A stretch of DNA of 64,000 nucleotides. Origin: Bacteriovorax stolpii (GTDB lineage: Bacteria > Bdellovibrionota > UBA2428). The stretch lies in NCBI GenBank assembly GCA_945881775.1, contig CAMCVE010000002.1, positions 50,001 through 114,000 on the forward strand. Reading direction: 5' to 3'. A model generated the notes under the pieces. That model made no database searches and had not been told where the DNA came from. It was given only the letters and a program-made list of their open reading frames with translations. The translations under genes were made by a program, and so were the position numbers. Numbering within the stretch: the stretch's first letter is position 1; the number at the start of each line of letters is the position of its first letter. Shown here in pieces: positions 1 to 64,000 of this stretch.

Positions 1-696
1 CGCCTTGTTTTGTCGAAAGGGCATGGTGTTCCGGCTCTCTATTCGGCGCTCAGTTTTCTGGGTTATTTCCCCGCTTCTGAACTTGTACAGTTGCGCAGGC
101 TCGGACACTTTCTCCAAGGCCATCCCGATCGAAATCACTACGATCTGATGGAAGCGTCCACGGGAAGTTTGGGTCAAGGAGCGAGTGTGGCTCTAGGTTT
201 GGCCCTTGGCGAGCGATTGAAATTTGAGACGAAGAAAATAGGCCGTCTTCCTCGCGTCTACTGTCTGCTGGGTGATGGCGAAATGCAGGAAGGCCAGGTC
301 TGGGAGATGTTTATGGCAGCTCCAAAGTTCCAGACTGGAAACTTGCTTTGCGTGATCGATTACAACAAAGGGCAGATTGATGGTCCCGTGAAGGAGATCA
401 TGGATCTCGAACCTCTCGGAGATAAACTGCGTGCCTTCAATTGGACTGTGCATGAAGTCGATGGGCACGATGTTTCAGCACTCAAAGCGGCGATTGCAAA
501 ATCTCCGATCACTGCGCGCGCAAAGCCTCACATGATTATTGCGAACACCGTGAAAGGGAAGGGAATTTCATTTATGGAACATCCGACTCAGTGGCATGGT
601 GCTGCGCCTAAGCCCGAGCAGCTTGAGGCGGCGGTTAAGGAACTTTGGGGCTCCACTCAGCCTGCATGCGGGCGACTTCTGGAAGCGAAAGTCTGA
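1..696 (+). CDS. Transketolase, N-terminal subunit (5' end cut by window)
   Basis: This is the thiamine-diphosphate-binding half of a split transketolase. It works with the next gene to move two-carbon ketol units between sugar phosphates in the pentose phosphate pathway in the cytoplasm. The frame is open from base 1 (residues RLVLSKGH), so the true start lies upstream and the N-terminal part, usually about 50 residues, is missing. The ThDP motif is seen as GDGEMQEGQVWE followed by the DYNKGQ segment, and a family-typical EASTGSLGQG stretch precedes it. The next gene starts 17 bases after the stop. Two-gene transketolases are common in bacteria. The assignment is secure; the only oddity is the truncation by the window edge. 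Confidence 0.95.
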   Translation, partial: RLVLSKGHGVPALYSALSFLGYFPASELVQLRRLGHFLQGHPDRNHYDLMEASTGSLGQGASVALGLALGERLKFETKKIGRLPRVYCLLGDGEMQEGQVWEMFMAAPKFQTGNLLCVIDYNKGQIDGPVKEIMDLEPLGDKLRAFNWTVHEVDGHDVSALKAAIAKSPITARAKPHMIIANTVKGKGISFMEHPTQWHGAAPKPEQLEAAVKELWGSTQPACGRLLEAKV

Positions 697-713
697 AGCG
701 GGGAGTAATGACA

Positions 714-1703
714 ATGAGCACCTTTAAAGAAAAACTTACCGACTCGACTCAAAAGCCTAAGGCTTCACGCAACAGTTTTGGAGATCACGTCGCAGAACTC
801 GGCGCGAAGTTTCCGCAGATCGTTGTTTTGGATGCGGATCTTTCCAAGTCCACCCAGACGCAACATTTCGCCAAACGTTTTCCCGATCGCTTTTTCAATA
901 TGGGAATCGCTGAAGCCAACATGATTGGAACTGCTTCGGGACTCGCCATGAGTGGATTTGTTCCTTTTGCGGCGAGTTTTGCGGCGTTTATTACGGGTCG
1001 CTACGATCAGATTCGTATGAGTGTGGCCGCTTCGCGCGCCAATGTGCGTCTGATCGGAACCCATGCCGGAGTTGGCATTGGCGAAGATGGACATTCCCAA
1101 ATGGGATTGGAAGATCTCACGCTCATGCGCAGTCTTCCGAACATGACGGTGTTCCAGCCAGGCGATGACTGGGACACCACGCAGTTTATCGACTGGTCCA
1201 TGAAGCACGAAGGACCCATTTACATGCGTCTTACGCGCCAGAATTTGCCACCTCTGAAACGCACAGAGACCGTTCTGAAGGCGGGTTTGCAGCCTGGGGT
1301 GTGGACTGTGCTCAATCCCGAAGACTTTGATGCTGCAGATGTGGCTTTGCTTCTCACGGGTGGCACTCTTGAACCCGGAATTGCTGCTGCAGATATTTTG
1401 GCCACTAAGGGCGTGAAGGCTCTTTTAGTGAATGCCAACTGGATCAAGCCCCTGGATGAGACACTCGTGAATCGTTTGAACGATGGGCGCCTCAAGCTTA
1501 TCGCGACAGTCGAAGATCATTTTAGTGTGGGGGGCCTCGGTGGTGCCGTAGCTGAAGTGCTGACTCAGCGTGGAGCTTCGAAACCTCTGGAGCGCATCGG
1601 AGTCACGAGCTTTGGTCAGTCGGGCACTCCGGAGGCGAACTACGATCATTACGGCTTCACGGGCGCAAAGATCGCCGAGCGTATTCTTCGCCGATTGGGA
1701 TGA
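714..1703 (+). CDS. Transketolase, C-terminal subunit
   Basis: This is the pyrimidine-binding and C-terminal half of the split transketolase, partner of the preceding gene. The GIAEANMIG segment carries the conserved Glu that activates the thiamine ring, and TGRYDQIRMSVA and GTHAGVGIGEDGHSQMGLEDL are family blocks. The C-terminal domain begins around residue 200. I chose ATG 714 because a GGGAG ribosome site (701-705) lies 8 bases upstream. The ATG at 708 would be only 2 bases from it. A longer reading from 645 would overlap the upstream gene. The stop overlaps the next start as ATGA, so translational coupling is likely. Confidence 0.93.
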   Translation: MSTFKEKLTDSTQKPKASRNSFGDHVAELGAKFPQIVVLDADLSKSTQTQHFAKRFPDRFFNMGIAEANMIGTASGLAMSGFVPFAASFAAFITGRYDQIRMSVAASRANVRLIGTHAGVGIGEDGHSQMGLEDLTLMRSLPNMTVFQPGDDWDTTQFIDWSMKHEGPIYMRLTRQNLPPLKRTETVLKAGLQPGVWTVLNPEDFDAADVALLLTGGTLEPGIAAADILATKGVKALLVNANWIKPLDETLVNRLNDGRLKLIATVEDHFSVGGLGGAVAEVLTQRGASKPLERIGVTSFGQSGTPEANYDHYGFTGAKIAERILRRLG

Positions 1704-2344
1704 GCTTGCGGGCCCTTCGTCGCATTGTGATCGCCGTTCTTGTAGAGTGCGTGTTTCGCGTATTGAAGGCGACCTGGCGGATTGAAGAAGCCCCTTTGCC
1801 GGAGCGAGCACTCGCTCAACTCCGCGAGGGCAAGACTCTTGTCTACGCCCATTGGCATCAAGACGAGTGGGCGTTTCTCGGGGCTTATGCAGGCCGAGAA
1901 ATGGCTGTGCTAATTTCAGAAAGTGAAGATGGCAGTGCAATGGCTCGCGTGGTGACTCGACTCGGAATTCGAGTGCTTCGTGGTTCTTCGTCACGCGGGG
2001 CCGTGAAGGGTTTTTTGCAGCTTTTGCGCACAGTCCGTCGAGAAAAAATTCGAGCGGTGAGTCTCGCAGTGGATGGACCCCGCGGTCCACGTCATGAACC
2101 CAAAGAAGGCATTATCAAACTGGCAGAGTTTTTTGGGGGTGGGCTTGTTGTGGGAGCTGCCTTTGCAGATCGTGCCTGGGTGTTTCGGAAGTCTTGGTCG
2201 CAGGCTTTTGTTCCAAAACCCTTTGCGCGTGTTGTTTTGAGCTATGCAGAGGTCGATGGACCCCTTTCAAAGGAATCCGTCAAAAAGGCTTTGCTCTTTG
2301 CCAAAGAATTGGCAAGGAAGAACGTGGAAGCTTGGCGACAATAA
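1700..2344 (+). CDS. DUF374 / lysophospholipid acyltransferase-like protein
   Basis: This 214-residue protein matches the DUF374 family, which is related to lysophospholipid and lipid A acyltransferases. An N-terminal hydrophobic helix (about residues 8-24) probably anchors it at the inner membrane. The block YAHWHQDEW (49-57) sits where acyltransferases carry their HX4D-like site, and DGPRGPRHEPKEG (125-137) is the most diagnostic DUF374 motif. It probably acylates a lipid or lipid A precursor, but the substrate cannot be read from sequence. The start overlaps the transketolase stop by 4 bases. Family assignment is firm; the reaction is inferred. Confidence 0.85.
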   Translation: MSLRALRRIVIAVLVECVFRVLKATWRIEEAPLPERALAQLREGKTLVYAHWHQDEWAFLGAYAGREMAVLISESEDGSAMARVVTRLGIRVLRGSSSRGAVKGFLQLLRTVRREKIRAVSLAVDGPRGPRHEPKEGIIKLAEFFGGGLVVGAAFADRAWVFRKSWSQAFVPKPFARVVLSYAEVDGPLSKESVKKALLFAKELARKNVEAWRQ

Positions 2345-2348
2345 GAGA

Positions 2349-4064
2349 GTGCATTCGCGCTTAAGACCGATCGCTCTTGTCACGCTGTCGGCGATCGTTT
2401 CTCCTTGTGTTGCAAGTCCTCGTGCTTCGATTCCGGCGCGCAACCTCGGTCAGCGAGTTGAAGTTAAGACGGTGCCTGCGATGGGTCGTGTGCCTTCTTC
2501 AGTGCAGGCCTTGTCCGACGTGGACATCTCAGGCTGGAGTCTACGCGACAAAATCGGGCAGCTTCTGATCGTTGGGTATCGTTCTCCTCAGCAGATCCGC
2601 AAACTCAAGGTGGGTGGACTTGTTTTGTTCGCTTGGAACCTGGGTGATAGCGTTGAAGACACCCGTCGCATTGTCCAAAAAATAAAAAAAGAGGCCGCCG
2701 AAGAACTCAAGGCGCCGCTGTTTCTGGCGACCGATCAAGAGGGCGGACGTGTCCTGCGTATCCGAGAGGGGATGACTCCGTTCCCCGACGCGGCAGCGAT
2801 GGGTGCGATGCAGGATCCTTATCTTGCTTTTCGAGTGGGTAAAGCCATGGGGCTCGAGCTGGCTTCGCTGGGACTCAACATGAATTTTGCTCCGGTTCTG
2901 GATCTGGGTAATTCGAAGTCGTTTCTAGGAAATCGAATCTGGGGAGAGAATGTCGACGGCGTGGGATTCCCAGCTGTGAGTTTTATCCGAGGTCAGAGAG
3001 CCGCAGGTGTGGTCGATGTCGCCAAGCATTTCCCAGGGCACGGAATGACGAATATGGATTCGCATTTTGAACTGCCACAGATTCAAAAAACTCGCGAACA
3101 GCTCCTCAATCAGGACCTCGCACCCTTCCGCTTGGCGATTGGTGAGGGAGTTCTCGCCCTGATGACCGCGCACGTCGAGTATCCCAAGATTGCACCGGGC
3201 CCGGCTTCGCTATCAGAAGTGTTTTTGACCGACATCCTTCGCAAAGAACTTGGTTTTGAGGGACTTGTGATCACGGACGATTTGGAAATGGACGGCGTGA
3301 AGATGGGAGCTTCCCAAGATTATGGGGACCTTGCTCTTCAGGCACTCAAGGCGGGTTCTGACATGATTCTTCTCGTTTGGTCGAAGGACCGACAAGAAGC
3401 TATATTCCAGCGTCTTGAGAAAGCTGTGCTTGCGGGCGAGATTTCCGAAGCCTGGCTTGATCAAAAACTGCGGCGTATCTTGGCGGTGAAAGCTAAGAGC
3501 ATTGGCTTGCGGCACGATGCTTTTGAGAATCCTTTTTGGCGTGAGAATCTTCGGCTTCCAGAAACTCTGACTCTCGCAACAGAGGTCAGTGAGCGAGCGA
3601 TTCGTTGGCTCTCGGGTCCCGAAACCAAGATTAGGGGTGATCTGCAGAAGCGCTGGGGTGAGTCCTGGGACATCTATCTCCCTCAAGGGAGCTATCGTCG
3701 GCTTTGGATGGAGGGACGCCCTCGCGACAAGGTGACTGTCTATTCGACTCGAGGACAAGGTCAGGAAACATTTTTGGCGGATCTATCTAAGAAGTTGCAA
3801 AGAAAAAGCGACACACCCCTGCTTGTCCTGACTCCGCCTCGTCGAGACATGAAAGAAGCTCTGTTCTGGTCGATGGGTAAGCTCCTCGGAAAACAAGCAT
3901 TGCTCGAGCGGAGCGACAAGACCGTACTCTGGATTCACCAAGGCCTTCAACCTGTCGTTATTCGAGATGGGGTTGAGTCGCAGGGCCTGGGCATTTTGTC
4001 TCTCTTTAGTGCTTCCGATCTTAGCCTCGCGGCACTCCAGTCCCAACTGGGGCCGGTTCGCTGA
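2349..4064 (+). CDS. nagZ: Exported beta-N-acetylhexosaminidase, NagZ-type (GH3)
   Basis: This is a glycoside hydrolase family 3 enzyme expected to remove N-acetylglucosamine from muropeptides. AKHFPGHGMTNMDSH (from about residue 223) holds the family KH(F/S)PGHG motif with the catalytic His loop, and ITDDLEMDG (about 307) holds the Asp nucleophile. The GH3 domain fills the first 370 residues; the final 200 residues are an extra C-terminal region I do not recognise. I chose GTG 2349 because it follows the upstream stop and opens a clear signal sequence (VHSRLRPIALVTLSAIVSPC). The open frame extends back to 2244 inside the previous gene. NagZ is cytoplasmic in many proteobacteria, so export is notable and implies periplasmic or envelope action. 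Confidence 0.85.
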   Translation: MHSRLRPIALVTLSAIVSPCVASPRASIPARNLGQRVEVKTVPAMGRVPSSVQALSDVDISGWSLRDKIGQLLIVGYRSPQQIRKLKVGGLVLFAWNLGDSVEDTRRIVQKIKKEAAEELKAPLFLATDQEGGRVLRIREGMTPFPDAAAMGAMQDPYLAFRVGKAMGLELASLGLNMNFAPVLDLGNSKSFLGNRIWGENVDGVGFPAVSFIRGQRAAGVVDVAKHFPGHGMTNMDSHFELPQIQKTREQLLNQDLAPFRLAIGEGVLALMTAHVEYPKIAPGPASLSEVFLTDILRKELGFEGLVITDDLEMDGVKMGASQDYGDLALQALKAGSDMILLVWSKDRQEAIFQRLEKAVLAGEISEAWLDQKLRRILAVKAKSIGLRHDAFENPFWRENLRLPETLTLATEVSERAIRWLSGPETKIRGDLQKRWGESWDIYLPQGSYRRLWMEGRPRDKVTVYSTRGQGQETFLADLSKKLQRKSDTPLLVLTPPRRDMKEALFWSMGKLLGKQALLERSDKTVLWIHQGLQPVVIRDGVESQGLGILSLFSASDLSLAALQSQLGPVR

Positions 4065-4094
4065 AGACGCTTGCCGGAGCGCCCCTCATGGACG

Positions 4095-4382
4095 ATGATC
4101 GGCAAAATTATGGAGCTGAGTTTCTCCGAAATTCTAGTCGTTTGTCTCATTGCCTTCTTGGTTTTTGGACCTGAGGATTTTATACGTCGATCGCGTCAGT
4201 TCGGTGAGTGGATGGGACGAATCAGATCGCAGGCCCATAATTTTCGAGTGATGGCCGAAGAAGAGCTCGGGAAAAAGTCAGGCTTGAGTCAGATAAAGGA
4301 CGAGGTGAAGTCCTTGAAGGAAGATGTCCTGATTCATCCCGATACGAAGTCGCCCACTCCTCCTGGAGCTTCAGATGTCTGA
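4095..4382 (+). CDS. Sec-independent translocase subunit TatA/TatB
   Basis: This is a small twin-arginine translocase component with one N-terminal membrane helix (ELSFSEILVVCLIAFLVFGP), a hinge Gly-Pro, an amphipathic helix, and then a charged tail to residue 95. The Glu after the start and the FGP hinge are diagnostic of the TatA/TatB/Hcf106 family. The Glu and a longer acidic tail fit TatB as well as TatA, so I leave the subunit open. Possible starts are TTG 4071, ATG 4095 and ATG 4110; the family normally begins just before the helix, so 4095 or 4110 is likely. The stop overlaps the tatC start by 8 bases, confirming a tat operon. Confidence 0.85.
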   Translation: MIGKIMELSFSEILVVCLIAFLVFGPEDFIRRSRQFGEWMGRIRSQAHNFRVMAEEELGKKSGLSQIKDEVKSLKEDVLIHPDTKSPTPPGASDV

Positions 4383-5121
4383 GGCGATCAAAGCCGAATC
4401 GAGAGAACCGCTTCTGAACCACATTCGTGAGCTTTTCGTGAGTGTGAGATGGCTTGTCATCTTTGTCTTCATCGGTGCCAGCGTGGGTTATGTTTTCTCG
4501 GAAGTCGTTGTCGACTGGTTGCAGGCGCCCTTTCATGCCGTGATGGGCCAAGACGCAAAACTCATATTCCTTAGCCCCTTCGAAAAAATCTGGGTTCATT
4601 TGCGGGTTGCGTTCTGGGCTGGGCTTGTTTTTGCGGCTCCCGGACTTTATGGGTCGATTTATTATTTCGTTCGACCCGCGCTTCTCTATCGCGAGCGTCG
4701 TGCTTTGAATGTGATGCTCGGAGTGGTGCTAGTCGTTTTTTGGATCGGGATCTTTTTTGCACAGGCCTACTCCGTCCCTCTTTTGCTCAAAGCGGTGATG
4801 AGCTTCAAGTCCTTGAACGAGTCGCCTTTTCTGGCACTATCGCCGTACATCGATATGGCATTGGGTGCTATCTTGGCGACGGCACTGCTTTTTGAGCTTC
4901 CGGTGATGATGTTTTTCTTGAGTTTCATGGGATGGGTGCACAGCAAAACTTGGAGCACGTCGCGTCGCCTGGCCATCGTAGTCAACGCGATGGTTTCTGC
5001 CGTATTGAGCCCGCCAGATGTGATGAGCATGTTGGTACTGATGCTTCCGATCCACCTGCTCTACGAGGTTGGCATTCTTGTCTCGCGCATGGCAGAATGG
5101 AAAAAACATGAGTTGCGCTAG
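4375..5121 (+). CDS. tatC: Sec-independent protein translocase TatC
   Basis: This 248-residue polytopic membrane protein has about six hydrophobic spans. It matches TatC, the receptor that binds twin-arginine signal peptides and recruits TatA/B for export of folded proteins. The N-terminal segment around HIRELFVSVRW matches the TatC HL-ELR start block. FLSPFEKIWVHLRVAFWAG and the FVRPALLYRERR loop correspond to the conserved first-loop and second-loop regions. Length is normal (240-260). It overlaps tatA/B upstream and the PhnD-like gene downstream, so it is part of a tightly packed operon. Confidence 0.93.
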   Translation: MSEAIKAESREPLLNHIRELFVSVRWLVIFVFIGASVGYVFSEVVVDWLQAPFHAVMGQDAKLIFLSPFEKIWVHLRVAFWAGLVFAAPGLYGSIYYFVRPALLYRERRALNVMLGVVLVVFWIGIFFAQAYSVPLLLKAVMSFKSLNESPFLALSPYIDMALGAILATALLFELPVMMFFLSFMGWVHSKTWSTSRRLAIVVNAMVSAVLSPPDVMSMLVLMLPIHLLYEVGILVSRMAEWKKHELR

Positions 5122-6007
5122 GAACATCTTCAATAGAGTTTTAGGTACTTTTTTTGTTGTCGGACTAGGGGCCTGCACGAAACCTGCTCCCGAAACAGCA
5201 ACGGCAGCGGCACCGACTTCGAATGTTCGGCTTGGTATTCAGCCCAACGAGAAAGAGGCCGATCTTGAGGCCTTTACTCGTGAACTCAGTGAAGTGACGG
5301 GCTTGAAGATCGAGATTGTGGTCACAAAAGATTATGAAGAGCTCGTCACTAAGTTCAAGGACGGAACCGTGGACTTTGGTTTCTTCTCACCGGTAAACTT
5401 TATCTCTGCGGAGAAAGATGCGGGAGCAAAAGTTCTGCTGAAGAAGGTCTATGATAAGAGCGAATTTTATTACAGTGCGTTGGTCGTCCGCGCGGATTCG
5501 AAAGTTAAGACAGTTGCCGACGTGAAGTCGAAGAAGGTTGCTTTTGTGGACCCAAAAAGCACGAGTGGATATTTGTACCCGCTCGTGATGTTTAAGAAAG
5601 CGGCTTTCTCGGTCAAAGATGTTCAGGCTGAGTTCTCGGGCACGCATGATGAAGCCGTTAAAGCTGTTGCAGAAGGACGTGTCGATGCGGCTGCAGTGTG
5701 GGCTGATGAGCCGAAGACAAACGAGGGCGCTTGGACGAACTATCAGGAAAAAAATCCTGGCACGAAATTCCGCGTAATCGCTTGGTCGGACCCGATTCCC
5801 AACGATGCTTTTGCAGTTCGTTCGGCTTTCTACGAAGATCAACCCAACATTGTCTTTAAAGTTATGGAAGGTCTTATTGGTATGAGCGATTTACAAAATA
5901 GTGCTCTGAAAGCTGTCTTCGACACGAACAAAATGACGACTGCGACGTCTCGTCACTACGACAGCGTTCGTGCCGTTCTAGAAGCTCAGAAGGAAATGCA
6001 ACCATGA
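5108..6007 (+). CDS. PhnD-like phosphate/phosphonate-binding lipoprotein
   Basis: This is a periplasmic substrate-binding protein of the PhnD/PtxB class. From ATG 5108 it starts with a lipoprotein signal ending in LGAC (Cys23), followed by a low-complexity Ala/Pro/Thr linker and then a bilobal domain. Family features are LGIQPNEKEADLEAF at the domain start, DFGFFSPVNFISAEK, the DPKSTSGYLYP ligand-pocket block, and DAAAVWADEP. No ABC permease or ATPase gene is adjacent, so it is an orphan binding protein here. The ligand could be phosphonate, phosphite, phosphate or something else. The longer frame to 5069 would disrupt the lipoprotein signal. It overlaps tatC by 14 bases and hpt by 4. Confidence 0.85.
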   Translation: MSCARNIFNRVLGTFFVVGLGACTKPAPETATAAAPTSNVRLGIQPNEKEADLEAFTRELSEVTGLKIEIVVTKDYEELVTKFKDGTVDFGFFSPVNFISAEKDAGAKVLLKKVYDKSEFYYSALVVRADSKVKTVADVKSKKVAFVDPKSTSGYLYPLVMFKKAAFSVKDVQAEFSGTHDEAVKAVAEGRVDAAAVWADEPKTNEGAWTNYQEKNPGTKFRVIAWSDPIPNDAFAVRSAFYEDQPNIVFKVMEGLIGMSDLQNSALKAVFDTNKMTTATSRHYDSVRAVLEAQKEMQP

Positions 6008-6552
6008 AGGAGAATGTCCCCGCCAACTTCGTTGAGCTTTATGGAGTTGAAGCGATTCGCAAAATGGTGGCAGATCTCGCTGAGAGAATTCGTACCGAAT
6101 ACCCCGAGAACGAAGAGATAGTTTGTGTGGGAGTTTTGAAGGGAGCATGGATCTTTCATGCTGACTTGGTTCGTGCCATCAATCGCGACGTCAGGGTGGA
6201 TTTTATGCGCGCTTCTTCTTACGGTCATGGAACGGCAAGTTCGGGGATCGTGAGAATTCTTAAAGACATCGAAACCGATATCCGCGACAAGCATGTGCTG
6301 GTGGTGGAAGAAATTATAGACAGCGGACGCACTTTAAAGTTCATCAAAGAACGACTGCTGCAGAGTTCTCCGAAAAGTGTGAAGATCGTAGCGCTTCTCG
6401 ACAAAAAAGAGCGTCGCGAGGTCGATTGCGAGGCGGACTTTGTGGGCACCGTGGTTCCCAATCATTTTGTGGTCGGATACGGTCTGGATTGGGGTGAGAA
6501 ATTCCGCAGCCTTCAGGCCATCTACCGAGTGCAAGACGAAAAATTGCACTGA
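6004..6552 (+). CDS. hpt: Hypoxanthine phosphoribosyltransferase
   Basis: This purine-salvage enzyme converts hypoxanthine or guanine plus PRPP to IMP or GMP in the cytoplasm. The PRPP-binding loop is read as VVEEIIDSGRTLKF (about 100-113), and the flexible-loop region RASSYGHGTASSG (about 63-75) and the purine-specific VPNHFVVGYGLDW block near the C terminus are all present. Length (182 residues) is normal. The start overlaps the previous stop as ATGA, so it ends a plus-strand operon and is followed within 20 bases by a strong terminator. Confidence 0.94.
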   Translation: MKENVPANFVELYGVEAIRKMVADLAERIRTEYPENEEIVCVGVLKGAWIFHADLVRAINRDVRVDFMRASSYGHGTASSGIVRILKDIETDIRDKHVLVVEEIIDSGRTLKFIKERLLQSSPKSVKIVALLDKKERREVDCEADFVGTVVPNHFVVGYGLDWGEKFRSLQAIYRVQDEKLH

Positions 6553-6568
6553 GTACGGCTCAAAGTAT

Positions 6569-6612
6569 AAAAAAACCCCGCCACTCGAAATCTGAGTGGC
6601 GGGGTTTTTTTG
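6569..6612. terminator. Strong bidirectional rho-independent terminator
   Basis: An uninterrupted GC-rich stem (CCCCGCCACTC pairing with GAGTGGCGGGG) with a 7-base loop is flanked by A6 on the left and T7 on the right. It therefore terminates in both directions. It sits between convergent hpt and the MpaA-like gene and should end both transcripts. Confidence 0.93.
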
Positions 6613-6629
6613 TGTCTTGAGGAAACTCT

Positions 6630-7475
6630 TTAGAGATTCATCAATTCTGGAGGCAACTCGACCGTTGGGACGACTGTCGGAGTGATAAAGAAGGGTTCTT
6701 CAACAGGCGGATTGAAGCGAGGTCCTTCGAGGAGCCACTTGAGAGCCGGACCGGTATTGAGGCGCCAGTCTTCGCGGATTTCTTCGAAATCTTTCTTGGC
6801 AGCATCGATAGAAAAATTGATCCAAATGATGTCGTTCTCGAGGCACCACTGGCCGAGATTTTTGTCGTAGTTATGGGTGACCACTTCATCGTCGAGCAGT
6901 TTGGAGCGCTCGCGTTCTTCTTCTTCGCTGAGCTTGGGAGCCTCGCCGAGGTTGAGGGTGGGGAGTTCCGAGAGGGAGCCGAGCTTGTTGATGATATCTT
7001 CGCTCGCGCCGAAATGGTTGATGTAGCACTTGTCGGCTTGGAAACTGAGTACGGCTTTGGGTTGGACTTTGTTGATCCAATGCAAGAGCTGAGTGACTTC
7101 AAAAGACTGACCGATATCGCTGGCGGACTTGTCTTTGTTTGTGGGAAAATCGTTGAAGACATCGTTGCCTTGGGTGTTGAGATGGGCCGCTTTGCTCTGG
7201 CTCGAAGGATTAACGATGGGACAGAGATACAAATCGGAGACCGTAGAGATAACGCCGTTCGAGAGGGCCTTTTGAAGAAGCTGCAAGATGCGGCTTTCGT
7301 TGCGAGCAGGACCGGTGAATCCGGCAACGATAACGATCGGACCTTGGGCATCAGGCTGAGTGCCTGAAAACTTGAGCCACTGAAGCGGGGCGCCGCTATC
7401 AGTTTCTGTGGGCTCCTCTCCAATGTGGAGCATTTCGAGAAGTTTCCATTGAGACGCGCTCTGTTTGATTTTCAT
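6630..7475 (-). CDS. MpaA-like (M14 fold) protein lacking catalytic and zinc residues
   Basis: This 281-residue protein follows the layout of the murein peptide amidase MpaA in the M14 carboxypeptidase family. An AGFTGPARNES block (51-61) matches AGTHGDEN, LCPIVNP (84-90) matches LCVNPDG, DVFNDFP (105-111) matches DLNRNFP, QPKAVLSFQAD (138-148) matches QPAWVVSFHDP, and DIIWINFSID (215-224) matches the segment with the catalytic Glu. At each key place the residue has changed: the first zinc His to Thr54, the last zinc His to Gln146, the carboxylate-binding Arg to Asn108, and the catalytic Glu to Asn220. The frame is intact, so this looks like a retained pseudoenzyme, perhaps a peptidoglycan-peptide binder. 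The homology is by eye; the function is unknown. Confidence 0.65.
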   Translation of the reverse strand: MKIKQSASQWKLLEMLHIGEEPTETDSGAPLQWLKFSGTQPDAQGPIVIVAGFTGPARNESRILQLLQKALSNGVISTVSDLYLCPIVNPSSQSKAAHLNTQGNDVFNDFPTNKDKSASDIGQSFEVTQLLHWINKVQPKAVLSFQADKCYINHFGASEDIINKLGSLSELPTLNLGEAPKLSEEEERERSKLLDDEVVTHNYDKNLGQWCLENDIIWINFSIDAAKKDFEEIREDWRLNTGPALKWLLEGPRFNPPVEEPFFITPTVVPTVELPPELMNL

Positions 7476-7676
7476 TTAATATTGTTTTCCTCTTCCTCTC
7501 CGTTGGCGAGACCAGAGCCGGGGTTGTGACCGACTCGCTCCACCTTCAGAAATTTCCCCCAACCATTGGCATAGGATGAAAGGGGGTGAACTTCAAACTT
7601 TTGTTAGGGTTGGAGGGGAGTAGATTCAATTTTTTTTGCGAGTGATGAGATCGAATTGATGTTACGAATTAGAGCG

Positions 7677-9365
7677 ATGAACTTTCGTGAACTTGGTCTT
7701 TCGGAAATTTTTACTGAGCGATTGGCCTCGCAAAACATTGTCGAGGCGACGCCGATTCAGTTCGACCTCTTCGCTCCGATCATAAATGGTGACAGTGTCC
7801 TTGGTCTCGCTAAGACAGGGACAGGCAAAACACTTTCTTATTCGGCTCCTCTGGTGGAGAAACTTTCAAAGCTTCCGAGTTCTGAGAGTGACGGCACCAC
7901 CGTTAAAGCTGCGTGGGCATGGATACTTGTTCCCACTCGTGAGTTGGCTGTGCAGGTTAAAGACACGCTGAGTCTTCTTACTCATGCAGAGAGTCAAGTT
8001 GCTGTAGTCGTAGGTGGTGAATCAGAAGAGCGCCAGATTGATGCTTTGGGTCAGGCTCGTTTCGTTGTTGCAACTCCAGGACGTCTTCTTGATTTGCTCA
8101 AGCAAAGAAAAATTCTAACGCGCGACGTTGAGGTCGTGGTGATGGATGAAGCGGATCGACTTCTGGATATGGGATTTATCGACGACATCCGGATGATTCT
8201 CTCGTTCCTGCCAAAGAAGCCTCAGCTCATTTGTGTGTCCGCGACGCTCAATCTAGGGGTCGAAGAGGTGGCCTTCGAGCTCGGTGTGGAGCCGCTCCGT
8301 TTTGGGGTGGAAGAAGCTGTTCAGACCGTCGACGGACTCGATCACCGTGTGGCTTTTATCGGTGACGATGAAAAGTTTCATGCCTTGGTGCATTTTATCT
8401 ATGACCGCAGGGATCAACGCGGAATCGTATTTTCTAATTACCGCGAGCGTGCTCACGAAATCGCATCGCGATTGAGAGGTCTTGGTTGCAAGGCTGACGC
8501 GCTGAGTGCGCAGCTCCCGCAGTCTCGCCGTCGTCAGATTATCGAGGACTATCGCTCGGGAAATTTGAAGGTGCTCGTTGGATCCGATCTCGCTGCGCGG
8601 GGATTGGATTTTCTAGATGTGGACTATGTTGTGAACGTCGACCTATCGGAAGATCCTGCGACCTACGTTCACCGTGTCGGGCGAACGGCCCGCGCAGGCC
8701 GTTCCGGCCAAGCACTTTCGTTGATTGGATTTGAGGATTCTTTCCGCATCGAAAAGTTGGAGCGTTTTCTCAACAACAAGATAGCGACTCAAGAGTTTCC
8801 TCTGGAACGCCTCAAGGGGCCGCTGCCTCGCTTTGGTGCGCGCATCGTGAGCGAAGGTCAAGATGACGATTCTCATCGCCCCGGACCCCGTGGCGACAAT
8901 CGTGGGCCGCGAGATCAGGGGCGTCGACCTCATCAGGGTGAACGTCCCCAGGGTGGAAGGTCGCACAAAACCCGTTCCGATGGAGGCGCGGATCGTGGTC
9001 ATCGCCACACCCCCGCTCCGCGTCCGGCACAAACTTCTCGTCCTCAAGGACCTGCCCCCGAACGTGGTCATCCGGGCCCGCGTCCGCCACAGAACACGGC
9101 TCCCCGAATCAGCACCTCTTCCCAACGATCCAAACCCACGGGACTTTGGGGACGCATCAAGAAAGCAGTTTCAGAGATTTTTGCAGCGAAAGCTGTGAGC
9201 CCCGCGAAGCCTGCGCCTGCCAACAAGTCAGGAGTTTCACATTCTCCACGTGCAGGACAGTCTCCCCGCGGGGACCAAGGATCAGGGCGCCGGCCACGCC
9301 GCGGGGGACGCCGCCCCGGCTCACGAGGACCTCGCGGTCCTTCGAAGCCTCGTAACGACCGTTAA
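7677..9365 (+). CDS. DEAD-box RNA helicase with long Arg/Gly-rich tail
   Basis: This ATP-dependent RNA helicase of the DEAD-box family has a RhlE/DbpA-like core. The Q motif (TPIQFDLFAPIINGD), Walker A (AKTGTGKT), PTREL, TPGR, DEAD (VVMDEADRLLD), SAT (CVSATL), and HRVGRTARAGRSG are all present in the first 380 residues. The remaining 180 residues are low-complexity Arg, Gly, Pro, interrupted by a short helical stretch (GLWGRIKKAVSEIFAAKA), typical of RNA-binding tails. Starts at TTG 7656 and ATG 7659 are possible, but ATG 7677 (MNFRELGLS) fits the family start. It ends 2 bases before the convergent pcnB gene. Likely roles are ribosome assembly or mRNA turnover. Confidence 0.93.
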   Translation: MNFRELGLSEIFTERLASQNIVEATPIQFDLFAPIINGDSVLGLAKTGTGKTLSYSAPLVEKLSKLPSSESDGTTVKAAWAWILVPTRELAVQVKDTLSLLTHAESQVAVVVGGESEERQIDALGQARFVVATPGRLLDLLKQRKILTRDVEVVVMDEADRLLDMGFIDDIRMILSFLPKKPQLICVSATLNLGVEEVAFELGVEPLRFGVEEAVQTVDGLDHRVAFIGDDEKFHALVHFIYDRRDQRGIVFSNYRERAHEIASRLRGLGCKADALSAQLPQSRRRQIIEDYRSGNLKVLVGSDLAARGLDFLDVDYVVNVDLSEDPATYVHRVGRTARAGRSGQALSLIGFEDSFRIEKLERFLNNKIATQEFPLERLKGPLPRFGARIVSEGQDDDSHRPGPRGDNRGPRDQGRRPHQGERPQGGRSHKTRSDGGADRGHRHTPAPRPAQTSRPQGPAPERGHPGPRPPQNTAPRISTSSQRSKPTGLWGRIKKAVSEIFAAKAVSPAKPAPANKSGVSHSPRAGQSPRGDQGSGRRPRRGGRRPGSRGPRGPSKPRNDR

Positions 9366-9367
9366 AT

Positions 9368-10756
9368 TTATTCCGCTACGCTCGGAGGCGAACTCGCACC
9401 GCTCGCTGGACCTGCCCCGTCCGGGCGACGTGGTCCGCGGCGTCTGCGGCGCGGGCTTCGAGAAGGGCGACCCTCACCCGAAGGACGACGGCCATCGGGA
9501 GTGTGGGGTCCGCGTTCGGGATTTTTGCGGAGAGTGGATGTAATCCACAGCGCATGGGGTTTCCAGGCATCGAGATGAGTTTGCCAGTGATCTTGCCAGA
9601 CTTTTGTGTCGATTTCGGCGAGGGCTTTGAGGACGAGCGTGAACTGAATCTGACGAAGAATCTGGGCGTCTTTTTGGATCAGCTTGAAGTTTGGTGTGCG
9701 CTTTGTGGCCAGCCCTTTGAGGGTTTGGTGGATGAACTGGATCTCTTCTTTTTCAATTCGGGAAATTTTCATGTCGTCGGAGATCGCGGAGAGGATCTCA
9801 TCTGAGGAGTGGCGATCGCCTTTGATGCGTGTGAGCGGAAGAAGGAACATGTAGAAAAGAGGGGCGCTGCCAAAGGAAGGATCCCAGTCGGGCATCTTCC
9901 CGCAACTGCGGAAGAAAAATTCGCGAAGCTCAGCATCGGTTTCGAGCAGGTTGTGCCATTTGGGCGAGATCTGTTTCCAGATGCCATAGTCGTAAAGAGC
10001 TCGGAAGCCCTTTTGTGCCGTACCTTCCTTGAGGAATTTGAGGATTTCTTCGCGGACGCGTTCTTTTTTTGCAGCGGCGAGCAAGGGCGTGGACTGCTTC
10101 AGAGCTTTTAAGGTCCCGGCTTCGATCTCGAAAGAATTGCGCGCGCTGAAACGCAAGGCCCGCAAGATGCGGATGGGGTCTTCTTTAAAACGCTCCATCG
10201 GATCTCCGATGATGCGCAGATGTTTTTTGGCGAGGTCATCCATGCCGCCCACGAAGTCGACAATCTTTCCGTTCGAGGGATCCAGGAAAAGTCCGTTGAC
10301 TGTGAAATCGCGGCGGAAGGCGTCGTCCTTGGGCGAACCAAAAACATTCTCGTTCACGCGGTCGCCCTGCATTTCGGGGGCGCGGCGGAAAGTGGTGATC
10401 TGGATTTCCTTTTCGTTGGGTTTGCCGCCTTTGACGAGCGGAGGGAAGAGCGGGTTGGGCTCGTCTTCGTGGTCGAGTTTGCGTTTGGCGACGACAATGC
10501 GGAAGCGTTTGCCGATGATGAAGCTGCGGGACACGAGGTTCTTGACCTTCTGAGGGGAGGCGTATGTGGCGATGTCAAAGTCTTTGGGGGAATGCCCCGT
10601 GAGCAAGTCGCGCACGCAACCGCCTACGAGGTAACTTTCGAATCCGCCCTTCTTGAGGGTTTGAACGATTTTGAATGCGTCCGAATCCACATGGGACGCG
10701 AAGTCCTTAGGGAGAGTGGGAGCTTTTTTCTTACGATTTTTGAACCAACCGAGCAT
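9368..10756 (-). CDS. pcnB: Poly(A) polymerase / CCA-adding nucleotidyltransferase, PcnB-like
   Basis: This class II nucleotidyltransferase adds A residues to RNA 3' ends, or CCA to tRNA. The head domain shows YLVGGCVRDLL, then DFDIATYA with the two metal-binding Asp, EIQITTFRRA, and DDAFRRDFTVNGLF. The neck and body follow with IGDPMERFKEDPIRILRALRFSAR. The C terminus ends in an Arg-rich tail of the kind seen in PcnB rather than CCA enzymes, which is why I prefer poly(A) polymerase. It lies 16 bases after the BFD-DUF309 gene on the same strand and is probably cotranscribed with it. The very end faces the helicase gene. Confidence 0.88.
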   Translation of the reverse strand: MLGWFKNRKKKAPTLPKDFASHVDSDAFKIVQTLKKGGFESYLVGGCVRDLLTGHSPKDFDIATYASPQKVKNLVSRSFIIGKRFRIVVAKRKLDHEDEPNPLFPPLVKGGKPNEKEIQITTFRRAPEMQGDRVNENVFGSPKDDAFRRDFTVNGLFLDPSNGKIVDFVGGMDDLAKKHLRIIGDPMERFKEDPIRILRALRFSARNSFEIEAGTLKALKQSTPLLAAAKKERVREEILKFLKEGTAQKGFRALYDYGIWKQISPKWHNLLETDAELREFFFRSCGKMPDWDPSFGSAPLFYMFLLPLTRIKGDRHSSDEILSAISDDMKISRIEKEEIQFIHQTLKGLATKRTPNFKLIQKDAQILRQIQFTLVLKALAEIDTKVWQDHWQTHLDAWKPHALWITSTLRKNPERGPHTPDGRRPSGEGRPSRSPRRRRRGPRRPDGAGPASGASSPPSVAE

Positions 10757-10772
10757 CGCGCTGTGTATTCCT

Positions 10773-11384
10773 TCAATCTTCTACATTGAGATCGGGGCTC
10801 AGTTCGATTGTCGGCAAAAGCCGATAATCGAAACCGGAGCGGGCTTGGCCCAAGATCTCCTCAGCTTGAGTTTTGTAAGAGTTAAGGCTCGAAATCAAGG
10901 GTCCGGTGTCGATTTTCCAAGGATTGTCGCCAGGAATGCCGATTTTGGGGAGAGCGTCCTGGGCAAGCTTGATGACGCCCTTAGGGTTGGCCCCTAGCAC
11001 GTGGTAAAGGCTGGCGGCGGCTTGAATGATCCCTTGGTAGAAACTGCGGATACGGCCGACTTCGTTCATCCAGAGGTTTTCGAGGACCTCGTGAGTTTCC
11101 CAATAGTAGCGACGGTTGAAGAGACTGATGGCGTAGATGAAATCGCGGGGCAGGGGTGCGAGCTGAGTTCGTGTGGGGCGCGTGTCGAGGTGCTGGCTCT
11201 GCAGGAGCTGGCGGATGCGGCCTTGGCAGGAGCCTCCGCAGGGACCTACGCCCGCATGGGTCTGGTCATAAATGTCTTGTCGGGATTTGAGTCGGCCTTG
11301 GGCGATGCCGGTAATCACCAACTCTTCGGAGACCTTGTTGCAAAAGCACAAGTATTTTGGAGGGGTGCTTTGCGAGTCCGACAC
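10773..11384 (-). CDS. BFD-type [2Fe-2S] domain fused to DUF309
   Basis: Two domains are visible. Residues 11-60 look like a bacterioferritin-associated-ferredoxin-type iron-sulfur domain, with Cys13, Cys15, Cys49 and Cys53 (YLCFCNKVS and GVGPCGGSC). Residues 65-200 match DUF309, whose hallmark is the helix LFNRRYYWETHEVLENLW with its conserved Glu and His. DUF309 has been called a putative metal-dependent hydrolase, but no reaction is established. The start is uncertain. GTG 11384 follows the upstream HD-GYP stop, while the open frame runs back to 11594 inside that gene, so an overlapping start is possible. The gene lies between an HD-GYP gene and pcnB on the same strand. Confidence 0.7.
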   Translation of the reverse strand: MSDSQSTPPKYLCFCNKVSEELVITGIAQGRLKSRQDIYDQTHAGVGPCGGSCQGRIRQLLQSQHLDTRPTRTQLAPLPRDFIYAISLFNRRYYWETHEVLENLWMNEVGRIRSFYQGIIQAAASLYHVLGANPKGVIKLAQDALPKIGIPGDNPWKIDTGPLISSLNSYKTQAEEILGQARSGFDYRLLPTIELSPDLNVED

Positions 11385-11403
11385 CCCTTGACCATAGAAC
11401 GGA

Positions 11404-12162
11404 TCAGGCCGCTTTGCGAAGAGCGTGTGCACTCTCAACAACGACTTTGTGAGAATGCGGACGATCGATCTGAAGTTGCTGGTGAGCCTTGATGAAGGCG
11501 CGCGCTGCGTCGGGGTCGAACTGAGTTCCGCTGAAACGCAAGAGCTCTTCATAGGCTTGCTCGGAGGACAGGCCCTTGCGGTAAACGCGGTCACTCGTCA
11601 TCGCGTCGAAAGTGTCGGCAATCAAAATGATACGAGAGAACACGTGAATCTGATCGGCGCGAAGCCCGTCGGGGTAGCCGCGTCCATCAATACGCTCGTG
11701 GTGACCACGAATCGGGGCTTCGAGATAGGAAAGATCCTCAAGACGACGCACGACTTTTCCGGAATCGCCTGAGTGCATTTTCATGATCGCAAATTCGGCG
11801 TTGGTGAGGGCGCCGGGCTTGCGCAGAACTTCGACGGGGGTCATGAGCTTGCCGATGTCATGGAGCAGTCCACAAAGATAGAGTTCGACGCGTTCTTGGG
11901 CGTTGAGTCCTAGAGTTCCGCCAACCCATTGTGACCAGTCGGCGACACGGTGGCAGTGACGATAGGTATCGGGGTCTTTTCTCCACATCAGACCAAGCAG
12001 GCGGTCGATGTCGGGATGCGATTGAAGTTGGCCCATGGCGTCCATCACTTTTTGTTCCTCGATGAGTTCGGGTGCAGGGCGCTGTGCTGGGCGCGCACTC
12101 CCGTTGTTCAAGCTGCTGTTGTTTAAGACATGCACAATACCCATGCGCGATGAATCTCCCAC
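11404..12162 (-). CDS. HD-GYP domain phosphohydrolase (probable c-di-GMP phosphodiesterase)
   Basis: This 252-residue protein is essentially one HD-GYP domain. HDIGK (101-105) provides the HD pair and HHERIDGRGYPDGL (154-167) is the GYP signature, with ADTFDAMTSDRVYRKGL further on. Such enzymes hydrolyse cyclic di-GMP, a second messenger for motility and attachment. No receiver or sensor domain is attached, so its input must come from partners. The start could be GTG 12162 or ATG 12144. It begins a likely operon with the BFD-DUF309 and pcnB genes. Confidence 0.9.
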   Translation of the reverse strand: MGDSSRMGIVHVLNNSSLNNGSARPAQRPAPELIEEQKVMDAMGQLQSHPDIDRLLGLMWRKDPDTYRHCHRVADWSQWVGGTLGLNAQERVELYLCGLLHDIGKLMTPVEVLRKPGALTNAEFAIMKMHSGDSGKVVRRLEDLSYLEAPIRGHHERIDGRGYPDGLRADQIHVFSRIILIADTFDAMTSDRVYRKGLSSEQAYEELLRFSGTQFDPDAARAFIKAHQQLQIDRPHSHKVVVESAHALRKAA

Positions 12163-12245
12163 TTCCCTGACACTAGCGGAAAATTATGCGCTGCATGATT
12201 AAGTCTTGGTGAAAGTGGGGTTAAATTGCTTGTGAGGGTCTTTAA

Positions 12246-12995
12246 ATGAGGCATAATATTAGAAAATTTCTTTTAATTTTAACTATTTGCTGCGTTTTTT
12301 CGTCCTGCTCGAGCTCGAAGAGTTCGAAGTCCCAAGCTCTTGAAAATACTTTGGCACGTGAGCACAGCCCGCTCGATGCCGAGAATCCTCCTCGAGCCAC
12401 GATCTCGGGGCTTAAAGCCGACGAGCTCCTTGCGTCGTCCCGCACGGTCCAGATCGTTGTCGAGGGCTACCCGATGGAAGCGGGTTGGCAGGGTTTTGAA
12501 GTCGTTTTGAATGACCAGGATCCTACGCGCTTCTACTCGAGTCCTGCAAACTTCGAAATCCCAGTTGAAAAGCTGCGCAAAGGCGCCAACTTGATCAAGG
12601 TCTACCTTGTACGTTCCTGGGGCGAGAGCCTCAAGGTCCCAGAAGCTTTTGCATTCGTGCCCTTTTTCTATGAGACCAAGGGAGGACTTTCGTGGGTTGC
12701 CGCCAAGCGCCCGATCGTCACGCTTGTGAGCCCTCGTGGAATCTACAAGGGCGAGGCCGCAAAAAAAATTCTCTTCGATTTTATGGTGCAGAACCCAGAA
12801 AAGCTTCCGAAGTCTTACAAGGTCCACTACACGCTGAACGGTAAAAAACTGGAACTTGATAGCGGGAAAAGTTACTACTTCTACAATCTCGTTCCTGCGG
12901 ACTACGAACTGCGCGTGGAGGTCGTCAACGCTCGGGGTATTCCCCTAGGTCAGGAAGTCACCCGCAGTCGTTCAGTTTTCAAAGTCGAAGAATAA
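12246..12995 (+). CDS. Lipoprotein of unknown function
   Basis: This 249-residue protein starts with a lipoprotein signal (basic MRHNIRKF, hydrophobic core, then FSSC with the lipid-accepting Cys around residue 21), followed by a Ser/Lys-rich linker. The rest looks beta-rich with repeated immunoglobulin-like pieces, for example VQIVVEGYPMEAGWQGFEVVLND and later HYTLNGKKLELDSGKSYYF. I do not recognise a named domain. The gene stands alone between divergent HD-GYP and convergent lipoprotein genes. Envelope location is well supported; the role is unknown. Confidence 0.8.
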   Translation: MRHNIRKFLLILTICCVFSSCSSSKSSKSQALENTLAREHSPLDAENPPRATISGLKADELLASSRTVQIVVEGYPMEAGWQGFEVVLNDQDPTRFYSSPANFEIPVEKLRKGANLIKVYLVRSWGESLKVPEAFAFVPFFYETKGGLSWVAAKRPIVTLVSPRGIYKGEAAKKILFDFMVQNPEKLPKSYKVHYTLNGKKLELDSGKSYYFYNLVPADYELRVEVVNARGIPLGQEVTRSRSVFKVEE

Positions 12996-13007
12996 ATAGA
13001 GCTTCTG

Positions 13008-13610
13008 TCAGCAGCGGTCGGCCAAATTGGCGAGATGCTCGGCCTTGATCTTTCGCCCTTGAATGACAAGGGGGTCGCCACGTATCGATTCGACGATGGA
13101 GATGGTCGAAAGTCCCTTATTGTTGCCGATGATTCGCATCCGATATCCAAAATCGAGAGCTCCCTGAAGAAAGCCGCTGACGCCTTGGTCAGCAGCAAGA
13201 ATTTCGATCTCTAGAAATTGATCGTTGTCGCCCACAAGGGCTCCGCCGCCGATAAGTTCACCCACTTGGGAGGGATCGAGTCCGGACAAAGAAAGAAGAC
13301 TCTGACCGCTTGAATTGAAGGTGATCTCATCGCCGCAGACTTTGATCACACAATCGCTGAAAGTGATGGGGAGGTCGATGCTCGTGTCCCCAGGGTTGAT
13401 CGTGGTCGGAGGGGAATAGGTGAGGGTGCCTCCCCCGCTACAGGTGAGAGAAACAGACGCTGCACCGCCCCCCAAAAGAAAGGCTTCGGCGGCGTTTGCG
13501 AGCAAAGTTTGGACGGCGTTGGCCGCCTTGGCGTCGACACGAGGCCCACCGCATCCCCCGACAAGAGCGGGCAAGACGATGAGGACACTAAGGGGAAGTG
13601 GGAGACGCAT
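13008..13610 (-). CDS. Small secreted lipoprotein of unknown function
   Basis: This 200-residue protein has a signal sequence ending in VGGC (Cys about residue 20) that fits a lipobox, followed by GGPRVDAKAANAVQTLL. The mature part is Gly/Ser/Leu-rich with four further Cys residues (SLTC, FSDC, KVCGDE and a terminal DRC) that could form disulfides. I see no known domain. It converges with the lipoprotein gene to its left with only 12 bases between them. Confidence 0.75.
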   Translation of the reverse strand: MRLPLPLSVLIVLPALVGGCGGPRVDAKAANAVQTLLANAAEAFLLGGGAASVSLTCSGGGTLTYSPPTTINPGDTSIDLPITFSDCVIKVCGDEITFNSSGQSLLSLSGLDPSQVGELIGGGALVGDNDQFLEIEILAADQGVSGFLQGALDFGYRMRIIGNNKGLSTISIVESIRGDPLVIQGRKIKAEHLANLADRC

Positions 13611-13709
13611 GAATCCATTATGGGCTCAGTCGGGGATATTTGAAAGTTTTGTCTGTGAATGGGAACTCTTGCCAGTCCCTCAAACTGGGCCTAAAAGTAG
13701 ATCTTGGCC

Positions 13710-14261
13710 ATGAAGACGTCGATGAAGCTTTTTGCGGTTTTGGGTTTGGGATCACTTGTTTTGGGCTCTTGCTCCAAAAAAGAGGAGTTCCCGAAGGAAC
13801 TCTTTTTCTCGGGACGCTGCAAAGTCGAAGTGAAGGTTGAACCTGAAGATGCCAGGATTTTTCTGGACGGTATTGAAGTGGGTCAAGGCGCTGCGGGCGT
13901 CGATATGCCTTGTGGCGAAAAACAGGTGCTTGTGAAAAAAGCGGGCTTCAAGCCTTACTACGCCTATCACAAGGTCGATTCCAAGGCCGCCCTTAAGATG
14001 ACCGTGAAACTTTCCCATTTGGAACACGGAGGCGAAGATTTCGCTTTGTCAGGTGAGATCATCGACCAGATTCACGAAGGTCAAAAAATCTGGGATCCTT
14101 CGAAAGGTCCTCGACCTGAAACCAAGGATGAGACTTATCCCGCCTACCTCGGTGATATGAATTCTCTTCTCGCCTCTGTGAAGGGCGCGGCAGCTCCGGG
14201 CGCCGCTGGCGCTCAGGGGTTCGAAGAAGGAACCTGGGATAAAGTCGAAGACTGGCGCTAG
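13710..14261 (+). CDS. PEGA-domain-like lipoprotein
   Basis: This 183-residue lipoprotein has signal MKTSMKLFAVLGLGSLVLGSC with the lipid Cys at about residue 21. Residues 35-100 match the PEGA pattern, a short beta domain often found on surface or envelope proteins: VKVEPEDARIFLDGIEVGQG, then CGEKQVLVKKAGFKPY. A Pro/Ala/Gly-rich tail follows. ATG 13710 is preferred over TTG 13704, which precedes it in frame. Function is unknown beyond probable extracytoplasmic interaction. Confidence 0.75.
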   Translation: MKTSMKLFAVLGLGSLVLGSCSKKEEFPKELFFSGRCKVEVKVEPEDARIFLDGIEVGQGAAGVDMPCGEKQVLVKKAGFKPYYAYHKVDSKAALKMTVKLSHLEHGGEDFALSGEIIDQIHEGQKIWDPSKGPRPETKDETYPAYLGDMNSLLASVKGAAAPGAAGAQGFEEGTWDKVEDWR

Positions 14262-14325
14262 TCAGTTCCTTCAAAAAATCTATCTTTTCTTTTCGTAGCT
14301 TTGGTACAGGCTTTGCCATGTCCCA

Positions 14326-15168
14326 ATGATGTCGGAGTTTTTCGCTCGATGTTGGTCAAATTTTTCTTGGCTGATGGGGTCTCTCGAGGGCGATGCTTCA
14401 CGAGTGTTATGGTCGTCTCTAGCCTGGGGGAAAGTGGACGAGACCTGGGTGGGTGGGCGTCAGGTGCCTCGGCTTTTCTTTGAGCTTGGAATGATTCATG
14501 TGCTCGTGTTGTCGGGAAGTCAGGTCGGCAGTTATCACAAACTTCAGAATCTTCTGATAGGTGCATTTCTCAAGCTGGGCGGGATTTCTCGTAGGTCCCT
14601 CGTGGCGCGTTTGGGCGTTGGACTCTCGTGGGCCTCTCTGGGGGCCTACGTGGCTGCCACAGGAGCAGCGGCTCCGCTCGTGCGTGCGTTCCTCGTCTTG
14701 GCGGTTGGGGAATCTCAGATTTTCTCGGGCCCGCTCTCCAAGATTGCGGTGAGCTTCGTTCTTCACTGTCTCCTCTTTCCGTCGCATGTTGGAAGTCTCA
14801 GTTTTGTTCTCTCGTGGAGTGCTTTTCTAGTGTTGCTGCTTCTCACGGAATCGGGGGTTCATCGTCTTTTTGCCCTATGTTTGCTTTGTTTGATCTCTCA
14901 GCTCCTCGTAGTCTTCGTGAAAGGCGGCGGAGTTTTGGGCGTAGCTTGGAAGTCAATTCTAGCTAACGTGCTTCTGGTCCCGATCTTCGAAAGCGTCGTT
15001 TTCCCGTTAGGCAGCGTGTTGGCCTGGTTGGTGGTGTTTGTGTCGAGTGGGGGCGGAGTTTTCCATGGAGAGGGCATCGAAAGGCGGATTTTTGACTGCG
15101 TTCTGCAACTTCATGAATTCCTGGCCCAAGTCTTTCTTGGCGCACTGAAGGCGATCAGGTATATTTGA
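14326..15168 (+). CDS. ComEC/Rec2-type membrane core, short form
   Basis: This 280-residue, strongly hydrophobic protein carries the ComEC competence-domain signature. GMIHVLVLSGSQVG matches the family G(L/M)xHLLAISGLHVG block and is preceded by a matching arginine-free loop. Several membrane spans follow. Full-length ComEC proteins (700-800 residues) have an N-terminal OB-like region and a C-terminal metallo-beta-lactamase domain; both are absent, and there is no adjacent ORF that supplies them. It could be a minimal DNA-uptake channel, a diverged relative, or a reduced remnant. The 55-residue gene after it starts 4 bases past its stop. Confidence 0.65.
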   Translation: MMSEFFARCWSNFSWLMGSLEGDASRVLWSSLAWGKVDETWVGGRQVPRLFFELGMIHVLVLSGSQVGSYHKLQNLLIGAFLKLGGISRRSLVARLGVGLSWASLGAYVAATGAAAPLVRAFLVLAVGESQIFSGPLSKIAVSFVLHCLLFPSHVGSLSFVLSWSAFLVLLLLTESGVHRLFALCLLCLISQLLVVFVKGGGVLGVAWKSILANVLLVPIFESVVFPLGSVLAWLVVFVSSGGGVFHGEGIERRIFDCVLQLHEFLAQVFLGALKAIRYI

Positions 15169-15172
15169 TTCT

Positions 15173-15340
15173 ATGACGTTCCAAGAACAAGTGGTTGCGA
15201 TCCTCCAAGAAAGATCTTTCGAGATCCGTGACGGTGCCTCGAAGATGGATGTGATCGAAGCTACGGATTTCGAACAGCTCGCGCTCGACATCACCGAACT
15301 CCTTTCGCGTGAATACGGCTTCGAGCCCGTAGAAAAATAA
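15173..15340 (+). CDS. Small acidic protein (55 residues), unknown
   Basis: A short open frame begins at ATG 15173, 4 bases after the ComEC-like stop, and ends TAA 15338-15340. The product (MTFQEQVVAILQERSFEI...) is acidic and predicted helical, with no membrane span or known motif. Evidence that it is real: tight spacing to the upstream gene, amphipathic coding pattern, and a terminator 30 bases after its stop. I do not recognise a family. Confidence 0.55.
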   Translation: MTFQEQVVAILQERSFEIRDGASKMDVIEATDFEQLALDITELLSREYGFEPVEK

Positions 15341-15370
15341 CCCTCATCCTCGTATCTTTCGAAAGGACGA

Positions 15371-15405
15371 AACCCGCCCTCGGTTGTCCGAGAGCGGGTT
15401 ATTTT
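15371..15405. terminator. Terminator between convergent small gene and flagellin gene
   Basis: An inverted repeat (AACCCGC/GCGGGTT, then CTCGG/CCGAG with one unpaired base) with a TTGT loop is followed by a T-rich run on the plus strand (ATTTTGAGTTTTT). It should end the plus-strand ComEC-like transcript and may also act on the flagellin transcript, where the T-run is poorer. Confidence 0.8.
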
Positions 15406-15428
15406 GAGTTTTTGTATCCGCGAGACGC

Positions 15429-16262
15429 TTAAGACAGAAGCTTAAGGGCCATGGATTGGCTCTGGTTCGCTTGCGCGAGGACCGAGATGCCAGACTGTTG
15501 CATGATCGACGCACGTGCCATTTCGGCGGTTTCGTTGGCGATGTCGGCGTCTTTTATACGCGAGCGCGCGGCAGAAAGGTTTTCCACAGCCACATCCGTG
15601 TTGTTGATCGTAGCATTCAGACGGTTCTGCAAAGCACCCAATTGTGAGCGGTTGGTGTTGAGCACGATCAACGAATTGTCGAGACTTTCCAAACCGACTT
15701 GGGCTGATTCTTTGCTCCCAACACTGATATCCGTCAAACCCAACGAGCTAAGTGTGACATCAGAGGTACTGGGGTCGAAGCTGATACGGTCCCGGAAGGC
15801 GTTGTTCTTGATGCCAATCTGGAAGTCGAGTTGGTTTCCCTTTCCGCTGAGGAGTTGGGTGCCGTTGTACTCGGTGCCTTCCGCGATACGTTGCATTTCG
15901 AGTTTGAGTTGTTGAGCTTCACGGTCGAGGTAGCCGCGTTCGCGAACTCCGATCGTGTCAGAAGCGGCTTGCACGGCAAGCTCGCGAAGACGTGTGATCA
16001 TGTTGCCGACTTCGTTCATGCCGCCTTCGGCGACTTGGATGAAGGAGACGCCGTCTTGGGCGTTGCGCGCACTTTGTTTAAAGCTGCGAATCTGCCCGTT
16101 GAGGTTCTCGGTGATTGCGAGTCCGGCTGCGTCGTCTGCGGACTTGTTAATCCGGTTTCCCGAAGAGAGTTTCTCCGAGGTTGCTTCCATTGCCATCTTG
16201 CTAGTACGCAGATTGCGGTGCGCGTTGATGGACATCATGTTTGTATTAATACGTAAACCCAT
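15429..16262 (-). CDS. fliC: Flagellin
   Basis: This is the filament subunit of the bacterial flagellum. Both conserved ends are present: the N-terminal D0/D1 helices ([36 protein letters not shown]) and the C-terminal D1/D0 helices ([19 protein letters not shown], ending [10 protein letters not shown]). The central region is short, giving a compact protein of 277 residues without variable D2/D3 domains. I chose ATG 16262 because a GGAGG site lies 8 bases before it and it gives the canonical N terminus; the frame is open back to 16319. Expression is probably sigma-28-dependent (see the promoter at 16508-16534). Confidence 0.96.
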
Positions 16263-16507
16263 TGCAAAAGCCTCCAGTTGCTTTTGACCCAGGCCATCCG
16301 TGACGGGTTCCGACGACAACCATGTCGAAGGAGAGCTTCCAGCTCGCTAGATTGATGTTTAGGGACCTAAAATGTTTTGGATTGGCGGAAATCGTAAGTA
16401 ACAGATGGGGCAGGAGACAACACCTGCAGCTTGAGAGGCCCTCATCCGTGAACGCTATTTGCTCGAAGCTTCCAGCTCCGGCTATCAACTTTTTCCAGCT
16501 GAGATAC

Positions 16508-16534
16508 GCTTCGGCACTTCACACGAAAACTTTA
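16508..16534 (-). promoter_or_regulatory. Sigma-28 (FliA)-type promoter of flagellin
   Basis: On the minus strand the sequence reads TAAAGTTT, 11 bases, GCCGAAGC. The -35 box is a perfect match to the sigma-28 consensus and the -10 box (GCCGATAA) matches at its first five bases plus one more, at the exact consensus spacing. It points to the flagellin gene and predicts a leader of about 240 bases. The rest of the 363-base gap (16263-16625) shows the flagellin ribosome site and no other clear feature. Confidence 0.85.
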
Positions 16535-16625
16535 ACGAGTTTTCCTAGATTCTTAATGACACGCAGCATTGACGCCTGCGCTCACTTGATCCAAAGCGCG
16601 AGCGGCCGTAGTCTCAGAAACCGCT

Positions 16626-18029
16626 ATGAACGCAAATTTTCTAGAAATTTCGAAGCAAGTCGCGGCCACCATTCAGGGATGCGAAGGCATCCGCCGTGCT
16701 GACCCAGATAAAGTTTCCAAGTCGCAAGAAGCGATCAAGAAGATGGGAGAATTGCGCGGACGACCGCTGCTCTATCCCATGATGCCGACGGGGCGGGGCT
16801 CGGGTCCGTTTGTGGAACTTATGGATGGTTCCGTAAAGATGGACCTTATCACTGGCATCGGAGTTTCTTTCTTTGGATACAATCATCCGGCTCTCACGCT
16901 GGAAGCACTGAAATGTGCCTTCCGTGCTCCCGTGATGCAGGGAACACTCATGCCCGGTCGCGAAGCGATGAGAGTCTCGGAGCTTCTTATCAAGGGCGCA
17001 CGCGGGGAGTTGAAGGGACAAGAGCATCTGGCTGAGTCCGCGAAAGCACCGATCCATCAAGTCTGGCTCTCATCGTGTGGCACCATGGCCAATGAGCTTG
17101 CGATGAAGATCATGCGGCAGAAAAAGTCTCCAGCCTACAAATTCATCTCAATTAAAAATTGTTTTGCGGGACGCAGCTCCACGATGGGTGAGCTCACAGA
17201 CGAGCCGAAGTACCGTGAGGGTCAACCCACGTTTGATCAGTTCAAGCACATCGACTTTTTTGAAGACGCTCTAGGGGTGGAAGAAAGTGTTCAGCGCGCC
17301 AAGCAACAGATCGATGCGATCTTAGATAAGGAACCCGGTCTTTTTGCAGGATTTGTATTTGAGCCCGTACAAGGCGAAGGCGGAGCCTTCCGCCAAGCCC
17401 CAAGGGATTGGTGGGTGCCCGTGCTCGAGCACGTCAAAGCGCGAGGGCTCGGCGTGTGGATGGACGAAGTGCAAACTTTCGCGCGCACAGGCGAGCTTTT
17501 TGCGTTCCAACGGTTGGAGCTGGGTGCTTACGTGGACGTGGTGAGCATCGCCAAGCCTCTGCATGCGGCGGCGGTTTTGTGGGTCGAGTCCTACACGCCA
17601 AAACCCGGGCTCATTGCTGGAACATTTTCGACTTCGGGATCGAATCTCGCCATAGGTGCGAGGATCATCGAAGTCCTTTGCGAAGATGGTTTTCTTGGAT
17701 CCGATGGACGCATTCAGCGTCTGGAGCGCTTCATTGCCCACGATTGGAATGAACGTCGTGAACGACTGGGGTCGCGATTCAATTTGGGTCGCATGAATAT
17801 CCTCGGCGGTATGGTTGCGATGGAACTCCTCGATGGCAAGGCTGAGACGATCAAGAAACTTCTCGACCTCTATTTCGAAAAAGGTGTCATTGGATTCAGT
17901 GCCGGCAAGACTCCAGTCTGCTTGCGCTTCCTGCCACCGATGGGTGTCTTGCAGGAAGATCATTGGCTCACGGCCATGAAGATCCTGGAAGAGTGCCTCG
18001 AGGAGATCGCAAGTGTTCCGAGTCCGTGA
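16626..18029 (+). CDS. Class III aminotransferase, probable succinylornithine transaminase-like
   Basis: This PLP-dependent aminotransferase of class III has 467 residues. FEPVQGEGGAFRQAP, WMDEVQTFARTGELFAF (PLP-binding Asp) and SIAKPLHAAAVLW, where the Lys is the likely Schiff-base residue, are in order. The family also includes acetylornithine, lysine epsilon and ornithine aminotransferases. The following genes encode AstA and AstD, so the most likely job is the succinylornithine transaminase step (AstC) of arginine breakdown. The lysine-epsilon group is an alternative, since the N-terminal block GRPLLYPMMPTGRGSGPFVELMDG resembles it. The astA start lies inside its last codons. Confidence 0.8.
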   Translation: MNANFLEISKQVAATIQGCEGIRRADPDKVSKSQEAIKKMGELRGRPLLYPMMPTGRGSGPFVELMDGSVKMDLITGIGVSFFGYNHPALTLEALKCAFRAPVMQGTLMPGREAMRVSELLIKGARGELKGQEHLAESAKAPIHQVWLSSCGTMANELAMKIMRQKKSPAYKFISIKNCFAGRSSTMGELTDEPKYREGQPTFDQFKHIDFFEDALGVEESVQRAKQQIDAILDKEPGLFAGFVFEPVQGEGGAFRQAPRDWWVPVLEHVKARGLGVWMDEVQTFARTGELFAFQRLELGAYVDVVSIAKPLHAAAVLWVESYTPKPGLIAGTFSTSGSNLAIGARIIEVLCEDGFLGSDGRIQRLERFIAHDWNERRERLGSRFNLGRMNILGGMVAMELLDGKAETIKKLLDLYFEKGVIGFSAGKTPVCLRFLPPMGVLQEDHWLTAMKILEECLEEIASVPSP

Positions 18030-19068
18030 CGTTGAACCGAGGGACCTGGACGACCTCTTGCGGCTCTCCAGGCAAGGGGTTTTTCTGAACTTGCCTTCGG
18101 ACCGTTCTCAGCTCACGCGCCTGATCACACGTTCGCAGTCGAGTTTCAAAACTCGCGAGCGCACGCTGGAAAAAGATAAGTACGTGTTTGTGCTTGAGGA
18201 CATGAATGAAGGTCGCGTGGTCGGAACGAGCTCGATCATCGCACAACACGGATCGCCTGCAGAGCCGCACACCTATTTTCAGGTGCTCACGAAAAAGAAA
18301 GTCTCCAAATCGATTCACATCGGATTTTTGCACCAGGTGCTTCGCTTGGGGTTTGACTACGATGGCCCGACTGAGATCGGTGGACTTGTGATTCTTCCTG
18401 AATACCGCGGTCACGCCGAGAAGCTTGGAAAGTTTCTAAGTTTTGCTCGCTTTTTGTTTATTGCCGCTCGTCGCACACAATTTAAAGAAGACCTCCTGTC
18501 TGAGCTGATGCCACCCTTCAACGAGCGTGGAGAGTCGGCGATCTGGGAAGAGCTTGGTCGCAAGTTCACAAACCTGCGCTACGACGAAGCTGATCGACTC
18601 TCACGTCGAAATATGGAGTTTTTCACTTCGCTCTTTCCTGAGGGCGATATTTATACGTGCATGCTGAGCGGAGAAGCACGCGAAGCCATCGGACAGGTCG
18701 GCGAGGAAACTCTTCCTGTTAAGAAGATGCTTGAGGGCATTGGCTTTAAGTACAACAACATGATCGATCCCTTTGATGGGGGACCTCACTATTGGGCCAA
18801 GACGTCGCATGTTGGACCGGTGAAACGAACCCAGCGTGTGAAACTTTTTCAGGCGGCGCCTGTTGCAAAGAAGAAGTCGACCAAAGCGATGGCTTCAGCG
18901 TCGCTTACAGAAAAATCGGGCATCGTGATGGCCCTCGATCGTGCGCGCGTGCGCTCATGTCAGGGGACATATGGTCTACGCAAAAACGAAATTACTTTTG
19001 ATGACGAGCAAACGGCGGCACTCGGCATCCGTGACTCGAACCCCGAACTTTATTTTTTGGAGATGTGA
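18013..19068 (+). CDS. astA: Arginine N-succinyltransferase
   Basis: This transferase moves a succinyl group from succinyl-CoA to arginine, the first step of the AST pathway of arginine degradation. The GNAT-like protein (351 residues) shows family blocks FRVRDVEPRDLDDLLRLSRQG, GFLHQVLRLGFDYDGPTEIGGLVI, YRGHAEKLGKFLSFARF and DPFDGGPHYWA. The start is GTG 18013, supported by an AGGAG site at 18001-18005 seven bases upstream; it overlaps the aminotransferase gene by 17 bases. astD follows after 3 bases, so the three genes form one unit. Confidence 0.92.
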   Translation: MFRVRDVEPRDLDDLLRLSRQGVFLNLPSDRSQLTRLITRSQSSFKTRERTLEKDKYVFVLEDMNEGRVVGTSSIIAQHGSPAEPHTYFQVLTKKKVSKSIHIGFLHQVLRLGFDYDGPTEIGGLVILPEYRGHAEKLGKFLSFARFLFIAARRTQFKEDLLSELMPPFNERGESAIWEELGRKFTNLRYDEADRLSRRNMEFFTSLFPEGDIYTCMLSGEAREAIGQVGEETLPVKKMLEGIGFKYNNMIDPFDGGPHYWAKTSHVGPVKRTQRVKLFQAAPVAKKKSTKAMASASLTEKSGIVMALDRARVRSCQGTYGLRKNEITFDDEQTAALGIRDSNPELYFLEM

Positions 19069-19071
19069 TTC

Positions 19072-20568
19072 ATGATTTCACTCGGGAGTGTCCTTAACGG
19101 TGAGCTGATTTATAGAGGATCCTTTGTGGATGGTCGCTGGAGACCTGCTTCTGGTTCCGGCTGGAAAGTCGTTTCGCCTGCGAATTTCGAATGGGTGCTT
19201 CCGGAAGTCATAGCGAGTTCTTCTGATGCGGATGAGGCGGTAGCCAGTGGGCGACGGGCTTTTAAAGAGTGGAAAAATCTTGGCGTCGAGGCTCGCATCG
19301 TGTTCCTCAAGAAATTTGCTGATGAGCTCGTGGCTCGCAAGGACCGCATCGCTCGCGTGATGGCTGTGGAAGTGGGCAAGCCGCTTGATGAGTGCATCGC
19401 CGAAGCGCAGGTTCTTAAGACAAAAATCGATATCACCATCGAGCACGGGCTGAAGCTCGTCGAAACCGAGACACTCGATCTCGGAGCCCAAGGTCGCGGA
19501 GAGATTCGCTACCTCCCCAAGGGTGTGCTTGTGGTTATCGGACCCTTTAATTTCCCGACACATCTGTCCAACGGGCACATCATTCCCGCACTTCTCATGG
19601 GCAATGTTTGTATCTTGAAGCCCTCGGAGAAAACCCCCTACAGCGCGCAAGTTTATATGGAGGCCGCTGAAGCCGCGGGTTTCCCACGTGGCGTCTTGCA
19701 GCTCGTGCAAGGCCAGGGTGACGTGGCTGTGCGCTTGCTCCGCAACCCCGATGTCGACGGCGTTCTCGCGACGACAAGCTACGAAATTGGTGCAAAGATT
19801 CAGCGCGAGCTTGGCGAGAAGACTGAAAAGATTGTGGCTCTTGAGATGGGTGGCAAGAATGCTGCGATTGTTTGGGACGGAGCAGACCTCGACAAGGTGG
19901 CCGACGACCTCATTAAAAGTAGCTACCTGACGACGGGGCAGCGCTGCACAGCGCTTTCGCGCGTTTATGTGCAAGAGAAGCTACTGCGTCCGCTCGCTGA
20001 GTGTGTGCACGTGCGCGCGAAGGAGCTCGTGATCTCGCATCCTTTTGATGAAGACCCGAAGCCCTTCATGGGTCCCATTGTGAGCGCCGCCGCTAAGGAC
20101 AAGTTCCTTCGCTATTCCGACATCGCTGAATCCGAGGGGGCCGAGGTCGTTATGCGACCGAAACTCCTCGAAGGGATTCCTCGCAAAAACCGCAAGCCGC
20201 TTCCGACTGGGCACTACGTCTCGCCGTCACTGAATATTGTTCCAGAGTGGAATGCGAAGTCTCCGTATCAAAGTCATGAGATCTTCGGCCCTGATCTCTT
20301 CTTGTGTCCGGTGCGTGAGCTCGATGAGGCCATCGAAGCTGTGAACGCGTCGGCCTATGGTCTTGCGTTCTCGTTCTTTGGGGGCACTGAGGAACTTTTT
20401 GCGCGTGTCGCAAACGAGGTGCAGGTGGGGCTTGCGTATTGGAATCGGCCTACGACGGGTGCTTCGAGTCGATTGCCCTTTGGTGGCTGGAAACGCTCAG
20501 GTAATCACTGGCCCGCGGGGCTTTTTGCGATCTACGCTTCGACGCAGGTGCAGGCCCGTATTCTCTAA
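19072..20568 (+). CDS. astD: Succinylglutamate semialdehyde dehydrogenase
   Basis: This NAD-dependent aldehyde dehydrogenase (498 residues) matches AstD, which oxidises succinylglutamate semialdehyde in arginine breakdown. Motifs visible: PFNFPTHLSNGHIIPALL near the cofactor site, LEMGGKNAAIVWD with the general-base Glu, and GQRCTALSR with the catalytic Cys. An FGPDLFLCPV segment and a C-terminal SRLPFGGWKRSGN block complete the fold. It directly follows astA. Neither AstB (succinylarginine dihydrolase) nor AstE is encoded in this window. Confidence 0.92.
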   Translation: MISLGSVLNGELIYRGSFVDGRWRPASGSGWKVVSPANFEWVLPEVIASSSDADEAVASGRRAFKEWKNLGVEARIVFLKKFADELVARKDRIARVMAVEVGKPLDECIAEAQVLKTKIDITIEHGLKLVETETLDLGAQGRGEIRYLPKGVLVVIGPFNFPTHLSNGHIIPALLMGNVCILKPSEKTPYSAQVYMEAAEAAGFPRGVLQLVQGQGDVAVRLLRNPDVDGVLATTSYEIGAKIQRELGEKTEKIVALEMGGKNAAIVWDGADLDKVADDLIKSSYLTTGQRCTALSRVYVQEKLLRPLAECVHVRAKELVISHPFDEDPKPFMGPIVSAAAKDKFLRYSDIAESEGAEVVMRPKLLEGIPRKNRKPLPTGHYVSPSLNIVPEWNAKSPYQSHEIFGPDLFLCPVRELDEAIEAVNASAYGLAFSFFGGTEELFARVANEVQVGLAYWNRPTTGASSRLPFGGWKRSGNHWPAGLFAIYASTQVQARIL

Positions 20569-20575
20569 CGAATTG

Positions 20576-21610
20576 TTATTTGGCTTTTTTTAGGTCTTCT
20601 AGGAGTTTCTTGCGCTGCAGGCGAAGCTCAACTTCGAGCTGGGTGGAATTCGCTTGCTGGATGGCTTTGTCGAGTGCCTTGATGCGGCCTTGGATAAAAC
20701 TCTTTGAGACTGTGCCGGGGCGTGCCGTTGGGGCTTGAGCAACGGGCTTCGGCTCAGCCACTGGTTTGGGTGCTGTGACGTCTTTGCTTGTTTTTGCTTT
20801 TGCGGGTGGTGTTGCGACGGGCGCTGTAGGCTTCTCTTCCGCGACAGGAATTGCTTTGGGCACTTTGTCCCAGTCAACTTTGTCGAGTTCTTCCTTCGGG
20901 TAAGAGGGAGCAGCCTGAGGAGCGGGCGTAGGCTTGGAGTTGAGTGGGTAACCCGCCTTTGCAACAGTGATGCGGTTGGCTTTCTCTCGGTCGAGGGCCT
21001 TGATGGGCGTTTTGCACAGACGCGTGCGCAGCGACGTCGGTGGCATGTCTTTAGTGAAAAGGGTTCCATCCCATTTTTTCCGAAACTCAGTTTGACCTAG
21101 AGTCGAGAGCAGTCCGCGAGCGCCACCGAGGCGATCATCGAAGTTGGGTGCGGGCTGACGGGTACGTGCTTCGATGAGTTCTTGTGAGACGTCGACACTG
21201 AATTCGGAAATTTTCTTGAGATATTTGTCTGAGGTCGGGTTCGAAGCTTTGAGATGCTTCTTCATCATCGCTTCGATGTCTTTGGGCTTCAGCGAAATAC
21301 TGCGAATTTCGGGATGCTTAGCGAGCGTGAACTTGAGTTGCTCGAAGAAGCGCTTGAGGTACCAATCCGAATCGCTCCGCTGACAAGAGAAGAATTTTGC
21401 AAAGTCTGCGGAGAAGGCTTCGAACATCGCTTTCTCTTTGGTCGTGTCGCTAGCGACTTCTTTGCGTGCTTCGGGCGCTGTCTTATCTTTTTTGTCGGCT
21501 TCGTGGCCTTTTTTGGCACCATCTTCGGCCGAGACGGAACGGCTTGCGACACTGCTTGCGAAGATGCAGCAGCAGACGAGAAACGAAATTCGCCTCGGCA
21601 AGCAGATCAT
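20576..21610 (-). CDS. Secreted protein, DWYLKR family member 1 (unknown)
   Basis: This 344-residue protein has a signal sequence (MICLPRRISFLVCCCIFA... SVSA) then a charged linker. Residues 60-190 form a conserved region shared with the next gene: FFSCQRSDSDWYLKRFFEQL, KDIEAMMKKHL, YLKKISEFSVDVS, and LGGARGLLSTLG... LFT. The C-terminal half is Pro/Ala/Lys-rich and ends in a predicted coiled coil (residues 305-344). I do not recognise any database family. The two Cys in the shared region are each one residue from an aromatic pair. Likely periplasmic or surface located; function unknown. Confidence 0.7.
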   Translation of the reverse strand: MICLPRRISFLVCCCIFASSVASRSVSAEDGAKKGHEADKKDKTAPEARKEVASDTTKEKAMFEAFSADFAKFFSCQRSDSDWYLKRFFEQLKFTLAKHPEIRSISLKPKDIEAMMKKHLKASNPTSDKYLKKISEFSVDVSQELIEARTRQPAPNFDDRLGGARGLLSTLGQTEFRKKWDGTLFTKDMPPTSLRTRLCKTPIKALDREKANRITVAKAGYPLNSKPTPAPQAAPSYPKEELDKVDWDKVPKAIPVAEEKPTAPVATPPAKAKTSKDVTAPKPVAEPKPVAQAPTARPGTVSKSFIQGRIKALDKAIQQANSTQLEVELRLQRKKLLEDLKKAK

Positions 21611-21662
21611 AGTCCGAGGATACGGCGGCGGTTGGTGCGGTGTCGAGTTAAGAGAGGGTTAA

Positions 21663-23144
21663 TTAGGGGCAGTTCAAGGCCCCAGACAGGCTGCAGGCTT
21701 CTTTGCAGGTTTCGTCTGCTTGAAGTGCGGTTTCAAAAGCATTTTTCCATGCTATCGGTTTTCTCTCAAACGAGGTGGCGAGTAAATCCTTGCGCTCGAG
21801 GCACGCCTCCCATATGGCCTTATAGACAGACTTAACTCCTGGGCGGTCCTTCGGCATGTCTGTGAACTGCTTTCGTAACGTGGTGCCATACTTTAGAAAA
21901 GCTGCGTGACCCGACTCTATCGCCTCTTGGTTATGCGACTCGTGTTCATTGACCATCCTACTTAGTTCAGATTGAACTTCGGAGATACCCGCAAGAATGG
22001 TTGTCTTTGCTGCCTTATCGACCACTTTTAAGCCAAGTTCTTTAATTTTAGACAACGCATCCGTCGTATCTTTGATGTTTTCTTGATTGGCGGTCGGTAG
22101 GTCACCTTTGACAAGGGTGCCATCAGACCTACCGAAATTGTCGATCTTTACCGAGCTTTCCGGCTCTACAGTGGCCGCTGCAATTTTTTCGGCTTGGTCG
22201 ATTGGATTAGGATCTTCAGGATTAGGCGTTTTGCCTGCTACCGCTTCTTTCTTCACGTCTTTATTGGTGTGATGTTGCTCGGCTTTTGAAACGTCGTAGG
22301 TGAGTTCTTCCTGAAGGACTCGGTTGGAGACGTCGCGCGCTTTGGCACTCAACTTGTTCTCGTCTTTGCAGAGGTCTTGTCCGCGGATGTCTTTTGCGGG
22401 CACCGTGAAGAGAGCGCCTTTGCCGACCTTGTTCCACTCGGCAGATTCGTCGCTAAGACCATTGGAGCTAAGGATGCCTCTGCCGCCGCCTAATGGATCC
22501 TTCCAATCGATGTTGGGGTTCTCAGTGCGCTTTTTGACGAGTTTGTTAGAAAGTCTCAGTGCAAAGTCGGCTGACTGCGAGAGATAGTCTCTGGATGTTT
22601 GACTAAGCGAAGCACCATTGAGGTGAGATTCGATTTTCGCGAGGATCTGATCCTTGGTATAGGTGACGCCCTCGAGTTCGGGGGTTTTTCCAATCGTGTT
22701 TTTCAGGTGTTCGAAGGTGCGTTTGAGGTACCAATCAGTCGCGTTTTTATTTTCGCAGGCATAGTACATAGCGTACTCTTTTGCGAAATCGTCGAAGATG
22801 ACATTCTCGATCGCTTTGCTTTTTGCGGAAATTTCGCCGCGCTCGAGCACGCCTTCTTTATTTTCTGGAGCACCTGCGGGGTGGTCGTTGATCGTCGAAC
22901 CGCTCAAGTTTGCGGGTGTCAGTGATGCTGCGGCTGGAGCCTGATCGTCCGAATCGCTAGGTTTGCGCTCCGGCGGCATGTTGATGCCCTTCCAGCTTTG
23001 TTTCTGGTCCTTAGCTTCAATGGTATCTTTGTAGATTTGAGGAGTGCTGGGCTTCATTATATTGAGTGCGGCAGCTGATCCGGGAAACGCAAGGTACAGC
23101 AAAGCAACAAGAACGGGACGAACTCGCTGCAAGCGGCTTGACAT
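21663..23144 (-). CDS. Secreted protein, DWYLKR family member 2 (unknown)
   Basis: This is a larger paralogue (493 residues from ATG 23144) of the gene to its left. The signal sequence is MSSRLQRVRPVLVALLYLAF with likely cleavage after SAAA. A conserved core at roughly residues 130-270 repeats the pattern YYACENKNATDWYLKRTFEH, KDQILAKIESHL, YLSQSADFALRLSNKL, PLGGGRGILSSNG and GALFT. The rest is mostly charged and helical with a coiled-coil-like section near residues 360-420 and Cys residues at the end. An earlier in-frame start (23180) exists but precedes the signal sequence without adding to it. The two genes are 52 bases apart on one strand and are likely coexpressed. Confidence 0.7.
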   Translation of the reverse strand: MSSRLQRVRPVLVALLYLAFPGSAAALNIMKPSTPQIYKDTIEAKDQKQSWKGINMPPERKPSDSDDQAPAAASLTPANLSGSTINDHPAGAPENKEGVLERGEISAKSKAIENVIFDDFAKEYAMYYACENKNATDWYLKRTFEHLKNTIGKTPELEGVTYTKDQILAKIESHLNGASLSQTSRDYLSQSADFALRLSNKLVKKRTENPNIDWKDPLGGGRGILSSNGLSDESAEWNKVGKGALFTVPAKDIRGQDLCKDENKLSAKARDVSNRVLQEELTYDVSKAEQHHTNKDVKKEAVAGKTPNPEDPNPIDQAEKIAAATVEPESSVKIDNFGRSDGTLVKGDLPTANQENIKDTTDALSKIKELGLKVVDKAAKTTILAGISEVQSELSRMVNEHESHNQEAIESGHAAFLKYGTTLRKQFTDMPKDRPGVKSVYKAIWEACLERKDLLATSFERKPIAWKNAFETALQADETCKEACSLSGALNCP

Positions 23145-23209
23145 AAGGCTATGGTACGGGAGCCCGGCTTTGACGCGCAAATTAAGACTTGGTGAAGGAG
23201 CGGCAGCTA

Positions 23210-23311
23210 CTAGTCGTCGAGTTTCTTAAAAAGGAAGAAGAGACCCGCAAGGCCCACCAAACCGCACATAACCATTGTGATGCCAGGAGTGGATTGGAAA
23301 ATTTCTGCCAT
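23210..23311 (-). CDS. Tiny single-span membrane protein (33 residues)
   Basis: A short reading frame from ATG 23311 to TAG 23210 gives MAEIFQSTPGITMVMCGLVG followed by LAGLFFLFKKLDD. Residues 11-28 form one hydrophobic helix and the C terminus is basic then acidic, so an N-out or N-in single-span protein is expected. It lies 65 bases upstream of the DWYLKR gene pair on the same strand and could be cotranscribed. No clear ribosome site is seen. It may be a small regulator or merely a spurious frame. Confidence 0.4.
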   Translation of the reverse strand: MAEIFQSTPGITMVMCGLVGLAGLFFLFKKLDD

Positions 23312-23350
23312 AGGGCAGATTTTATAGCCAAAAAGCGAGATGCGAAAGGG

Positions 23351-24817
23351 CTAAATTTTTGAGCAGGCGACGAGCAGCTGGGAGGATCCAGGGTTTGGGA
23401 TTTCGCAGAGGCCTGGGGGGATGAGGGGTAGGGGCGAACGGTTTTTTGCGCCTAGAACCAAGTACGCGGTGTCCACTGAGGCGGGCTTGAATGAGGGCCA
23501 GTCCGTCGTCTGCGAGAGATACTTCACCTTCATGTCCGCGTACCAGGCAAAGGAGGCCGCAAGCAGGAAATCGGGCGCCGGGTCGCCTCGCACAAGTGTC
23601 ACGGCCTTGAGGCCGCTGTCGCGACTGAGTTGCAATAAGATCTCGACCTCTGGAGCTTTGCGCGGATGATGTGTTGGGTAGGGCAGATACTGTAAGAGCA
23701 GCACTGCGGTGAGTGAGAGCGCTTGGGTGACTTGGCGCGAGCGCTCCACGGTGATCTGCAAACGAGGCCGGAGTCGCATGAGGCCCGCATCGAGTCCGGC
23801 CGCGAGCAGAAGCGCAAGCGGTGGAAGCAGCATCACTGAATACTGTGATCCATTACGACCCGCCGGGGCGTACATCAGCAGGAAACTCGCAAATAATACG
23901 AGCGGAAGAATGATCGAATGAGTCCGTTTGCGGAGCCCGAAAAGGGCGAGGGGCACGATCCACACAAGCCCTAGGGAATCTTTGGAGAGGCTGGACCAAA
24001 ACTGGCCAGACACAAGCAGGCTCCAGTCCCACGACTTCGCGAATCGTTGATCGACCTGACGGGACCAGTAGATCTCTAGAAAGTTTGGAAGGGAACTACT
24101 CTTAATCGCGGCTGCATAAGCCGTCAGCGTCAACGCGGTCAGTCCAAGGGTCACGGTGGTGAGGGCGAGCGTTTGGCGGCGTTGGTGAGTCAGTGACAAT
24201 GTCAGAACTAGGAGCGCTAAAGCTACTGGCCCAAATCCGAGCGCTGTGAGGCCCTTTTGCAAAAAAGCGAAACCAAGGAAAAGCCCGGCCAACGCAGCCC
24301 AAGTCACGGGCCTTGAAGACGCACTCAATGTGAAACGATGAGAACTAGCATCGTAGGTGAGACCGAGCGCGCGGGCGTAGTTTGTTAGAAAGAGAATCCC
24401 AAACACCAGGCAACCGGGATCGAGATAGAAATTCGAAAACACATTTGAGAACGCGCTCCAGCTCCAGAGCAAAATGACTGCAAATGTAGCAGCGCGCTCG
24501 GAATAGAGTCGGCGGCCCATCGTGAAAACCAGGGCGAGGCTTGCGACGTAAAAGATATGACCTTGGACCCGCGCGGACCAGTCCGCTGCCGGTAGGATCT
24601 TAAAAATCAGCGCCTGAATCCAAAAACCTAGGTGTGGATGCTCGGCGAAGGGCGCAAAGTCCGGGATGAAGCCATCGAGGCGGAACCATTCGCCACTGCG
24701 TGCGATATTCCGGGCGATTGTCGCGTAAAGAGGCCCGTCGATGCTGATTCCCTGCTCAAAGTTTCTCGCCCCCACAGAGAGAGCGGCGAGGCTTAGGAGC
24801 CAGAGTAAGAGCTTCAC
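23351..24817 (-). CDS. PMT/GT39-type glycosyltransferase, polytopic membrane protein
   Basis: This 488-residue integral membrane protein has an N-terminal loop ISIDGPLYATIARNIARSG carrying an acidic residue, followed by 10-12 hydrophobic spans. This matches ArnT/PMT-type enzymes (GT39/GT83 fold) that use lipid-linked sugars to modify proteins, lipid A or other glycans in the periplasm. The acceptor cannot be inferred. The start overlaps the smc stop by 4 bases (ATGA), so its expression is coupled to smc. Substrate is unknown and the exact subfamily uncertain. Confidence 0.8.
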   Translation of the reverse strand: MKLLLWLLSLAALSVGARNFEQGISIDGPLYATIARNIARSGEWFRLDGFIPDFAPFAEHPHLGFWIQALIFKILPAADWSARVQGHIFYVASLALVFTMGRRLYSERAATFAVILLWSWSAFSNVFSNFYLDPGCLVFGILFLTNYARALGLTYDASSHRFTLSASSRPVTWAALAGLFLGFAFLQKGLTALGFGPVALALLVLTLSLTHQRRQTLALTTVTLGLTALTLTAYAAAIKSSSLPNFLEIYWSRQVDQRFAKSWDWSLLVSGQFWSSLSKDSLGLVWIVPLALFGLRKRTHSIILPLVLFASFLLMYAPAGRNGSQYSVMLLPPLALLLAAGLDAGLMRLRPRLQITVERSRQVTQALSLTAVLLLQYLPYPTHHPRKAPEVEILLQLSRDSGLKAVTLVRGDPAPDFLLAASFAWYADMKVKYLSQTTDWPSFKPASVDTAYLVLGAKNRSPLPLIPPGLCEIPNPGSSQLLVACSKI

Positions 24818-27800
24818 TTGACCTTGAGCTCACCCAGTTTCACGCTGGCCACTTTGGAGACGCCGGGTTGTTCCATCGTGACGCCAAAGAGCGCGTCGGC
24901 ATGGTCCATGGTCTGCTTGTGGTGCGTGATCATGATGATCTGCGAGGTGTCGGACATGTTGCGGATCTGCTTGTTGAAGCGACCCACGTTCGCGTCGTCG
25001 AGAGGCGCATCGACTTCGTCGAGTACGCAGAAGGGGCTCGGCTTGATGCTGAAGATGCCGAAGATGAGCGACACGGCCGTAAGAGCCTTCTCGCCACCGG
25101 ACAGAAGCGTCACGCTTTGGAGCTTCTTGCCAGGAGGTTGAGCGACAATCTCGACGCCCGTTTCGAGCAAGTTGTCGGGATTGGTGAGCCTGAGCTCGCC
25201 CATCCCGCCGCCAAAGAGGACCGGGAAGGTCTTTTGGAAGGCTTGGTTGACGGCGACAAACGCCTCGCTGAAGCGCTCGCGCGATTCGCGGTCGATGCGC
25301 TCGATGGCGGCTTCAAGCTGTTTGATGCCGTCGAAGACGTCTTGGCGCTGAATGAAGAGGAACTCGTAGCGTTTGCTCTTCTCGTCGAATTCCTCGACGG
25401 CGACCATGTTGATCTTGCCAAGGTTTTCGATGCGGCGGCGCAGTTGTTCGGCGCGTTCGCGGGCCGTCTCGGGGTTGGCCATCTCTTCGGTGTCCAGAGG
25501 GGTGGACATTTCTGAGAGTTGCTCGGGCGTGAGCTGTTCGATGACAATATTGTATTGCTCGATGAGCTTTTGCGAGAGGTTCTTGAGCTCGACATCGTGG
25601 ATGGCGAGTTGCTGTTGGAAGTCGCGGATGTCGCTGACGATGCGCTGGTTCTCGCGGTTCTTGGTGTCGAAATGGTTTTCGATCTCTTTGAGAGAGACCT
25701 TACCAGTTTGGACGCGCTCGAGGAGGTCGAGTTCGATTCCTTGGGCGCTCTCAAAGGCAGCTTGGCCGATGGAAATTTCTTCAAGGCGTTTTTCGATCTC
25801 AGCGACGCAATTGCGAATGTCTTGTTCGAGCTCGACGAGGCGGTTCTCGATTTGGAGCTTACGGGCGCTTGAAGAAGACTTCTCTTGCTCCAGGGTAGCG
25901 CGACGGGTCTCGGTGAGGCCGAGTTCGCGCTCCATCTGGCGGTGCTGAGCTTGGAGCTCGGAGTGAGCTGACTCATGAGTGCGTTGTTCCTCGAGGCGGG
26001 CTTCGAGCTGAGACTGAATCTCGGTGACACTCGAGTCAGCGAGCTGACGTTCGTCGTCGGTGCCCTCGAGATCTTGGACGAGTTGCTCAATACGGGTCGA
26101 GACCTCGGCCATCTCGAGGTCGGCGCGTGTGAGGTCGGCGCCGAGGAGGCTGGTCTTTTCTTGGAGACGAGCCAGTGAGGCTTCGTCTTGGCGCAAGAGG
26201 TGCGAGAGGTTCTCGACGTCGGGATTGAGGGCCGCAAGCCGCGCTGTGAGTTCGCGGAACTGCGTTTTGGCTTGGTTGTAGGAGTGCATGCAGTCATCAA
26301 GCATGGCCTGAGCTGCGGCGAATTCGCTCTCGAGCAATGCGCTCTGCTGACGGAGCTCTTTGATCTCGCGTTTGCGGTGGACGAGGCTGGTGCTGGCCGT
26401 GGCGTCGCCACTCTCAAGTGCCGCGACGTCGAGGAAGCCCTCTTTCCAAAGAATATCGCCCTCGAGAGAGACGAGATTCATGGGCAAGGCTTCGAGATCG
26501 AATGCGATCTCTTGGAAAGCTTTGCGGTCGCGGACGATCCAAAAATCTTCCAGAAGACAAAGCCAGGGGGCATCGCTCGAAACTTCTTCGCTCACGAGGA
26601 CGTCGCGCATTGGGCCGATGACGTCGCTGCGTGAAAGCAGGTAATCGCGCACGGATTGGAGCTTGGGAAGCTTTTGGGTTTCAAAAACAGGAGTCTCAGA
26701 CGCAATGAGAGCGTCGGGTCCGGGAACTTCAGAGAAGCTCGGCAAGATGCCAAAAGGTGTCGAGGCAAAGGAAGCGCCTGAGGGATCCTTGTCACCAAAG
26801 TCATCCGCAAACTGAGTGGAGGTCCAGAAAGCACTCGCAGCAGAGGGTACCGTTTCAGCTGACTCGGGAACGGCCATGAAGACGTTTTCAAGGGAGTTTG
26901 AGTCCGAGTTTGTCTGTGAATTCTGGACGCTGAGACCAGGAATCCAGAAACGAGATTTCTGATTCTTGGATTCAGAGTCTGAGGTGTTGGCGAGGAAATG
27001 TTGGAGATCTTCGATCTCCGTGAAGCTCGAAGCAGCAACACGTTGGAGGTTTTGTCCAAGAGCGGCTTCAACAGCTTTTTCAAAAGTGCCGGGGACCTTC
27101 ACGGAATCGAGCAGGAGGCTTTCCTCGAGGCCCTTTTCGCGCAGGTGGAGAGCGAGTGTCTTAGAGGAGGCGTCGATGCCTTCTAGATTTTGATCGAGGG
27201 CTTCGAGCTGCTCTTTGCGGACGCGAACAACGGTGAGTTCTTCGCGGGTCTTGTCGCGGATCTGTGAAAGCTCGGTGCGGTTTGTTTCGAGGCGAAGGAG
27301 TTCGGCATCGACTTCGTTCTTAGAGGCTTCCAGATCTTTGCGAGTTCCGAAGGCTTCTTCAAGGGCGGAGAGCGTGCTACGGCGCGTGTCTTCTTTGGAT
27401 TCGATTTCTTGGGCGACGGACTCAAGCTGAGTCTCAAGCGAGCCTTTGCGGCTTGCAAGCTGCGCGAGCGACTTCTGCAAACCTTGGATCTCTTGTGTGA
27501 GTCGGGTTTGTTTGAGCTCGATGTCGTGGAGCGAGCGACGAGCCGTACCCAGTTGGGCGCGGTACTGCTCCGAACCTTCTTTGATGTCCTGGAGCTGAGC
27601 GATGGAGGCTTCGAGGCGTGCGAGGGTCTCTTCAGACTGAGCGCTCAAGGCTTCGATCTGAGTGAGGGCCTGTGAGAGTTCGAGCTCGAGAGCGCTCTCG
27701 CGTGCTTGGAGGGCGCCCAAGGTGACTTCGTGTCCATCGACTTGTTCGCGGAGAGAATCTTTGCGCGTGTTGAGCGAGCCCATGCGGCCTTCGAGCTCTT

Positions 27801-28710
27801 TGAGTTGGACTTCGGCATTGCGAGTGGTTTGCCTTGCGGTGCCGAGTTCTTCTTCGATTTGGATGAGGCCCAGTTCGGATTCTTCAAGTTGGATCTTGAG
27901 GGTCTCGAGTTGGACTTCGTTGTCGGAGACTTGGAAGCGAAGTTTCTCGACGACCTGGGCGGCTTCGAGTTTGTCGCCGGTGCGCGACAACCATTCGCGT
28001 GATACGAGACGAAGCTCAAGAGATTTGAGCTCTTCGGAGTAGCTGCGGAATTTTTCGGCTTTGGTGGCTTGTGCCTTTAGGGTGGCGAGCGACTTCTTGA
28101 GATCTTTGAGGATGTCGTCGATACGGTCGAGGTTGGTGCGGGAGTTGGCGAGCTTGCGCTCGGTTTCTGCCTTGCGGGCCTTGAACTTCATGATGCCGGC
28201 AACTTCTTCGATGACGGCACGACGCTCTTCGGGTTTTTGGGTGACGAGCCGCGAGATCGCGCCTTGTTCGATGATGGAGTAGGCCTTGGCACCGAGACCC
28301 GTGTCCATGAAGAATTCTTGGATGTCGCGGAGGCGGCAAGGAACGCGGTTGATGAGGTATTCAGTCTCGCCCGAGCGGTAATAGCGGCGAGTGATTTGGA
28401 TTTCGTTGGAGGCTTGGAACTGGGCAGGAAGCTCGGGGTCGTTTGCGGGGTCGCGCTCCAGGACGAGGGAGACTTCGGCGAGGTCCAGCGGCGCATGATC
28501 GCGCGAGCCCGAGAAAATAACGTCGGACATGTGCGTTCCGCGAAGGTGTTTGGCGGACATGTCGCCCATGACCCAGTAGAGCGCGTCGATGACGTTGGAC
28601 TTGCCGCAACCGTTGGAACCTACGATGGCCGTGATCGGCTGGTCGAAGGCGATAATGGTTTTGTCTTTAAACGATTTGAACCCAAAGAGTTCGAGGCGAA
28701 GAATCTTCAC
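24814..28710 (-). CDS. smc: Chromosome segregation ATPase SMC
   Basis: This 1298-residue SMC protein forms the ring-shaped condensin that compacts and segregates chromosomes. Walker A is GSNGCGKSNVIDALYWVMG (about 32-50), the ABC signature is LLSGGEKALTAVSL (near 1205) and Walker B VLDEVDAPLDDAN is close to the C terminus. Two long coiled coils flank a hinge that starts about residue 538. Bacterial SMC is usually about 1150-1200 residues; the extra length lies mainly in the hinge, where about 70 Ser/Asp/Pro-rich residues (about 570-640) interrupt it. The upstream gap holds a possible promoter but nothing conclusive. Confidence 0.95.
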   Translation of the reverse strand: MKILRLELFGFKSFKDKTIIAFDQPITAIVGSNGCGKSNVIDALYWVMGDMSAKHLRGTHMSDVIFSGSRDHAPLDLAEVSLVLERDPANDPELPAQFQASNEIQITRRYYRSGETEYLINRVPCRLRDIQEFFMDTGLGAKAYSIIEQGAISRLVTQKPEERRAVIEEVAGIMKFKARKAETERKLANSRTNLDRIDDILKDLKKSLATLKAQATKAEKFRSYSEELKSLELRLVSREWLSRTGDKLEAAQVVEKLRFQVSDNEVQLETLKIQLEESELGLIQIEEELGTARQTTRNAEVQLKELEGRMGSLNTRKDSLREQVDGHEVTLGALQARESALELELSQALTQIEALSAQSEETLARLEASIAQLQDIKEGSEQYRAQLGTARRSLHDIELKQTRLTQEIQGLQKSLAQLASRKGSLETQLESVAQEIESKEDTRRSTLSALEEAFGTRKDLEASKNEVDAELLRLETNRTELSQIRDKTREELTVVRVRKEQLEALDQNLEGIDASSKTLALHLREKGLEESLLLDSVKVPGTFEKAVEAALGQNLQRVAASSFTEIEDLQHFLANTSDSESKNQKSRFWIPGLSVQNSQTNSDSNSLENVFMAVPESAETVPSAASAFWTSTQFADDFGDKDPSGASFASTPFGILPSFSEVPGPDALIASETPVFETQKLPKLQSVRDYLLSRSDVIGPMRDVLVSEEVSSDAPWLCLLEDFWIVRDRKAFQEIAFDLEALPMNLVSLEGDILWKEGFLDVAALESGDATASTSLVHRKREIKELRQQSALLESEFAAAQAMLDDCMHSYNQAKTQFRELTARLAALNPDVENLSHLLRQDEASLARLQEKTSLLGADLTRADLEMAEVSTRIEQLVQDLEGTDDERQLADSSVTEIQSQLEARLEEQRTHESAHSELQAQHRQMERELGLTETRRATLEQEKSSSSARKLQIENRLVELEQDIRNCVAEIEKRLEEISIGQAAFESAQGIELDLLERVQTGKVSLKEIENHFDTKNRENQRIVSDIRDFQQQLAIHDVELKNLSQKLIEQYNIVIEQLTPEQLSEMSTPLDTEEMANPETARERAEQLRRRIENLGKINMVAVEEFDEKSKRYEFLFIQRQDVFDGIKQLEAAIERIDRESRERFSEAFVAVNQAFQKTFPVLFGGGMGELRLTNPDNLLETGVEIVAQPPGKKLQSVTLLSGGEKALTAVSLIFGIFSIKPSPFCVLDEVDAPLDDANVGRFNKQIRNMSDTSQIIMITHHKQTMDHADALFGVTMEQPGVSKVASVKLGELKVK

Positions 28711-28826
28711 AGCTTTAGTACCCTTCCATCCCTAAATTCCCCCAAAAAAGCGAAGCTAGGCCAAATGAAGCGGCTTGTAAACCCCAATCGACTCAAGGAC
28801 TTAAGGCGGAAAATGCTGGAATCAAA

Positions 28827-28856
28827 GGGGTGCGAGGATTTTCATCCCCTCGCCCC
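28827..28856 (-). terminator. Possible weak terminator after ppdK
   Basis: A GC-rich inverted repeat (GGGG T GCGAGG with CCTCGC CCC) lies about 90 bases past the ppdK stop. On the minus strand the hairpin is followed only by CTTTGATT, so it has a weak T tract. It may stabilise or end the ppdK transcript before smc begins. Confidence 0.3.
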
Positions 28857-28946
28857 GCCAGATTTTTCCCGGACGTTTATGAATTTCGATATCCATCGCG
28901 GCTTGGCTTCGCGACGAGATCCGAGGCTTTTTCTAGCGTGCTGTGT

Positions 28947-31670
28947 TCAGTTCCTATTGCTTCTTAGCTGCGCTTGCGCGGAGGCGAGTCGCGCCGTGGG
29001 CACGCGGTACGGAGAACACGAAACATAGTCGAGACCTGCGTTGTGGAAGAACTCGATCGAGCGTGGGTCGCCCCCGTGTTCGCCGCAGACTCCAGTTTTG
29101 AGGTCGGGCTTGGTCTTGCGGCCTCTCTCGACACCCATGCGAACAAGTTGACCCACACCGGCTTGGTCGAGGCTTGAGAAGGGATCTTCGGGGAGAAGTC
29201 CGAGGTCGACGTACTCGGGCAGGAAGCGATTTGAGTCGTCGCGCGAGATTCCCAGCGTCATCTGAGTGAGGTCGTTGGTTCCGAAGGAGAAGAAGTCCGC
29301 TTCAGTGGCAATCACGTCGGCAAGGAGCGCTGCGCGAGGGATCTCGATCATGGTGCCGATGAGGACTTGTTTGCCGAGTCCTGCTTTGTCGAGAATTCCG
29401 TGAACGAGTTTTTCGATGCGGTCGCGGATCATGCGAAGCTCTTTCACTTCCATCACGAGAGGAATCATGATCTCAGCCTGCACCGGTTCGCGGGTGCTCT
29501 TGGTGGCTTCGATCATAGCTTCGGCGATGGCGCGGGCTTGCATGTCGTAAATCTCAGGAAAGGAAACGCCCAGGCGGCAGCCCCGATGGCCAAGCATGGG
29601 GTTGTGTTCGTGGAGGCTCTTGGTTTTGTTGTCGAGTCGATCGAAGCTCACACCGAGTTTGAGGGCAAGGGCTTCGATCTCAGTTGTCGAGTGAGGCAGG
29701 AACTCGTGGAGTGGGGGGTCTAGCAATCGAATCGTGACGGGAAGCCCTTTCATCTCGCGGAAGATGCCGGTGAAGTCACCTCGCTGCATGGGCAAGATGC
29801 TCTCGAGCGCGCGTTCGCGTTCTTCCTGCGTTTCGGCGAGGATCATGGAGCGGACGGCATCGATGCGGTCTGCCTCGAAGAACATGTGTTCTGTGCGGCA
29901 AAGTCCGATGCCCTCGGCGCCGAACTGTCGTGCGATACGAGCATCATGAGGCGTATCGGCGTTGGCGCGCACTTTGAGCTTGCGAAGTTCATCGGCCCAG
30001 CCCATGAGAATCTCAAAGTCTTTGTTGAGTTCAGAGGTAACGGTGGGGATCACGCCCAGGAAAACTTCGCCTGAGTTGGCGTCGAGAGTGATTTGATCGC
30101 CTTCTTTGACAATGATCTTTTCTTTGCCGCTACGAATCTCAAAAAGCTTGTCCTTGTAGCGGATGTGCAGATCCGAACAACCAACGACGCAGCTCTTGCC
30201 CATGCCACGAGCGACAACCGCAGCGTGCGAGGTCATGCCTCCTAGCGCAGTGAGAATACCGGCGGAGGCATCCATGCCCTGGATATCTTCAGGGGAAGTT
30301 TCGTGTCGTACGAGGATGGCCTTTTCGCCAGCCGCTTTGAAAGCTTCAGCCTGGGCCGTACCAAACGCGACGCGGCCTGAGACGGCACCCGGAGAAGCGG
30401 GGAGGCCCTTGGTGATCGGAGTGCCCTTTTTCTTGGGGTCGAGTCGTGGGTGCAGCAGCTGATCGAGAGAGTAGGGATTGATGCGAAGGATGGCTTCGTC
30501 TTTTGAAATGAGTTGCTCTGCGACCATGTCGACGGCGATGCGCACGGCTGCCTGAGTTGTGCGCTTGCCGTTGCGTGTTTGGAGCATGAAGAGGCGACCT
30601 TTTTCAATGGTGAATTCGAGGTCTTGCATATCACGGTAATGCTTCTCGAGGAGCTCTTGGTACTTGAGAAACTCTTTATAGACAGCAGGCATCTTTTCTT
30701 CGAGTGCGACCGCTTTGACGCCGTCGTTCATGCGCTTCTTCTGGTCGAGGCTCATGGGCTGTGGTGTGCGGATTCCTGCCACGACGTCTTCGCCTTGGGC
30801 GTTGGTGAGATACTCGCCAAAGAGTCGGCGCTCGCCACTCGAGGGGTCGCGTGTGAAGGCCACGCCTGTGGCGGAGTCCTCACCCATGTTTCCGAAAACC
30901 ATGGCTTGGATATTGACGGCGGTTCCCCAATCGCTGGGGATGTTTTCCATTTTACGATAGTGAATAGCGCGGTCGCTGTTCCATGAGCGGAAGACGGCTC
31001 CGACGGCACCCCAAAGTTGCTCTTTGGGATCTTGCGGAAAGGCTTGGCTCGTTTCTTCGAGAACCTTGCGCTTGTACTTGCCGACGAGTTCTTTGAGGTC
31101 GTCGGCCGTGAGGTCCTCGTCGCGATGCTTGCCACGCGCGGATTTCATGTCTTCCAGAAGGAACTCGAACTGCGAGACGTGCACGTTCAAGACAACGTCC
31201 GAGTACATTTGAATAAAACGACGGTAACAGTCCCAAGCAAAACGAGGGTTTTCAGAATTCTTTGCGAGACCTACGACGGATTCGTCATTGAGGCCGAGGT
31301 TGAGAATGGTGTCCATCATTCCCGGCATGCTGGCTCGTGCGCCGGAGCGGACACTCACAAGCAAAGGCTTGTCGGAAGAGCCAAATTTGCAACCTAAAAC
31401 TTCTTCGAGCGTGGCGAGCCTAGCGAAGGTTTCTTTGTCGAGACCGTCAGGGAACTTCTCGCCTGATTTGTAGTAACTGAGACAGGCCTCGGTGCTCAGC
31501 GTGAATCCCGGAGGCACAGGAAGTCCGAGTCGCGCCATTTCTGCGAGGTTGGCACCCTTGCCGCCCAGGAGGGCTTTCATATCGGCTTTGCCTTCTGTGA
31601 GATTTTCGCCTGTGGCGCGCGAACCAAAGAAGTAAGTGAATTTGGTGGAAGAGGAATTTTCGGCCGACAT
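28947..31670 (-). CDS. ppdK: Pyruvate, phosphate dikinase
   Basis: This 907-residue enzyme interconverts pyruvate, ATP and phosphate with PEP, AMP and pyrophosphate. The N-terminal nucleotide-binding domain starts with GGKGANLAEMARLGLPVPPGF, the central domain carries the phosphorylated His in GGMTSHAAVVARGMG, and the C-terminal PEP/pyruvate barrel includes GLCRTEHMFF, LGHRGCRLGV and GVCGEHGGDPRSI with the catalytic Cys. Length and order are normal. It probably works in gluconeogenesis or a pyrophosphate-linked glycolysis. No companion regulatory protein (DUF299) is visible nearby. Confidence 0.96.
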   Translation of the reverse strand: MSAENSSSTKFTYFFGSRATGENLTEGKADMKALLGGKGANLAEMARLGLPVPPGFTLSTEACLSYYKSGEKFPDGLDKETFARLATLEEVLGCKFGSSDKPLLVSVRSGARASMPGMMDTILNLGLNDESVVGLAKNSENPRFAWDCYRRFIQMYSDVVLNVHVSQFEFLLEDMKSARGKHRDEDLTADDLKELVGKYKRKVLEETSQAFPQDPKEQLWGAVGAVFRSWNSDRAIHYRKMENIPSDWGTAVNIQAMVFGNMGEDSATGVAFTRDPSSGERRLFGEYLTNAQGEDVVAGIRTPQPMSLDQKKRMNDGVKAVALEEKMPAVYKEFLKYQELLEKHYRDMQDLEFTIEKGRLFMLQTRNGKRTTQAAVRIAVDMVAEQLISKDEAILRINPYSLDQLLHPRLDPKKKGTPITKGLPASPGAVSGRVAFGTAQAEAFKAAGEKAILVRHETSPEDIQGMDASAGILTALGGMTSHAAVVARGMGKSCVVGCSDLHIRYKDKLFEIRSGKEKIIVKEGDQITLDANSGEVFLGVIPTVTSELNKDFEILMGWADELRKLKVRANADTPHDARIARQFGAEGIGLCRTEHMFFEADRIDAVRSMILAETQEERERALESILPMQRGDFTGIFREMKGLPVTIRLLDPPLHEFLPHSTTEIEALALKLGVSFDRLDNKTKSLHEHNPMLGHRGCRLGVSFPEIYDMQARAIAEAMIEATKSTREPVQAEIMIPLVMEVKELRMIRDRIEKLVHGILDKAGLGKQVLIGTMIEIPRAALLADVIATEADFFSFGTNDLTQMTLGISRDDSNRFLPEYVDLGLLPEDPFSSLDQAGVGQLVRMGVERGRKTKPDLKTGVCGEHGGDPRSIEFFHNAGLDYVSCSPYRVPTARLASAQAQLRSNRN

Positions 31671-31727
31671 GGCCGGACTCTACGAATGGCCCCTTCTCTT
31701 GGCAAGGTGCCAAAGAGGGGTGTGTCG

Positions 31728-34700
31728 CTAAGCGTTAGGTTGTCGGGCGAGCTTTCGGTTGCGAACCCAGGTTTTGACCTGAACGTAACTCACAGGCACC
31801 ACGATCAAGGTGAGGAAGGTGGAGAGCAGGAGCCCTCCGACGATGCCTACGGACATCGAACCCGTCGAAGCCGAATCCACTCCGATTCGGAGAGCGGGAG
31901 GGAGCGCAGCTGCAATGGCGGTGAAGGCTGTCATGAGAATGGGACGGAATCGGGTTTGACAGGCCGCCGTCATGGCGCGTGCGTAGCTGTGCTCCGAATG
32001 CTTTTGATCCTCGAACTCTTGGTTTGCGAACTCAACGAGCATGATCGAGTTCTTTTTGACGATACCCATGAGCAAGAGGAGCCCGATCATGGAAAAGAGA
32101 TTGAGACTTTCGCCCGCGATTTTGAGAGCGATAAATGCGCCGCCGAAACTAAACGGCAGCGCTAGAAGGATGAGGGCGGGATCGAGATAGGAGTTGTATT
32201 GGCTTGCGAGAACCATGTACGCAACCACGATCCCAAGGAGCATCGCAAAAATGAGGTCTCGAAAGGCCGTGTTGAGGCCTCCGCGAGATCCACCGGCGTC
32301 TGTGCGCACGTCAGCGGGCTTCAGAGATTCAAAAATCTTTTCGGCTTTGGCAAGACCGCGGTCCATGGCGACCCCTGTAGCGAGGTTGGCGTAAACCACA
32401 ATGTTGCGTTCGCGGTTCTCGCGGCTGATTGAAATAGGGGCTTCGCCGCGACGGACTTCAACAAGTTCTGAGAGCGGGATGAGTTGGGAGCGATTGTTGC
32501 GGACGTAGAGATTCTTGAAGTCTTCGGGGCGAAGGGGAACTTTGTCGGGCTCTGCCTGAAGAATCACATTCACTCGCCGACCACCGTCGTTGAACTTAAC
32601 AGGCTTCAGGCCTTGGTAGACGAAGCTTAGCGTCTCCGCCACGGTCGAGAGCGAGACGCCGCGAGCAAGAGCACGATCACGGTTGGGAACGATCTTGAAC
32701 TCAGGAGATCCATCCTCGTAGCCCGAGTCAACATCGACAAAGTCGGGATCCGCCGTGAGTGCAGTCTCGAGTTTTTTGGAGGTCGCTACGAGTGATTCCC
32801 AGTTCGAGCTTTTGAGATTCAGCTCGACCGGGTATCCGCGTCCGCCGCCAAAATTGCTCGAGCCATTTGAACGTAGCCTCACCGTGAGATCTTGGCCGAG
32901 TCCGCGCAGCTTCTTTCGAAGAGAGTCCATGATCTCGACATGTCCAAGTTTGCGGTCCTGTTTGGGAATGAGAGAAATGATGAGGTTGGCGGAGTTGACG
33001 CTGCCCCCGCCAAAGCCGCCGATGATCGTGTAAACGCGCGCGACACCTTCCTCAGTGAGGATGATTCTCTCGACGTCTTGCATGCGTCGTCCTGTTTCTC
33101 TGAGCGAAGTACCCAGCGGCAGCTCGGCGCGGGCACTGATGGCATCCATGTCGCTGTCAGGCGCCAGCTCTTTGGGGAGAGTCGTAACCACGGCAAACGA
33201 AGCTACACAGACGAATAGGAGGGTTCCATAAACCTTGAAGGGATGTTGGTAGAGGCCGGTGACGAGCCGAGCGTAAGTATCTGCTCCTCGGCTCACCCAT
33301 GAGCCAAATATTTTTGGAAGTCCTTTTATGGGTCCTGTGTCTTTGAAGTTTGCCAGTCGCATCGGGGTGAAGGTGAGTGCTTCAAGGGTGGAGACCGCAA
33401 CAGAAATAGAAAGTGCAACAGCAAACTGGGCGAGATACGCGCCGATGATGCCGGAGACGTAGACCACGGGAAGGAAGATGGCGATGACGGCAATCGAAGT
33501 GGCGAGTGCCGGACTTTGAACTTGCTCGGTGCCTTTCAGGGCTGCTGTTGCAGAATTTTTCGCGAAGCCGCGCCAGCGGAAAATGTTTTCTAGCACCATG
33601 ATCGCATCGTCCACGACGAGGCCGACTCCGAGAATGAGGGCGAGCATGGTGAAGCTATTGAGCGTGTATCCAAGCCAACTGAAGGCCAGAAAGGTGCCGA
33701 GTAAACTTGTGGGAATTGCGATGATGATGTTCATCGTCGAAGAAAGTGAACCTAGGAAGAGCCAGCATACGAAAGCCGTGAGAACCACAGAAAGGCACAG
33801 GGTGAAAATGAGTTCGAAAATTGAATGGCGAATCGCTTGGGTGGTGTCGAAGTTGACTTGCAGCTTGTAACCGGGTGGGAGTGAAATGCTATTGACGGTC
33901 GCGATCACGCGATCGGCAACGGCGACCGAGTTGGCACCGCGCTGTTTGGTGATACCGAGACCAATCGCTTCTTTACCTTCGCTTCGGGCAAAGCGTCGGA
34001 CATCTTCGAGGCCCGCTTCGACACGAGCGACCGAATTGAGCGGGATGCTGCGATAGAGGGGCTGACCTGATCGACGGGTGATGGGAATGTTCCCTAAAGT
34101 TTCGATGTCAGGAGCTTCGCCTTGGAAACGCAGAGCGATCTCATCTTTGTCTCGGGTGATGCGTCCTGCGGGAATCTCGACGTGTTCAGCCTTCAGAGTC
34201 GCAATAATGTCGTCGTGAGTGAGTTCAAAAGCTTCGAGCTTCGTCGGGTCGACCCAAATGCGAACTGCGGGATCGATGTAGCCCCCGAGTGTAACGTCTG
34301 AAACGCCTTCGATGGAGGTGAATCTGTCTTTCAGGCTATTGCGCGCAAAGAGCATCAGTTCGCGCTGGGAGACATCGCCCGAAAGAGCGATCCAAAGAAT
34401 GGGTTGGTCTTCGGGATTGGTCTTGCGAACCGAGGGCGCGTCGACGCCGTCGGGGAGCTGGCGGAAGGCCGCCTGCGCAGCGGACTGGACTTCTTGGAGC
34501 GCAAAATTGATATCCTTGTTGATTTCGAACTCGAGAGTCACACGCGAAGATCCGTAGCTGCTCGAGGAACTCATTTTTTGGACGCCTTCGACGGAAGAGA
34601 GAGCGCCTTCGAGAATCTCAGTGATGTCGCTTTCTACGAGCTCAGGTGCCGCTCCAGGATAGTCGACTGATACCGAAACATAAGGGTAGTCGACATCGGG

Positions 34701-34811
34701 CAGAAGGCTAATGCCGAGCTTTGAGAATGCGATGCCTCCAAAGAGAAAGATTGCAAGCGTCAGCATCCACGCAAAGACGGGGTTCTGGATCGACAGACGA
34801 GGTAGATTCAT
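31728..34811 (-). CDS. RND-family efflux transporter, HAE1/AcrB-like
   Basis: This 1027-residue inner-membrane proton-driven transporter is of the resistance-nodulation-division superfamily. The N terminus (MNLPRLSIQNPVFAWMLTLAI) precedes the first span, GLVVDDAIMVLENIFR is the helix-4 motif with its paired Asp and a conserved Glu, and GIVKKNSIMLVEFANQE lies in helix 10. Two large periplasmic loops are of normal size. The stop of the TolC gene overlaps its start by 4 bases. No membrane-fusion (adaptor) gene lies in the operon, which is unusual for drug-type RND pumps. Confidence 0.92.
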   Translation of the reverse strand: MNLPRLSIQNPVFAWMLTLAIFLFGGIAFSKLGISLLPDVDYPYVSVSVDYPGAAPELVESDITEILEGALSSVEGVQKMSSSSSYGSSRVTLEFEINKDINFALQEVQSAAQAAFRQLPDGVDAPSVRKTNPEDQPILWIALSGDVSQRELMLFARNSLKDRFTSIEGVSDVTLGGYIDPAVRIWVDPTKLEAFELTHDDIIATLKAEHVEIPAGRITRDKDEIALRFQGEAPDIETLGNIPITRRSGQPLYRSIPLNSVARVEAGLEDVRRFARSEGKEAIGLGITKQRGANSVAVADRVIATVNSISLPPGYKLQVNFDTTQAIRHSIFELIFTLCLSVVLTAFVCWLFLGSLSSTMNIIIAIPTSLLGTFLAFSWLGYTLNSFTMLALILGVGLVVDDAIMVLENIFRWRGFAKNSATAALKGTEQVQSPALATSIAVIAIFLPVVYVSGIIGAYLAQFAVALSISVAVSTLEALTFTPMRLANFKDTGPIKGLPKIFGSWVSRGADTYARLVTGLYQHPFKVYGTLLFVCVASFAVVTTLPKELAPDSDMDAISARAELPLGTSLRETGRRMQDVERIILTEEGVARVYTIIGGFGGGSVNSANLIISLIPKQDRKLGHVEIMDSLRKKLRGLGQDLTVRLRSNGSSNFGGGRGYPVELNLKSSNWESLVATSKKLETALTADPDFVDVDSGYEDGSPEFKIVPNRDRALARGVSLSTVAETLSFVYQGLKPVKFNDGGRRVNVILQAEPDKVPLRPEDFKNLYVRNNRSQLIPLSELVEVRRGEAPISISRENRERNIVVYANLATGVAMDRGLAKAEKIFESLKPADVRTDAGGSRGGLNTAFRDLIFAMLLGIVVAYMVLASQYNSYLDPALILLALPFSFGGAFIALKIAGESLNLFSMIGLLLLMGIVKKNSIMLVEFANQEFEDQKHSEHSYARAMTAACQTRFRPILMTAFTAIAAALPPALRIGVDSASTGSMSVGIVGGLLLSTFLTLIVVPVSYVQVKTWVRNRKLARQPNA

Positions 34812-36034
34812 GGAATGAGTTCTCCCCCAAGGAATTCCTGGAGTTTAAGTTGTGCTTGGGCTTCTTGGATGTCGAGAAGTTCAAGTTCGAGGTCGAGCAT
34901 GGACTGGATGGTTTGCTGCACCTCGAGTTCGGTGACCACGCTCAAGCGGTAGTCGCGTTCTTGTTGTTTCAGGGCCTTCTCAGCGCGTTTGATGTCCTCG
35001 ATGATTCCATTCTTCTTGGCTTCGGCGCGACTTGTTTCGCGGCTGAGTCGTGCGAGGTTGGTGCTTTTCTGGTGCTCGAAGGCGAAGAGCCTGCGCTCAG
35101 CCACGATTTTTTGGGACTGGACTTGGGCGACCTCAGCGGGTGTCCTAAAGCCCTCGAAGAAAGTCCAGGAAGCTTTCAGGCCCCACTCCCACTGGTTGCT
35201 CGTTGAGCTCGGCCGAATGAGATTTGTCTGTCCGTAGAGTCCCAGATTCGGGAGGGCCCGAAGCCAAGACGAGCGTACCTTGTCGGAGAGTTGCTCGGTG
35301 CTAAGCTTGAGAGATGCGACTCGGTATTCGGGTCGAGTTCGGAGGCCGACGATGAGGAGTCTCACGGCTTGCGGATTGAGAAGAGTGTGAAGGCTCGCGA
35401 TGTCTGCGGGCTCTAAGAGCAGCAGGTTTCGGATCTCGAATTCGAAGCGGTCTAAGGCACTTTCTGTATCAGAGATTCGTCGGTCGAGACGGGAGCTTTC
35501 GACTTCGACCTGCAGAAGGTCGGGCTCTCGTGACTGACCCAGCCGGAAACGTCGCTTCAGCTCAGACATGCGGTCTTGTTGGGCTAGCTTCACTTTTCGA
35601 AGAACCTGAAGGCGCTCCTTTTGGACGGCGAGTCGCGTGATGGCTAAGGCGTACTGAGCCAGGACCTGGTCCCGAGTGTCCGCGAGCTTGAGGTTTGCCA
35701 GCTCGACGCCTTTGTGAGCTGCGCTGAGCTCGGCGTACTCCGATCCACCGCCAAAAAGTGTTTGATCTCCGTTAAGGCTGAGGAGATTGTGAAATCCGTC
35801 GGTGCTGTCGTTCTGAGACGAAGACCAATTGGCACTGAGTTTCGGATAAAGTGCGGAAGCGCTCAGACGAGCAGTCGCTTCGGCACCCCGTAGAGCTTGC
35901 TCTGCTTCGACCACACTCGGGTTCTCGCGAATTTTGGCTTCGACATAGTCCTGTAGAGGGTTTGCGCCTGTAGCGAAACAGAACAGAACACTCGCGCCAA
36001 GTAGAGCCTTGCGGCCGTGAGCAGAATTGATCAT
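34808..36034 (-). CDS. TolC-like outer-membrane efflux protein
   Basis: This 408-residue protein begins with a signal peptide and shows the alpha-helical repeats of the TolC/OEP family: ENPSVVEAEQALRGAEATARLSASALYPKLSANWS at the start of the mature protein (long amphipathic helices) and WTFFEGFRTPAEVAQVQSQK later. It is expected to form a trimeric channel linking the periplasm to the outside. It immediately precedes the RND pump and overlaps it by 4 bases, so the pair should be cotranscribed. An adaptor would be needed and may be encoded elsewhere. Confidence 0.88.
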   Translation of the reverse strand: MINSAHGRKALLGASVLFCFATGANPLQDYVEAKIRENPSVVEAEQALRGAEATARLSASALYPKLSANWSSSQNDSTDGFHNLLSLNGDQTLFGGGSEYAELSAAHKGVELANLKLADTRDQVLAQYALAITRLAVQKERLQVLRKVKLAQQDRMSELKRRFRLGQSREPDLLQVEVESSRLDRRISDTESALDRFEFEIRNLLLLEPADIASLHTLLNPQAVRLLIVGLRTRPEYRVASLKLSTEQLSDKVRSSWLRALPNLGLYGQTNLIRPSSTSNQWEWGLKASWTFFEGFRTPAEVAQVQSQKIVAERRLFAFEHQKSTNLARLSRETSRAEAKKNGIIEDIKRAEKALKQQERDYRLSVVTELEVQQTIQSMLDLELELLDIQEAQAQLKLQEFLGGELIP

Positions 36035-36102
36035 CCGCCAGGTATCTTAGACGAGAGTTGGCGTTCGTGCAGAGTGGATTTAGAGAAGAATAATTTTGCG
36101 GG

Positions 36103-36561
36103 TCAGGGCGTTGAGGACGTTTTGGAACTTTTCGAAAGTCTAGAGTTGATCGCGTCGGCCACGTCGGGAAAATAGTCCCCATCGCGGAACTTGAGGAGCT
36201 CTTGCGCTTGACCCTCGACGGGGGTTTCGGCCAAATATTGCTTCAATCGATAGAGCGGACCGGCCACTCGATGCGAAAGAAAGAGGCCAAATCCTACGAT
36301 CGTAAGCAGAGTGAGCAAAGCGGTGACGATAAAGATGAGGTCCATGGTGCGTTGTTGTTCTTGAAGAAATCTAAAAAAAACGTGCGTTGGTGGGAGGCCT
36401 AGAGCGAGGCCTTGAGCCTTCAGGCTCCAGAAGTGATAAAAGTTGGCGGCGTAAAAGATCCCGATTACAAGTCCCGTGAGCACGAGCATTTGTCGAATCA
36501 CGCTCAGTTGAAATGCTGAGTTGATCAGAAACTGTTGTCGTTTTTTTGTAATCTTGTTCAT
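36103..36561 (-). CDS. HAMP-like two-span membrane protein without output domain
   Basis: This 152-residue protein has two hydrophobic spans (about 23-42 and 74-94) separated by a short periplasmic loop, then a HAMP-like linker around residues 95-140 (SHRVAGPLYRLKQYL, LKFRDGDYFPDVADAINSRL). No kinase, cyclase or chemotaxis domain follows. In this operon it lies between a TM-anchored unknown protein and the TolC/RND pair, overlapping the former by 4 bases. It may pass signals to a separate partner, or be a reduced sensor. The assignment as HAMP is by pattern. Confidence 0.65.
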   Translation of the reverse strand: MNKITKKRQQFLINSAFQLSVIRQMLVLTGLVIGIFYAANFYHFWSLKAQGLALGLPPTHVFFRFLQEQQRTMDLIFIVTALLTLLTIVGFGLFLSHRVAGPLYRLKQYLAETPVEGQAQELLKFRDGDYFPDVADAINSRLSKSSKTSSTP

Positions 36562-37259
36562 GGAGAACTTCCTTTCAGAAAGTCTTGTGCCGAAGCCGGT
36601 GCACGTCGAATCAATTCAGGGAGGTCCCATTCAGCATATTGAAGGATGCTGCTACGAATGGCGCTGAGCGCTGCGGGATTCTCTGAAAATTTCTGAATCA
36701 GGTCGGCGAGAATTTCTTTCCTCAGAGGAGCAGTCTCGCAATTCTGAATACTAAAGCGTGTGAGCTCGGCGAGGTAGCCTTGTAAAGTTGCCTGATCCGA
36801 GATTTCCGAGGCATTGTCAGCTGCCCACAGTCTTTCCTCTTCGAGAAGAACCTCCATCTCTGGGGATTGATCGTGGTCGAAGGCGAGGTAGGCTTCGCGA
36901 AGGAGGATACTTCGTTCGATTACCTGACTTGAGTCGAGGCGCAGGAGTTCCTCTTTGACTGCGGACTGCAGGACTTCGGGATCGTGTCGCAAGGACTGAA
37001 TTCGCGCGAGTGAGGATTCAAATTCCGTTTCTGCGGGAGATCCGAATTTTGCTAAGGCATAGCTCAGACTTGATTCAGAGTGTGGATCTTCGCTAAGCAT
37101 TTGCTCGAGTACCGGTTCATCGGGGGCTCCAATTTCAGGAACAGGAAGGGTGTCAGCGTCTGCTCGCAGGGGGGTAGGGCTTGTGACATTGAGGCGTGCA
37201 TGAATCCAGAGGGTTCCGTAGACGGCTAAAAACAAAAGAGGCCATCGCCACAGACGCAT
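36558..37259 (-). CDS. Membrane-anchored helical protein, unknown
   Basis: This 233-residue protein has an N-terminal hydrophobic segment (MRLWRWPLLFLAVYGTLWI) acting as anchor or signal. The remainder is acidic and almost wholly helical (Leu/Glu/Ser-rich), resembling repeat-helix scaffolds, but I see no repeat consensus. It starts the operon leading into the HAMP-like gene and the efflux pair. The function is unknown; an envelope location is the safest inference. Confidence 0.6.
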   Translation of the reverse strand: MRLWRWPLLFLAVYGTLWIHARLNVTSPTPLRADADTLPVPEIGAPDEPVLEQMLSEDPHSESSLSYALAKFGSPAETEFESSLARIQSLRHDPEVLQSAVKEELLRLDSSQVIERSILLREAYLAFDHDQSPEMEVLLEEERLWAADNASEISDQATLQGYLAELTRFSIQNCETAPLRKEILADLIQKFSENPAALSAIRSSILQYAEWDLPELIRRAPASAQDFLKGSSP

Positions 37260-37440
37260 GAGATCTTATCGGGGCCTTGAATTCACAAAACAAGTTCAAC
37301 AGGGACCGTACGATCAATTTCACACAATCTTAATTTCGGCGGTCTTCGGGGCCGGCATCGCCGAGGCAGGCTGTTCCAGCGCGATTTTTCCAGTGACCTT
37401 CGGCGTTAAAAACTGAGATGAGATTGCGATCTGTGACGTA

Positions 37441-38976
37441 TCAAGGTCCAAGAATGCGGTCTTCAAGGGTCTTCATAAGCTCTTCGACGCTCAGGCGCGT
37501 CTGGGCCCCGCTGTCGCGTTCGCGAAGCGTGACTTTGTTGTCCTTCTCAATGGTGTCGAAATCCACGGTCACGCAGAAGGGAGTGCCCACTTCGTCCATG
37601 CGACGATAGCGGCGACCGATGGCGCCTGCGGCGTCGTAGAAGACGTTGTAGCGACGTTGCAGCTGGGCATGGAGCTTGTCCGCAAAGGCCACGAGCTCGG
37701 GCTTGTTTTTGACGAGAGGCAAAATGGCGACCTTGATGGGCGCAAGACGTGGGCTCAGACGCAAGACGACGCGTTTCTCGCCGTCCATCTCGTCCTCGTA
37801 GTAGGCCGACACGAGAAGGGCTAGGAAAATACGGTCGACGCCTACTGCGGGCTCGATCACGTGGGGTGTGTATTTCTCTTTGCGGGCTTCGTCGAAATAC
37901 TCGAGCGACTTGCCGCTTCCGGCCTGGTGCTGGGTCAGGTCGAAGTTACCGCGCACAGCGATTCCCCAGAGCTCCTGCTCGCCAAAGGGATACTTGAAGG
38001 TGAGGTCTGTGCAAGCTTTGGAGTAGTGGGCGAGCTTATCGGAAGGGTGCACGTCGGCGCCAATGAGCTCTTCCCGAAGTCCGATCGAGATGAGCCAGTT
38101 CTTACACCACTGGATCCACTCCTGGTGAGCTTTGGGCCAGATGTCGTCGTCGGGAGGAATGAAATACTCCATCTCCATTTGCTCGAACTCGCGTGAGCGG
38201 AAGATGAAATTGCGAGGCGTGATCTCGTTGCGGAAAGCCTTGCCGATCTGAGCGATACCGAAGGGGACTTTCACGCGACTCGAGTCGGTGACGTTCTTGA
38301 AGTTTACGAAAATGCCTTGAGCCGTTTCGGGGCGCAGGTACGCAACGCTCGCGTCGTCTGAAACGGGACCGACTTGAGTTTGGAACATCAAGTTGAAAGC
38401 GCGAGGGGGTGTCAGCGAGCCGGGCTCTCCGGTGGCGGGGCTGGGAACGAGAGCGTATTCCTCGGGGCGGGCATCCATGTAGGACTTGAGCTGTACCGGT
38501 GCGAGCTCGCCCTGCTTAGCGAGTTTCTTTTTGATCTTCAGGGCTTTCTCGTCGGCCTCCGACTGCATGGTGGCGTCTTCGAGGACGCTGACGTAGCCAA
38601 CGGTCTCTCCTGCGACGATCACTTGTCCGAAAAAGAGTTGGTCTGCGCGGTATCGAAGCTTGGAGACTTTGCAGTCGACCATAGGATCCGAGAAGCCGCC
38701 GACGTGTCCCGAGCTGTGCCACACTTTGGGGTGCTGAATGATTGCAGAGTCGAGGCCCACGATGTCGTCGCGGCGCTGGACCATGTCTTGCCACCAAGCG
38801 TCTTTGATATTCTTTTTGAGCTCTGCGCCTAAGGGGCCGTAATCAAAAAATCCTTGTATGCCGCCATAAATTTCTGAGGCGGGGAAAATAAAACCGCGTC
38901 GTTTGCAGAGCGCAACGAGGGTTGCCATGAGTTCGGGAGAGGGTAGATTTTGAGCGGGCTTGGTCGCGTCGGACAT
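37441..38976 (-). CDS. glyQS: Glycyl-tRNA synthetase (single-chain)
   Basis: This class II alpha2-type glycyl-tRNA synthetase charges tRNA-Gly. Motif 1 region begins [24 protein letters not shown], motif 2 is seen as [25 protein letters not shown], and motif 3 lies in [18 protein letters not shown]-terminal anticodon-binding domain ([19 protein letters not shown]) completes it. Length 511 from ATG 38976 (MSDATKPAQ); an in-frame ATG at 38988 is also possible. The gap after it (37260-37440) shows nothing clear. Confidence 0.95.
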
Positions 38977-39090
38977 GCGAGCGATCATCTCAAGAGATGA
39001 GAGGGGAGTCTAGTAGAGCTTGGTGATTTCTGGGACGCTCGACACGCAGGTGCCCGCAACATTTTGATGCTGAATCAGGGTCGGGGTCTG

Positions 39091-39170
39091 TGTCAAAAGT
39101 GGCTTGACCGACGTTGTCTGATGCTCGTTAAACCGAGTCTCTGGCGAGGTTTATCAAGCCACTTTTGACA
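39091..39170. repeat. 17-bp perfect inverted repeat, REP-like
   Basis: The 17-mer TGTCAAAAGTGGCTTGA (39091-39107) recurs as its exact complement at 39154-39170, 46 bases away. A GGGGTC sequence flanks both arms on their outer sides, and a smaller inverted repeat (AAACC/GGTTT) lies inside the spacer. The arrangement resembles paired REP or BIME elements. The VOC gene's stop codon falls just beyond the right arm. No other copy was seen in this window. Confidence 0.6.
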
Positions 39171-39176
39171 TAGGGG

Positions 39177-39545
39177 TCAGGTCGCTTGCAAGAACTCGAG
39201 TCGATTGCCGAAAGGATCACGCGTGTCGCCGCGGACAAATCCGGGAATGGGGGATCCGTCCGACCACTTGAGTCCCTGAGAAATGACGAGATCTTTAACC
39301 TTCGATAGCAGCTCGACCTCAAAAGCTAGGTGAGCTTTGGTCGCGCGAGGATCGTATCCATCCTGAACGCTGAGGTGGATCTGAAGCGTTCCTAGCGTGA
39401 GCCAGAGCCCGCCATTTTTGCGGAGATCTTCGGGTTTGGGGATTTCCGAAAAGCCCAAGACTGAGCAGTAAAAACTGCGTGCTTGAGCTTCCGAGTTGCG
39501 CCCAATGATGAGGTCGGAATGATGGAGATTTTTGATGAGTGCCAT
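39177..39545 (-). CDS. VOC/glyoxalase-superfamily protein
   Basis: This 122-residue single-domain protein has the vicinal-oxygen-chelate fold: HHSDLIIGRNSEAQARSFYCSVLGF at the N terminus and RDPFGNRLEF near the C terminus, where a conserved acidic ligand usually sits. Such proteins include glyoxalases, dioxygenases and resistance factors, and the substrate cannot be told. Metal ligands are suggested by His9, His51 or a nearby residue and the final Glu. It is divergent from ecsC-like with a 76-base gap. Confidence 0.8.
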   Translation of the reverse strand: MALIKNLHHSDLIIGRNSEAQARSFYCSVLGFSEIPKPEDLRKNGGLWLTLGTLQIHLSVQDGYDPRATKAHLAFEVELLSKVKDLVISQGLKWSDGSPIPGFVRGDTRDPFGNRLEFLQAT

Positions 39546-39621
39546 GATTTAGACCGTAAGTTTGGCATAACGCTGTATCACTTGGCCTGGGCGGGCTAAT
39601 CCCTTAGGCTCTGAATCTGCA

Positions 39622-40476
39622 ATGAACCCCGAGGAAATCAACTTTATCCGGGACGCTGTTCGCTTCTTTGAAGTTCCTGGCGCTTTCACGCGAGTGCTCA
39701 GTGGTCTCGGGAGTGGCGTTGAAAGAGCTCTCTCAAAATTGCCTGAGTCCGTGAAGGCCTCAGCTCTCAAAGCTTCTCGCAAAGCGATTGAAGCATCACT
39801 CACGCTTGCCGTAAAGACGATCGCGCCGTCGGCCGAGAAGTTGGAGATTTTTTCGATCGTTGAAGTGTCTGAGAAAAGTCGAGTGAGTCGGAATTCTCAT
39901 TCGGCGGCAGCGGCACTTTCAGGCGGAGTGGGGGGCGTCTTCGGGCCTCTTGCGTTAGCGATTGAACTTCCGGTGTCGACGTCGCTCATCATGCGCTCGA
40001 TCGCTTCCACGGCCAGCGATTACGGCTTTGATCTCAAAGATCCTGCGGTGCTCTTGGAGTGCCTCTTTGTTTTTGCGATCGGGGGCCCCTCGAAGACCGA
40101 TGACGGCATGGATTCGAGTTACATTTCCAGCCGCCTTGCGATGGCCTCACTTCTAAGGAACGCTGCGAGCGCGATGCTTGGGATTCCCACAAAGCAATTG
40201 TTGCTAGGTGTTGAGCACAAATCGGCACCGGCGGTGGTGCGTGTGGTGGCGGCCATCTCAGAAGCGTTTGGCGTGCGAGTTTCGCAGAAATTCGTCGCAC
40301 AGCTGGCACCCGTGATTGGGGTTGTGGGCGGCGCGGGCATCAACCTCGCGTTTGCAAATTTCTTTGGGCAAGCGGCCGAGTATCATTTTGGAATCAAGCG
40401 TCTTGAGTCGATCTATGGCGCCGACGTGGTTCAAGCTCAGTACCAATCAGAAGTTGCGCTCCTTAAGAAAATCTAG
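39622..40476 (+). CDS. EcsC-family protein
   Basis: This 284-residue protein matches the EcsC family. It has amphipathic N-terminal helices, then GGVGGVFGPLALAIELPVSTSLIMRSI, characteristic of the family, and LLECLFVFAIGG. A second hydrophobic region near the C terminus (LAPVIGVVGGAGINLAF) follows. EcsC in Bacillus is linked to an ABC transporter, but most homologues are uncharacterised. Function is unknown. Its last bases overlap the convergent rpoH gene by 4. Confidence 0.82.
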   Translation: MNPEEINFIRDAVRFFEVPGAFTRVLSGLGSGVERALSKLPESVKASALKASRKAIEASLTLAVKTIAPSAEKLEIFSIVEVSEKSRVSRNSHSAAAALSGGVGGVFGPLALAIELPVSTSLIMRSIASTASDYGFDLKDPAVLLECLFVFAIGGPSKTDDGMDSSYISSRLAMASLLRNAASAMLGIPTKQLLLGVEHKSAPAVVRVVAAISEAFGVRVSQKFVAQLAPVIGVVGGAGINLAFANFFGQAAEYHFGIKRLESIYGADVVQAQYQSEVALLKKI

Positions 40477-41375
40477 TCGACAGAAATATCCGGATACTTC
40501 TCGGCGAGAAAGTCTTTGAGCTTTTTCTTGATTTTCTCTTCGATCTGACGAGCGCGCTCTTTAGTGATTTTGAAATCTTCTCCGATTTCGAGGAGAGTTC
40601 GTGGATTCTCAGAGAGCAGGCGTCCTCGGAAAATGGCCACCTCTCTCTCGTCGAGTTCTTTGACGAATTCTTCGAGCGCTTTCTTGAACAACTCGGACTG
40701 CTCTGTTTGGTCCATCTTATCGCTCGCAAGTGCCGAGGAATCGGCGATGCTGTCATAAGATTCGTCGGTGGGCAGCGTGAGCGAAACATCTCCACCTGAC
40801 AAGCGCTCTTGCATCATTTTCACGTCGCGCTCTTCGACACCGAGATTCATCGCGAGCTGGCGAGGTTCGGGGCGAATTCCTTCGCTCTCAAGTCGCTGTT
40901 GTTCTTTCTTGAGACGATAGAAAAGTTTTTTCTGAGCGGCGGTCGTCCCGATGCGCACGAGCGACCAGTTGCGAATGAGGTAATCCTGCATGTAGCTGCG
41001 AATCCACCACACGGCGTAGGTCGTGAGGCGGACCTCTTTGTAGGGGTTGAAATCACGCACCGCTTTCATGAGGCCGAGGTTGCCTTCTTGAATCAGGTCC
41101 ATCACCTTGGCTCCGTAGCGCGAATATTCAAAAGCAATCTTCACCACAAAACGCAGGTTGGCCTGAACGAGGCGCTTAAACAGAGCTGGGTCTTGGGTCA
41201 GGGCGTATTCGGTGGTGAGCTTCTTTTCTTCATCGGGGGTGAGAAGCTTAAGGCGAGAGAGTTCGCGGATGTAAATCTGCAAGACATCGCGTTCTTTGGT
41301 GGGTACCGGGAGCTGACTAGCCTGGCTAGAAGCTTGGATTTCTAGAGGTTTCCTGCGCTTCTTGGGTTCTGTCAT
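40473..41375 (-). CDS. rpoH: RNA polymerase sigma-32 (heat-shock sigma) factor
   Basis: This 300-residue sigma-70 family protein has region 2 ([43 protein letters not shown]), region 3 and region 4 ([19 protein letters not shown]). The RpoH box is recognised in [16 protein letters not shown], which points to sigma-32 rather than RpoD or RpoS. It should direct transcription of heat-shock and protein-quality genes. Divergent from the HNH gene; the intervening 47 bases carry the two ribosome sites and possible -10-like elements. Confidence 0.92.
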
Positions 41376-41422
41376 CTTCCTGGCCTAGGCGAGAGCCTCT
41401 TTTTTGCTACAATATAAGGAAG

Positions 41423-41974
41423 ATGGCAACGTCTGGATCGGTCCTGACGAGAACACGAGTCCTCGTCCTTAACGCGGGTTACGAGCCCGTGAAAATCATC
41501 TCTTGGCAAAGAGCGATGCTGCTTTGGCTGTCGGAGAAAGTCGACGTTCTGGATCATCACTCCGTCGAGGTTCACACGATCAGCTCGAGCTTCGCGGTCC
41601 CATCTGTGATTCGCGTGAGGCAATATGTCCGACCGCGCAGGGAACGTCGTACAGTGTCTTTTTCCCGATCTCATATTTTTCTGCGCGACAACTACTGCTG
41701 CCAGTACTGCGAAAAACAACTGCCCGCAAAACTTCTCACTCTGGATCACGTGATTCCGGTCACTCGGGGCGGGCCAGGAACCTGGGAAAACTTGGTGACC
41801 TCTTGTCGGACTTGCAATCAGAACAAGGGTTCCAGGACGCCAGAAGAGGCAGGAATGCCTCTGATGAGGCGCCCCTCAAAATTGCCGATGAATTTTATTC
41901 CGGACATTCTCTTGCTCCGTAAACAGGTGCCTGAGAGTTGGAAAGTTTACCTCGGCAATCTCCTCGCCTCCTAA
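41423..41974 (+). CDS. HNH endonuclease-family protein
   Basis: This 183-residue protein starts with [23 protein letters not shown], a widespread leader of bacterial HNH proteins, and contains the motif [21 protein letters not shown] ... [23 protein letters not shown] with zinc-binding Cys pairs and the HNH-type DH. The family may act in repair, restriction or recombination and is often encoded as a stand-alone gene. It ends 2 bases before the convergent ssb gene. Confidence 0.9.
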
Positions 41975-41976
41975 GA

Positions 41977-42435
41977 TCAGAAGGGAATGTCGTCGCTCAT
42001 GCCGCCCGACGAGCCGCCGCCGTCGAAGCTAGGAGGGGGACCGAAGGGGTCTTCCTCTTGGCCACCGGCGAAATCGCCACGACCTGCGCCAGCGCCCGCC
42101 CCAGCAGTGCCGCCGAGGAACTGAACGGTGTTCGCGACCACTTCGGTTGTGTAACGCTTGCCGCCGTCTTTGTCGTCCCAGGCACGCGTTTGGAGCTTGC
42201 CCTCGATGTAACACTGACGGCCCTTGGCGAGGTACTTGCCGCAGAGTTCTGCGAGCTTGCCCCAAGCCACGATGCGATGCCATTCGGTGCGTTCTTGTTT
42301 TTGTCCGCCTTTGTCAGTCCAAGCCTCGCTGGTTGCAATGCTGAAGTTGGCGACGGCTTGGCCGTTTGGGGTGTGACGCACTTCGGGGTCTTTTCCGAGG
42401 TTGCCCACCAAGATAACTTTATTGATACCTGCCAT
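41977..42435 (-). CDS. ssb: Single-stranded DNA-binding protein
   Basis: This SSB has an OB fold ([66 protein letters not shown]) and a Gly-rich linker ending in DDIPF, the acidic tip that recruits replication partners. ATG 42435 is preferred because it gives the canonical N terminus and has an AGGA site; the frame extends to 42597 but adds no SSB sequence. Length is 152 residues. Divergent from the barrel gene. Confidence 0.95.
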
Positions 42436-42478
42436 GGAGAATTCCTTTCCTTCGACGCATTGGATATGATCGACGGGA

Positions 42479-43111
42479 GTGGGAGAGTCAAACAGAAAGG
42501 CCTTTAGCCGCATGGCATTATGCTCTGTTCTCATGGCTTTGTCTGTGGGAGCCGCGGGCCCTCTTGGTGCAGAGCCGACGCGCCTCTCCTGGCTCATCGG
42601 CAGTGGTTCTACGGGTGCCTCAAGTCGTAGTTATCTTTGGAATCGTTTTGAAGCCGAGCAGTGGTTTGGCCGCGAGCGTTTTGTGCTGGCGGGAGACTTT
42701 CAGTCTCTCTCGATGCTCAGTTCTCAAAGAAAATGGGGCGGGGGACTTGGCGCGGGCCTAAGTCTGTCGCTTGGCTCGTCCTTTGAGTGGTTGCCATCGC
42801 TGCGTTGGGAACAAGATGCTGAATTGGAGGCCTGGGAGCCGATGCTGCAATCGAGCGTGCGTTATCCGCTATGGTCTTTGCTTCTCGACACGCAGGTCGC
42901 GGTCGCTCCTTTGGTGCGTGTTGGCGCTCGAAGTTTTCGCTTGAGACAGTCCGTAGGCATGAGCCTAGGGGAAGGCGCTTCTCGGGAGGATTTTCTTTTC
43001 CTCGATTTTGAATTTCAGGACAGAGTTAAATCTTCGACCTCGGCAGCATCTGCGCTTGAGTCTTCGTTCAGGCGGGTTGGAATCGCTTTTGCGTCGCAAG
43101 TTGAGTTTTAG
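42479..43111 (+). CDS. Putative outer-membrane beta-barrel protein
   Basis: This 210-residue protein has a signal peptide (basic SNRKAFSR, then [15 protein letters not shown]) and alternating hydrophobic/polar strands ([20 protein letters not shown] and later). It ends in VEF, with a C-terminal Phe typical of barrels inserted by the BAM complex. No family is recognised. The start could be GTG 42479 or ATG 42512; the former includes the basic n-region. It converges with the Omp85-like gene, 8 bases apart. Confidence 0.55.
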
Positions 43112-43119
43112 ATCATGTT

Positions 43120-44460
43120 TTAAAATTCTTGGGAAAATTTCAAACGCATCGCCCATTCGTTCTCGGTGAAGGCGACGTAGAAGCGCGTGAGAAAGCTTCG
43201 GTTCCAGACCACATCGAGGCCCGAAGCCAGGGACCAAGCAAAGAGGCGGCTCAGCAGTCCTCCGTCGATTGCCAGAGGCATAATTGCGAGATCGCCCCGC
43301 AAACCAACGATTCGAAATTCGTTTTGATGCACACGTAGCTCGAGTGATTCGAGAAACTTGAAGTCTTCGTGGAACCTGCCTCCGGTGTAGGCTTTGAGAA
43401 TTCCCGATCCTGAAACGTCGCGGATCGGGTCGATGCCGCCGACACCCGCCCGTTCCCAGAAAGGGCTGTTGCCTACAAGGCCGTCCATCGTGAGGCGGTG
43501 CGCGAGCGTCCAGCGACCTCGGCTTTGGTAGCGGCGGTCGATGAGAGTGAAGCGATACGAAAACTTTTTGGGATCGGACTCGAGCATGCCCACTGTCGCC
43601 CCGAGCTCGAGAGCGCCCCCGCTGCGAGTGAGCGTTTCCGTGGGGCGAGTGTCGAAGTAAAGACCGAAGCCCGCTGAGCGAAAGGTGCCTCCTTGGTAAG
43701 CCTCGGGTTTGAGATTGAAGAGCAGCGAGTTGGTAGGGCTCTCAAAAGGGTTGTTGCGCGCCCGCGAGTAGTCATAGGAGCCGTAGAGGCCGAAGCTACG
43801 ATCATCGACGCTTCTGAGTGGGAGTAGAAGCGTGCCGCCCGCCGCGGTCTCGTTGATCGAGTAGCGCTTGTCCTCGTCGGGGCGTTTGCTGAAAACGAAA
43901 GAGTCGGGTCCTTCACCTGTGTAACGAAACTCAGTGCTGCGCGCATAAGAGGCGCGTAGCTTCACGCGAGGACGGACGAAGCCGAGTTCGATTTGTGGCA
44001 CGTCGACGCCCACGGCTGCGATCCACTGGGCCGAATCAGAGCGAATAACTTGGGTGTTGATGATGTAGAGAAACGGGTTCTGGCGCGAGATGTTGGTGAG
44101 GCGCGCGCGGAACCCTCCAAAAAACCCTGAATCAGGTTTTGAGTACATCAGCGGGAAAATTTGGACGAGACACGGATCCCCGAAGCAAGTGAGGTTTCGC
44201 TTTTGCGCCACTTCTTTGACGCTGTCGGAAATTTCCTTGGAGAGCGTTTTGATTTCGTTCACCAGGCCAGGTTTGGGGGCGATGCCGCCCTGGTCGATCG
44301 CCTGGACGTCGGAAAGCTCGGGGTATTGGCCCCGAGGGAAGTACGCGTCATAGGAGCTATTCGCGTTTGCAAAGGGAATTTGGGACACCAAAAATGCCGC
44401 GATGCAGAGAGGCCGGATCGCGTCAGAAGCTTGGCGGCAAAAAACCATGGATGCCTTCAT
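43120..44460 (-). CDS. Omp85-like outer-membrane beta-barrel (surface-antigen domain, no clear POTRA)
   Basis: This 446-residue protein (from ATG 44460) has a signal sequence (MVFCRQASDAIRPLCIAAFL to FANANS) and a C-terminal barrel of about 350 residues resembling the Omp85/BamA surface-antigen fold. Visible are GFGLYFDTRPTETLTRSGG, LKAYTGGRFHEDFKFLESLE (an Omp85-like VRGF position) and the final FSQEF. POTRA domains normally precede the barrel; only about 90 residues lie before it, so at most one could fit. The frame runs to 44616, but that would overlap the divergent mlaE. Likely roles are protein or lipid insertion at the outer membrane. Confidence 0.6.
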   Translation of the reverse strand: MKASMVFCRQASDAIRPLCIAAFLVSQIPFANANSSYDAYFPRGQYPELSDVQAIDQGGIAPKPGLVNEIKTLSKEISDSVKEVAQKRNLTCFGDPCLVQIFPLMYSKPDSGFFGGFRARLTNISRQNPFLYIINTQVIRSDSAQWIAAVGVDVPQIELGFVRPRVKLRASYARSTEFRYTGEGPDSFVFSKRPDEDKRYSINETAAGGTLLLPLRSVDDRSFGLYGSYDYSRARNNPFESPTNSLLFNLKPEAYQGGTFRSAGFGLYFDTRPTETLTRSGGALELGATVGMLESDPKKFSYRFTLIDRRYQSRGRWTLAHRLTMDGLVGNSPFWERAGVGGIDPIRDVSGSGILKAYTGGRFHEDFKFLESLELRVHQNEFRIVGLRGDLAIMPLAIDGGLLSRLFAWSLASGLDVVWNRSFLTRFYVAFTENEWAMRLKFSQEF

Positions 44461-44482
44461 CTTATCTTCGAAAAGTTCCGAA

Positions 44483-45277
44483 ATGGAGAAGGTGAATCCT
44501 TCATTCGCGACTTTTTTTACGAGCTTTGTCGAGGAGCTTTTTGCTTCCGTCGTGCGTGACCGCGTGCTGACCCGCGGGGACGTCCGTCGCGTGATCGCTC
44601 GGCAGGTAAGATTCACAGGCCAGCAGGCCCTGCGTCTGGTGGCGGTGGCGGCGACTTTTGTTGGTCTTATGACCGTCGCGCAAAGCGCTGCGCAACTTCA
44701 ACGTTTCGGGGGCTCACAGGCACTCGGGCCGCTGCTTGTCGCTGCAATTTTCCGCGAACTCGGACCCTTGCTCACAGCGCTCATTGTGATCTCGAGGTCG
44801 GTGTCGGCTGTGGCTTCGGAGCTCTCTTCGATGAAAGCCAACGGTGAGATCGAAATGCTCAAGGCCTCGGGGATTTCGCCGCTCAGCTATCTCGTGTTCC
44901 CGCGTGTGGCTGGGGGAGCCTTGGCTCTGACGTTTCTCACCATGCATTTTGTGTGGATTGCGCTCGCGGTGGGTTTTGGCGTCGCCCAATTTTTTGTGGT
45001 CCTGCCATGGAACCGCTTCCTCGTGGATCTTCTCAATGCCCTCGGGCCTGTGGATATCCTGATTTTTCTGGTGAAGACGCTAGGGACAGGATTTGTGGTT
45101 TTTAGTCTTGCGTGTTTTTACGGACTTCGCATTTCCGGTCGCCATTATGAAATTCCGCAGGCCACAACGCAGGCTGTCGTCGCGTCTTTCCTCATGGCGT
45201 TCGGCCTTCAGATCTGTCTTTCCGTCATTTACTACATGAGTCTCGCGCAGCGCTGGGGAATCGGAGGGCTCATGTGA
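44483..45277 (+). CDS. mlaE: MlaE-type ABC permease (MCE system)
   Basis: This 264-residue membrane protein matches the MlaE family: FRELGPLLTALIVISRSVSAVASELSSMKANGEIEMLKASGI holds the EQ-loop/coupling-type motif, and several spans follow with TLGTGFVVFSLACFYGLRISG. MlaE pumps or exchanges phospholipids with an MCE protein. ATG 44483 is chosen since the divergent barrel gene begins at 44460; an earlier ATG at 44447 is possible. Its stop overlaps the next start as TGATG, so coupling to the ATPase-like protein is strong. Confidence 0.9.
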   Translation: MEKVNPSFATFFTSFVEELFASVVRDRVLTRGDVRRVIARQVRFTGQQALRLVAVAATFVGLMTVAQSAAQLQRFGGSQALGPLLVAAIFRELGPLLTALIVISRSVSAVASELSSMKANGEIEMLKASGISPLSYLVFPRVAGGALALTFLTMHFVWIALAVGFGVAQFFVVLPWNRFLVDLLNALGPVDILIFLVKTLGTGFVVFSLACFYGLRISGRHYEIPQATTQAVVASFLMAFGLQICLSVIYYMSLAQRWGIGGLM

Positions 45278-46101
45278 TGGCCAAGATTTTGTGGCAGGGG
45301 CATAATCTCGAACTCCGCGCGCGCAGCAGTGCTTTGTGCCGAATGCCGGACTTCGATATCAAATCCGGAGAACGTGTGGCGCTCCTGGGCTCAAACCGCG
45401 ACTTCCGCCAGGCTCTATTTAGATCGATGGCGGGTCTTAGTGCTCCCTTATCGGGACGATTGAGTGTCGATGGGGAAGATCTTCCTCTACGTAACGAGCG
45501 CAATCCGTGGTGCGATTTGTTCTCAAAGAAATTGCGACGAAAAATTGGTGTCAGTCTCGAGAGTGAAGGACTTCTTTCAAATGTGAGCGTGCGCGAATCG
45601 CTGGAAACACTATTCCGTTTCAAATATGGCGACCACAACTCGGGACTTGTCGAAGGGGCGAGTCGAGTCGTTGAAGAGACTGCATTGCGTGTGGGTCTCG
45701 AAGCGAGCGCACTCAATAAGCGCCCTTCGGAACTGGGTCGCCTCGAGTTGCGTTTGGCTTCGCTCTGTTTGGCGTTTCTCACGAAGCCCGTGATTCTGCT
45801 CATGGAGAATCCTTCGCAGGGTCTGCATGATCGCGGTTGGCAGGCGCTCTCTGAAACACTCGAGCAAATTCTTGAGGGTTCTCAACGAACCTTGGTGATG
45901 GATACCGACGACTGGTTGCTTGCGAAACGACATGCTTCTCGCTGGATCGTGTTTGAAGGTGAGCGCGTGATTTACGATGGAAGTCCCGAGGGCTACATGG
46001 CTCAAGGGGGTGAAGCGTTGCTTACAGAATTGGAATCCGAGCGGTGGCATGCCTGTCGCGCTTGGATCGAAGAACTCAGAAAGAATTTGGGTGCTGCATG
46101 A
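45277..46101 (+). CDS. MlaF-position ABC protein with all ATPase motifs degenerate
   Basis: This 274-residue protein sits where MlaF, the ATPase of MCE systems, should be and keeps its fold (FDIKSGERVALLG ... PVILLMENPSQGLHDRG). The working residues have changed. Walker A reads GSNRDFRQA (38-46) instead of GPSGxGKTT, so the Lys is Arg44. The Q-loop Gln is Glu95. The LSGG signature is LGRLE (153-157). Walker B DE is Glu177-Asn178. The H-loop His is Asp211. No frameshift is present. It cannot bind and hydrolyse ATP by the normal mechanism. It may be a structural or regulatory partner, or rely on another ATPase. The MlaD start overlaps its stop. Confidence 0.8.
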   Translation: MAKILWQGHNLELRARSSALCRMPDFDIKSGERVALLGSNRDFRQALFRSMAGLSAPLSGRLSVDGEDLPLRNERNPWCDLFSKKLRRKIGVSLESEGLLSNVSVRESLETLFRFKYGDHNSGLVEGASRVVEETALRVGLEASALNKRPSELGRLELRLASLCLAFLTKPVILLMENPSQGLHDRGWQALSETLEQILEGSQRTLVMDTDDWLLAKRHASRWIVFEGERVIYDGSPEGYMAQGGEALLTELESERWHACRAWIEELRKNLGAA

Positions 46102-46982
46102 AAGAAAATCGAACACTATGGATCTTCAGCCTTTCGGCCTCGCTGCTTTTCGGGACGATGGTTTTTGGGGCGGCTTGGCGCCAAGGGTGGTTCCTGCCCA
46201 GAGAATCCTTCACCGTGCGTTTCCCGACTGCGAACGGACTTTTTGTAGGAACTCCCGTCTTGCTCACGGGTCTCAAAGTCGGTGAAGTGAAATCTGTCGA
46301 TCTCGACGAGGAAGGCCGCGTCGAAGTCGGTGTCAGTGTGCTGAGTAAGTACGCGGCACAGTTGCATGAAGACGCGACCGCAACTTCGGAACGCACCTTT
46401 GTCATCGGCGAAAAAATCATCGCTCTTTCACCCGGATCTCGAGACCGGGCAGTTCTGAAGCCAGGGTCAGAGCTTCTTGGGCACGAAACGATGGAAATCA
46501 CCGACCTCCTGAGCGGAGGCCACATGACACAGTATTTTGAAACCTTTCAGTTGCTTATGGACCAGTTGAAAGTGCTCGTAGGTGCCGCAGGAGGAAAGGG
46601 TCAGGATCTCGCTTCTCTGTACTCCCAACTTCACCGGAGTCTTGTGGGAATCGAAAACCTCGCCAAAGACGTGCGCACTCTTCGTACGGACGTGCTCGGC
46701 ACGAATGAAACAAAACTTCTGCTTTCGAATCTCTCTAAGTCGAGTCGCGAAATGGAATCCGTTATGAGCGAACTCAACAAGGCCCTGCCTCGTCTGAACT
46801 CGATGTCAGGAGAGTTCCAAGAGACTCTGCCGACTTTTGCCAAGGCGCTCAAAGAGAGTGTGGTGACTTTGCAGGCGATGCAGCGCAGTTTTCTGCTTCG
46901 TGGTGGCGTGAAAGAGGTGCGCGAGGAGCAAGAAGCGCGTACCCCAGCGTCGGCTTCGGATTCAAAACCCGACTCCCCTTGA
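46098..46982 (+). CDS. mlaD: MlaD-type MCE substrate-binding protein
   Basis: This 294-residue protein starts MKENRTLWIFSLSASLLFG, an N-terminal anchor, then an MCE domain (ESFTVRFPTANGLFVGTPV, LTGLKVGEVKSVDLD). A long helical C-terminal part (residues 150-270) resembles those that hexamerise or form tunnels in MCE proteins. MCE rings carry lipids between membranes. ATG 46098 is chosen because it overlaps the upstream stop as ATGA and gives the canonical anchor. A LolC/E-type permease follows after 33 bases. Confidence 0.9.
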   Translation: MKENRTLWIFSLSASLLFGTMVFGAAWRQGWFLPRESFTVRFPTANGLFVGTPVLLTGLKVGEVKSVDLDEEGRVEVGVSVLSKYAAQLHEDATATSERTFVIGEKIIALSPGSRDRAVLKPGSELLGHETMEITDLLSGGHMTQYFETFQLLMDQLKVLVGAAGGKGQDLASLYSQLHRSLVGIENLAKDVRTLRTDVLGTNETKLLLSNLSKSSREMESVMSELNKALPRLNSMSGEFQETLPTFAKALKESVVTLQAMQRSFLLRGGVKEVREEQEARTPASASDSKPDSP

Positions 46983-47015
46983 TCCTCGACCGAGACAGTG
47001 TTGAGATTCGGGGGC

Positions 47016-48176
47016 ATGAAAGGCTCCTGGATTTGGCTTCTCGCAAAACGACATCTGTCAGGTAAGGCTTCGCGCCCTGCCGTAAGGTGGATGAACCTCT
47101 TTGCCTTCCTTGGCCTGTCGCTTTCCGTGTTTGCCTGGGTGAGTATTCTCTCGATCATGTCGGGCATGCAGAACCAAATCCGCGAAAAGATTCTCCTCGA
47201 AAAACCTCATCTACTATGGGAGGGCCGTCCTCGATCCGGCGCTGAGTCGCTGCTTGCAAGCATTCGCCTTGAAGCGGGCTCTGATCTGAAGCGTGTCGAA
47301 ACCTATTTGCGCTCCGAAGCTTTGGTGGAACGACTTGGCCCCGAAGACGGGACCGACGCCGAGCCTGTCGCAATCGGACGTCAGCGCGGAGCTGTGCTCG
47401 AAGGACGCGATGAGGTCCTAGGCGATCGGGCTGACGTGGGCGTCGAGCTCGCTTCTCAGCTTGAGGCTGGTCCCGGAGATCGCCTGCGTGTTCGATCGGC
47501 GTGGGCTCTTGAACAGTTTCCGTTGCGTTTCCAGGTTACGAGTCTTTTCGAGTCGGGGCTTTACGAAATGGACAAAACGCTCATTCGCGTTTCTAGGCGC
47601 ACTTTGGGAGAGTGGTTGGGGCTGGAAGACGCGTTTTCGTTTGTTTCGATTCAACTCCACGACCCTGAGCAAAGCGAAGTTTTGCGTGCTCGCTTGAGTC
47701 AGAAACTGGGACTTCAGCTCAAATCATGGCAGGAGGCCGACGCTGCGCTTTGGTATTCACTAAAAATGGAAAAGACCGTCATGAGTCTAGCGGTGTTTTT
47801 TGTGGTGCTTCTCTCGAGTTTTGCTCTCTATATGGCCATGTCGGTTCGATTGGCGGAGAAGAGTCGAGAGATGGCCTTGCTCCGGGGTCTTGGGGCGACG
47901 CGCGAGCAATTGCAGAGACTTTTTCTCATCGAAGGCGCTTTGCTGGGACTTGTGGCTGTTCTTGTGGGGGCGCTAGGCTCCTTCGTTTTCTGCAAGTTGG
48001 TGTCGGGCTGGGTCGAGCTTCCCTCGTTCTACTACTCGACCTCAATTCCTGTGAGTTGGAGTTGGGCTCGAACCGGAATTTTGGGCGCGACGGTGCTTTT
48101 GCTGGCCCTCGTGTCGACATGGCTTCCGGTGCGACGCGGCTTCTCGTTCTCAGTCGCCGAAACCCTTCGCTCCTAG
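47016..48176 (+). CDS. LolC/LolE-type (MacB-like) ABC permease
   Basis: This 386-residue membrane protein has one N-terminal span, a periplasmic domain of about 210 residues, then three spans (from about 260), the LolC/E/MacB layout. The region KSREMALLRGLGATREQLQRLFLIEGALLGLVAV is the characteristic FtsX-like coupling block. LolC/E extract lipoproteins from the inner membrane with LolD. No LolD ATPase lies here. A GGGGG ribosome site precedes ATG 47016; a TTG at 46998 is possible. Placement after mlaD suggests an envelope lipid or lipoprotein role. Confidence 0.85.
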   Translation: MKGSWIWLLAKRHLSGKASRPAVRWMNLFAFLGLSLSVFAWVSILSIMSGMQNQIREKILLEKPHLLWEGRPRSGAESLLASIRLEAGSDLKRVETYLRSEALVERLGPEDGTDAEPVAIGRQRGAVLEGRDEVLGDRADVGVELASQLEAGPGDRLRVRSAWALEQFPLRFQVTSLFESGLYEMDKTLIRVSRRTLGEWLGLEDAFSFVSIQLHDPEQSEVLRARLSQKLGLQLKSWQEADAALWYSLKMEKTVMSLAVFFVVLLSSFALYMAMSVRLAEKSREMALLRGLGATREQLQRLFLIEGALLGLVAVLVGALGSFVFCKLVSGWVELPSFYYSTSIPVSWSWARTGILGATVLLLALVSTWLPVRRGFSFSVAETLRS

Positions 48177-48236
48177 CTTCTTAGTTTTGCCTCGCTTGTG
48201 AAGTTTATGAACTGGTCCTAGACTGGGGGAAATTCT

Positions 48237-49193
48237 ATGGGCGGACGTGGGCTGTTTTCATACCTCAGGGTTGCAGGACTTGGTTTTGTAATCGTTGGCT
48301 CTGCGGCGCTGCATGCTTCTGAGCTTGTCCCGAATCCCAACGAAGCTCTGCTGAATTCGGGTGATTTTTACGTCTATGTCGACAAGGCTGCAAATCTTCT
48401 GAGCCTCAGAAGTCTCGACTATCCTTCGCGTGAGTTGAAACAATTCCGAGCCATCTCGGGTCTCAATGCAGGAGATAAGATCTCCGAAGGTGATCGCAAA
48501 ACTCCGGAAGGTATTTATTTCGTCGAAGGTTTTGTGTCGCGCTCGCAACTCGTGGCGAGCCTCCATGGGCCTGCGGCAGCCTCACTCAATTATCCCAATC
48601 CCGTGGACCACATCAACTCGCAGACCGGATCTGGAATTTGGATCCACGGAGTGGATTCCGATAGTCGGCTCGACAAGCGTTTTGACACTCGTGGTTGCGT
48701 TGCGATGGGCAACACGGAAGTCGTCGAACTCATGCGGTGGCTGAGGCCCAAACACACCGTGGTGGTTGTCGTTGACGAGTCTTCTAAGATCAGTCCCCTG
48801 GGTCTCGTGGATCCCGAAGGACCCGCTGGCAAGCGGGTGATGGAATGGGCGGCGGCATGGAGCTCGCAGGACACGGACCGCTATTTGGCTTTTTATCATG
48901 ACGAACTTTATTCACGGGGTATGAGCCTTAATCGTTGGCGTGCGTACAAAGACTCTCTCAATAAGCGTTACAAGTTCATCAAGGTCGGCGTCCGAAACCT
49001 TCGGGTTTACAAGCACTCTAAGTACTGGATGATTGTGTTTGAGCAGGTTTATGAGAGTGATCTCTTTCAGGCCCGAAGTCAGAAGAGGCTTTATTGGGTC
49101 GGGCCTGAGGACAATCTTAAGATTTTGGCTGAGGAGTCCTTCGACGCCCGTCAGGGGCCTCCAGGATCTTTTCCCCTCGACGGCCCTCTTTGA
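48237..49193 (+). CDS. L,D-transpeptidase (YkuD) with C-terminal NTF2-like domain
   Basis: This 318-residue exported protein has a signal peptide (about 1-26, ending in LHA), a YkuD catalytic domain, and a C-terminal region of about 120 residues that resembles NTF2/SnoaL-like folds (AAAWSSQDTDRYLAFYHDEL). The catalytic motif is IHGVDSD ... RGCVAMGN with His near 137 and Cys near 153. L,D-transpeptidases form 3-3 cross-links or attach proteins to peptidoglycan. The extra domain is common in the ErfK/YnhG group. It is last in the envelope run. Confidence 0.9.
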   Translation: MGGRGLFSYLRVAGLGFVIVGSAALHASELVPNPNEALLNSGDFYVYVDKAANLLSLRSLDYPSRELKQFRAISGLNAGDKISEGDRKTPEGIYFVEGFVSRSQLVASLHGPAAASLNYPNPVDHINSQTGSGIWIHGVDSDSRLDKRFDTRGCVAMGNTEVVELMRWLRPKHTVVVVVDESSKISPLGLVDPEGPAGKRVMEWAAAWSSQDTDRYLAFYHDELYSRGMSLNRWRAYKDSLNKRYKFIKVGVRNLRVYKHSKYWMIVFEQVYESDLFQARSQKRLYWVGPEDNLKILAEESFDARQGPPGSFPLDGPL

Positions 49194-49205
49194 TTTCTTT
49201 ATATC
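49177..49205 (+). promoter_or_regulatory. Candidate sigma-70 promoter of rnpB
   Basis: TCGACG (49177-49182) and TATATC (49200-49205) are separated by 17 bases and lie 9 bases before the start of the RNase P RNA. The -35 box matches 4 of 6 and the -10 box 4 of 6. It overlaps the end of the transpeptidase gene, as short spacing requires. Confidence 0.45.
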
Positions 49206-49214
49206 TTGGATTAA

Positions 49215-49612
49215 GCGCGGGTCGGAGAATCGCGATCGGAACGAACTTCGGTTCGTCGAGCTCGAGGAAAGTCCGGACTCCATAGGATATCGCAGCGGCT
49301 AACGGCCGTCCGGGGAAAGAGTCGCAAGGCTTATAACCCGAGGACCAGTGCAACAGAGAGAATGTCCAGGGCATTGAGCCGAGAGTCGGGAACGGGAGAC
49401 TTTCGGGGAGCTGCTGGAGTGAAAACAGGTAAACTTCTGCGAGGAGCAAGCCCAAATAGGAGACGAGGTGTGATCCGCACCGTTTGGAGTCTCGGGTAGG
49501 GTGCTGGAGCCTAGGAGCAATCCTAGGCCTAGAGAAATGATTCTCTCCATAAGGTGATGGCGCCGTCGGTCGCTGGCCTTTTGAAGACAGAATCCGGCTT
49601 ACAGACCCGCGC
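49215..49612 (+). ncRNA. rnpB: RNase P RNA (rnpB)
   Basis: This is the catalytic RNA of ribonuclease P, which cuts the 5' leader from tRNA precursors. The diagnostic core GAGGAAAGTCCGGACTCC is at about 49261-49278 and the 3' core ACAGAATCCGGCTTACAG near 49587. The ends pair as P1: GCGCGGGTC (49215-49223) with GACCCGCGC (49604-49612). The length of about 398 nt is typical for a type A RNA. Minus-strand frames of up to 180 residues across this region are shadows of the RNA. Confidence 0.95.
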
Positions 49613-49626
49613 GACCGACCCTTACT

Positions 49627-49748
49627 CCCACGTCGAAAACCGGCGCAGCTTCGCCGCAAATTTCACGGAAGCGTCCTCACGTAGCCGCTGGCTACGCTGC
49701 GGTTCTTCCGCGAAATTTGCGACAAATCTGCTTGGTTTTGGACGTGGG
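49627..49748. repeat. 122-nt near-palindrome downstream of rnpB
   Basis: The left arm (49627-49671) and the right arm (49705-49748) are complementary at about 37 of 44 positions, with runs such as CCCACGTC/GACGTGGG and CGCAAATTTC/GAAATTTGCG. The centre holds another perfect stem GTAGCC GCT GGCTAC (49681-49695). The element starts 14 bases after P1 of rnpB, which makes it a huge hairpin if transcribed with it. The 379-base gap 49613-49991 contains only this element, the repeat and the terminator. Confidence 0.85.
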
Positions 49749-49761
49749 AGCCCTTGGTGTT

Positions 49762-49844
49762 GGGACTTCGGGCTTGTGCTTGCTTTGCTTGCACTTGCGG
49801 GTGGGTGGGGACTTCGGGCTTGTGCTTGCTTTGCTTGCACTTGC
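49762..49844. repeat. Two direct copies of a 37-bp unit
   Basis: A 37-base unit beginning GGGACTTCGGGCTTG and ending TTGCTTGCACTTGC occurs at 49762-49798 and again, identical, at 49808-49844 (period 46). A 9-base GT-rich spacer separates them. With only two copies and a 9-base spacer this is not CRISPR-like; it is a tandem duplication in the rnpB-gdh gap. Confidence 0.85.
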
Positions 49845-49935
49845 CCTGGGGGCCTTTGAGGCTTGGCCGGTCCAAGCTTCGATTCCTAGTGGATCGCCGT
49901 GTTGGACTTTTGGGCCATCGCTTTTTGAAAATGAA

Positions 49936-49975
49936 AAAGGCCTCGAGCTTTGTTGCTCGAGGCCTTTCGGTTTTT
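49936..49975. terminator. Bidirectional terminator between rnpB region and gdhA
   Basis: A 13-base perfect stem (AAAGGCCTCGAGC with GCTCGAGGCCTTT) and a 6-base loop is followed by CGGTTTTT on the plus strand and by TTCATTTT after further Ts on the minus strand. It ends the gdh transcript (stop at 49992) and transcription coming through the rnpB region. Confidence 0.92.
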
Positions 49976-49991
49976 AGGGATGGGGATTTGC

Positions 49992-51248
49992 TTAGGGGAA
50001 GAAGCCCCTGAGAAGCATGGCTTTGGACAGGTGATCCACCGACGAGATGAGGGCCGCCGTGCGCATCGAACACTTCTTGTCGATCGCGATGTTTTGGACC
50101 TTGCCGTAGGTGTTGCTCATGATGTCCCAGAGTTTGTTGTTCACTTCTTTTTCGGACCAGAAGAGCTGCTGCAGGCCTTGGACCCATTCGAAGTACGAGA
50201 CCGTGACCCCGCCCGCGTTGGCGAGAATGTCGGGGATCACGTGGACGCCGCGATCAAAGAGAATCTCGTCGGCGTTGTCGGTCGTGGGACCGTTGGCGCC
50301 TTCGGCGATAATCTTAGCTTTGATGTTGTTGGCATTGGCTTCGGTGATCTGGCCTTCCATCGCCGCAGCGATCAAGATGTCGCAAGGTAGTTCGAGAAGC
50401 TCAGCGTTCGTGACAAACTCAGCTTCGGGATATCCTTTGAGGACTTTGTTCTTGGCGAGGAAGTCGTTCAAGTGATCGAGATCGAGGCCGTTCTTATTAT
50501 AGATGCCGCCGCTCACGTCAGAGACTGCGACGACTTTGCAGCCGATCTTGGAGATCTTCTTCGCGGCAGCAGAACCCACGTTACCAAAGCCTTGGATGAC
50601 GACGGTGGTGCGCTCATCGAGAGGCATGTTCTTAAACTTGGCGGCTTCGATAAGTGTGTAGACAACGCCGCGGCCTGTGGCTTCGACGCGACCAAGCGAT
50701 CCGCCGATCTCAATAGGCTTGCCCGTGACAACTCCGGGAACGGAGTAGCCCTTAATTTGCGAGTAGGTGTCGACGATCCAAGCCATGACTTGGGCATTGG
50801 TGCCTACGTCGGGAGCGGGGACATCTTTTTCGGGACCAATAAACGGCATGATCTCGGTGGTGTAGCGACGGGTCATGCGCTGCAATTCGGTGCGCGAGAG
50901 GCGTCCGGGATCAACACGGATGCCGCCCTTGGCGCCGCCGAGTGGAAGACTCATGAGCGAGCACTTGAAGGTCATGAGCATCGCCAGACCCGAAACCTCG
51001 GAGAGGTTGACGTCGGGATGGTAACGGATACCACCCTTGGCTGGCCCAAGCGACATGTTGTGGTGAACGCGGTAGCCCTCGAAAACTTCGATGTGTCCGT
51101 CGTCCATGCGAACCGGGACACTCACGATCAACGCGCGCTTGGGTGTGTGCAAGCGCGTGAGAACGTTTGGATCGAGGTTCATGATCGCGGCCGCGCGATC
51201 GAGTTGTTTAACTGCGTTTTTGAAGAGTGAACTTTCTTCCCAAATCAT
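49992..51248 (-). CDS. gdhA: Glutamate dehydrogenase
   Basis: This 418-residue Glu/Leu/Phe/Val dehydrogenase converts glutamate to 2-oxoglutarate and ammonia using NAD or NADP. The substrate site is in LGPAKGGIRYHPDVN and LPLGGAKGGIRVDP with the catalytic Lys, followed by PAPDVGTNAQVMAW. The Rossmann segment VVIQGFGNVGSAAAKK and the Asn block IAEGANGPTTDNADEIL are normal. ATG 51248 gives the standard length; the frame continues upstream to 51698 only as an artefact overlapping the divergent gene. The start lies 20 bases from the divergent GTG start. Confidence 0.95.
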   Translation of the reverse strand: MIWEESSLFKNAVKQLDRAAAIMNLDPNVLTRLHTPKRALIVSVPVRMDDGHIEVFEGYRVHHNMSLGPAKGGIRYHPDVNLSEVSGLAMLMTFKCSLMSLPLGGAKGGIRVDPGRLSRTELQRMTRRYTTEIMPFIGPEKDVPAPDVGTNAQVMAWIVDTYSQIKGYSVPGVVTGKPIEIGGSLGRVEATGRGVVYTLIEAAKFKNMPLDERTTVVIQGFGNVGSAAAKKISKIGCKVVAVSDVSGGIYNKNGLDLDHLNDFLAKNKVLKGYPEAEFVTNAELLELPCDILIAAAMEGQITEANANNIKAKIIAEGANGPTTDNADEILFDRGVHVIPDILANAGGVTVSYFEWVQGLQQLFWSEKEVNNKLWDIMSNTYGKVQNIAIDKKCSMRTAALISSVDHLSKAMLLRGFFP

Positions 51249-51267
51249 GCCTCGGGAGACTATTACT

Positions 51268-52515
51268 GTGTCCGTGGCTAAGCAATCCCCCCCCCAAATC
51301 ACGCAGACTTCTGCCCGACCACGCGAATTTTCTCGTCGGCTCGAGCGCGTTTTGGTTGATGAAGCGGAGCGTCTCGAATTTTGGAACTGCGTGGGGAGCG
51401 ATTTAAAGAAGTCCCAACGAGTTTTGAGGTGGAATCGCCTGAAAAAACCGCAGGCGTCAGAAATCGAAGATCTACGCACCCTGCTCTTCGGCAAAACGAG
51501 TCCTGAGTCGCCAGATTGGAGTCCGGAGGCTTGGTTTGTAGATCCCGAGCAGGTACGCCTTCTGGATTCGCATCCGCTAATGGGAGCCGGTTTGCTCTTT
51601 GTCCAAGAAGCCGGAGCCAGTGAAGTGGTGTCGGCTTTGGGCGTGCAAGAGGGGCACCGAGTGCTCGATATGTGCGCCGCACCCGGAGCCAAATCCACTC
51701 AGATCGCAGAAGCTCTCGGTGGAGGCGGCTGGCTCGTGGCCAATGAACCCGACACCCGGCGCGCAAAGAAACTCGATGCTCTTCTTGCGAGGCATGGTGC
51801 GGAGAATGTGACGGTCTATGCGGCGGCGGGCGAGCGCCTGCCGGGTTTGCTGCGAATTACTTTTGATCGTATCTTAATTGATGCTCCCTGCAGTGGTGAA
51901 AGTCTTTTCTTTAAGCGCAGCGAGAAGCGAGACGATGTGCGAGATTCCGAGGTCAGGCGTTGCGCTCAGATTCAGGACAAATTGCTTGCGGCCGCAGCCC
52001 AGCTCGCCGGTGAGACAGCACGCCTTATTTATTCGACGTGCACGTATTCTCGCGATGAGAACGAAGATCGCATTGAAAAATTTCTTGCAGAGAATTCTGA
52101 GTGGACGCTTCGGCGCGAGCAAAGACGCTGGCCGCACCGAGACGGCATGGCGGGTGGATACTGGGCACTTCTGCAAAAGGGCTCGGATGTTGCTGCCTCT
52201 CGTGAAGCTGTGAACAATTCCGATTTCGATGCGAAGCATGTCGTGCGCCACGCTCTTGTAGGCTGGGACGCAGAGCTGGATTCCTATGCGCAGGCAATGT
52301 CAGCGCGCGCACTTCTTCGCTCGAAGCTGATTTTTGAGATTGAAGATGAATTGCGATTGAAGGCTTACTTGCGCGGAGAAGCGCTCGTGCTGCCGATGGA
52401 CACCAGGCCGAGTGAGGAGTGCGACGTGTTTTGGAGGGGGCGCTGCGTGGGTGTTGGAAAGCGTGTCCCGGGGCGCCTTAATAACCTTCTTCCGAAGACC
52501 CTCAAATCCAGCTGA
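51268..52515 (+). CDS. RsmB/NSUN-type rRNA m5C methyltransferase
   Basis: This 415-residue SAM-dependent methyltransferase makes 5-methylcytosine in rRNA. Motif I is VLDMCAAPGAKSTQIAE, motif IV DAPCSGESLF contains the first Cys and STCTYSRDENEDRIEKFL the nucleophilic Cys. A C-terminal extension (about 100 residues, PUA/RNA-binding-like) follows. GTG 51268 is favoured over ATG 51247 because GGGAG (51254-51258) lies 9 bases before it; the ATG overlaps the start codon of gdhA on the other strand. Target site is unknown (RsmB- or RsmF-like). Confidence 0.9.
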   Translation: MSVAKQSPPQITQTSARPREFSRRLERVLVDEAERLEFWNCVGSDLKKSQRVLRWNRLKKPQASEIEDLRTLLFGKTSPESPDWSPEAWFVDPEQVRLLDSHPLMGAGLLFVQEAGASEVVSALGVQEGHRVLDMCAAPGAKSTQIAEALGGGGWLVANEPDTRRAKKLDALLARHGAENVTVYAAAGERLPGLLRITFDRILIDAPCSGESLFFKRSEKRDDVRDSEVRRCAQIQDKLLAAAAQLAGETARLIYSTCTYSRDENEDRIEKFLAENSEWTLRREQRRWPHRDGMAGGYWALLQKGSDVAASREAVNNSDFDAKHVVRHALVGWDAELDSYAQAMSARALLRSKLIFEIEDELRLKAYLRGEALVLPMDTRPSEECDVFWRGRCVGVGKRVPGRLNNLLPKTLKSS

Positions 52516-52575
52516 CGCAGAGATTTCTTGGCACCGTGGCTTGCGCCTGCCGAGAAGCGCCCATAGAGTGGGGGC

Positions 52576-53175
52576 GTGACCGAAACGCCCTACATTCTTG
52601 CTGCCTTGCCGCAACTCGAAGACGATGAGTTTGCGCGTGCCGTGATCCTTGTGATTCAGCACGACGAAGAGGGTGCTTTTGGATTCATGCTCAACAAGCC
52701 CTTCGTCAATCAGGACGAAGTTTCCACACAACTCGTGGCCGAGATTCAGGATGCCGAAGGGGCCACTTTGCTCGAGTTCGAGGAACCGCTTTTTAAGGGC
52801 GGACCTGTCAAAGAAGAGATGGTCTTTTTGATGCACACCTCGACCGAGCACGGTGACGAAGAGGGTGAGATCACAAACGGAGTTTGGATCACGGCTGACA
52901 CCGAAGTTTTTCAGGACTTGCTCACGCGTGACGATCCCACGGTCAGGCATTCTTTCTTTATGGGCTGCACCTCGTGGGAAGAAACCCAGCTCGAAGACGA
53001 GATCCGCAACGGCGCTTGGATCATGATCCCGTACTCCGACAAAAATCTTTTCCAGAAGCCGCCCGAAGATTCGGCGGCTTGGTCTGAGGACATGTGGAGC
53101 GATGCGCTTCGCTCAGCTGGAGTGGACCCCCTGACTCTCATGACTCAAGGGCAGAACGACTTCGGACCCAATTAG
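52576..53175 (+). CDS. YqgE/AlgH family protein (DUF179)
   Basis: This 199-residue protein belongs to the conserved YqgE/AlgH family. The N-terminal block YILAALPQLEDDEFARAVILVIQHDEEGAFGFMLNKP is unmistakable and RHSFFMGCTSWEETQLEDEI is the C-terminal counterpart. Role is unsettled; the family is linked to alginate control in Pseudomonas but is widespread. The start is GTG 52576. It follows the methyltransferase after 60 bases and converges with the next gene. Confidence 0.92.
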   Translation: MTETPYILAALPQLEDDEFARAVILVIQHDEEGAFGFMLNKPFVNQDEVSTQLVAEIQDAEGATLLEFEEPLFKGGPVKEEMVFLMHTSTEHGDEEGEITNGVWITADTEVFQDLLTRDDPTVRHSFFMGCTSWEETQLEDEIRNGAWIMIPYSDKNLFQKPPEDSAAWSEDMWSDALRSAGVDPLTLMTQGQNDFGPN

Positions 53176-53179
53176 CTTT

Positions 53180-54172
53180 TTAGTGCGCGACCGCTTCTGA
53201 TTCGGATGAACTTGTTGCACAGGGGGCGCTGGCGAGCTCCGCACCTTTAGAGTTCATTGCGGAAGTTTTCTCCGATTTGCTGGCACCTTCAGAGGTGATG
53301 GCCCACATTTGGTACCCGTCAGGGTAGTGACCGCAGCGTGTTTCGTACTCACCGCGGACGGCATCGTACTGAGTTTTGGCACTTGTGTAGGCGGCATCAT
53401 CTTGTGATTTTCTGAGTGCGTTTTCTTCTTTCTTTTTCTTGGCTTCTAGTTCTTTCTCTTTTTTCTCTTTTTTGTCCTTGCTTGATTTGTAGATCAAGTA
53501 GGCGATGAGAGCGACCACAAGCACAACGCCGACTGCAATTGCGATCTTGGCTCCGGTGGAGAGACCTTTTTTCTTAGTGGGGTCTTCATTATTATACGTT
53601 GCGTCAGCGGGTGCCGTTGGGTCGGTCGGAATTTCGGCGTCGGGCACGACAACGACTTCTTCAGAAGCTTGGGCCTTCTCGACGAGAAGACTCCAGAGAA
53701 AGCTTGTGAGCGTGGAGGAATCAGAGTCGATACGGGCCTGGAACTGAGAATAGAACTCTTCGAAGCTCATGCCTTCGCGGACGATGAGTTCCTTTTTTCC
53801 AAAGCGGAAGCGACCGGCCTCGGCGTCGATGACTTTGAGTTCGGGGATTGAATCGGTAGGCTTCCCAAAACGAATGCTCGACCCTTGCACGCTAATGTTC
53901 GGCAATGATTTTACATCGAGGCTCGCCAGAAGGCTCACGAGGGTACGGAGGTCGGAATCGCTCAGGTCTTCGCTGAGAAACTCGATAACATCGCGAGCTT
54001 CGCCGGACTGGCGAGCCAGGCGAATGCCTGAACTGACATCTTTCACGACGCTGCGATAGGAGTCTTGCTGCAGCCCATCGGCGCGAGCGGAGTGCGGCAA
54101 GAGCGCACTTGTTGAAAAGGCCGCAAGGGTGATAGCGCACGCAACACGGTTCCAAGCTTTGATCTGTGACAT
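53180..54172 (-). CDS. Exported single-span protein with charged helix, unknown
   Basis: This 330-residue protein begins with a signal peptide (up to SARA about residue 31), a globular segment of about 140 residues (KDVSSGIRLARQSGEARDVI...), a Pro/Thr linker, a membrane span (about 210-228: IAIAVGVVLVVALIAYLIY), then a strongly charged Lys/Glu helix and a Ser-rich tail with Cys residues. I do not recognise the family. A TTGACA-like box lies 80-90 bases upstream, but no convincing -10 was found. Likely inner-membrane protein with an exported N-terminal domain. Confidence 0.7.
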   Translation of the reverse strand: MSQIKAWNRVACAITLAAFSTSALLPHSARADGLQQDSYRSVVKDVSSGIRLARQSGEARDVIEFLSEDLSDSDLRTLVSLLASLDVKSLPNISVQGSSIRFGKPTDSIPELKVIDAEAGRFRFGKKELIVREGMSFEEFYSQFQARIDSDSSTLTSFLWSLLVEKAQASEEVVVVPDAEIPTDPTAPADATYNNEDPTKKKGLSTGAKIAIAVGVVLVVALIAYLIYKSSKDKKEKKEKELEAKKKKEENALRKSQDDAAYTSAKTQYDAVRGEYETRCGHYPDGYQMWAITSEGASKSEKTSAMNSKGAELASAPCATSSSESEAVAH

Positions 54173-54406
54173 TCTTTGTTTTCCCCCAAGGTGAGTAAAG
54201 CAAGGCGCGAGCCAAGACCGAAATACCGAGTCTTAAACGAATTGTGCTGAGTAAAGCTTGTCAATTTTTGCCAAGACCTGTCCATCTTTTAGACACGAGC
54301 GAGACCTTAGCCCTGGGGTAAGACGGTTTTTATATTGGCGCTTCTCAATCTCAGCACCTTCAATCGGTGATTTTGACTCGTTCGCTGGCAGGACTCCTAA
54401 AAAGTC

Positions 54407-55309
54407 TCAGGTGCTCTCGCATCCAAGAGAGGGTTCATTGGCCTCGAGCAATTCAATCGTGACGTGGTGATGGGCGAGTGGTCCTAGCGCCTCGGTGAGT
54501 GACGCGCGAAGGGCGGCCCCGCCGGGGCTACCGAGCTTCATGCGCACCGAGAGAGTCACGATATTCTGCTGGCCGTCGGTGCTCCAGACATGGAGGTCAA
54601 GCACTCGCTCCACTCCGGCGACTTTCTGCAAAGCATTTCGAACGCTGCTGAGATCGATGTCGGTAGGCACTCTTTGCAAGAAAACGAGGGAGGTTTCGCG
54701 AATGCGCTTTACGGAGCCCCACAAAATATAGCTCGAAATGGCGAGCGAAAGCGCGGGATCGAGCCAGCTTACTTCGACAAACATCATCACGATCGAAGCG
54801 ATGAGAACTACCACCCAACCCAAAACATCTTCGAGCAGGTGCAGCGAAACGGCCTTCTCGTTGTGCGAGTGACCGTGGTGCGTGAACTTAAAAGCGAGTC
54901 CATTGACGAGGATGCCGAGAATCGACAGCAAAAGCATCCCTTGGGCGTTGACGCTTTCGGGGTGAATCAAGCGATCAACGGCCCGCCAAGCCATAAACAG
55001 CGAACCACAAATGAGCACCGTGCTCGTGATCACGGCGGAGAGAAGCGAGTAGCGTCGGTAGCCGTAGGAAAAGGCACTGTCGGCTTTCTTGCTCGAGACG
55101 CGCTCCAAATACCACGCCAGACCCAGCGCCGAAGCGTCACCAAAATCATGAAGTGCATCCGAGAGAATCGCGACGCTGTTGGTGAGAAGTCCACCGACGA
55201 GCTCGACCACTGCAAACGAGATGTTGAGAAAAAATGCCAAAGCCAAACCGCGGCCCGCGGGCGTGGGGTGCGAGTGATTGTGGGAATGGTCGCAATGCTC
55301 GTGGGCCAT
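54407..55309 (-). CDS. Cation diffusion facilitator (CDF) transporter
   Basis: This 300-residue CDF transporter exports zinc or related divalent cations. The N terminus is His-rich (MAHEHCDHSHNHSH). Six spans follow. The metal site shows SDALHDFGDA in helix 2 and the matching HLLEDVLGW in helix 5, the HxxxD-type pairing of zinc CDFs (H at 53 and ED later). A C-terminal cytoplasmic domain (residues 205-295) is present. A His-rich loop FTHHGHSH lies near residue 148. Substrate is likely Zn; Co or Cd cannot be excluded. Confidence 0.92.
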   Translation of the reverse strand: MAHEHCDHSHNHSHPTPAGRGLALAFFLNISFAVVELVGGLLTNSVAILSDALHDFGDASALGLAWYLERVSSKKADSAFSYGYRRYSLLSAVITSTVLICGSLFMAWRAVDRLIHPESVNAQGMLLLSILGILVNGLAFKFTHHGHSHNEKAVSLHLLEDVLGWVVVLIASIVMMFVEVSWLDPALSLAISSYILWGSVKRIRETSLVFLQRVPTDIDLSSVRNALQKVAGVERVLDLHVWSTDGQQNIVTLSVRMKLGSPGGAALRASLTEALGPLAHHHVTIELLEANEPSLGCEST

Positions 55310-55353
55310 TGGCTAAGAACTCTAGGGGGAAGGACTGCGAGGGTCAAATCTCT

Positions 55354-56496
55354 TTACTTACGAGTTTTGCCTTTAGGTTTCTTCGCGGGAGCGCGCACGC
55401 TTTCGAGTTGCTTCATGAGGGGCTCGTCGCGCTCGGTGACGAAGTTGATTACGGTCCCCTCCCGTCCTGCGCGCGCCGTGCGACCTGCGCGGTGCAGGTA
55501 GTTTTCGATTTCTTGCGGGAGATGATAATTGAGCACTCGGCCCACGTGCTCCACATCGAGGCCCCGCGACGCAAGGTCTGTTGAGATCAGTAGATCAATT
55601 TTCCCCTCGCGGAAACTTTTGAGATTCTGGCGACGCTCGATCTTATCCATTTCGCCGCGATAGATAGCGCAGTCGTAGCCCTTCTCTGCGAGCTCGAGTG
55701 CAAGCTTGTCGCATTGCTCGCGCGTATTGGTGAAAATGAGAGTTCCACCTTCAACTTTTTCTGAAAGGAGCTCTTTGAGGACCGGGAAGCGTTTGCCATC
55801 TTTAATCTTGCGATTGACGGTCGTAAGGCTCGACACGAGTCGATGGCTGCCTTCGCTCTCAATGACTTCAGCTTCTGAGAACATTTTTGCGATGAGCTCT
55901 TGAACAGCTGTCGAAGCGGTTGCGGTGAAGAGTGCGAGCTGAAGATCATTAGAGCACTCACGGACAATGCGCGTGGCATCCGGCAAAAATCCCTGGTCGA
56001 GCATCTGATCGGCTTCATCAAAAACCAGAAAGCGCACATCGCTGAGGTTCACCAGGCGACGGTCCATGAGCTGGACCAGGCGCCCGGGTGTTGCGACAAG
56101 CACTTCAAAAGTTCCCGTAATGTTTTTGCGCGCCACTTCCATCGTCGTTCCGCCGAGCACGCTGCGCACACGCAGACGGGTATCGTGCGTGAAGAGTTTG
56201 AAGACTTTGGCCACTTGCTCACCGAGCTCGCGCGAGGGAACAATCACGGCAGCGCGGGGTTGGGCCTCGACACTCACGGGGTCGCCAGCGAGCTCTAAGC
56301 TTTTAAGGATATGAAGCACAGGGATGGCGTAGGAAAGAGTTTTTCCGCTGCCTGTCTCGGAGATGCCCACCACGGAGCGGCCTTCGAGGAGCAGGGGAAT
56401 GGCGCGCTGCTGGATTTCTGTGGGCTGGGTGAAGCCTTTTGAGTTCAGGGTCGTGCGAAGGGTGGGGATCAGGTCGAAGGCTTTGAACGAGCTCAT
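55354..56496 (-). CDS. DEAD-box RNA helicase (compact)
   Basis: This 380-residue helicase has only the two-domain core: TQPTEIQQRAIP (Q motif), SETGSGKTLSYA (Walker A), VPSREL, TPGRLVQLMD, VFDEADQMLDQGF, TATAS, and the second domain ending HRAGRTARAGREG. It is similar to the helicase at 7.7 kb but lacks the long RG-rich tail, so it is a second member rather than a duplicate. Ends 44 bases downstream of the CDF gene start, on the same strand. Its RNA target is unknown. Confidence 0.92.
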   Translation of the reverse strand: MSSFKAFDLIPTLRTTLNSKGFTQPTEIQQRAIPLLLEGRSVVGISETGSGKTLSYAIPVLHILKSLELAGDPVSVEAQPRAAVIVPSRELGEQVAKVFKLFTHDTRLRVRSVLGGTTMEVARKNITGTFEVLVATPGRLVQLMDRRLVNLSDVRFLVFDEADQMLDQGFLPDATRIVRECSNDLQLALFTATASTAVQELIAKMFSEAEVIESEGSHRLVSSLTTVNRKIKDGKRFPVLKELLSEKVEGGTLIFTNTREQCDKLALELAEKGYDCAIYRGEMDKIERRQNLKSFREGKIDLLISTDLASRGLDVEHVGRVLNYHLPQEIENYLHRAGRTARAGREGTVINFVTERDEPLMKQLESVRAPAKKPKGKTRK

Positions 56497-56603
56497 GGCA
56501 GAGGATCTTAGCTTTTTTGCGACGCTTTGGGATAGCGAAATCTCGGCCCAGACGCCCGATTTTCTTAAAGATCTCGATGATTAACTCCGAAAAAACCTAA
56601 ACG

Positions 56604-57986
56604 ATGCGGCTGCTCATCTGTGGAATTTTGGTTTTCTCCGTACTGAGCGCCTGCGTGTCACGGCGCCAGGTCGTGGGTGAATACGATCGGAACCTTAGCC
56701 TCAGCTCCCGCGAGCAGGCTCGCAGACCTCAGACCCTTGTGTTTTTTTTGATGGATGGTCTCTCGGTTCCTCTGACTCAAAAGCTCCTCGCTGAGGAGCG
56801 CATTCCGAATATCAAAAGTTTCTTCCTGCCCTCGCGCCATGAGTTTTTTCTGGCACGCTCGACGTTTCCAAGTCTGACTCACGTCAACATGAGCGCAATT
56901 CTCACTTCGCGCAATGTCGACACCCAACCCGTCATCGGGAATAAGATCCTTCGCGAAGGAAAACTTATCAATCTCGAGTCGCCCTTCGCGCAAGACAAGT
57001 TCTCCGAACTTGTTCGTCCCTATAGCATCTTCACGGATCTCACTCGTCAAAAGCGGACGTCGATGAGTTTTGCTCCCTACTACGGAGACGGAGCCACGGC
57101 GCGCTACGGTCTCGATCTTAAGATGGGATTTGCTTACCGTTTCGGTGACTATGCTTACGTTGACGCCGAACTCCTGCAGTCATTCATCTTTGCGCTCGAG
57201 AAAATTCCTGTTGTTGAGTGGCCCGAGTTCATTTTCGTGCACATCATCGGCATCGATGGAAACGAGCATCGACACGGAGAGCTTTCAAAAGAAGTTGTCG
57301 TCTACGCCGAGGATATTGATCAGCGTCTTGGAGAGGTCTTCGAGCTTCTTCGGAAAGCTTCGCATGAGGGTCGGCAGATCGGTGCTGTCATGACGAGTGA
57401 TCACGGAATGAGTAATCTCAAGGACTACGTCTCGATTGACCAGGCGGTTTCGAGCCTTGCCCCTGGGGCGACGCTCATCAACCAAGGCAGAATGATGGGT
57501 GTGCATTTTTCTCCTGCATTCTCGATGCGTGAGAGAGACTCTTTTTCTAGCTCTGCTGTGACTCTCCCTGGCGTTGAAATGATTGTGCACCGTAAAGGCG
57601 AGATGCTCTCGATGCACACACCCAATAAGATCTACACACTTCGGTATCAAGATGCGGATTGTGGACGTGATGGAAACTATGCCCTGAGCCTCGAAGGCAG
57701 ACCTTTTCTATGCCCGTCGCAGCTCAACCGCGTGAGCGAAAAATTTTATTATCCGTACTTTGCGACCAGTCTCGCTACGTACTTCAGGGCCAAAGACGGT
57801 CCCGATGCCATCTTGCTTGCGAGGGAGCAGACCAGTTTCGGGGCCAATCTTCACGCTCACCATGGAGGCATGACACCTGGAGAAATTCTTGTGCCTCTCT
57901 TGCTCTGGAATCTCGACTATCAAAGCGCCGAGAAGCATCCCCAAACCTATCGTTTGCTGGAGACTTTCCGGGCGTCACGAAACTAA
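56604..57986 (+). CDS. Lipoprotein phosphodiesterase/alkaline-phosphatase-superfamily enzyme
   Basis: This 460-residue protein has a lipoprotein signal (MRLLICGILVFSVLSAC, Cys17) and a type I phosphodiesterase/nucleotide pyrophosphatase domain. LVFFLMDGLSVPLTQ gives the metal-binding Asp, ARSTFPSLTHVNMSAIL the likely Thr nucleophile, MTSDHGMSNL the second metal site and HHGGMTPGEILVPLLL the last. It should act in the periplasm on phosphodiesters or phosphate-containing lipids; the substrate is unknown. It starts 107 bases from the divergent helicase. Confidence 0.87.
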   Translation: MRLLICGILVFSVLSACVSRRQVVGEYDRNLSLSSREQARRPQTLVFFLMDGLSVPLTQKLLAEERIPNIKSFFLPSRHEFFLARSTFPSLTHVNMSAILTSRNVDTQPVIGNKILREGKLINLESPFAQDKFSELVRPYSIFTDLTRQKRTSMSFAPYYGDGATARYGLDLKMGFAYRFGDYAYVDAELLQSFIFALEKIPVVEWPEFIFVHIIGIDGNEHRHGELSKEVVVYAEDIDQRLGEVFELLRKASHEGRQIGAVMTSDHGMSNLKDYVSIDQAVSSLAPGATLINQGRMMGVHFSPAFSMRERDSFSSSAVTLPGVEMIVHRKGEMLSMHTPNKIYTLRYQDADCGRDGNYALSLEGRPFLCPSQLNRVSEKFYYPYFATSLATYFRAKDGPDAILLAREQTSFGANLHAHHGGMTPGEILVPLLLWNLDYQSAEKHPQTYRLLETFRASRN

Positions 57987-58037
57987 TTTGAAGCCTTGAA
58001 AAGCGACACGCCTTAGGCGATTACCTTTAGTTAAGTC

Positions 58038-58634
58038 ATGACTCAACTCCCGCTTTCAATACTCCCCAGCGGTGGAGAGGCTCTCTACTACTCAGCTCTC
58101 TTCAGAGCCGAAGAGAGCGAAGCCGCGCTCTCGCGTCTCGAGTCTGAGATCCAGTGGCGCCAAGAACCGGTCATCATGTTTGGGAGAGCCATTCTTCAAC
58201 CGCGCCTCACCGCTCTTTACGGCGATCCGACTAAGAGTTACCGCTACTCTGGCCTGACGATGCAGCCGCTGCCTTGGACGGAACTCTTGCTCGATTTAAA
58301 ACACCGTGTTGAGCGGACTGCCGGGACCACATTTACAACTGTGCTCCTCAATCAGTACCGCGATGAGCAGGACAGCATGGGTTGGCACCGCGACAATGAA
58401 AAGGAGCTTGGCGAGAATCCACAGATTGGTTCGCTGAGCTTTGGCGAAGTTCGAACCTTTAAACTCCGGCGTTATCTCGAGCCCCACGTGAAGGTTTCAA
58501 TCGATCTCGAGCCCGGAAGTTTTTTACTTATGCGCGGCGAGTGTCAGGAAATCTGGGAGCATTGCCTGCCTAAGACAAAACGTCCCAAGGGGCTTCGAAT
58601 CAATCTGACTTTTCGAAGTATAAAAGCTGTTTGA
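58038..58634 (+). CDS. AlkB-like 2-oxoglutarate/Fe(II) dioxygenase
   Basis: This 198-residue enzyme matches AlkB: GWHRDNE (His117, Asp119), EHCLPK (His175) form the iron site, and RINLTFR binds 2-oxoglutarate through its Arg residues. The start region includes SYRYSGLTMQPLPWT, typical of AlkBH2-like members. It probably repairs alkylated bases in DNA or RNA. It stands alone between two transcripts but is near photolyase, ADP-ribosylglycohydrolase and DUF2256 genes. Confidence 0.92.
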   Translation: MTQLPLSILPSGGEALYYSALFRAEESEAALSRLESEIQWRQEPVIMFGRAILQPRLTALYGDPTKSYRYSGLTMQPLPWTELLLDLKHRVERTAGTTFTTVLLNQYRDEQDSMGWHRDNEKELGENPQIGSLSFGEVRTFKLRRYLEPHVKVSIDLEPGSFLLMRGECQEIWEHCLPKTKRPKGLRINLTFRSIKAV

Positions 58635-58697
58635 CGTAAATTTTCATCGAGCTGTTCACAGTTTGCACGGCTTTGAGTTGACCCCTAGAGTAGTGGC

Positions 58698-59672
58698 ATG
58701 AATGAGCTTCTACAAAAAGCATTTCGAGGTGCTCAAATCGCCGATGCGCTGGCGATGCCAGTTCACTGGTACTACGACCGGGCGGCGCTGCGCAGAGACT
58801 ATGGAGTGGTTGATCGTTATCTCAGTCCCCGCAATCCCCACCCCGACAGCATCTTATGGCGCTCGAACTACGAGGCTCTCAATGAGCGAGGGGATATTCT
58901 GCGCAAACAGGTCAAGTATTGGGGACAGCGTAATATCCATTACCACCAGTTCTTGAAGGCGGGTGAGAACACGCTCAATTTTCGACTGGCGGCAGAGCTG
59001 TTTCAGCTCGTGAGTGTCGCGGGTCATTACAGCCCGGACACTTGGCTTGCTCTCTATATTGATCGGATGCTGGATCCCCACTGGAATCGAGACACCTATG
59101 CCGAGGAGTATCATCGCGCTTTCTTCACACACTATGCTGAGGGACGGGCACCCGAAAAATGTGGCATTGTGGATGAGCACATCGGCGGCCTTTCGACCGT
59201 TCCAGCATTGGTGGCTGCGCTGGGTCCCTCGCTTCCACTGGACGAGATCCGGCAAACTGTGCGACGGCACGTCGCCTTAACTCACGCTCATGATGGAGTC
59301 CTTCAGGCCGCTGATACTTTGGTGAGACTGCTCTTTGCGCTTCAGCAGGGCGTGCCACTGCGTGATGCTCTGGCCAAGGAGGCTCGGGACTGGCTGTCGA
59401 TCTCTGAGGCGAAGTCCTTGGCCGAGAAAGACGACGAGCAAGTGATCGGTGTGCGTTTTAGTTCGGCTTGTTATATCGCCGAGGCAATGCCAGCCGCACT
59501 CTATCTAGCTTGGAAATATCACGATGATTTTAAGGCGGGTATTGTTGCCAATTCAATGCTTGGGGGCGACAGCTGCCATCGTGGTGCAGTGGTGGGATCT
59601 TTGCTTGGCGCTGCAAGTGAGGAGCTGTGGATTCCGCCGGGAGGCGTGGTTCCCTCGGGGCACATCACTTAA
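58698..59672 (+). CDS. ADP-ribosylglycohydrolase-family protein, divergent metal site
   Basis: This 324-residue protein has the fold of ADP-ribosylglycohydrolases: FRGAQIADALAMPVHWYYD at the start, and NSMLGGDSCHRGAVVGSLLGA at the end. The usual metal sites differ: TDDT is replaced by GENT (89-92) and the GGDSDTTG-type block reads GGDSCHRG (289-296), keeping the first Asp only. The same changes appear to define a subfamily rather than a broken gene, but this is from memory. It may cleave an ADP-ribose-like bond or another N-glycosidic bond. Activity is uncertain. Confidence 0.78.
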   Translation: MNELLQKAFRGAQIADALAMPVHWYYDRAALRRDYGVVDRYLSPRNPHPDSILWRSNYEALNERGDILRKQVKYWGQRNIHYHQFLKAGENTLNFRLAAELFQLVSVAGHYSPDTWLALYIDRMLDPHWNRDTYAEEYHRAFFTHYAEGRAPEKCGIVDEHIGGLSTVPALVAALGPSLPLDEIRQTVRRHVALTHAHDGVLQAADTLVRLLFALQQGVPLRDALAKEARDWLSISEAKSLAEKDDEQVIGVRFSSACYIAEAMPAALYLAWKYHDDFKAGIVANSMLGGDSCHRGAVVGSLLGAASEELWIPPGGVVPSGHIT

Positions 59673-59725
59673 GAGTAAGTGCGGCGCGCCCGCTTAAAAA
59701 CCCGAAGCTGATCAGGCGAAATCCC

Positions 59726-59902
59726 ATGGCAAGAATAGCTCAAAACAAAGGACGGGAAAAAATTCCCGCTAAGGTCTGTAAGACATGTGGTCGTTTGATG
59801 GAGTGGCGGAAGTCTTGGGCAAAGAATTGGGATCGAGTTCTCTACTGCTCCTCGCGTTGCCAAAAAGAGCGAAAGAAAAATGCGAACATTGTGGTGGATT
59901 AG
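59726..59902 (+). CDS. DUF2256 zinc-ribbon-like small protein
   Basis: This 58-residue protein matches DUF2256. Four Cys are arranged as CKTCG and CSSRC, with MEWRKSWAKNW between, the family hallmark. ATG 59726 is chosen over the longer frame that extends into the preceding gene's 3' end. The photolyase gene starts 23 bases before its stop, which is the usual neighbour of this family. A role with the photolyase is inferred from this association. Confidence 0.85.
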   Translation: MARIAQNKGREKIPAKVCKTCGRLMEWRKSWAKNWDRVLYCSSRCQKERKKNANIVVD

Positions 59903-61115
59903 TGAAGACCTACGTCTGAGAGACAATGCTCTCATCGATCGCGCGACACGGGCCGGTGATCAGCTCGTCGTTGTTTGGACACCGAGCCCGAGCCAGGACC
60001 GTGCTTTTCTTTTTCGTAAGGCTCACCTCGAGGCGAGCCTTTGGACCTTCTCGAAGTCTCTGCGCGAGGCCGGAGCGAATCTTTACGGCTCTCGTGTTTT
60101 TTGTCCCAGTCAGAGCTGGATGAAGAACTTTATTTTTAAGAACCAGATCGAGAAAGTTTACCGAACGCGTTCTTGGGGAGCCGAGGAGCTCCATCTTGAA
60201 TATCTCGCGAGCACTTGGAAAATTGAATGGGAGTGGGTCGATCAGAATTCCCTACTTCCCATGGAATCCTATGACCCCGAGAGGCTCAGAACTGACAAAG
60301 TTTTTACAGATTGGCGTCGACGTTGGGAAAAGTCTTTACTTGTTCCTTCAGAGCCTCAGCTCCTTCAAGGTAATTTTTTGTCCGCGGGAGAAGAAGACCT
60401 TTTACCACTGGACGAGACCAAGCCCCAATTTCTTCATCCTCGCATTGCCTCCAGTGAAAGTGGAGCAAAGGAAGCTTTAGAATCATATTTTCAAGGGGAC
60501 TTGGCTTCGAGCTACAAGCTCACACGCAACGGGCTCATTCGGTGGGAGGACTCGACAAAACTCTCGCCCTATCTCGCCCTGGGTCTCTTAAGTCCCCATT
60601 CGGTCCTAAGACTTTTGAACCAATACGAGAAAGATCGAGGAACTAACGAGTCGACTGAGCATCTGCGGATGGAACTCATGTGGCGGGAATATTTTCGACG
60701 TATCATGGCCCTTAAAGGAGTAGCCCTCTTTGCGGCAGCTCCTCGTTATCCTTTAGCCGAAGACGTGCTCGCCCTAGACCTCTTTTGTAGATGGAAAGCT
60801 GGAGAAACAGGTGTTGATTTTATCGACGCTCACATGACGGAACTTCGCCTGACGGGCTGGATGAGCAATCGCGGTCGGCAGAATGTGGCGTCTTACCTGA
60901 CAAAATCTCTCGGCGTCGATTGGCGTTGGGGGGCAAAATACTTTGAAGAAGTCCTTATCGACTATGATGTGCATTCGAATTGGGGAAACTGGGCCTACCT
61001 GGCGGGTGTGGGCCAAGATCCCCGCGATCGAGTCTTTAATCCCGTCGCTCAGGCTGCACGCTACGATCCGGAAGGTATCTACACGAGCTATTGGCTTCGA
61101 AAGCGCCGTGAATAG
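59880..61115 (+). CDS. Cryptochrome/DNA photolyase (DASH-like)
   Basis: This 411-residue protein has the N-terminal photolyase alpha/beta domain (MRTLWWISEDLRLRDNALID) and the FAD-binding C-terminal helical domain: LSPYLALGLLSPHSVL, RMELMWREYFRRIM, DFIDAHMTELRLTGWMSNRGRQNVASYL, and the end block DYDVHSNWGNWAYLAGVGQDP. These correspond to the FAD site and the electron-transfer Trp. The family includes CPD photolyases and DASH cryptochromes. Its overlap with a DUF2256 gene favours the DASH group. It may repair UV damage. Confidence 0.9.
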   Translation: MRTLWWISEDLRLRDNALIDRATRAGDQLVVVWTPSPSQDRAFLFRKAHLEASLWTFSKSLREAGANLYGSRVFCPSQSWMKNFIFKNQIEKVYRTRSWGAEELHLEYLASTWKIEWEWVDQNSLLPMESYDPERLRTDKVFTDWRRRWEKSLLVPSEPQLLQGNFLSAGEEDLLPLDETKPQFLHPRIASSESGAKEALESYFQGDLASSYKLTRNGLIRWEDSTKLSPYLALGLLSPHSVLRLLNQYEKDRGTNESTEHLRMELMWREYFRRIMALKGVALFAAAPRYPLAEDVLALDLFCRWKAGETGVDFIDAHMTELRLTGWMSNRGRQNVASYLTKSLGVDWRWGAKYFEEVLIDYDVHSNWGNWAYLAGVGQDPRDRVFNPVAQAARYDPEGIYTSYWLRKRRE

Positions 61116-61169
61116 CGGCGCCGACTTTTTTGAGAACCTGCGAATTGGTTGACGCCAGTTCTCGGAATC

Positions 61170-61538
61170 TTACGAAAGCTCGCATGATCTCAATGTGACC
61201 TCGATGGCTACGTTGCTTCGTAGGACACTTGAAAGCATGGCCACACCCTGTTCCGTGAAGGCGTAAGGCGCAAATTTCAAATGTTGCCCTTTCTTTAAGA
61301 TCACAAATTGTGATCTTAAGAGCTCGTTGGCTTCTTCAAGGCTTAGTTGGAACATGAAATCGGGTGGGAAGCGCTTCGGATTGCGTTTTACTGCTTGGAT
61401 CAAGGCCCTCGTTTCAACTTGATAAAGTTCCGCGAGGTCGGAGCTGAGCATCACGCGCTGGCCGCGGATCACGAAGATCCGTTTCTCTACGATTTTTGCG
61501 AGTATGGGTGAATTGGGGATCGTGTGCTTTGGGCTCAT
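61170..61538 (-). CDS. ORF6N-domain protein, C-terminally shortened
   Basis: This 122-residue protein begins with the phage-type ORF6N domain: [43 protein letters not shown] and [27 protein letters not shown]6N proteins usually continue past this to a further helical region of about 50 residues. Here the frame ends with [10 protein letters not shown]. It may be a truncated or eroded copy. ORF6N is typical of phage DNA-binding or antirepressor proteins and is found on genomic islands. It lies 145 bases downstream of tRNA-Leu on the same strand. Confidence 0.8.
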
Positions 61539-61651
61539 CGAAGCAGCCGTTACAAGAAATGGTCCGATTTTGAAGTAAGGTTATTTGGGGGTAGACCCAA
61601 GGCTCCGTTTTTTCCTCTGGAAAAAAACTCGCCTTCCACGTCGCATCAAAT

Positions 61652-61669
61652 ACTGCCCCAAAGGGCAGT
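61652..61669 (-). terminator. Terminator after tRNA-Leu
   Basis: The hairpin ACTGCCC/GGGCAGT (7-bp stem, 4-base loop) lies 15 bases downstream of the tRNA on the minus strand, followed by ATTTGATG. It is likely an intrinsic terminator, though the T tract is short. Two further short hairpins (61584-61600 and 61607-61628) lie before the ORF6N gene. Confidence 0.6.
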
Positions 61670-61683
61670 CTTTGCTGCGCTCG

Positions 61684-61770
61684 TGGTGCCCGAGAGAGGA
61701 CTTGAACCTCCACCCCGTTTCCAGGACAGGCTTCTGAGACCTGCGTGTCTACCAATTCCACCACCCGGGC
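61684..61770 (-). tRNA. tRNA-Leu (CAG anticodon)
   Basis: The minus-strand sequence begins GCCCGGGTGG and ends TCTCGGGCACCA, closing a 7-bp acceptor stem and an encoded CCA. The anticodon stem is CAGGT/GCCTG, with loop CTCAGAA giving anticodon CAG, which reads CUG leucine codons. The long variable arm (GTCCTGGAAACGGGGT) is typical of tRNA-Leu. The T arm carries GGTTCAAGTCC. Length is 87 bases. Confidence 0.97.
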
Positions 61771-61785
61771 GAGTGTGAGCGGTCA

Positions 61786-61814
61786 GATTTAAAGGGAATT
61801 TGGGATTGGGTCAA
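61786..61814 (-). promoter_or_regulatory. Sigma-70 promoter of tRNA-Leu
   Basis: On the minus strand TTGACC (61809-61814) and TAAATC (61786-61791) are 17 bases apart. The start would be about 8-9 bases before the tRNA. The -35 box overlaps the stop codon of the response-regulator gene. Confidence 0.7.
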
Positions 61815-62176
61815 TCGCCAGTAACGCTTTTCAGGATCCCTAGGAGAGTGGCCACGTCGCAGGGCTTTCTCAAAAAGGCTTGGGCGCCGACATTGAGAGC
61901 TTGCTGCGGGCTCCAGTCGCGGCCCGACACGACAACGATCGGAAGCTCCGCCAGGCCAGGCAGCGCACGCAGTGCAGAGATAAATTCTTCAACAGGCATC
62001 TCGAGACTGAGGTCGACGAGCGCCGCTCGCAGGCCCTCATAAGACGATGAGTCCTCGAGGGCGTCCTGGGATGAACTGTGAACGATGGGCGAGTAACCCT
62101 TTATTTTGAGTACCGTCGACAAGAACATTTGCGTGTCAGCATGGTCTTCGACGATCAGAATTCTAGGAGGGCTCAT
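61811..62176 (-). CDS. Stand-alone receiver (CheY-like) domain
   Basis: This 121-residue protein is one response-regulator receiver domain: RILIVEDHADTQMF gives the acidic pair, LVDLSLEMP the phosphorylated Asp (about residue 55), VVSGRD the switch Ser, and LRKPCD the conserved Lys. No output domain follows and no kinase gene is adjacent. It may act by protein contact, as CheY does, or feed a phosphorelay. It lies 8 bases from the lipoprotein gene upstream on the same strand. Confidence 0.9.
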   Translation of the reverse strand: MSPPRILIVEDHADTQMFLSTVLKIKGYSPIVHSSSQDALEDSSSYEGLRAALVDLSLEMPVEEFISALRALPGLAELPIVVVSGRDWSPQQALNVGAQAFLRKPCDVATLLGILKSVTGD

Positions 62177-62184
62177 AGGCTCGG

Positions 62185-62820
62185 TTAGTGGCCCGCGGTG
62201 TAACCCGTGTTCAGGGCTGGGATAGAAGCCACATCAAGGTCGCGCTGGATCACTCCGGCCGAGAGGTCGAAGCCAGCCTTCGCAGCAAGAGAGCCGAGTT
62301 GGAGGTTCTTGGCCACGTGAATCACGTAAGCAATGCGGAGAATTCGAGCTTGGCGAAGTTTGGCGGGCACTGCTGCATGCGCCGAAGGAAGTATCGTGTC
62401 GACCCAGGAAGCCAAAAGCTGCGAGGTTGCTTCTCGGGGTGCGGCAAGAGCGACACTCGAGCTCAGCTCATCGGCAAGGGCGAGCAACTGATTCAGACAG
62501 AGACCAGTGGGATCTGCAACTCCTTGCAAGATCGCCATCACTTGTGCGGCGCTCAGGTCGTTAGCTTCGATTTGGGTTTCGTAGGCCTGTTGAACGGCAT
62601 TCGAGTGGGTCTGGCACGAGCTATCGTAAGTTACGATTTCAGATTGCAAAGCGGCGGAAATGCCTGTCAGTGCAGAAGCTGAACTCACGGATCTTTGGCT
62701 GTTGGAATTGTCTCCGATACCGAGTCCGCTCTTGGATGAGCTTACAAGTTCACAAGCGGAGAAACCCAAGCTAGCTAGAATGATGAGGTAGAGGGTTTTT
62801 TTACTACAGACGTACTGCAT
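62185..62820 (-). CDS. Lipoprotein of unknown function
   Basis: This 211-residue protein from ATG 62820 has a lipoprotein signal (MQYVCSKKTLYLIILASLGFSAC, Cys23) followed by a Ser-rich linker. The mature part is helical with Cys residues (DSSCQTHSN, TGLCLNQLL) and an Ala-rich later half. I recognise no domain. An AGGAG site just before ATG 62820 supports this start over 62865. It is followed 8 bases later by the receiver gene. Confidence 0.75.
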   Translation of the reverse strand: MQYVCSKKTLYLIILASLGFSACELVSSSKSGLGIGDNSNSQRSVSSASALTGISAALQSEIVTYDSSCQTHSNAVQQAYETQIEANDLSAAQVMAILQGVADPTGLCLNQLLALADELSSSVALAAPREATSQLLASWVDTILPSAHAAVPAKLRQARILRIAYVIHVAKNLQLGSLAAKAGFDLSAGVIQRDLDVASIPALNTGYTAGH

Positions 62821-62879
62821 AGACTCCTGCGTCTTTCTTGCCCTTGGGCAAACTGTTTGGCTCACCTAAGGTTAGCAGC

Positions 62880-63492
62880 CTACAGCGAGGGTGAAGTGTG
62901 AATTTTCGGTGAAGTTTGGGCACCTGAGTCAAGGCATTGTTTCACTTCAGCTAAAGAACATAGGAACCTCGACGGGCCTCGCTCAAGGCACGATCTCAGA
63001 GACGCATCCCGAGGCCGGTAGAAGCCCACGTCTGGGGTTGTTTCGAGAGCCTCAGAGAGAGAGCGCATCTCGGGACTCTTCAGAATAGAGATGGAGGGAA
63101 TCCAGACCGTGCACTCGGGTCCTGGGGCGCTCCCAGCGGAGAGTCCAAAACTCGCCAGATAGCGTCGATAGGCTGCGACGAGTTCTGTATCTTCTGTGTA
63201 GAAAAAATACTCCGACGATTCTACCAAGCCGTTGTGGGTGAGATTGCCTGTTCCCCAAAGCAGTCGTTTGGCATCGACGAGTAGGGCCTTGGTGTGAGCC
63301 TCTGTCTCTAAAAGACTCTCGCTGTAGACAATCGGCCTTGTCTTGGGTCATTCGAGTCCCTGCTTTCCCGAGCACGGCACGCACTTGAGCGCCTCGCACC
63401 TTTGCAGCCTCAAGGGACGCAATGATCTCGTCGTTGTTGAGAAGATGCGTCGAAACGTCGACGATCAATCTTAAGGTCAAAACCAAACGCAC
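62880..63492 (-). pseudogene. Phospholipase-D-family protein with frameshift
   Basis: Two frames together give one PLD-like domain. The first (from GTG 63492) reads LRLIVDVSTHLLNNDEIIAS and LEAAKVRGAQVRAVLGKAG. Near 63345-63360 the reading must shift by one base to continue as KTRPIVYSESLLETEAHTKALL and VDAKRLLWGTGNLTHNG, which contains the HxK(x)4D catalytic motif, then MVESSEYFFYTEDTELV to the stop at 62880. An in-frame stop lies just before the shift in the second frame. No start codon better than GTG 63492 is seen and the N-terminal half typical of PLD proteins is missing. It looks like a remnant, unless a sequencing error caused the shift. Confidence 0.75.
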
Positions 63493-63677
63493 AGGGGCGC
63501 CGACCCGTTCTTAAGTGCGCTAGTGTTGACCGACGGCGAAGGACACGATGGTCCATACGCGGCCCTACGACGGGATTATCGGCAAGCTAGAACCCTTTCC
63601 TTGAATTTGGCAGGTCCTGAGCGCTGCCCCATGTCCCAATTTACCCCTCTCCAATGCGAATAGTTGTTCAGGATTCG

Positions 63678-64000
63678 ATGAAAGGAGCTTCCGAACGTGT
63701 TAATCCGAGCTTAACAATGAGCTCTCGAGATATGCCGAACATATTACAAAAAACGAAAAAATGTATCGTTGTCGGAGCGGGGCCTGGAGGCCTCTCTTCT
63801 GCCATGCTTCTCTCCAAACGGGGTTTTGAAGTGGATGTCTTCGAGAAGGCTCCCGTAATTGGCGGCCGCACTGCAGCCCTGGAGCGCGATGGATACCGCT
63901 TTGATTTGGGTCCTACGTTCCTCATGATGAAGTACTTACTCGACGAACTCTTTCACGATGCGGGATGCCGTACTGAAGATTACTTGGACTGCGTTCGACT
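63678..64000 (+). CDS. Phytoene desaturase-like FAD oxidoreductase (3' end cut by window)
   Basis: This is the N-terminal part of a CrtI-type desaturase. The dinucleotide-binding motif is CIVVGAGPGGLSSAMLLSKRGFEVDVFEK and the next block is GGRTAALERDGYRFDLGPTFLM, both standard for the family. CrtI-type enzymes desaturate phytoene in carotenoid synthesis. Two starts are likely: ATG 63678, with an AGGA site 5 bases upstream, and ATG 63717; I use 63678. The gene runs off the right end, so length and C-terminal residues cannot be judged. Confidence 0.85.
   Translation, partial: MKGASERVNPSLTMSSRDMPNILQKTKKCIVVGAGPGGLSSAMLLSKRGFEVDVFEKAPVIGGRTAALERDGYRFDLGPTFLMMKYLLDELFHDAGCRTEDYLDCVR

Follow-up and report, generated by a model that had tools for sequence, protein, structure and literature searches.

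Within the 64,000-nucleotide stretch of Bacteriovorax stolpii DNA analysed here (the window), an operon of the MlaE-MlaF-MlaD type encodes a nucleotide-binding domain (NBD) protein that stands in the MlaF position and has no intact ATPase motif. On balance we favour, by a little, the reading that this locus is an MCE lipid transporter with a pseudo-ATPase NBD, in which the NBD would serve as a scaffold and the complex as an ATP-independent conduit. The wider proposition, on which we are about evenly divided, is that an ABC-type MCE transporter found across the phylum gave up ATP hydrolysis by stepwise loss, its NBD being kept in a structural or gating role and its permease changing to match. 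In these bacteria membrane lipid movement probably proceeds without ATP, or ATP is used in another manner. The features of the locus are collected in the table.

Features of the degenerate mlaEFD locus (positions in the window)
Feature	Position	Strand	Remarks
mlaE, MCE-system permease of the degenerate-NBD clade	44483..45277	+	PF02405, E 5.8e-51; clade by tree
pseudo-mlaF, MlaF-type NBD with zero intact ATPase motifs	45277..46101	+	274 aa, frame intact
Former Walker A, GSNRDFRQA	45388..45414	+	Lys to Arg, Ser to Gln
Former Q-loop, LES (within SLES)	45556..45564	+	Gln to Glu; acidic in 68/82 relatives
GLLSNVSVRE, best conserved block of the family, just past the Q-loop	45568..45597	+	Asn102 in 82/83 degenerate NBDs
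Former ABC signature, LGRLE	45733..45747	+	Alignment with canonical MlaF
Former Walker B, ILLMEN (ILLMENP)	45793..45810	+	Asp to Glu, catalytic Glu to Asn
Former H-loop His, now Asp (DTDD)	45907..45909	+	His missing in 82/82 aligned relatives
mlaD, MCE-domain protein	46098..46982	+	PF02470, E 5.7e-16; orthologues in G001 and G002
LolC/E-like permease without adjoining LolD	47016..48176	+	TIGR02212, E 4.7e-42, below family cut-off; synteny

The MlaE permease and the MCE-domain protein share the operon with the NBD. The ATG of pseudo-mlaF has one base in common with the stop codon of mlaE (TGATGG), and the mlaD start overlaps the pseudo-mlaF stop by four bases (ATGA); the start of mlaE itself is ambiguous (ATG at 44483 or GTG at 44492). 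The coordinates and the Pfam matches of the flanking genes agree with the original prediction, made from the letters alone, of an intact frame in the MlaF position with stop-start overlaps on both sides. Pfam recognized in pseudo-MlaF only ABC_tran (33 bits, E 8.6e-8). Divergent to the operon lies a gene for an Omp85-like outer-membrane protein (43120-44616, minus strand; NF047779, below cut-off), and a similar-looking gene occupies the same position in G001 (L045:9923-11236).

The motifs of pseudo-MlaF were read by alignment to a canonical MlaF from the same genome, and this confirmed that every catalytic motif (Walker A, Q-loop, signature, Walker B and H-loop) is changed. None of the marks of an active ABC-type ATPase, namely Walker A GxxGxGK[S/T], the Walker B Asp/Glu, an LSGGQ-type signature, the Q-loop Gln and the H-loop His, is present in the window family, and the D-loop of pseudo-MlaF reads QGLH, with His for Asp. 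The fold is kept, as had been supposed: besides the Pfam match, the AlphaFold model, built from an alignment of three rows and with a mean pLDDT of 82, retained it, and Foldseek searches with the model gave similar E-values across many ABC ATPases, the top TM-score among the 50 matches listed (0.72) belonging to the E. coli MlaF chains of 6xgz. In E. coli MlaF, K47R abolishes the ATPase, and complementation fails with this variant as well as with K47A and E170Q (PMC5016091, PMC7367683); the window protein combines a K47R-type with an E170-type change.

Orthologues of the pseudo-NBD were found in two of three relatives from the same family (f1), both of other genera (35 and 38% identity; one is Bacteriovoracaceae bacterium UBA2428), while the third, a genome 66% complete, gave no match of orthologue strength. 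Both are degenerate at every motif, with GTAKSGRKL and GPEHGGRAM for Walker A, LENP for Walker B in both, and Glu and Asp, respectively, at the H-loop; the Walker A change of Lys to Arg and the Walker B EN are common to all three genera. Around mlaE and the NBD gene, G001 resembles the window in carrying a sigma factor, an HNH gene, ssb and an Omp85-like or similar barrel gene. Its orthologous mlaD has relocated to another contig, where it adjoins the orthologous LolC/E gene, and a loss of mlaD from G001 was discarded since the two moved together. Between these genera synonymous sites are saturated, third codon positions differ most and second positions least (3 > 1 > 2), and protein identity over aligned codons is 38-43%. 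Because the frame persists beside mlaE in three genera despite this saturation, and two substitutions are exactly shared, the data support a selected pseudo-ATPase, as originally proposed, and relatives carry identical or equivalent losses. Sequencing error was rejected, the losses being present in three separate assemblies, as was strain-specific decay, given the orthologues in two other genera and the dN/dS values in relatives described below. Thus neither of the observations named beforehand as refuting, substitutions private to one strain and a dN/dS near 1, was made.

The original proposal missed that the degenerate state is phylum-wide and graded. A profile of three f1 MlaE proteins was run over 291 sampled genomes of the phylum, to which the clade counts refer, and loci were taken down to about 120 bits. 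In all MlaE loci fetched an NBD gene adjoins mlaE, and mlaD comes next in nearly all, mostly with overlaps of a few bases. Counted with L190 (see below), at least 83 of these genomes carry the degenerate clade, and in 82 members, drawn from 17 families, an open NBD frame adjoins mlaE. Among these 82 aligned NBDs the switch His is never kept (0/82), and the Q-loop Gln (3/82; Asp in 55, Glu in 13), the SGG signature (6/82) and the Walker B Glu (13/82; Asp in 52, Asn in 12) are seldom kept. The Walker B Asp persists in 73 and the Walker A Lys in 59, the latter having been lost about ten times (a quick tree requires at least ten state changes). Five members, three from the window family plus L164 and L166, lack all of Lys, Asp, Glu, Gln and His. 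By its motifs the window protein is the extreme state of a graded series. At the other end, five members from family f8 retain more motifs, two of them keeping Lys, Gln and Glu, and therefore some clade members need not be inactive. Within f6, matches of clade strength occur in the genomes of genus g41 and are absent from those of genus g9. The scan beyond the phylum was a single one; an Acidobacteria locus (L053), which is outside all counts, showed no ABC ATPase frame in its ORF listing.

As a control, the NBDs beside MlaE proteins outside the clade assignment were inspected, and 45 of 46 keep the motifs. The single degenerate one, L190, has an MlaE that groups with the clade in a careful tree, and a clade created by the score cut-off was rejected on these grounds. 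Four loci with canonical NBDs (L174, L175, L177 and L178; 124-132 bits, outside the 82) served as outgroup. In the MlaE tree degenerate and canonical loci fell on the two sides of one branch (support 100/100, and all 200 bootstrap trees), the bootstrap not being fully settled and some rows, L190 included, having long branches. Since the window NBD has an overall identity of 15-23% to canonical and degenerate NBDs, which does not tell which are closer, its kinship rests on MlaE, the operon and shared derived residues. The window protein belongs to the clade by its MlaE, has lost the H-loop His and carries the GL[LI]xN block.

Where it could be measured, selection on the NBD was shown from the codon comparisons to be purifying. 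In f6 pairs with measurable dS, NBD dN/dS was 0.007-0.03 in most and 0.047 at maximum, similar to MlaE, and one f8 pair gave 0.107. At equal MlaE divergence, degenerate NBDs diverge faster than canonical ones (identity 0.36 vs 0.52) and constraint is therefore relaxed; by this evidence the catalytic constraint is gone from the clade NBD and another remains. The best-kept residues include Pro150, Gly60, Asn102, Leu99 and Gly98, the last three in the block past the Q-loop, and both canonical NBD references have another residue in place of Asn102. The segment after the Q-loop is where ABC NBDs contact the coupling helix of the permease, and the GLLSNVSVRE block would thus sit at this contact. On the permease side (residues numbered from the start at 44492), Glu119 and Pro222 are present in 82/82 clade MlaE proteins, the canonical ones having Gln (47/49) and Gly (49/49), respectively; Glu220 is likewise found in 82/82 and Asn117 in 76/82. 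The stretch around residue 119 is presumably the coupling helix. Because the NBD block is well conserved and these MlaE residues are fixed in the clade, the two sides of the NBD-permease contact appear to have been rebuilt and then kept.

We propose that catalysis was lost first and nucleotide binding later and repeatedly, an order suggested by the counts. The NBD would stay in place as a scaffold, docked at the coupling helix of MlaE; in relatives bearing Walker A, ATP might be held as a structural or gating ligand with no turnover, and in the window family even this holding would be gone. MlaE-MlaD would let phospholipids pass between the membranes with no ATP hydrolysis at the complex, driven by lipid gradients or by an outer-membrane partner. 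PqiAB and LetAB must likewise work in this way, as their inner-membrane proteins PqiA and LetA lack an ATPase domain (PMC12436622).

The retention of the Walker A Lys and Walker B Asp in most members would be unexpected if ATP were irrelevant, and suggests that the NBD could instead be an ATP-binding switch that gates the lipid channel with no or very slow turnover, the window family having lost this regulation secondarily. We consider this unlikely, since it is inapplicable to the window protein, which has neither Lys nor Asp, and the roughly ten losses show that Lys is dispensable.

Other sources of ATPase were sought in the same genome, as the original prediction had advised. Two full mlaEFD operons with intact MlaF motifs lie elsewhere, and a LolD-like ATPase (below the family cut-off) is encoded beside a second LolC/E and bamA. 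It had been claimed that no working ATPase is near the locus and that its LolC/E lacks a LolD. Both hold locally, the LolC/E being a conserved neighbour without LolD, but neither extends to the genome, and a LolD-less genome was rejected; we infer that the window LolC/E may work with the distant LolD-like ATPase. Neither mlaB nor mlaC was seen next to the operon. Of the partners known from the retrograde Mla pathway, MlaA and MlaC, the genome (95% complete) has one MlaC-like gene elsewhere and no MlaA match. In G175, a 99% complete assembly of 360 contigs, the degenerate MlaE is the sole MlaE.

Gene order around the operon was also compared, with names given by reading the sequences. In a core clade (f6, f11, f21 and f27, with single families) the genes run small beta-barrel protein, RidA-like, YdcF-like, MlaE, pseudo-MlaF, MlaD, often a small gene, and LolC/E, some members missing some of these. 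The window has the LolC/E and not the upstream set, and the f8 members read are without the core-clade neighbours. The conserved upstream genes (small beta-barrel, RidA-like, YdcF/ElyC-like; L180:3328-4783, L123, L145) are possible candidate partners of the lipid conduit.

A second MCE system of the phylum (L042:5232-6652 in G000:C8, L049, L050, L013, L016 and L022) pairs two NBD genes and, in G000 and G001, also has two MlaE genes. One of its NBDs is intact and the other has the switch His changed to Asn (TN for SH) in 6/6 loci read, with a DD Walker B in 4/6; it resembles a heteromeric MlaEF transporter in which one site is degenerate. A solitary mlaD-like gene, without mlaE or NBD and followed by a probable outer-membrane protein gene, is kept in two genera (G000:C9, L044:6819-8551, and G001:C67, L204), and the one in G000 may serve the two-NBD system.

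Such a system, and the two intact mlaEFD operons of the window genome, would fit a transporter energized in trans, in which an intact MlaF encoded by another operon joins the pseudo-NBD or takes its place, giving an asymmetric ABC complex with one working site. This is doubtful, however: without signature and Walker motifs in the pseudo-NBD, a heterodimer would have damage at both composite sites, and G175 lacks a second MlaE. The clade-specific coupling-helix residues of MlaE also speak against it. Hydrolysis at a non-canonical site, for example with DD for DE, would be consistent with the Asp that replaces Glu in 52 of the 82 NBDs, but we judge it very improbable in view of the loss of His in all 82 and of Gln in 79, the changes of Lys, Asp and Glu in the window protein, and the inactivity of E. 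coli K47R. Neutral decay of a dying MlaF whose frame is not yet broken would explain why these NBDs diverge faster than canonical ones do and is hardly credible, being already contradicted by the 82-member motif counts with open frames beside mlaE in 17 families, a dN/dS far below 1 and near-invariant residues.

The clade offers a natural series from nearly intact to fully dead NBDs, with the permease altered in step, in which the ATP requirement of each part of the transport cycle can be examined. The role of the NBD in MCE transporters and the direction of Mla lipid transport are still debated. If the phylum is, as it appears, that of Bdellovibrio, an ATP-independent lipid conduit would be placed among predatory bacteria, and how these supply their envelope with lipids as they grow is of interest. 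A literature search, with most subscription papers and preprints outside its reach, returned no paper on this operon.

As in the MlaFEDB system of E. coli, the permease, NBD and MCE protein are encoded together and the NBD fold is shared; unlike it, the window locus has all ATPase motifs changed and clade-specific fixed MlaE residues, no mlaB or mlaC was seen beside it, and the 95% complete genome gave no match to MlaA. TAP, TM287/288 and CFTR are ABC transporters with a conserved catalytic loss in an NBD whose dimer nevertheless retains one active site, whereas in the window operon the single NBD has lost all motifs and its homodimer would have no intact site. Mycobacterial Mce systems share the ATPase MceG, their MCE operons standing apart from it without an NBD gene; the window operon is likewise separated from a working ATPase but keeps a broken NBD gene. 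Finally, PqiABC and LetAB (YebST) are MCE systems with an ATPase-free inner-membrane protein (PMC12436622), and the window locus differs from them in that theirs consist of PqiA or LetA with multi-MCE-domain proteins, whereas here an MlaE permease is accompanied by a pseudo-NBD.
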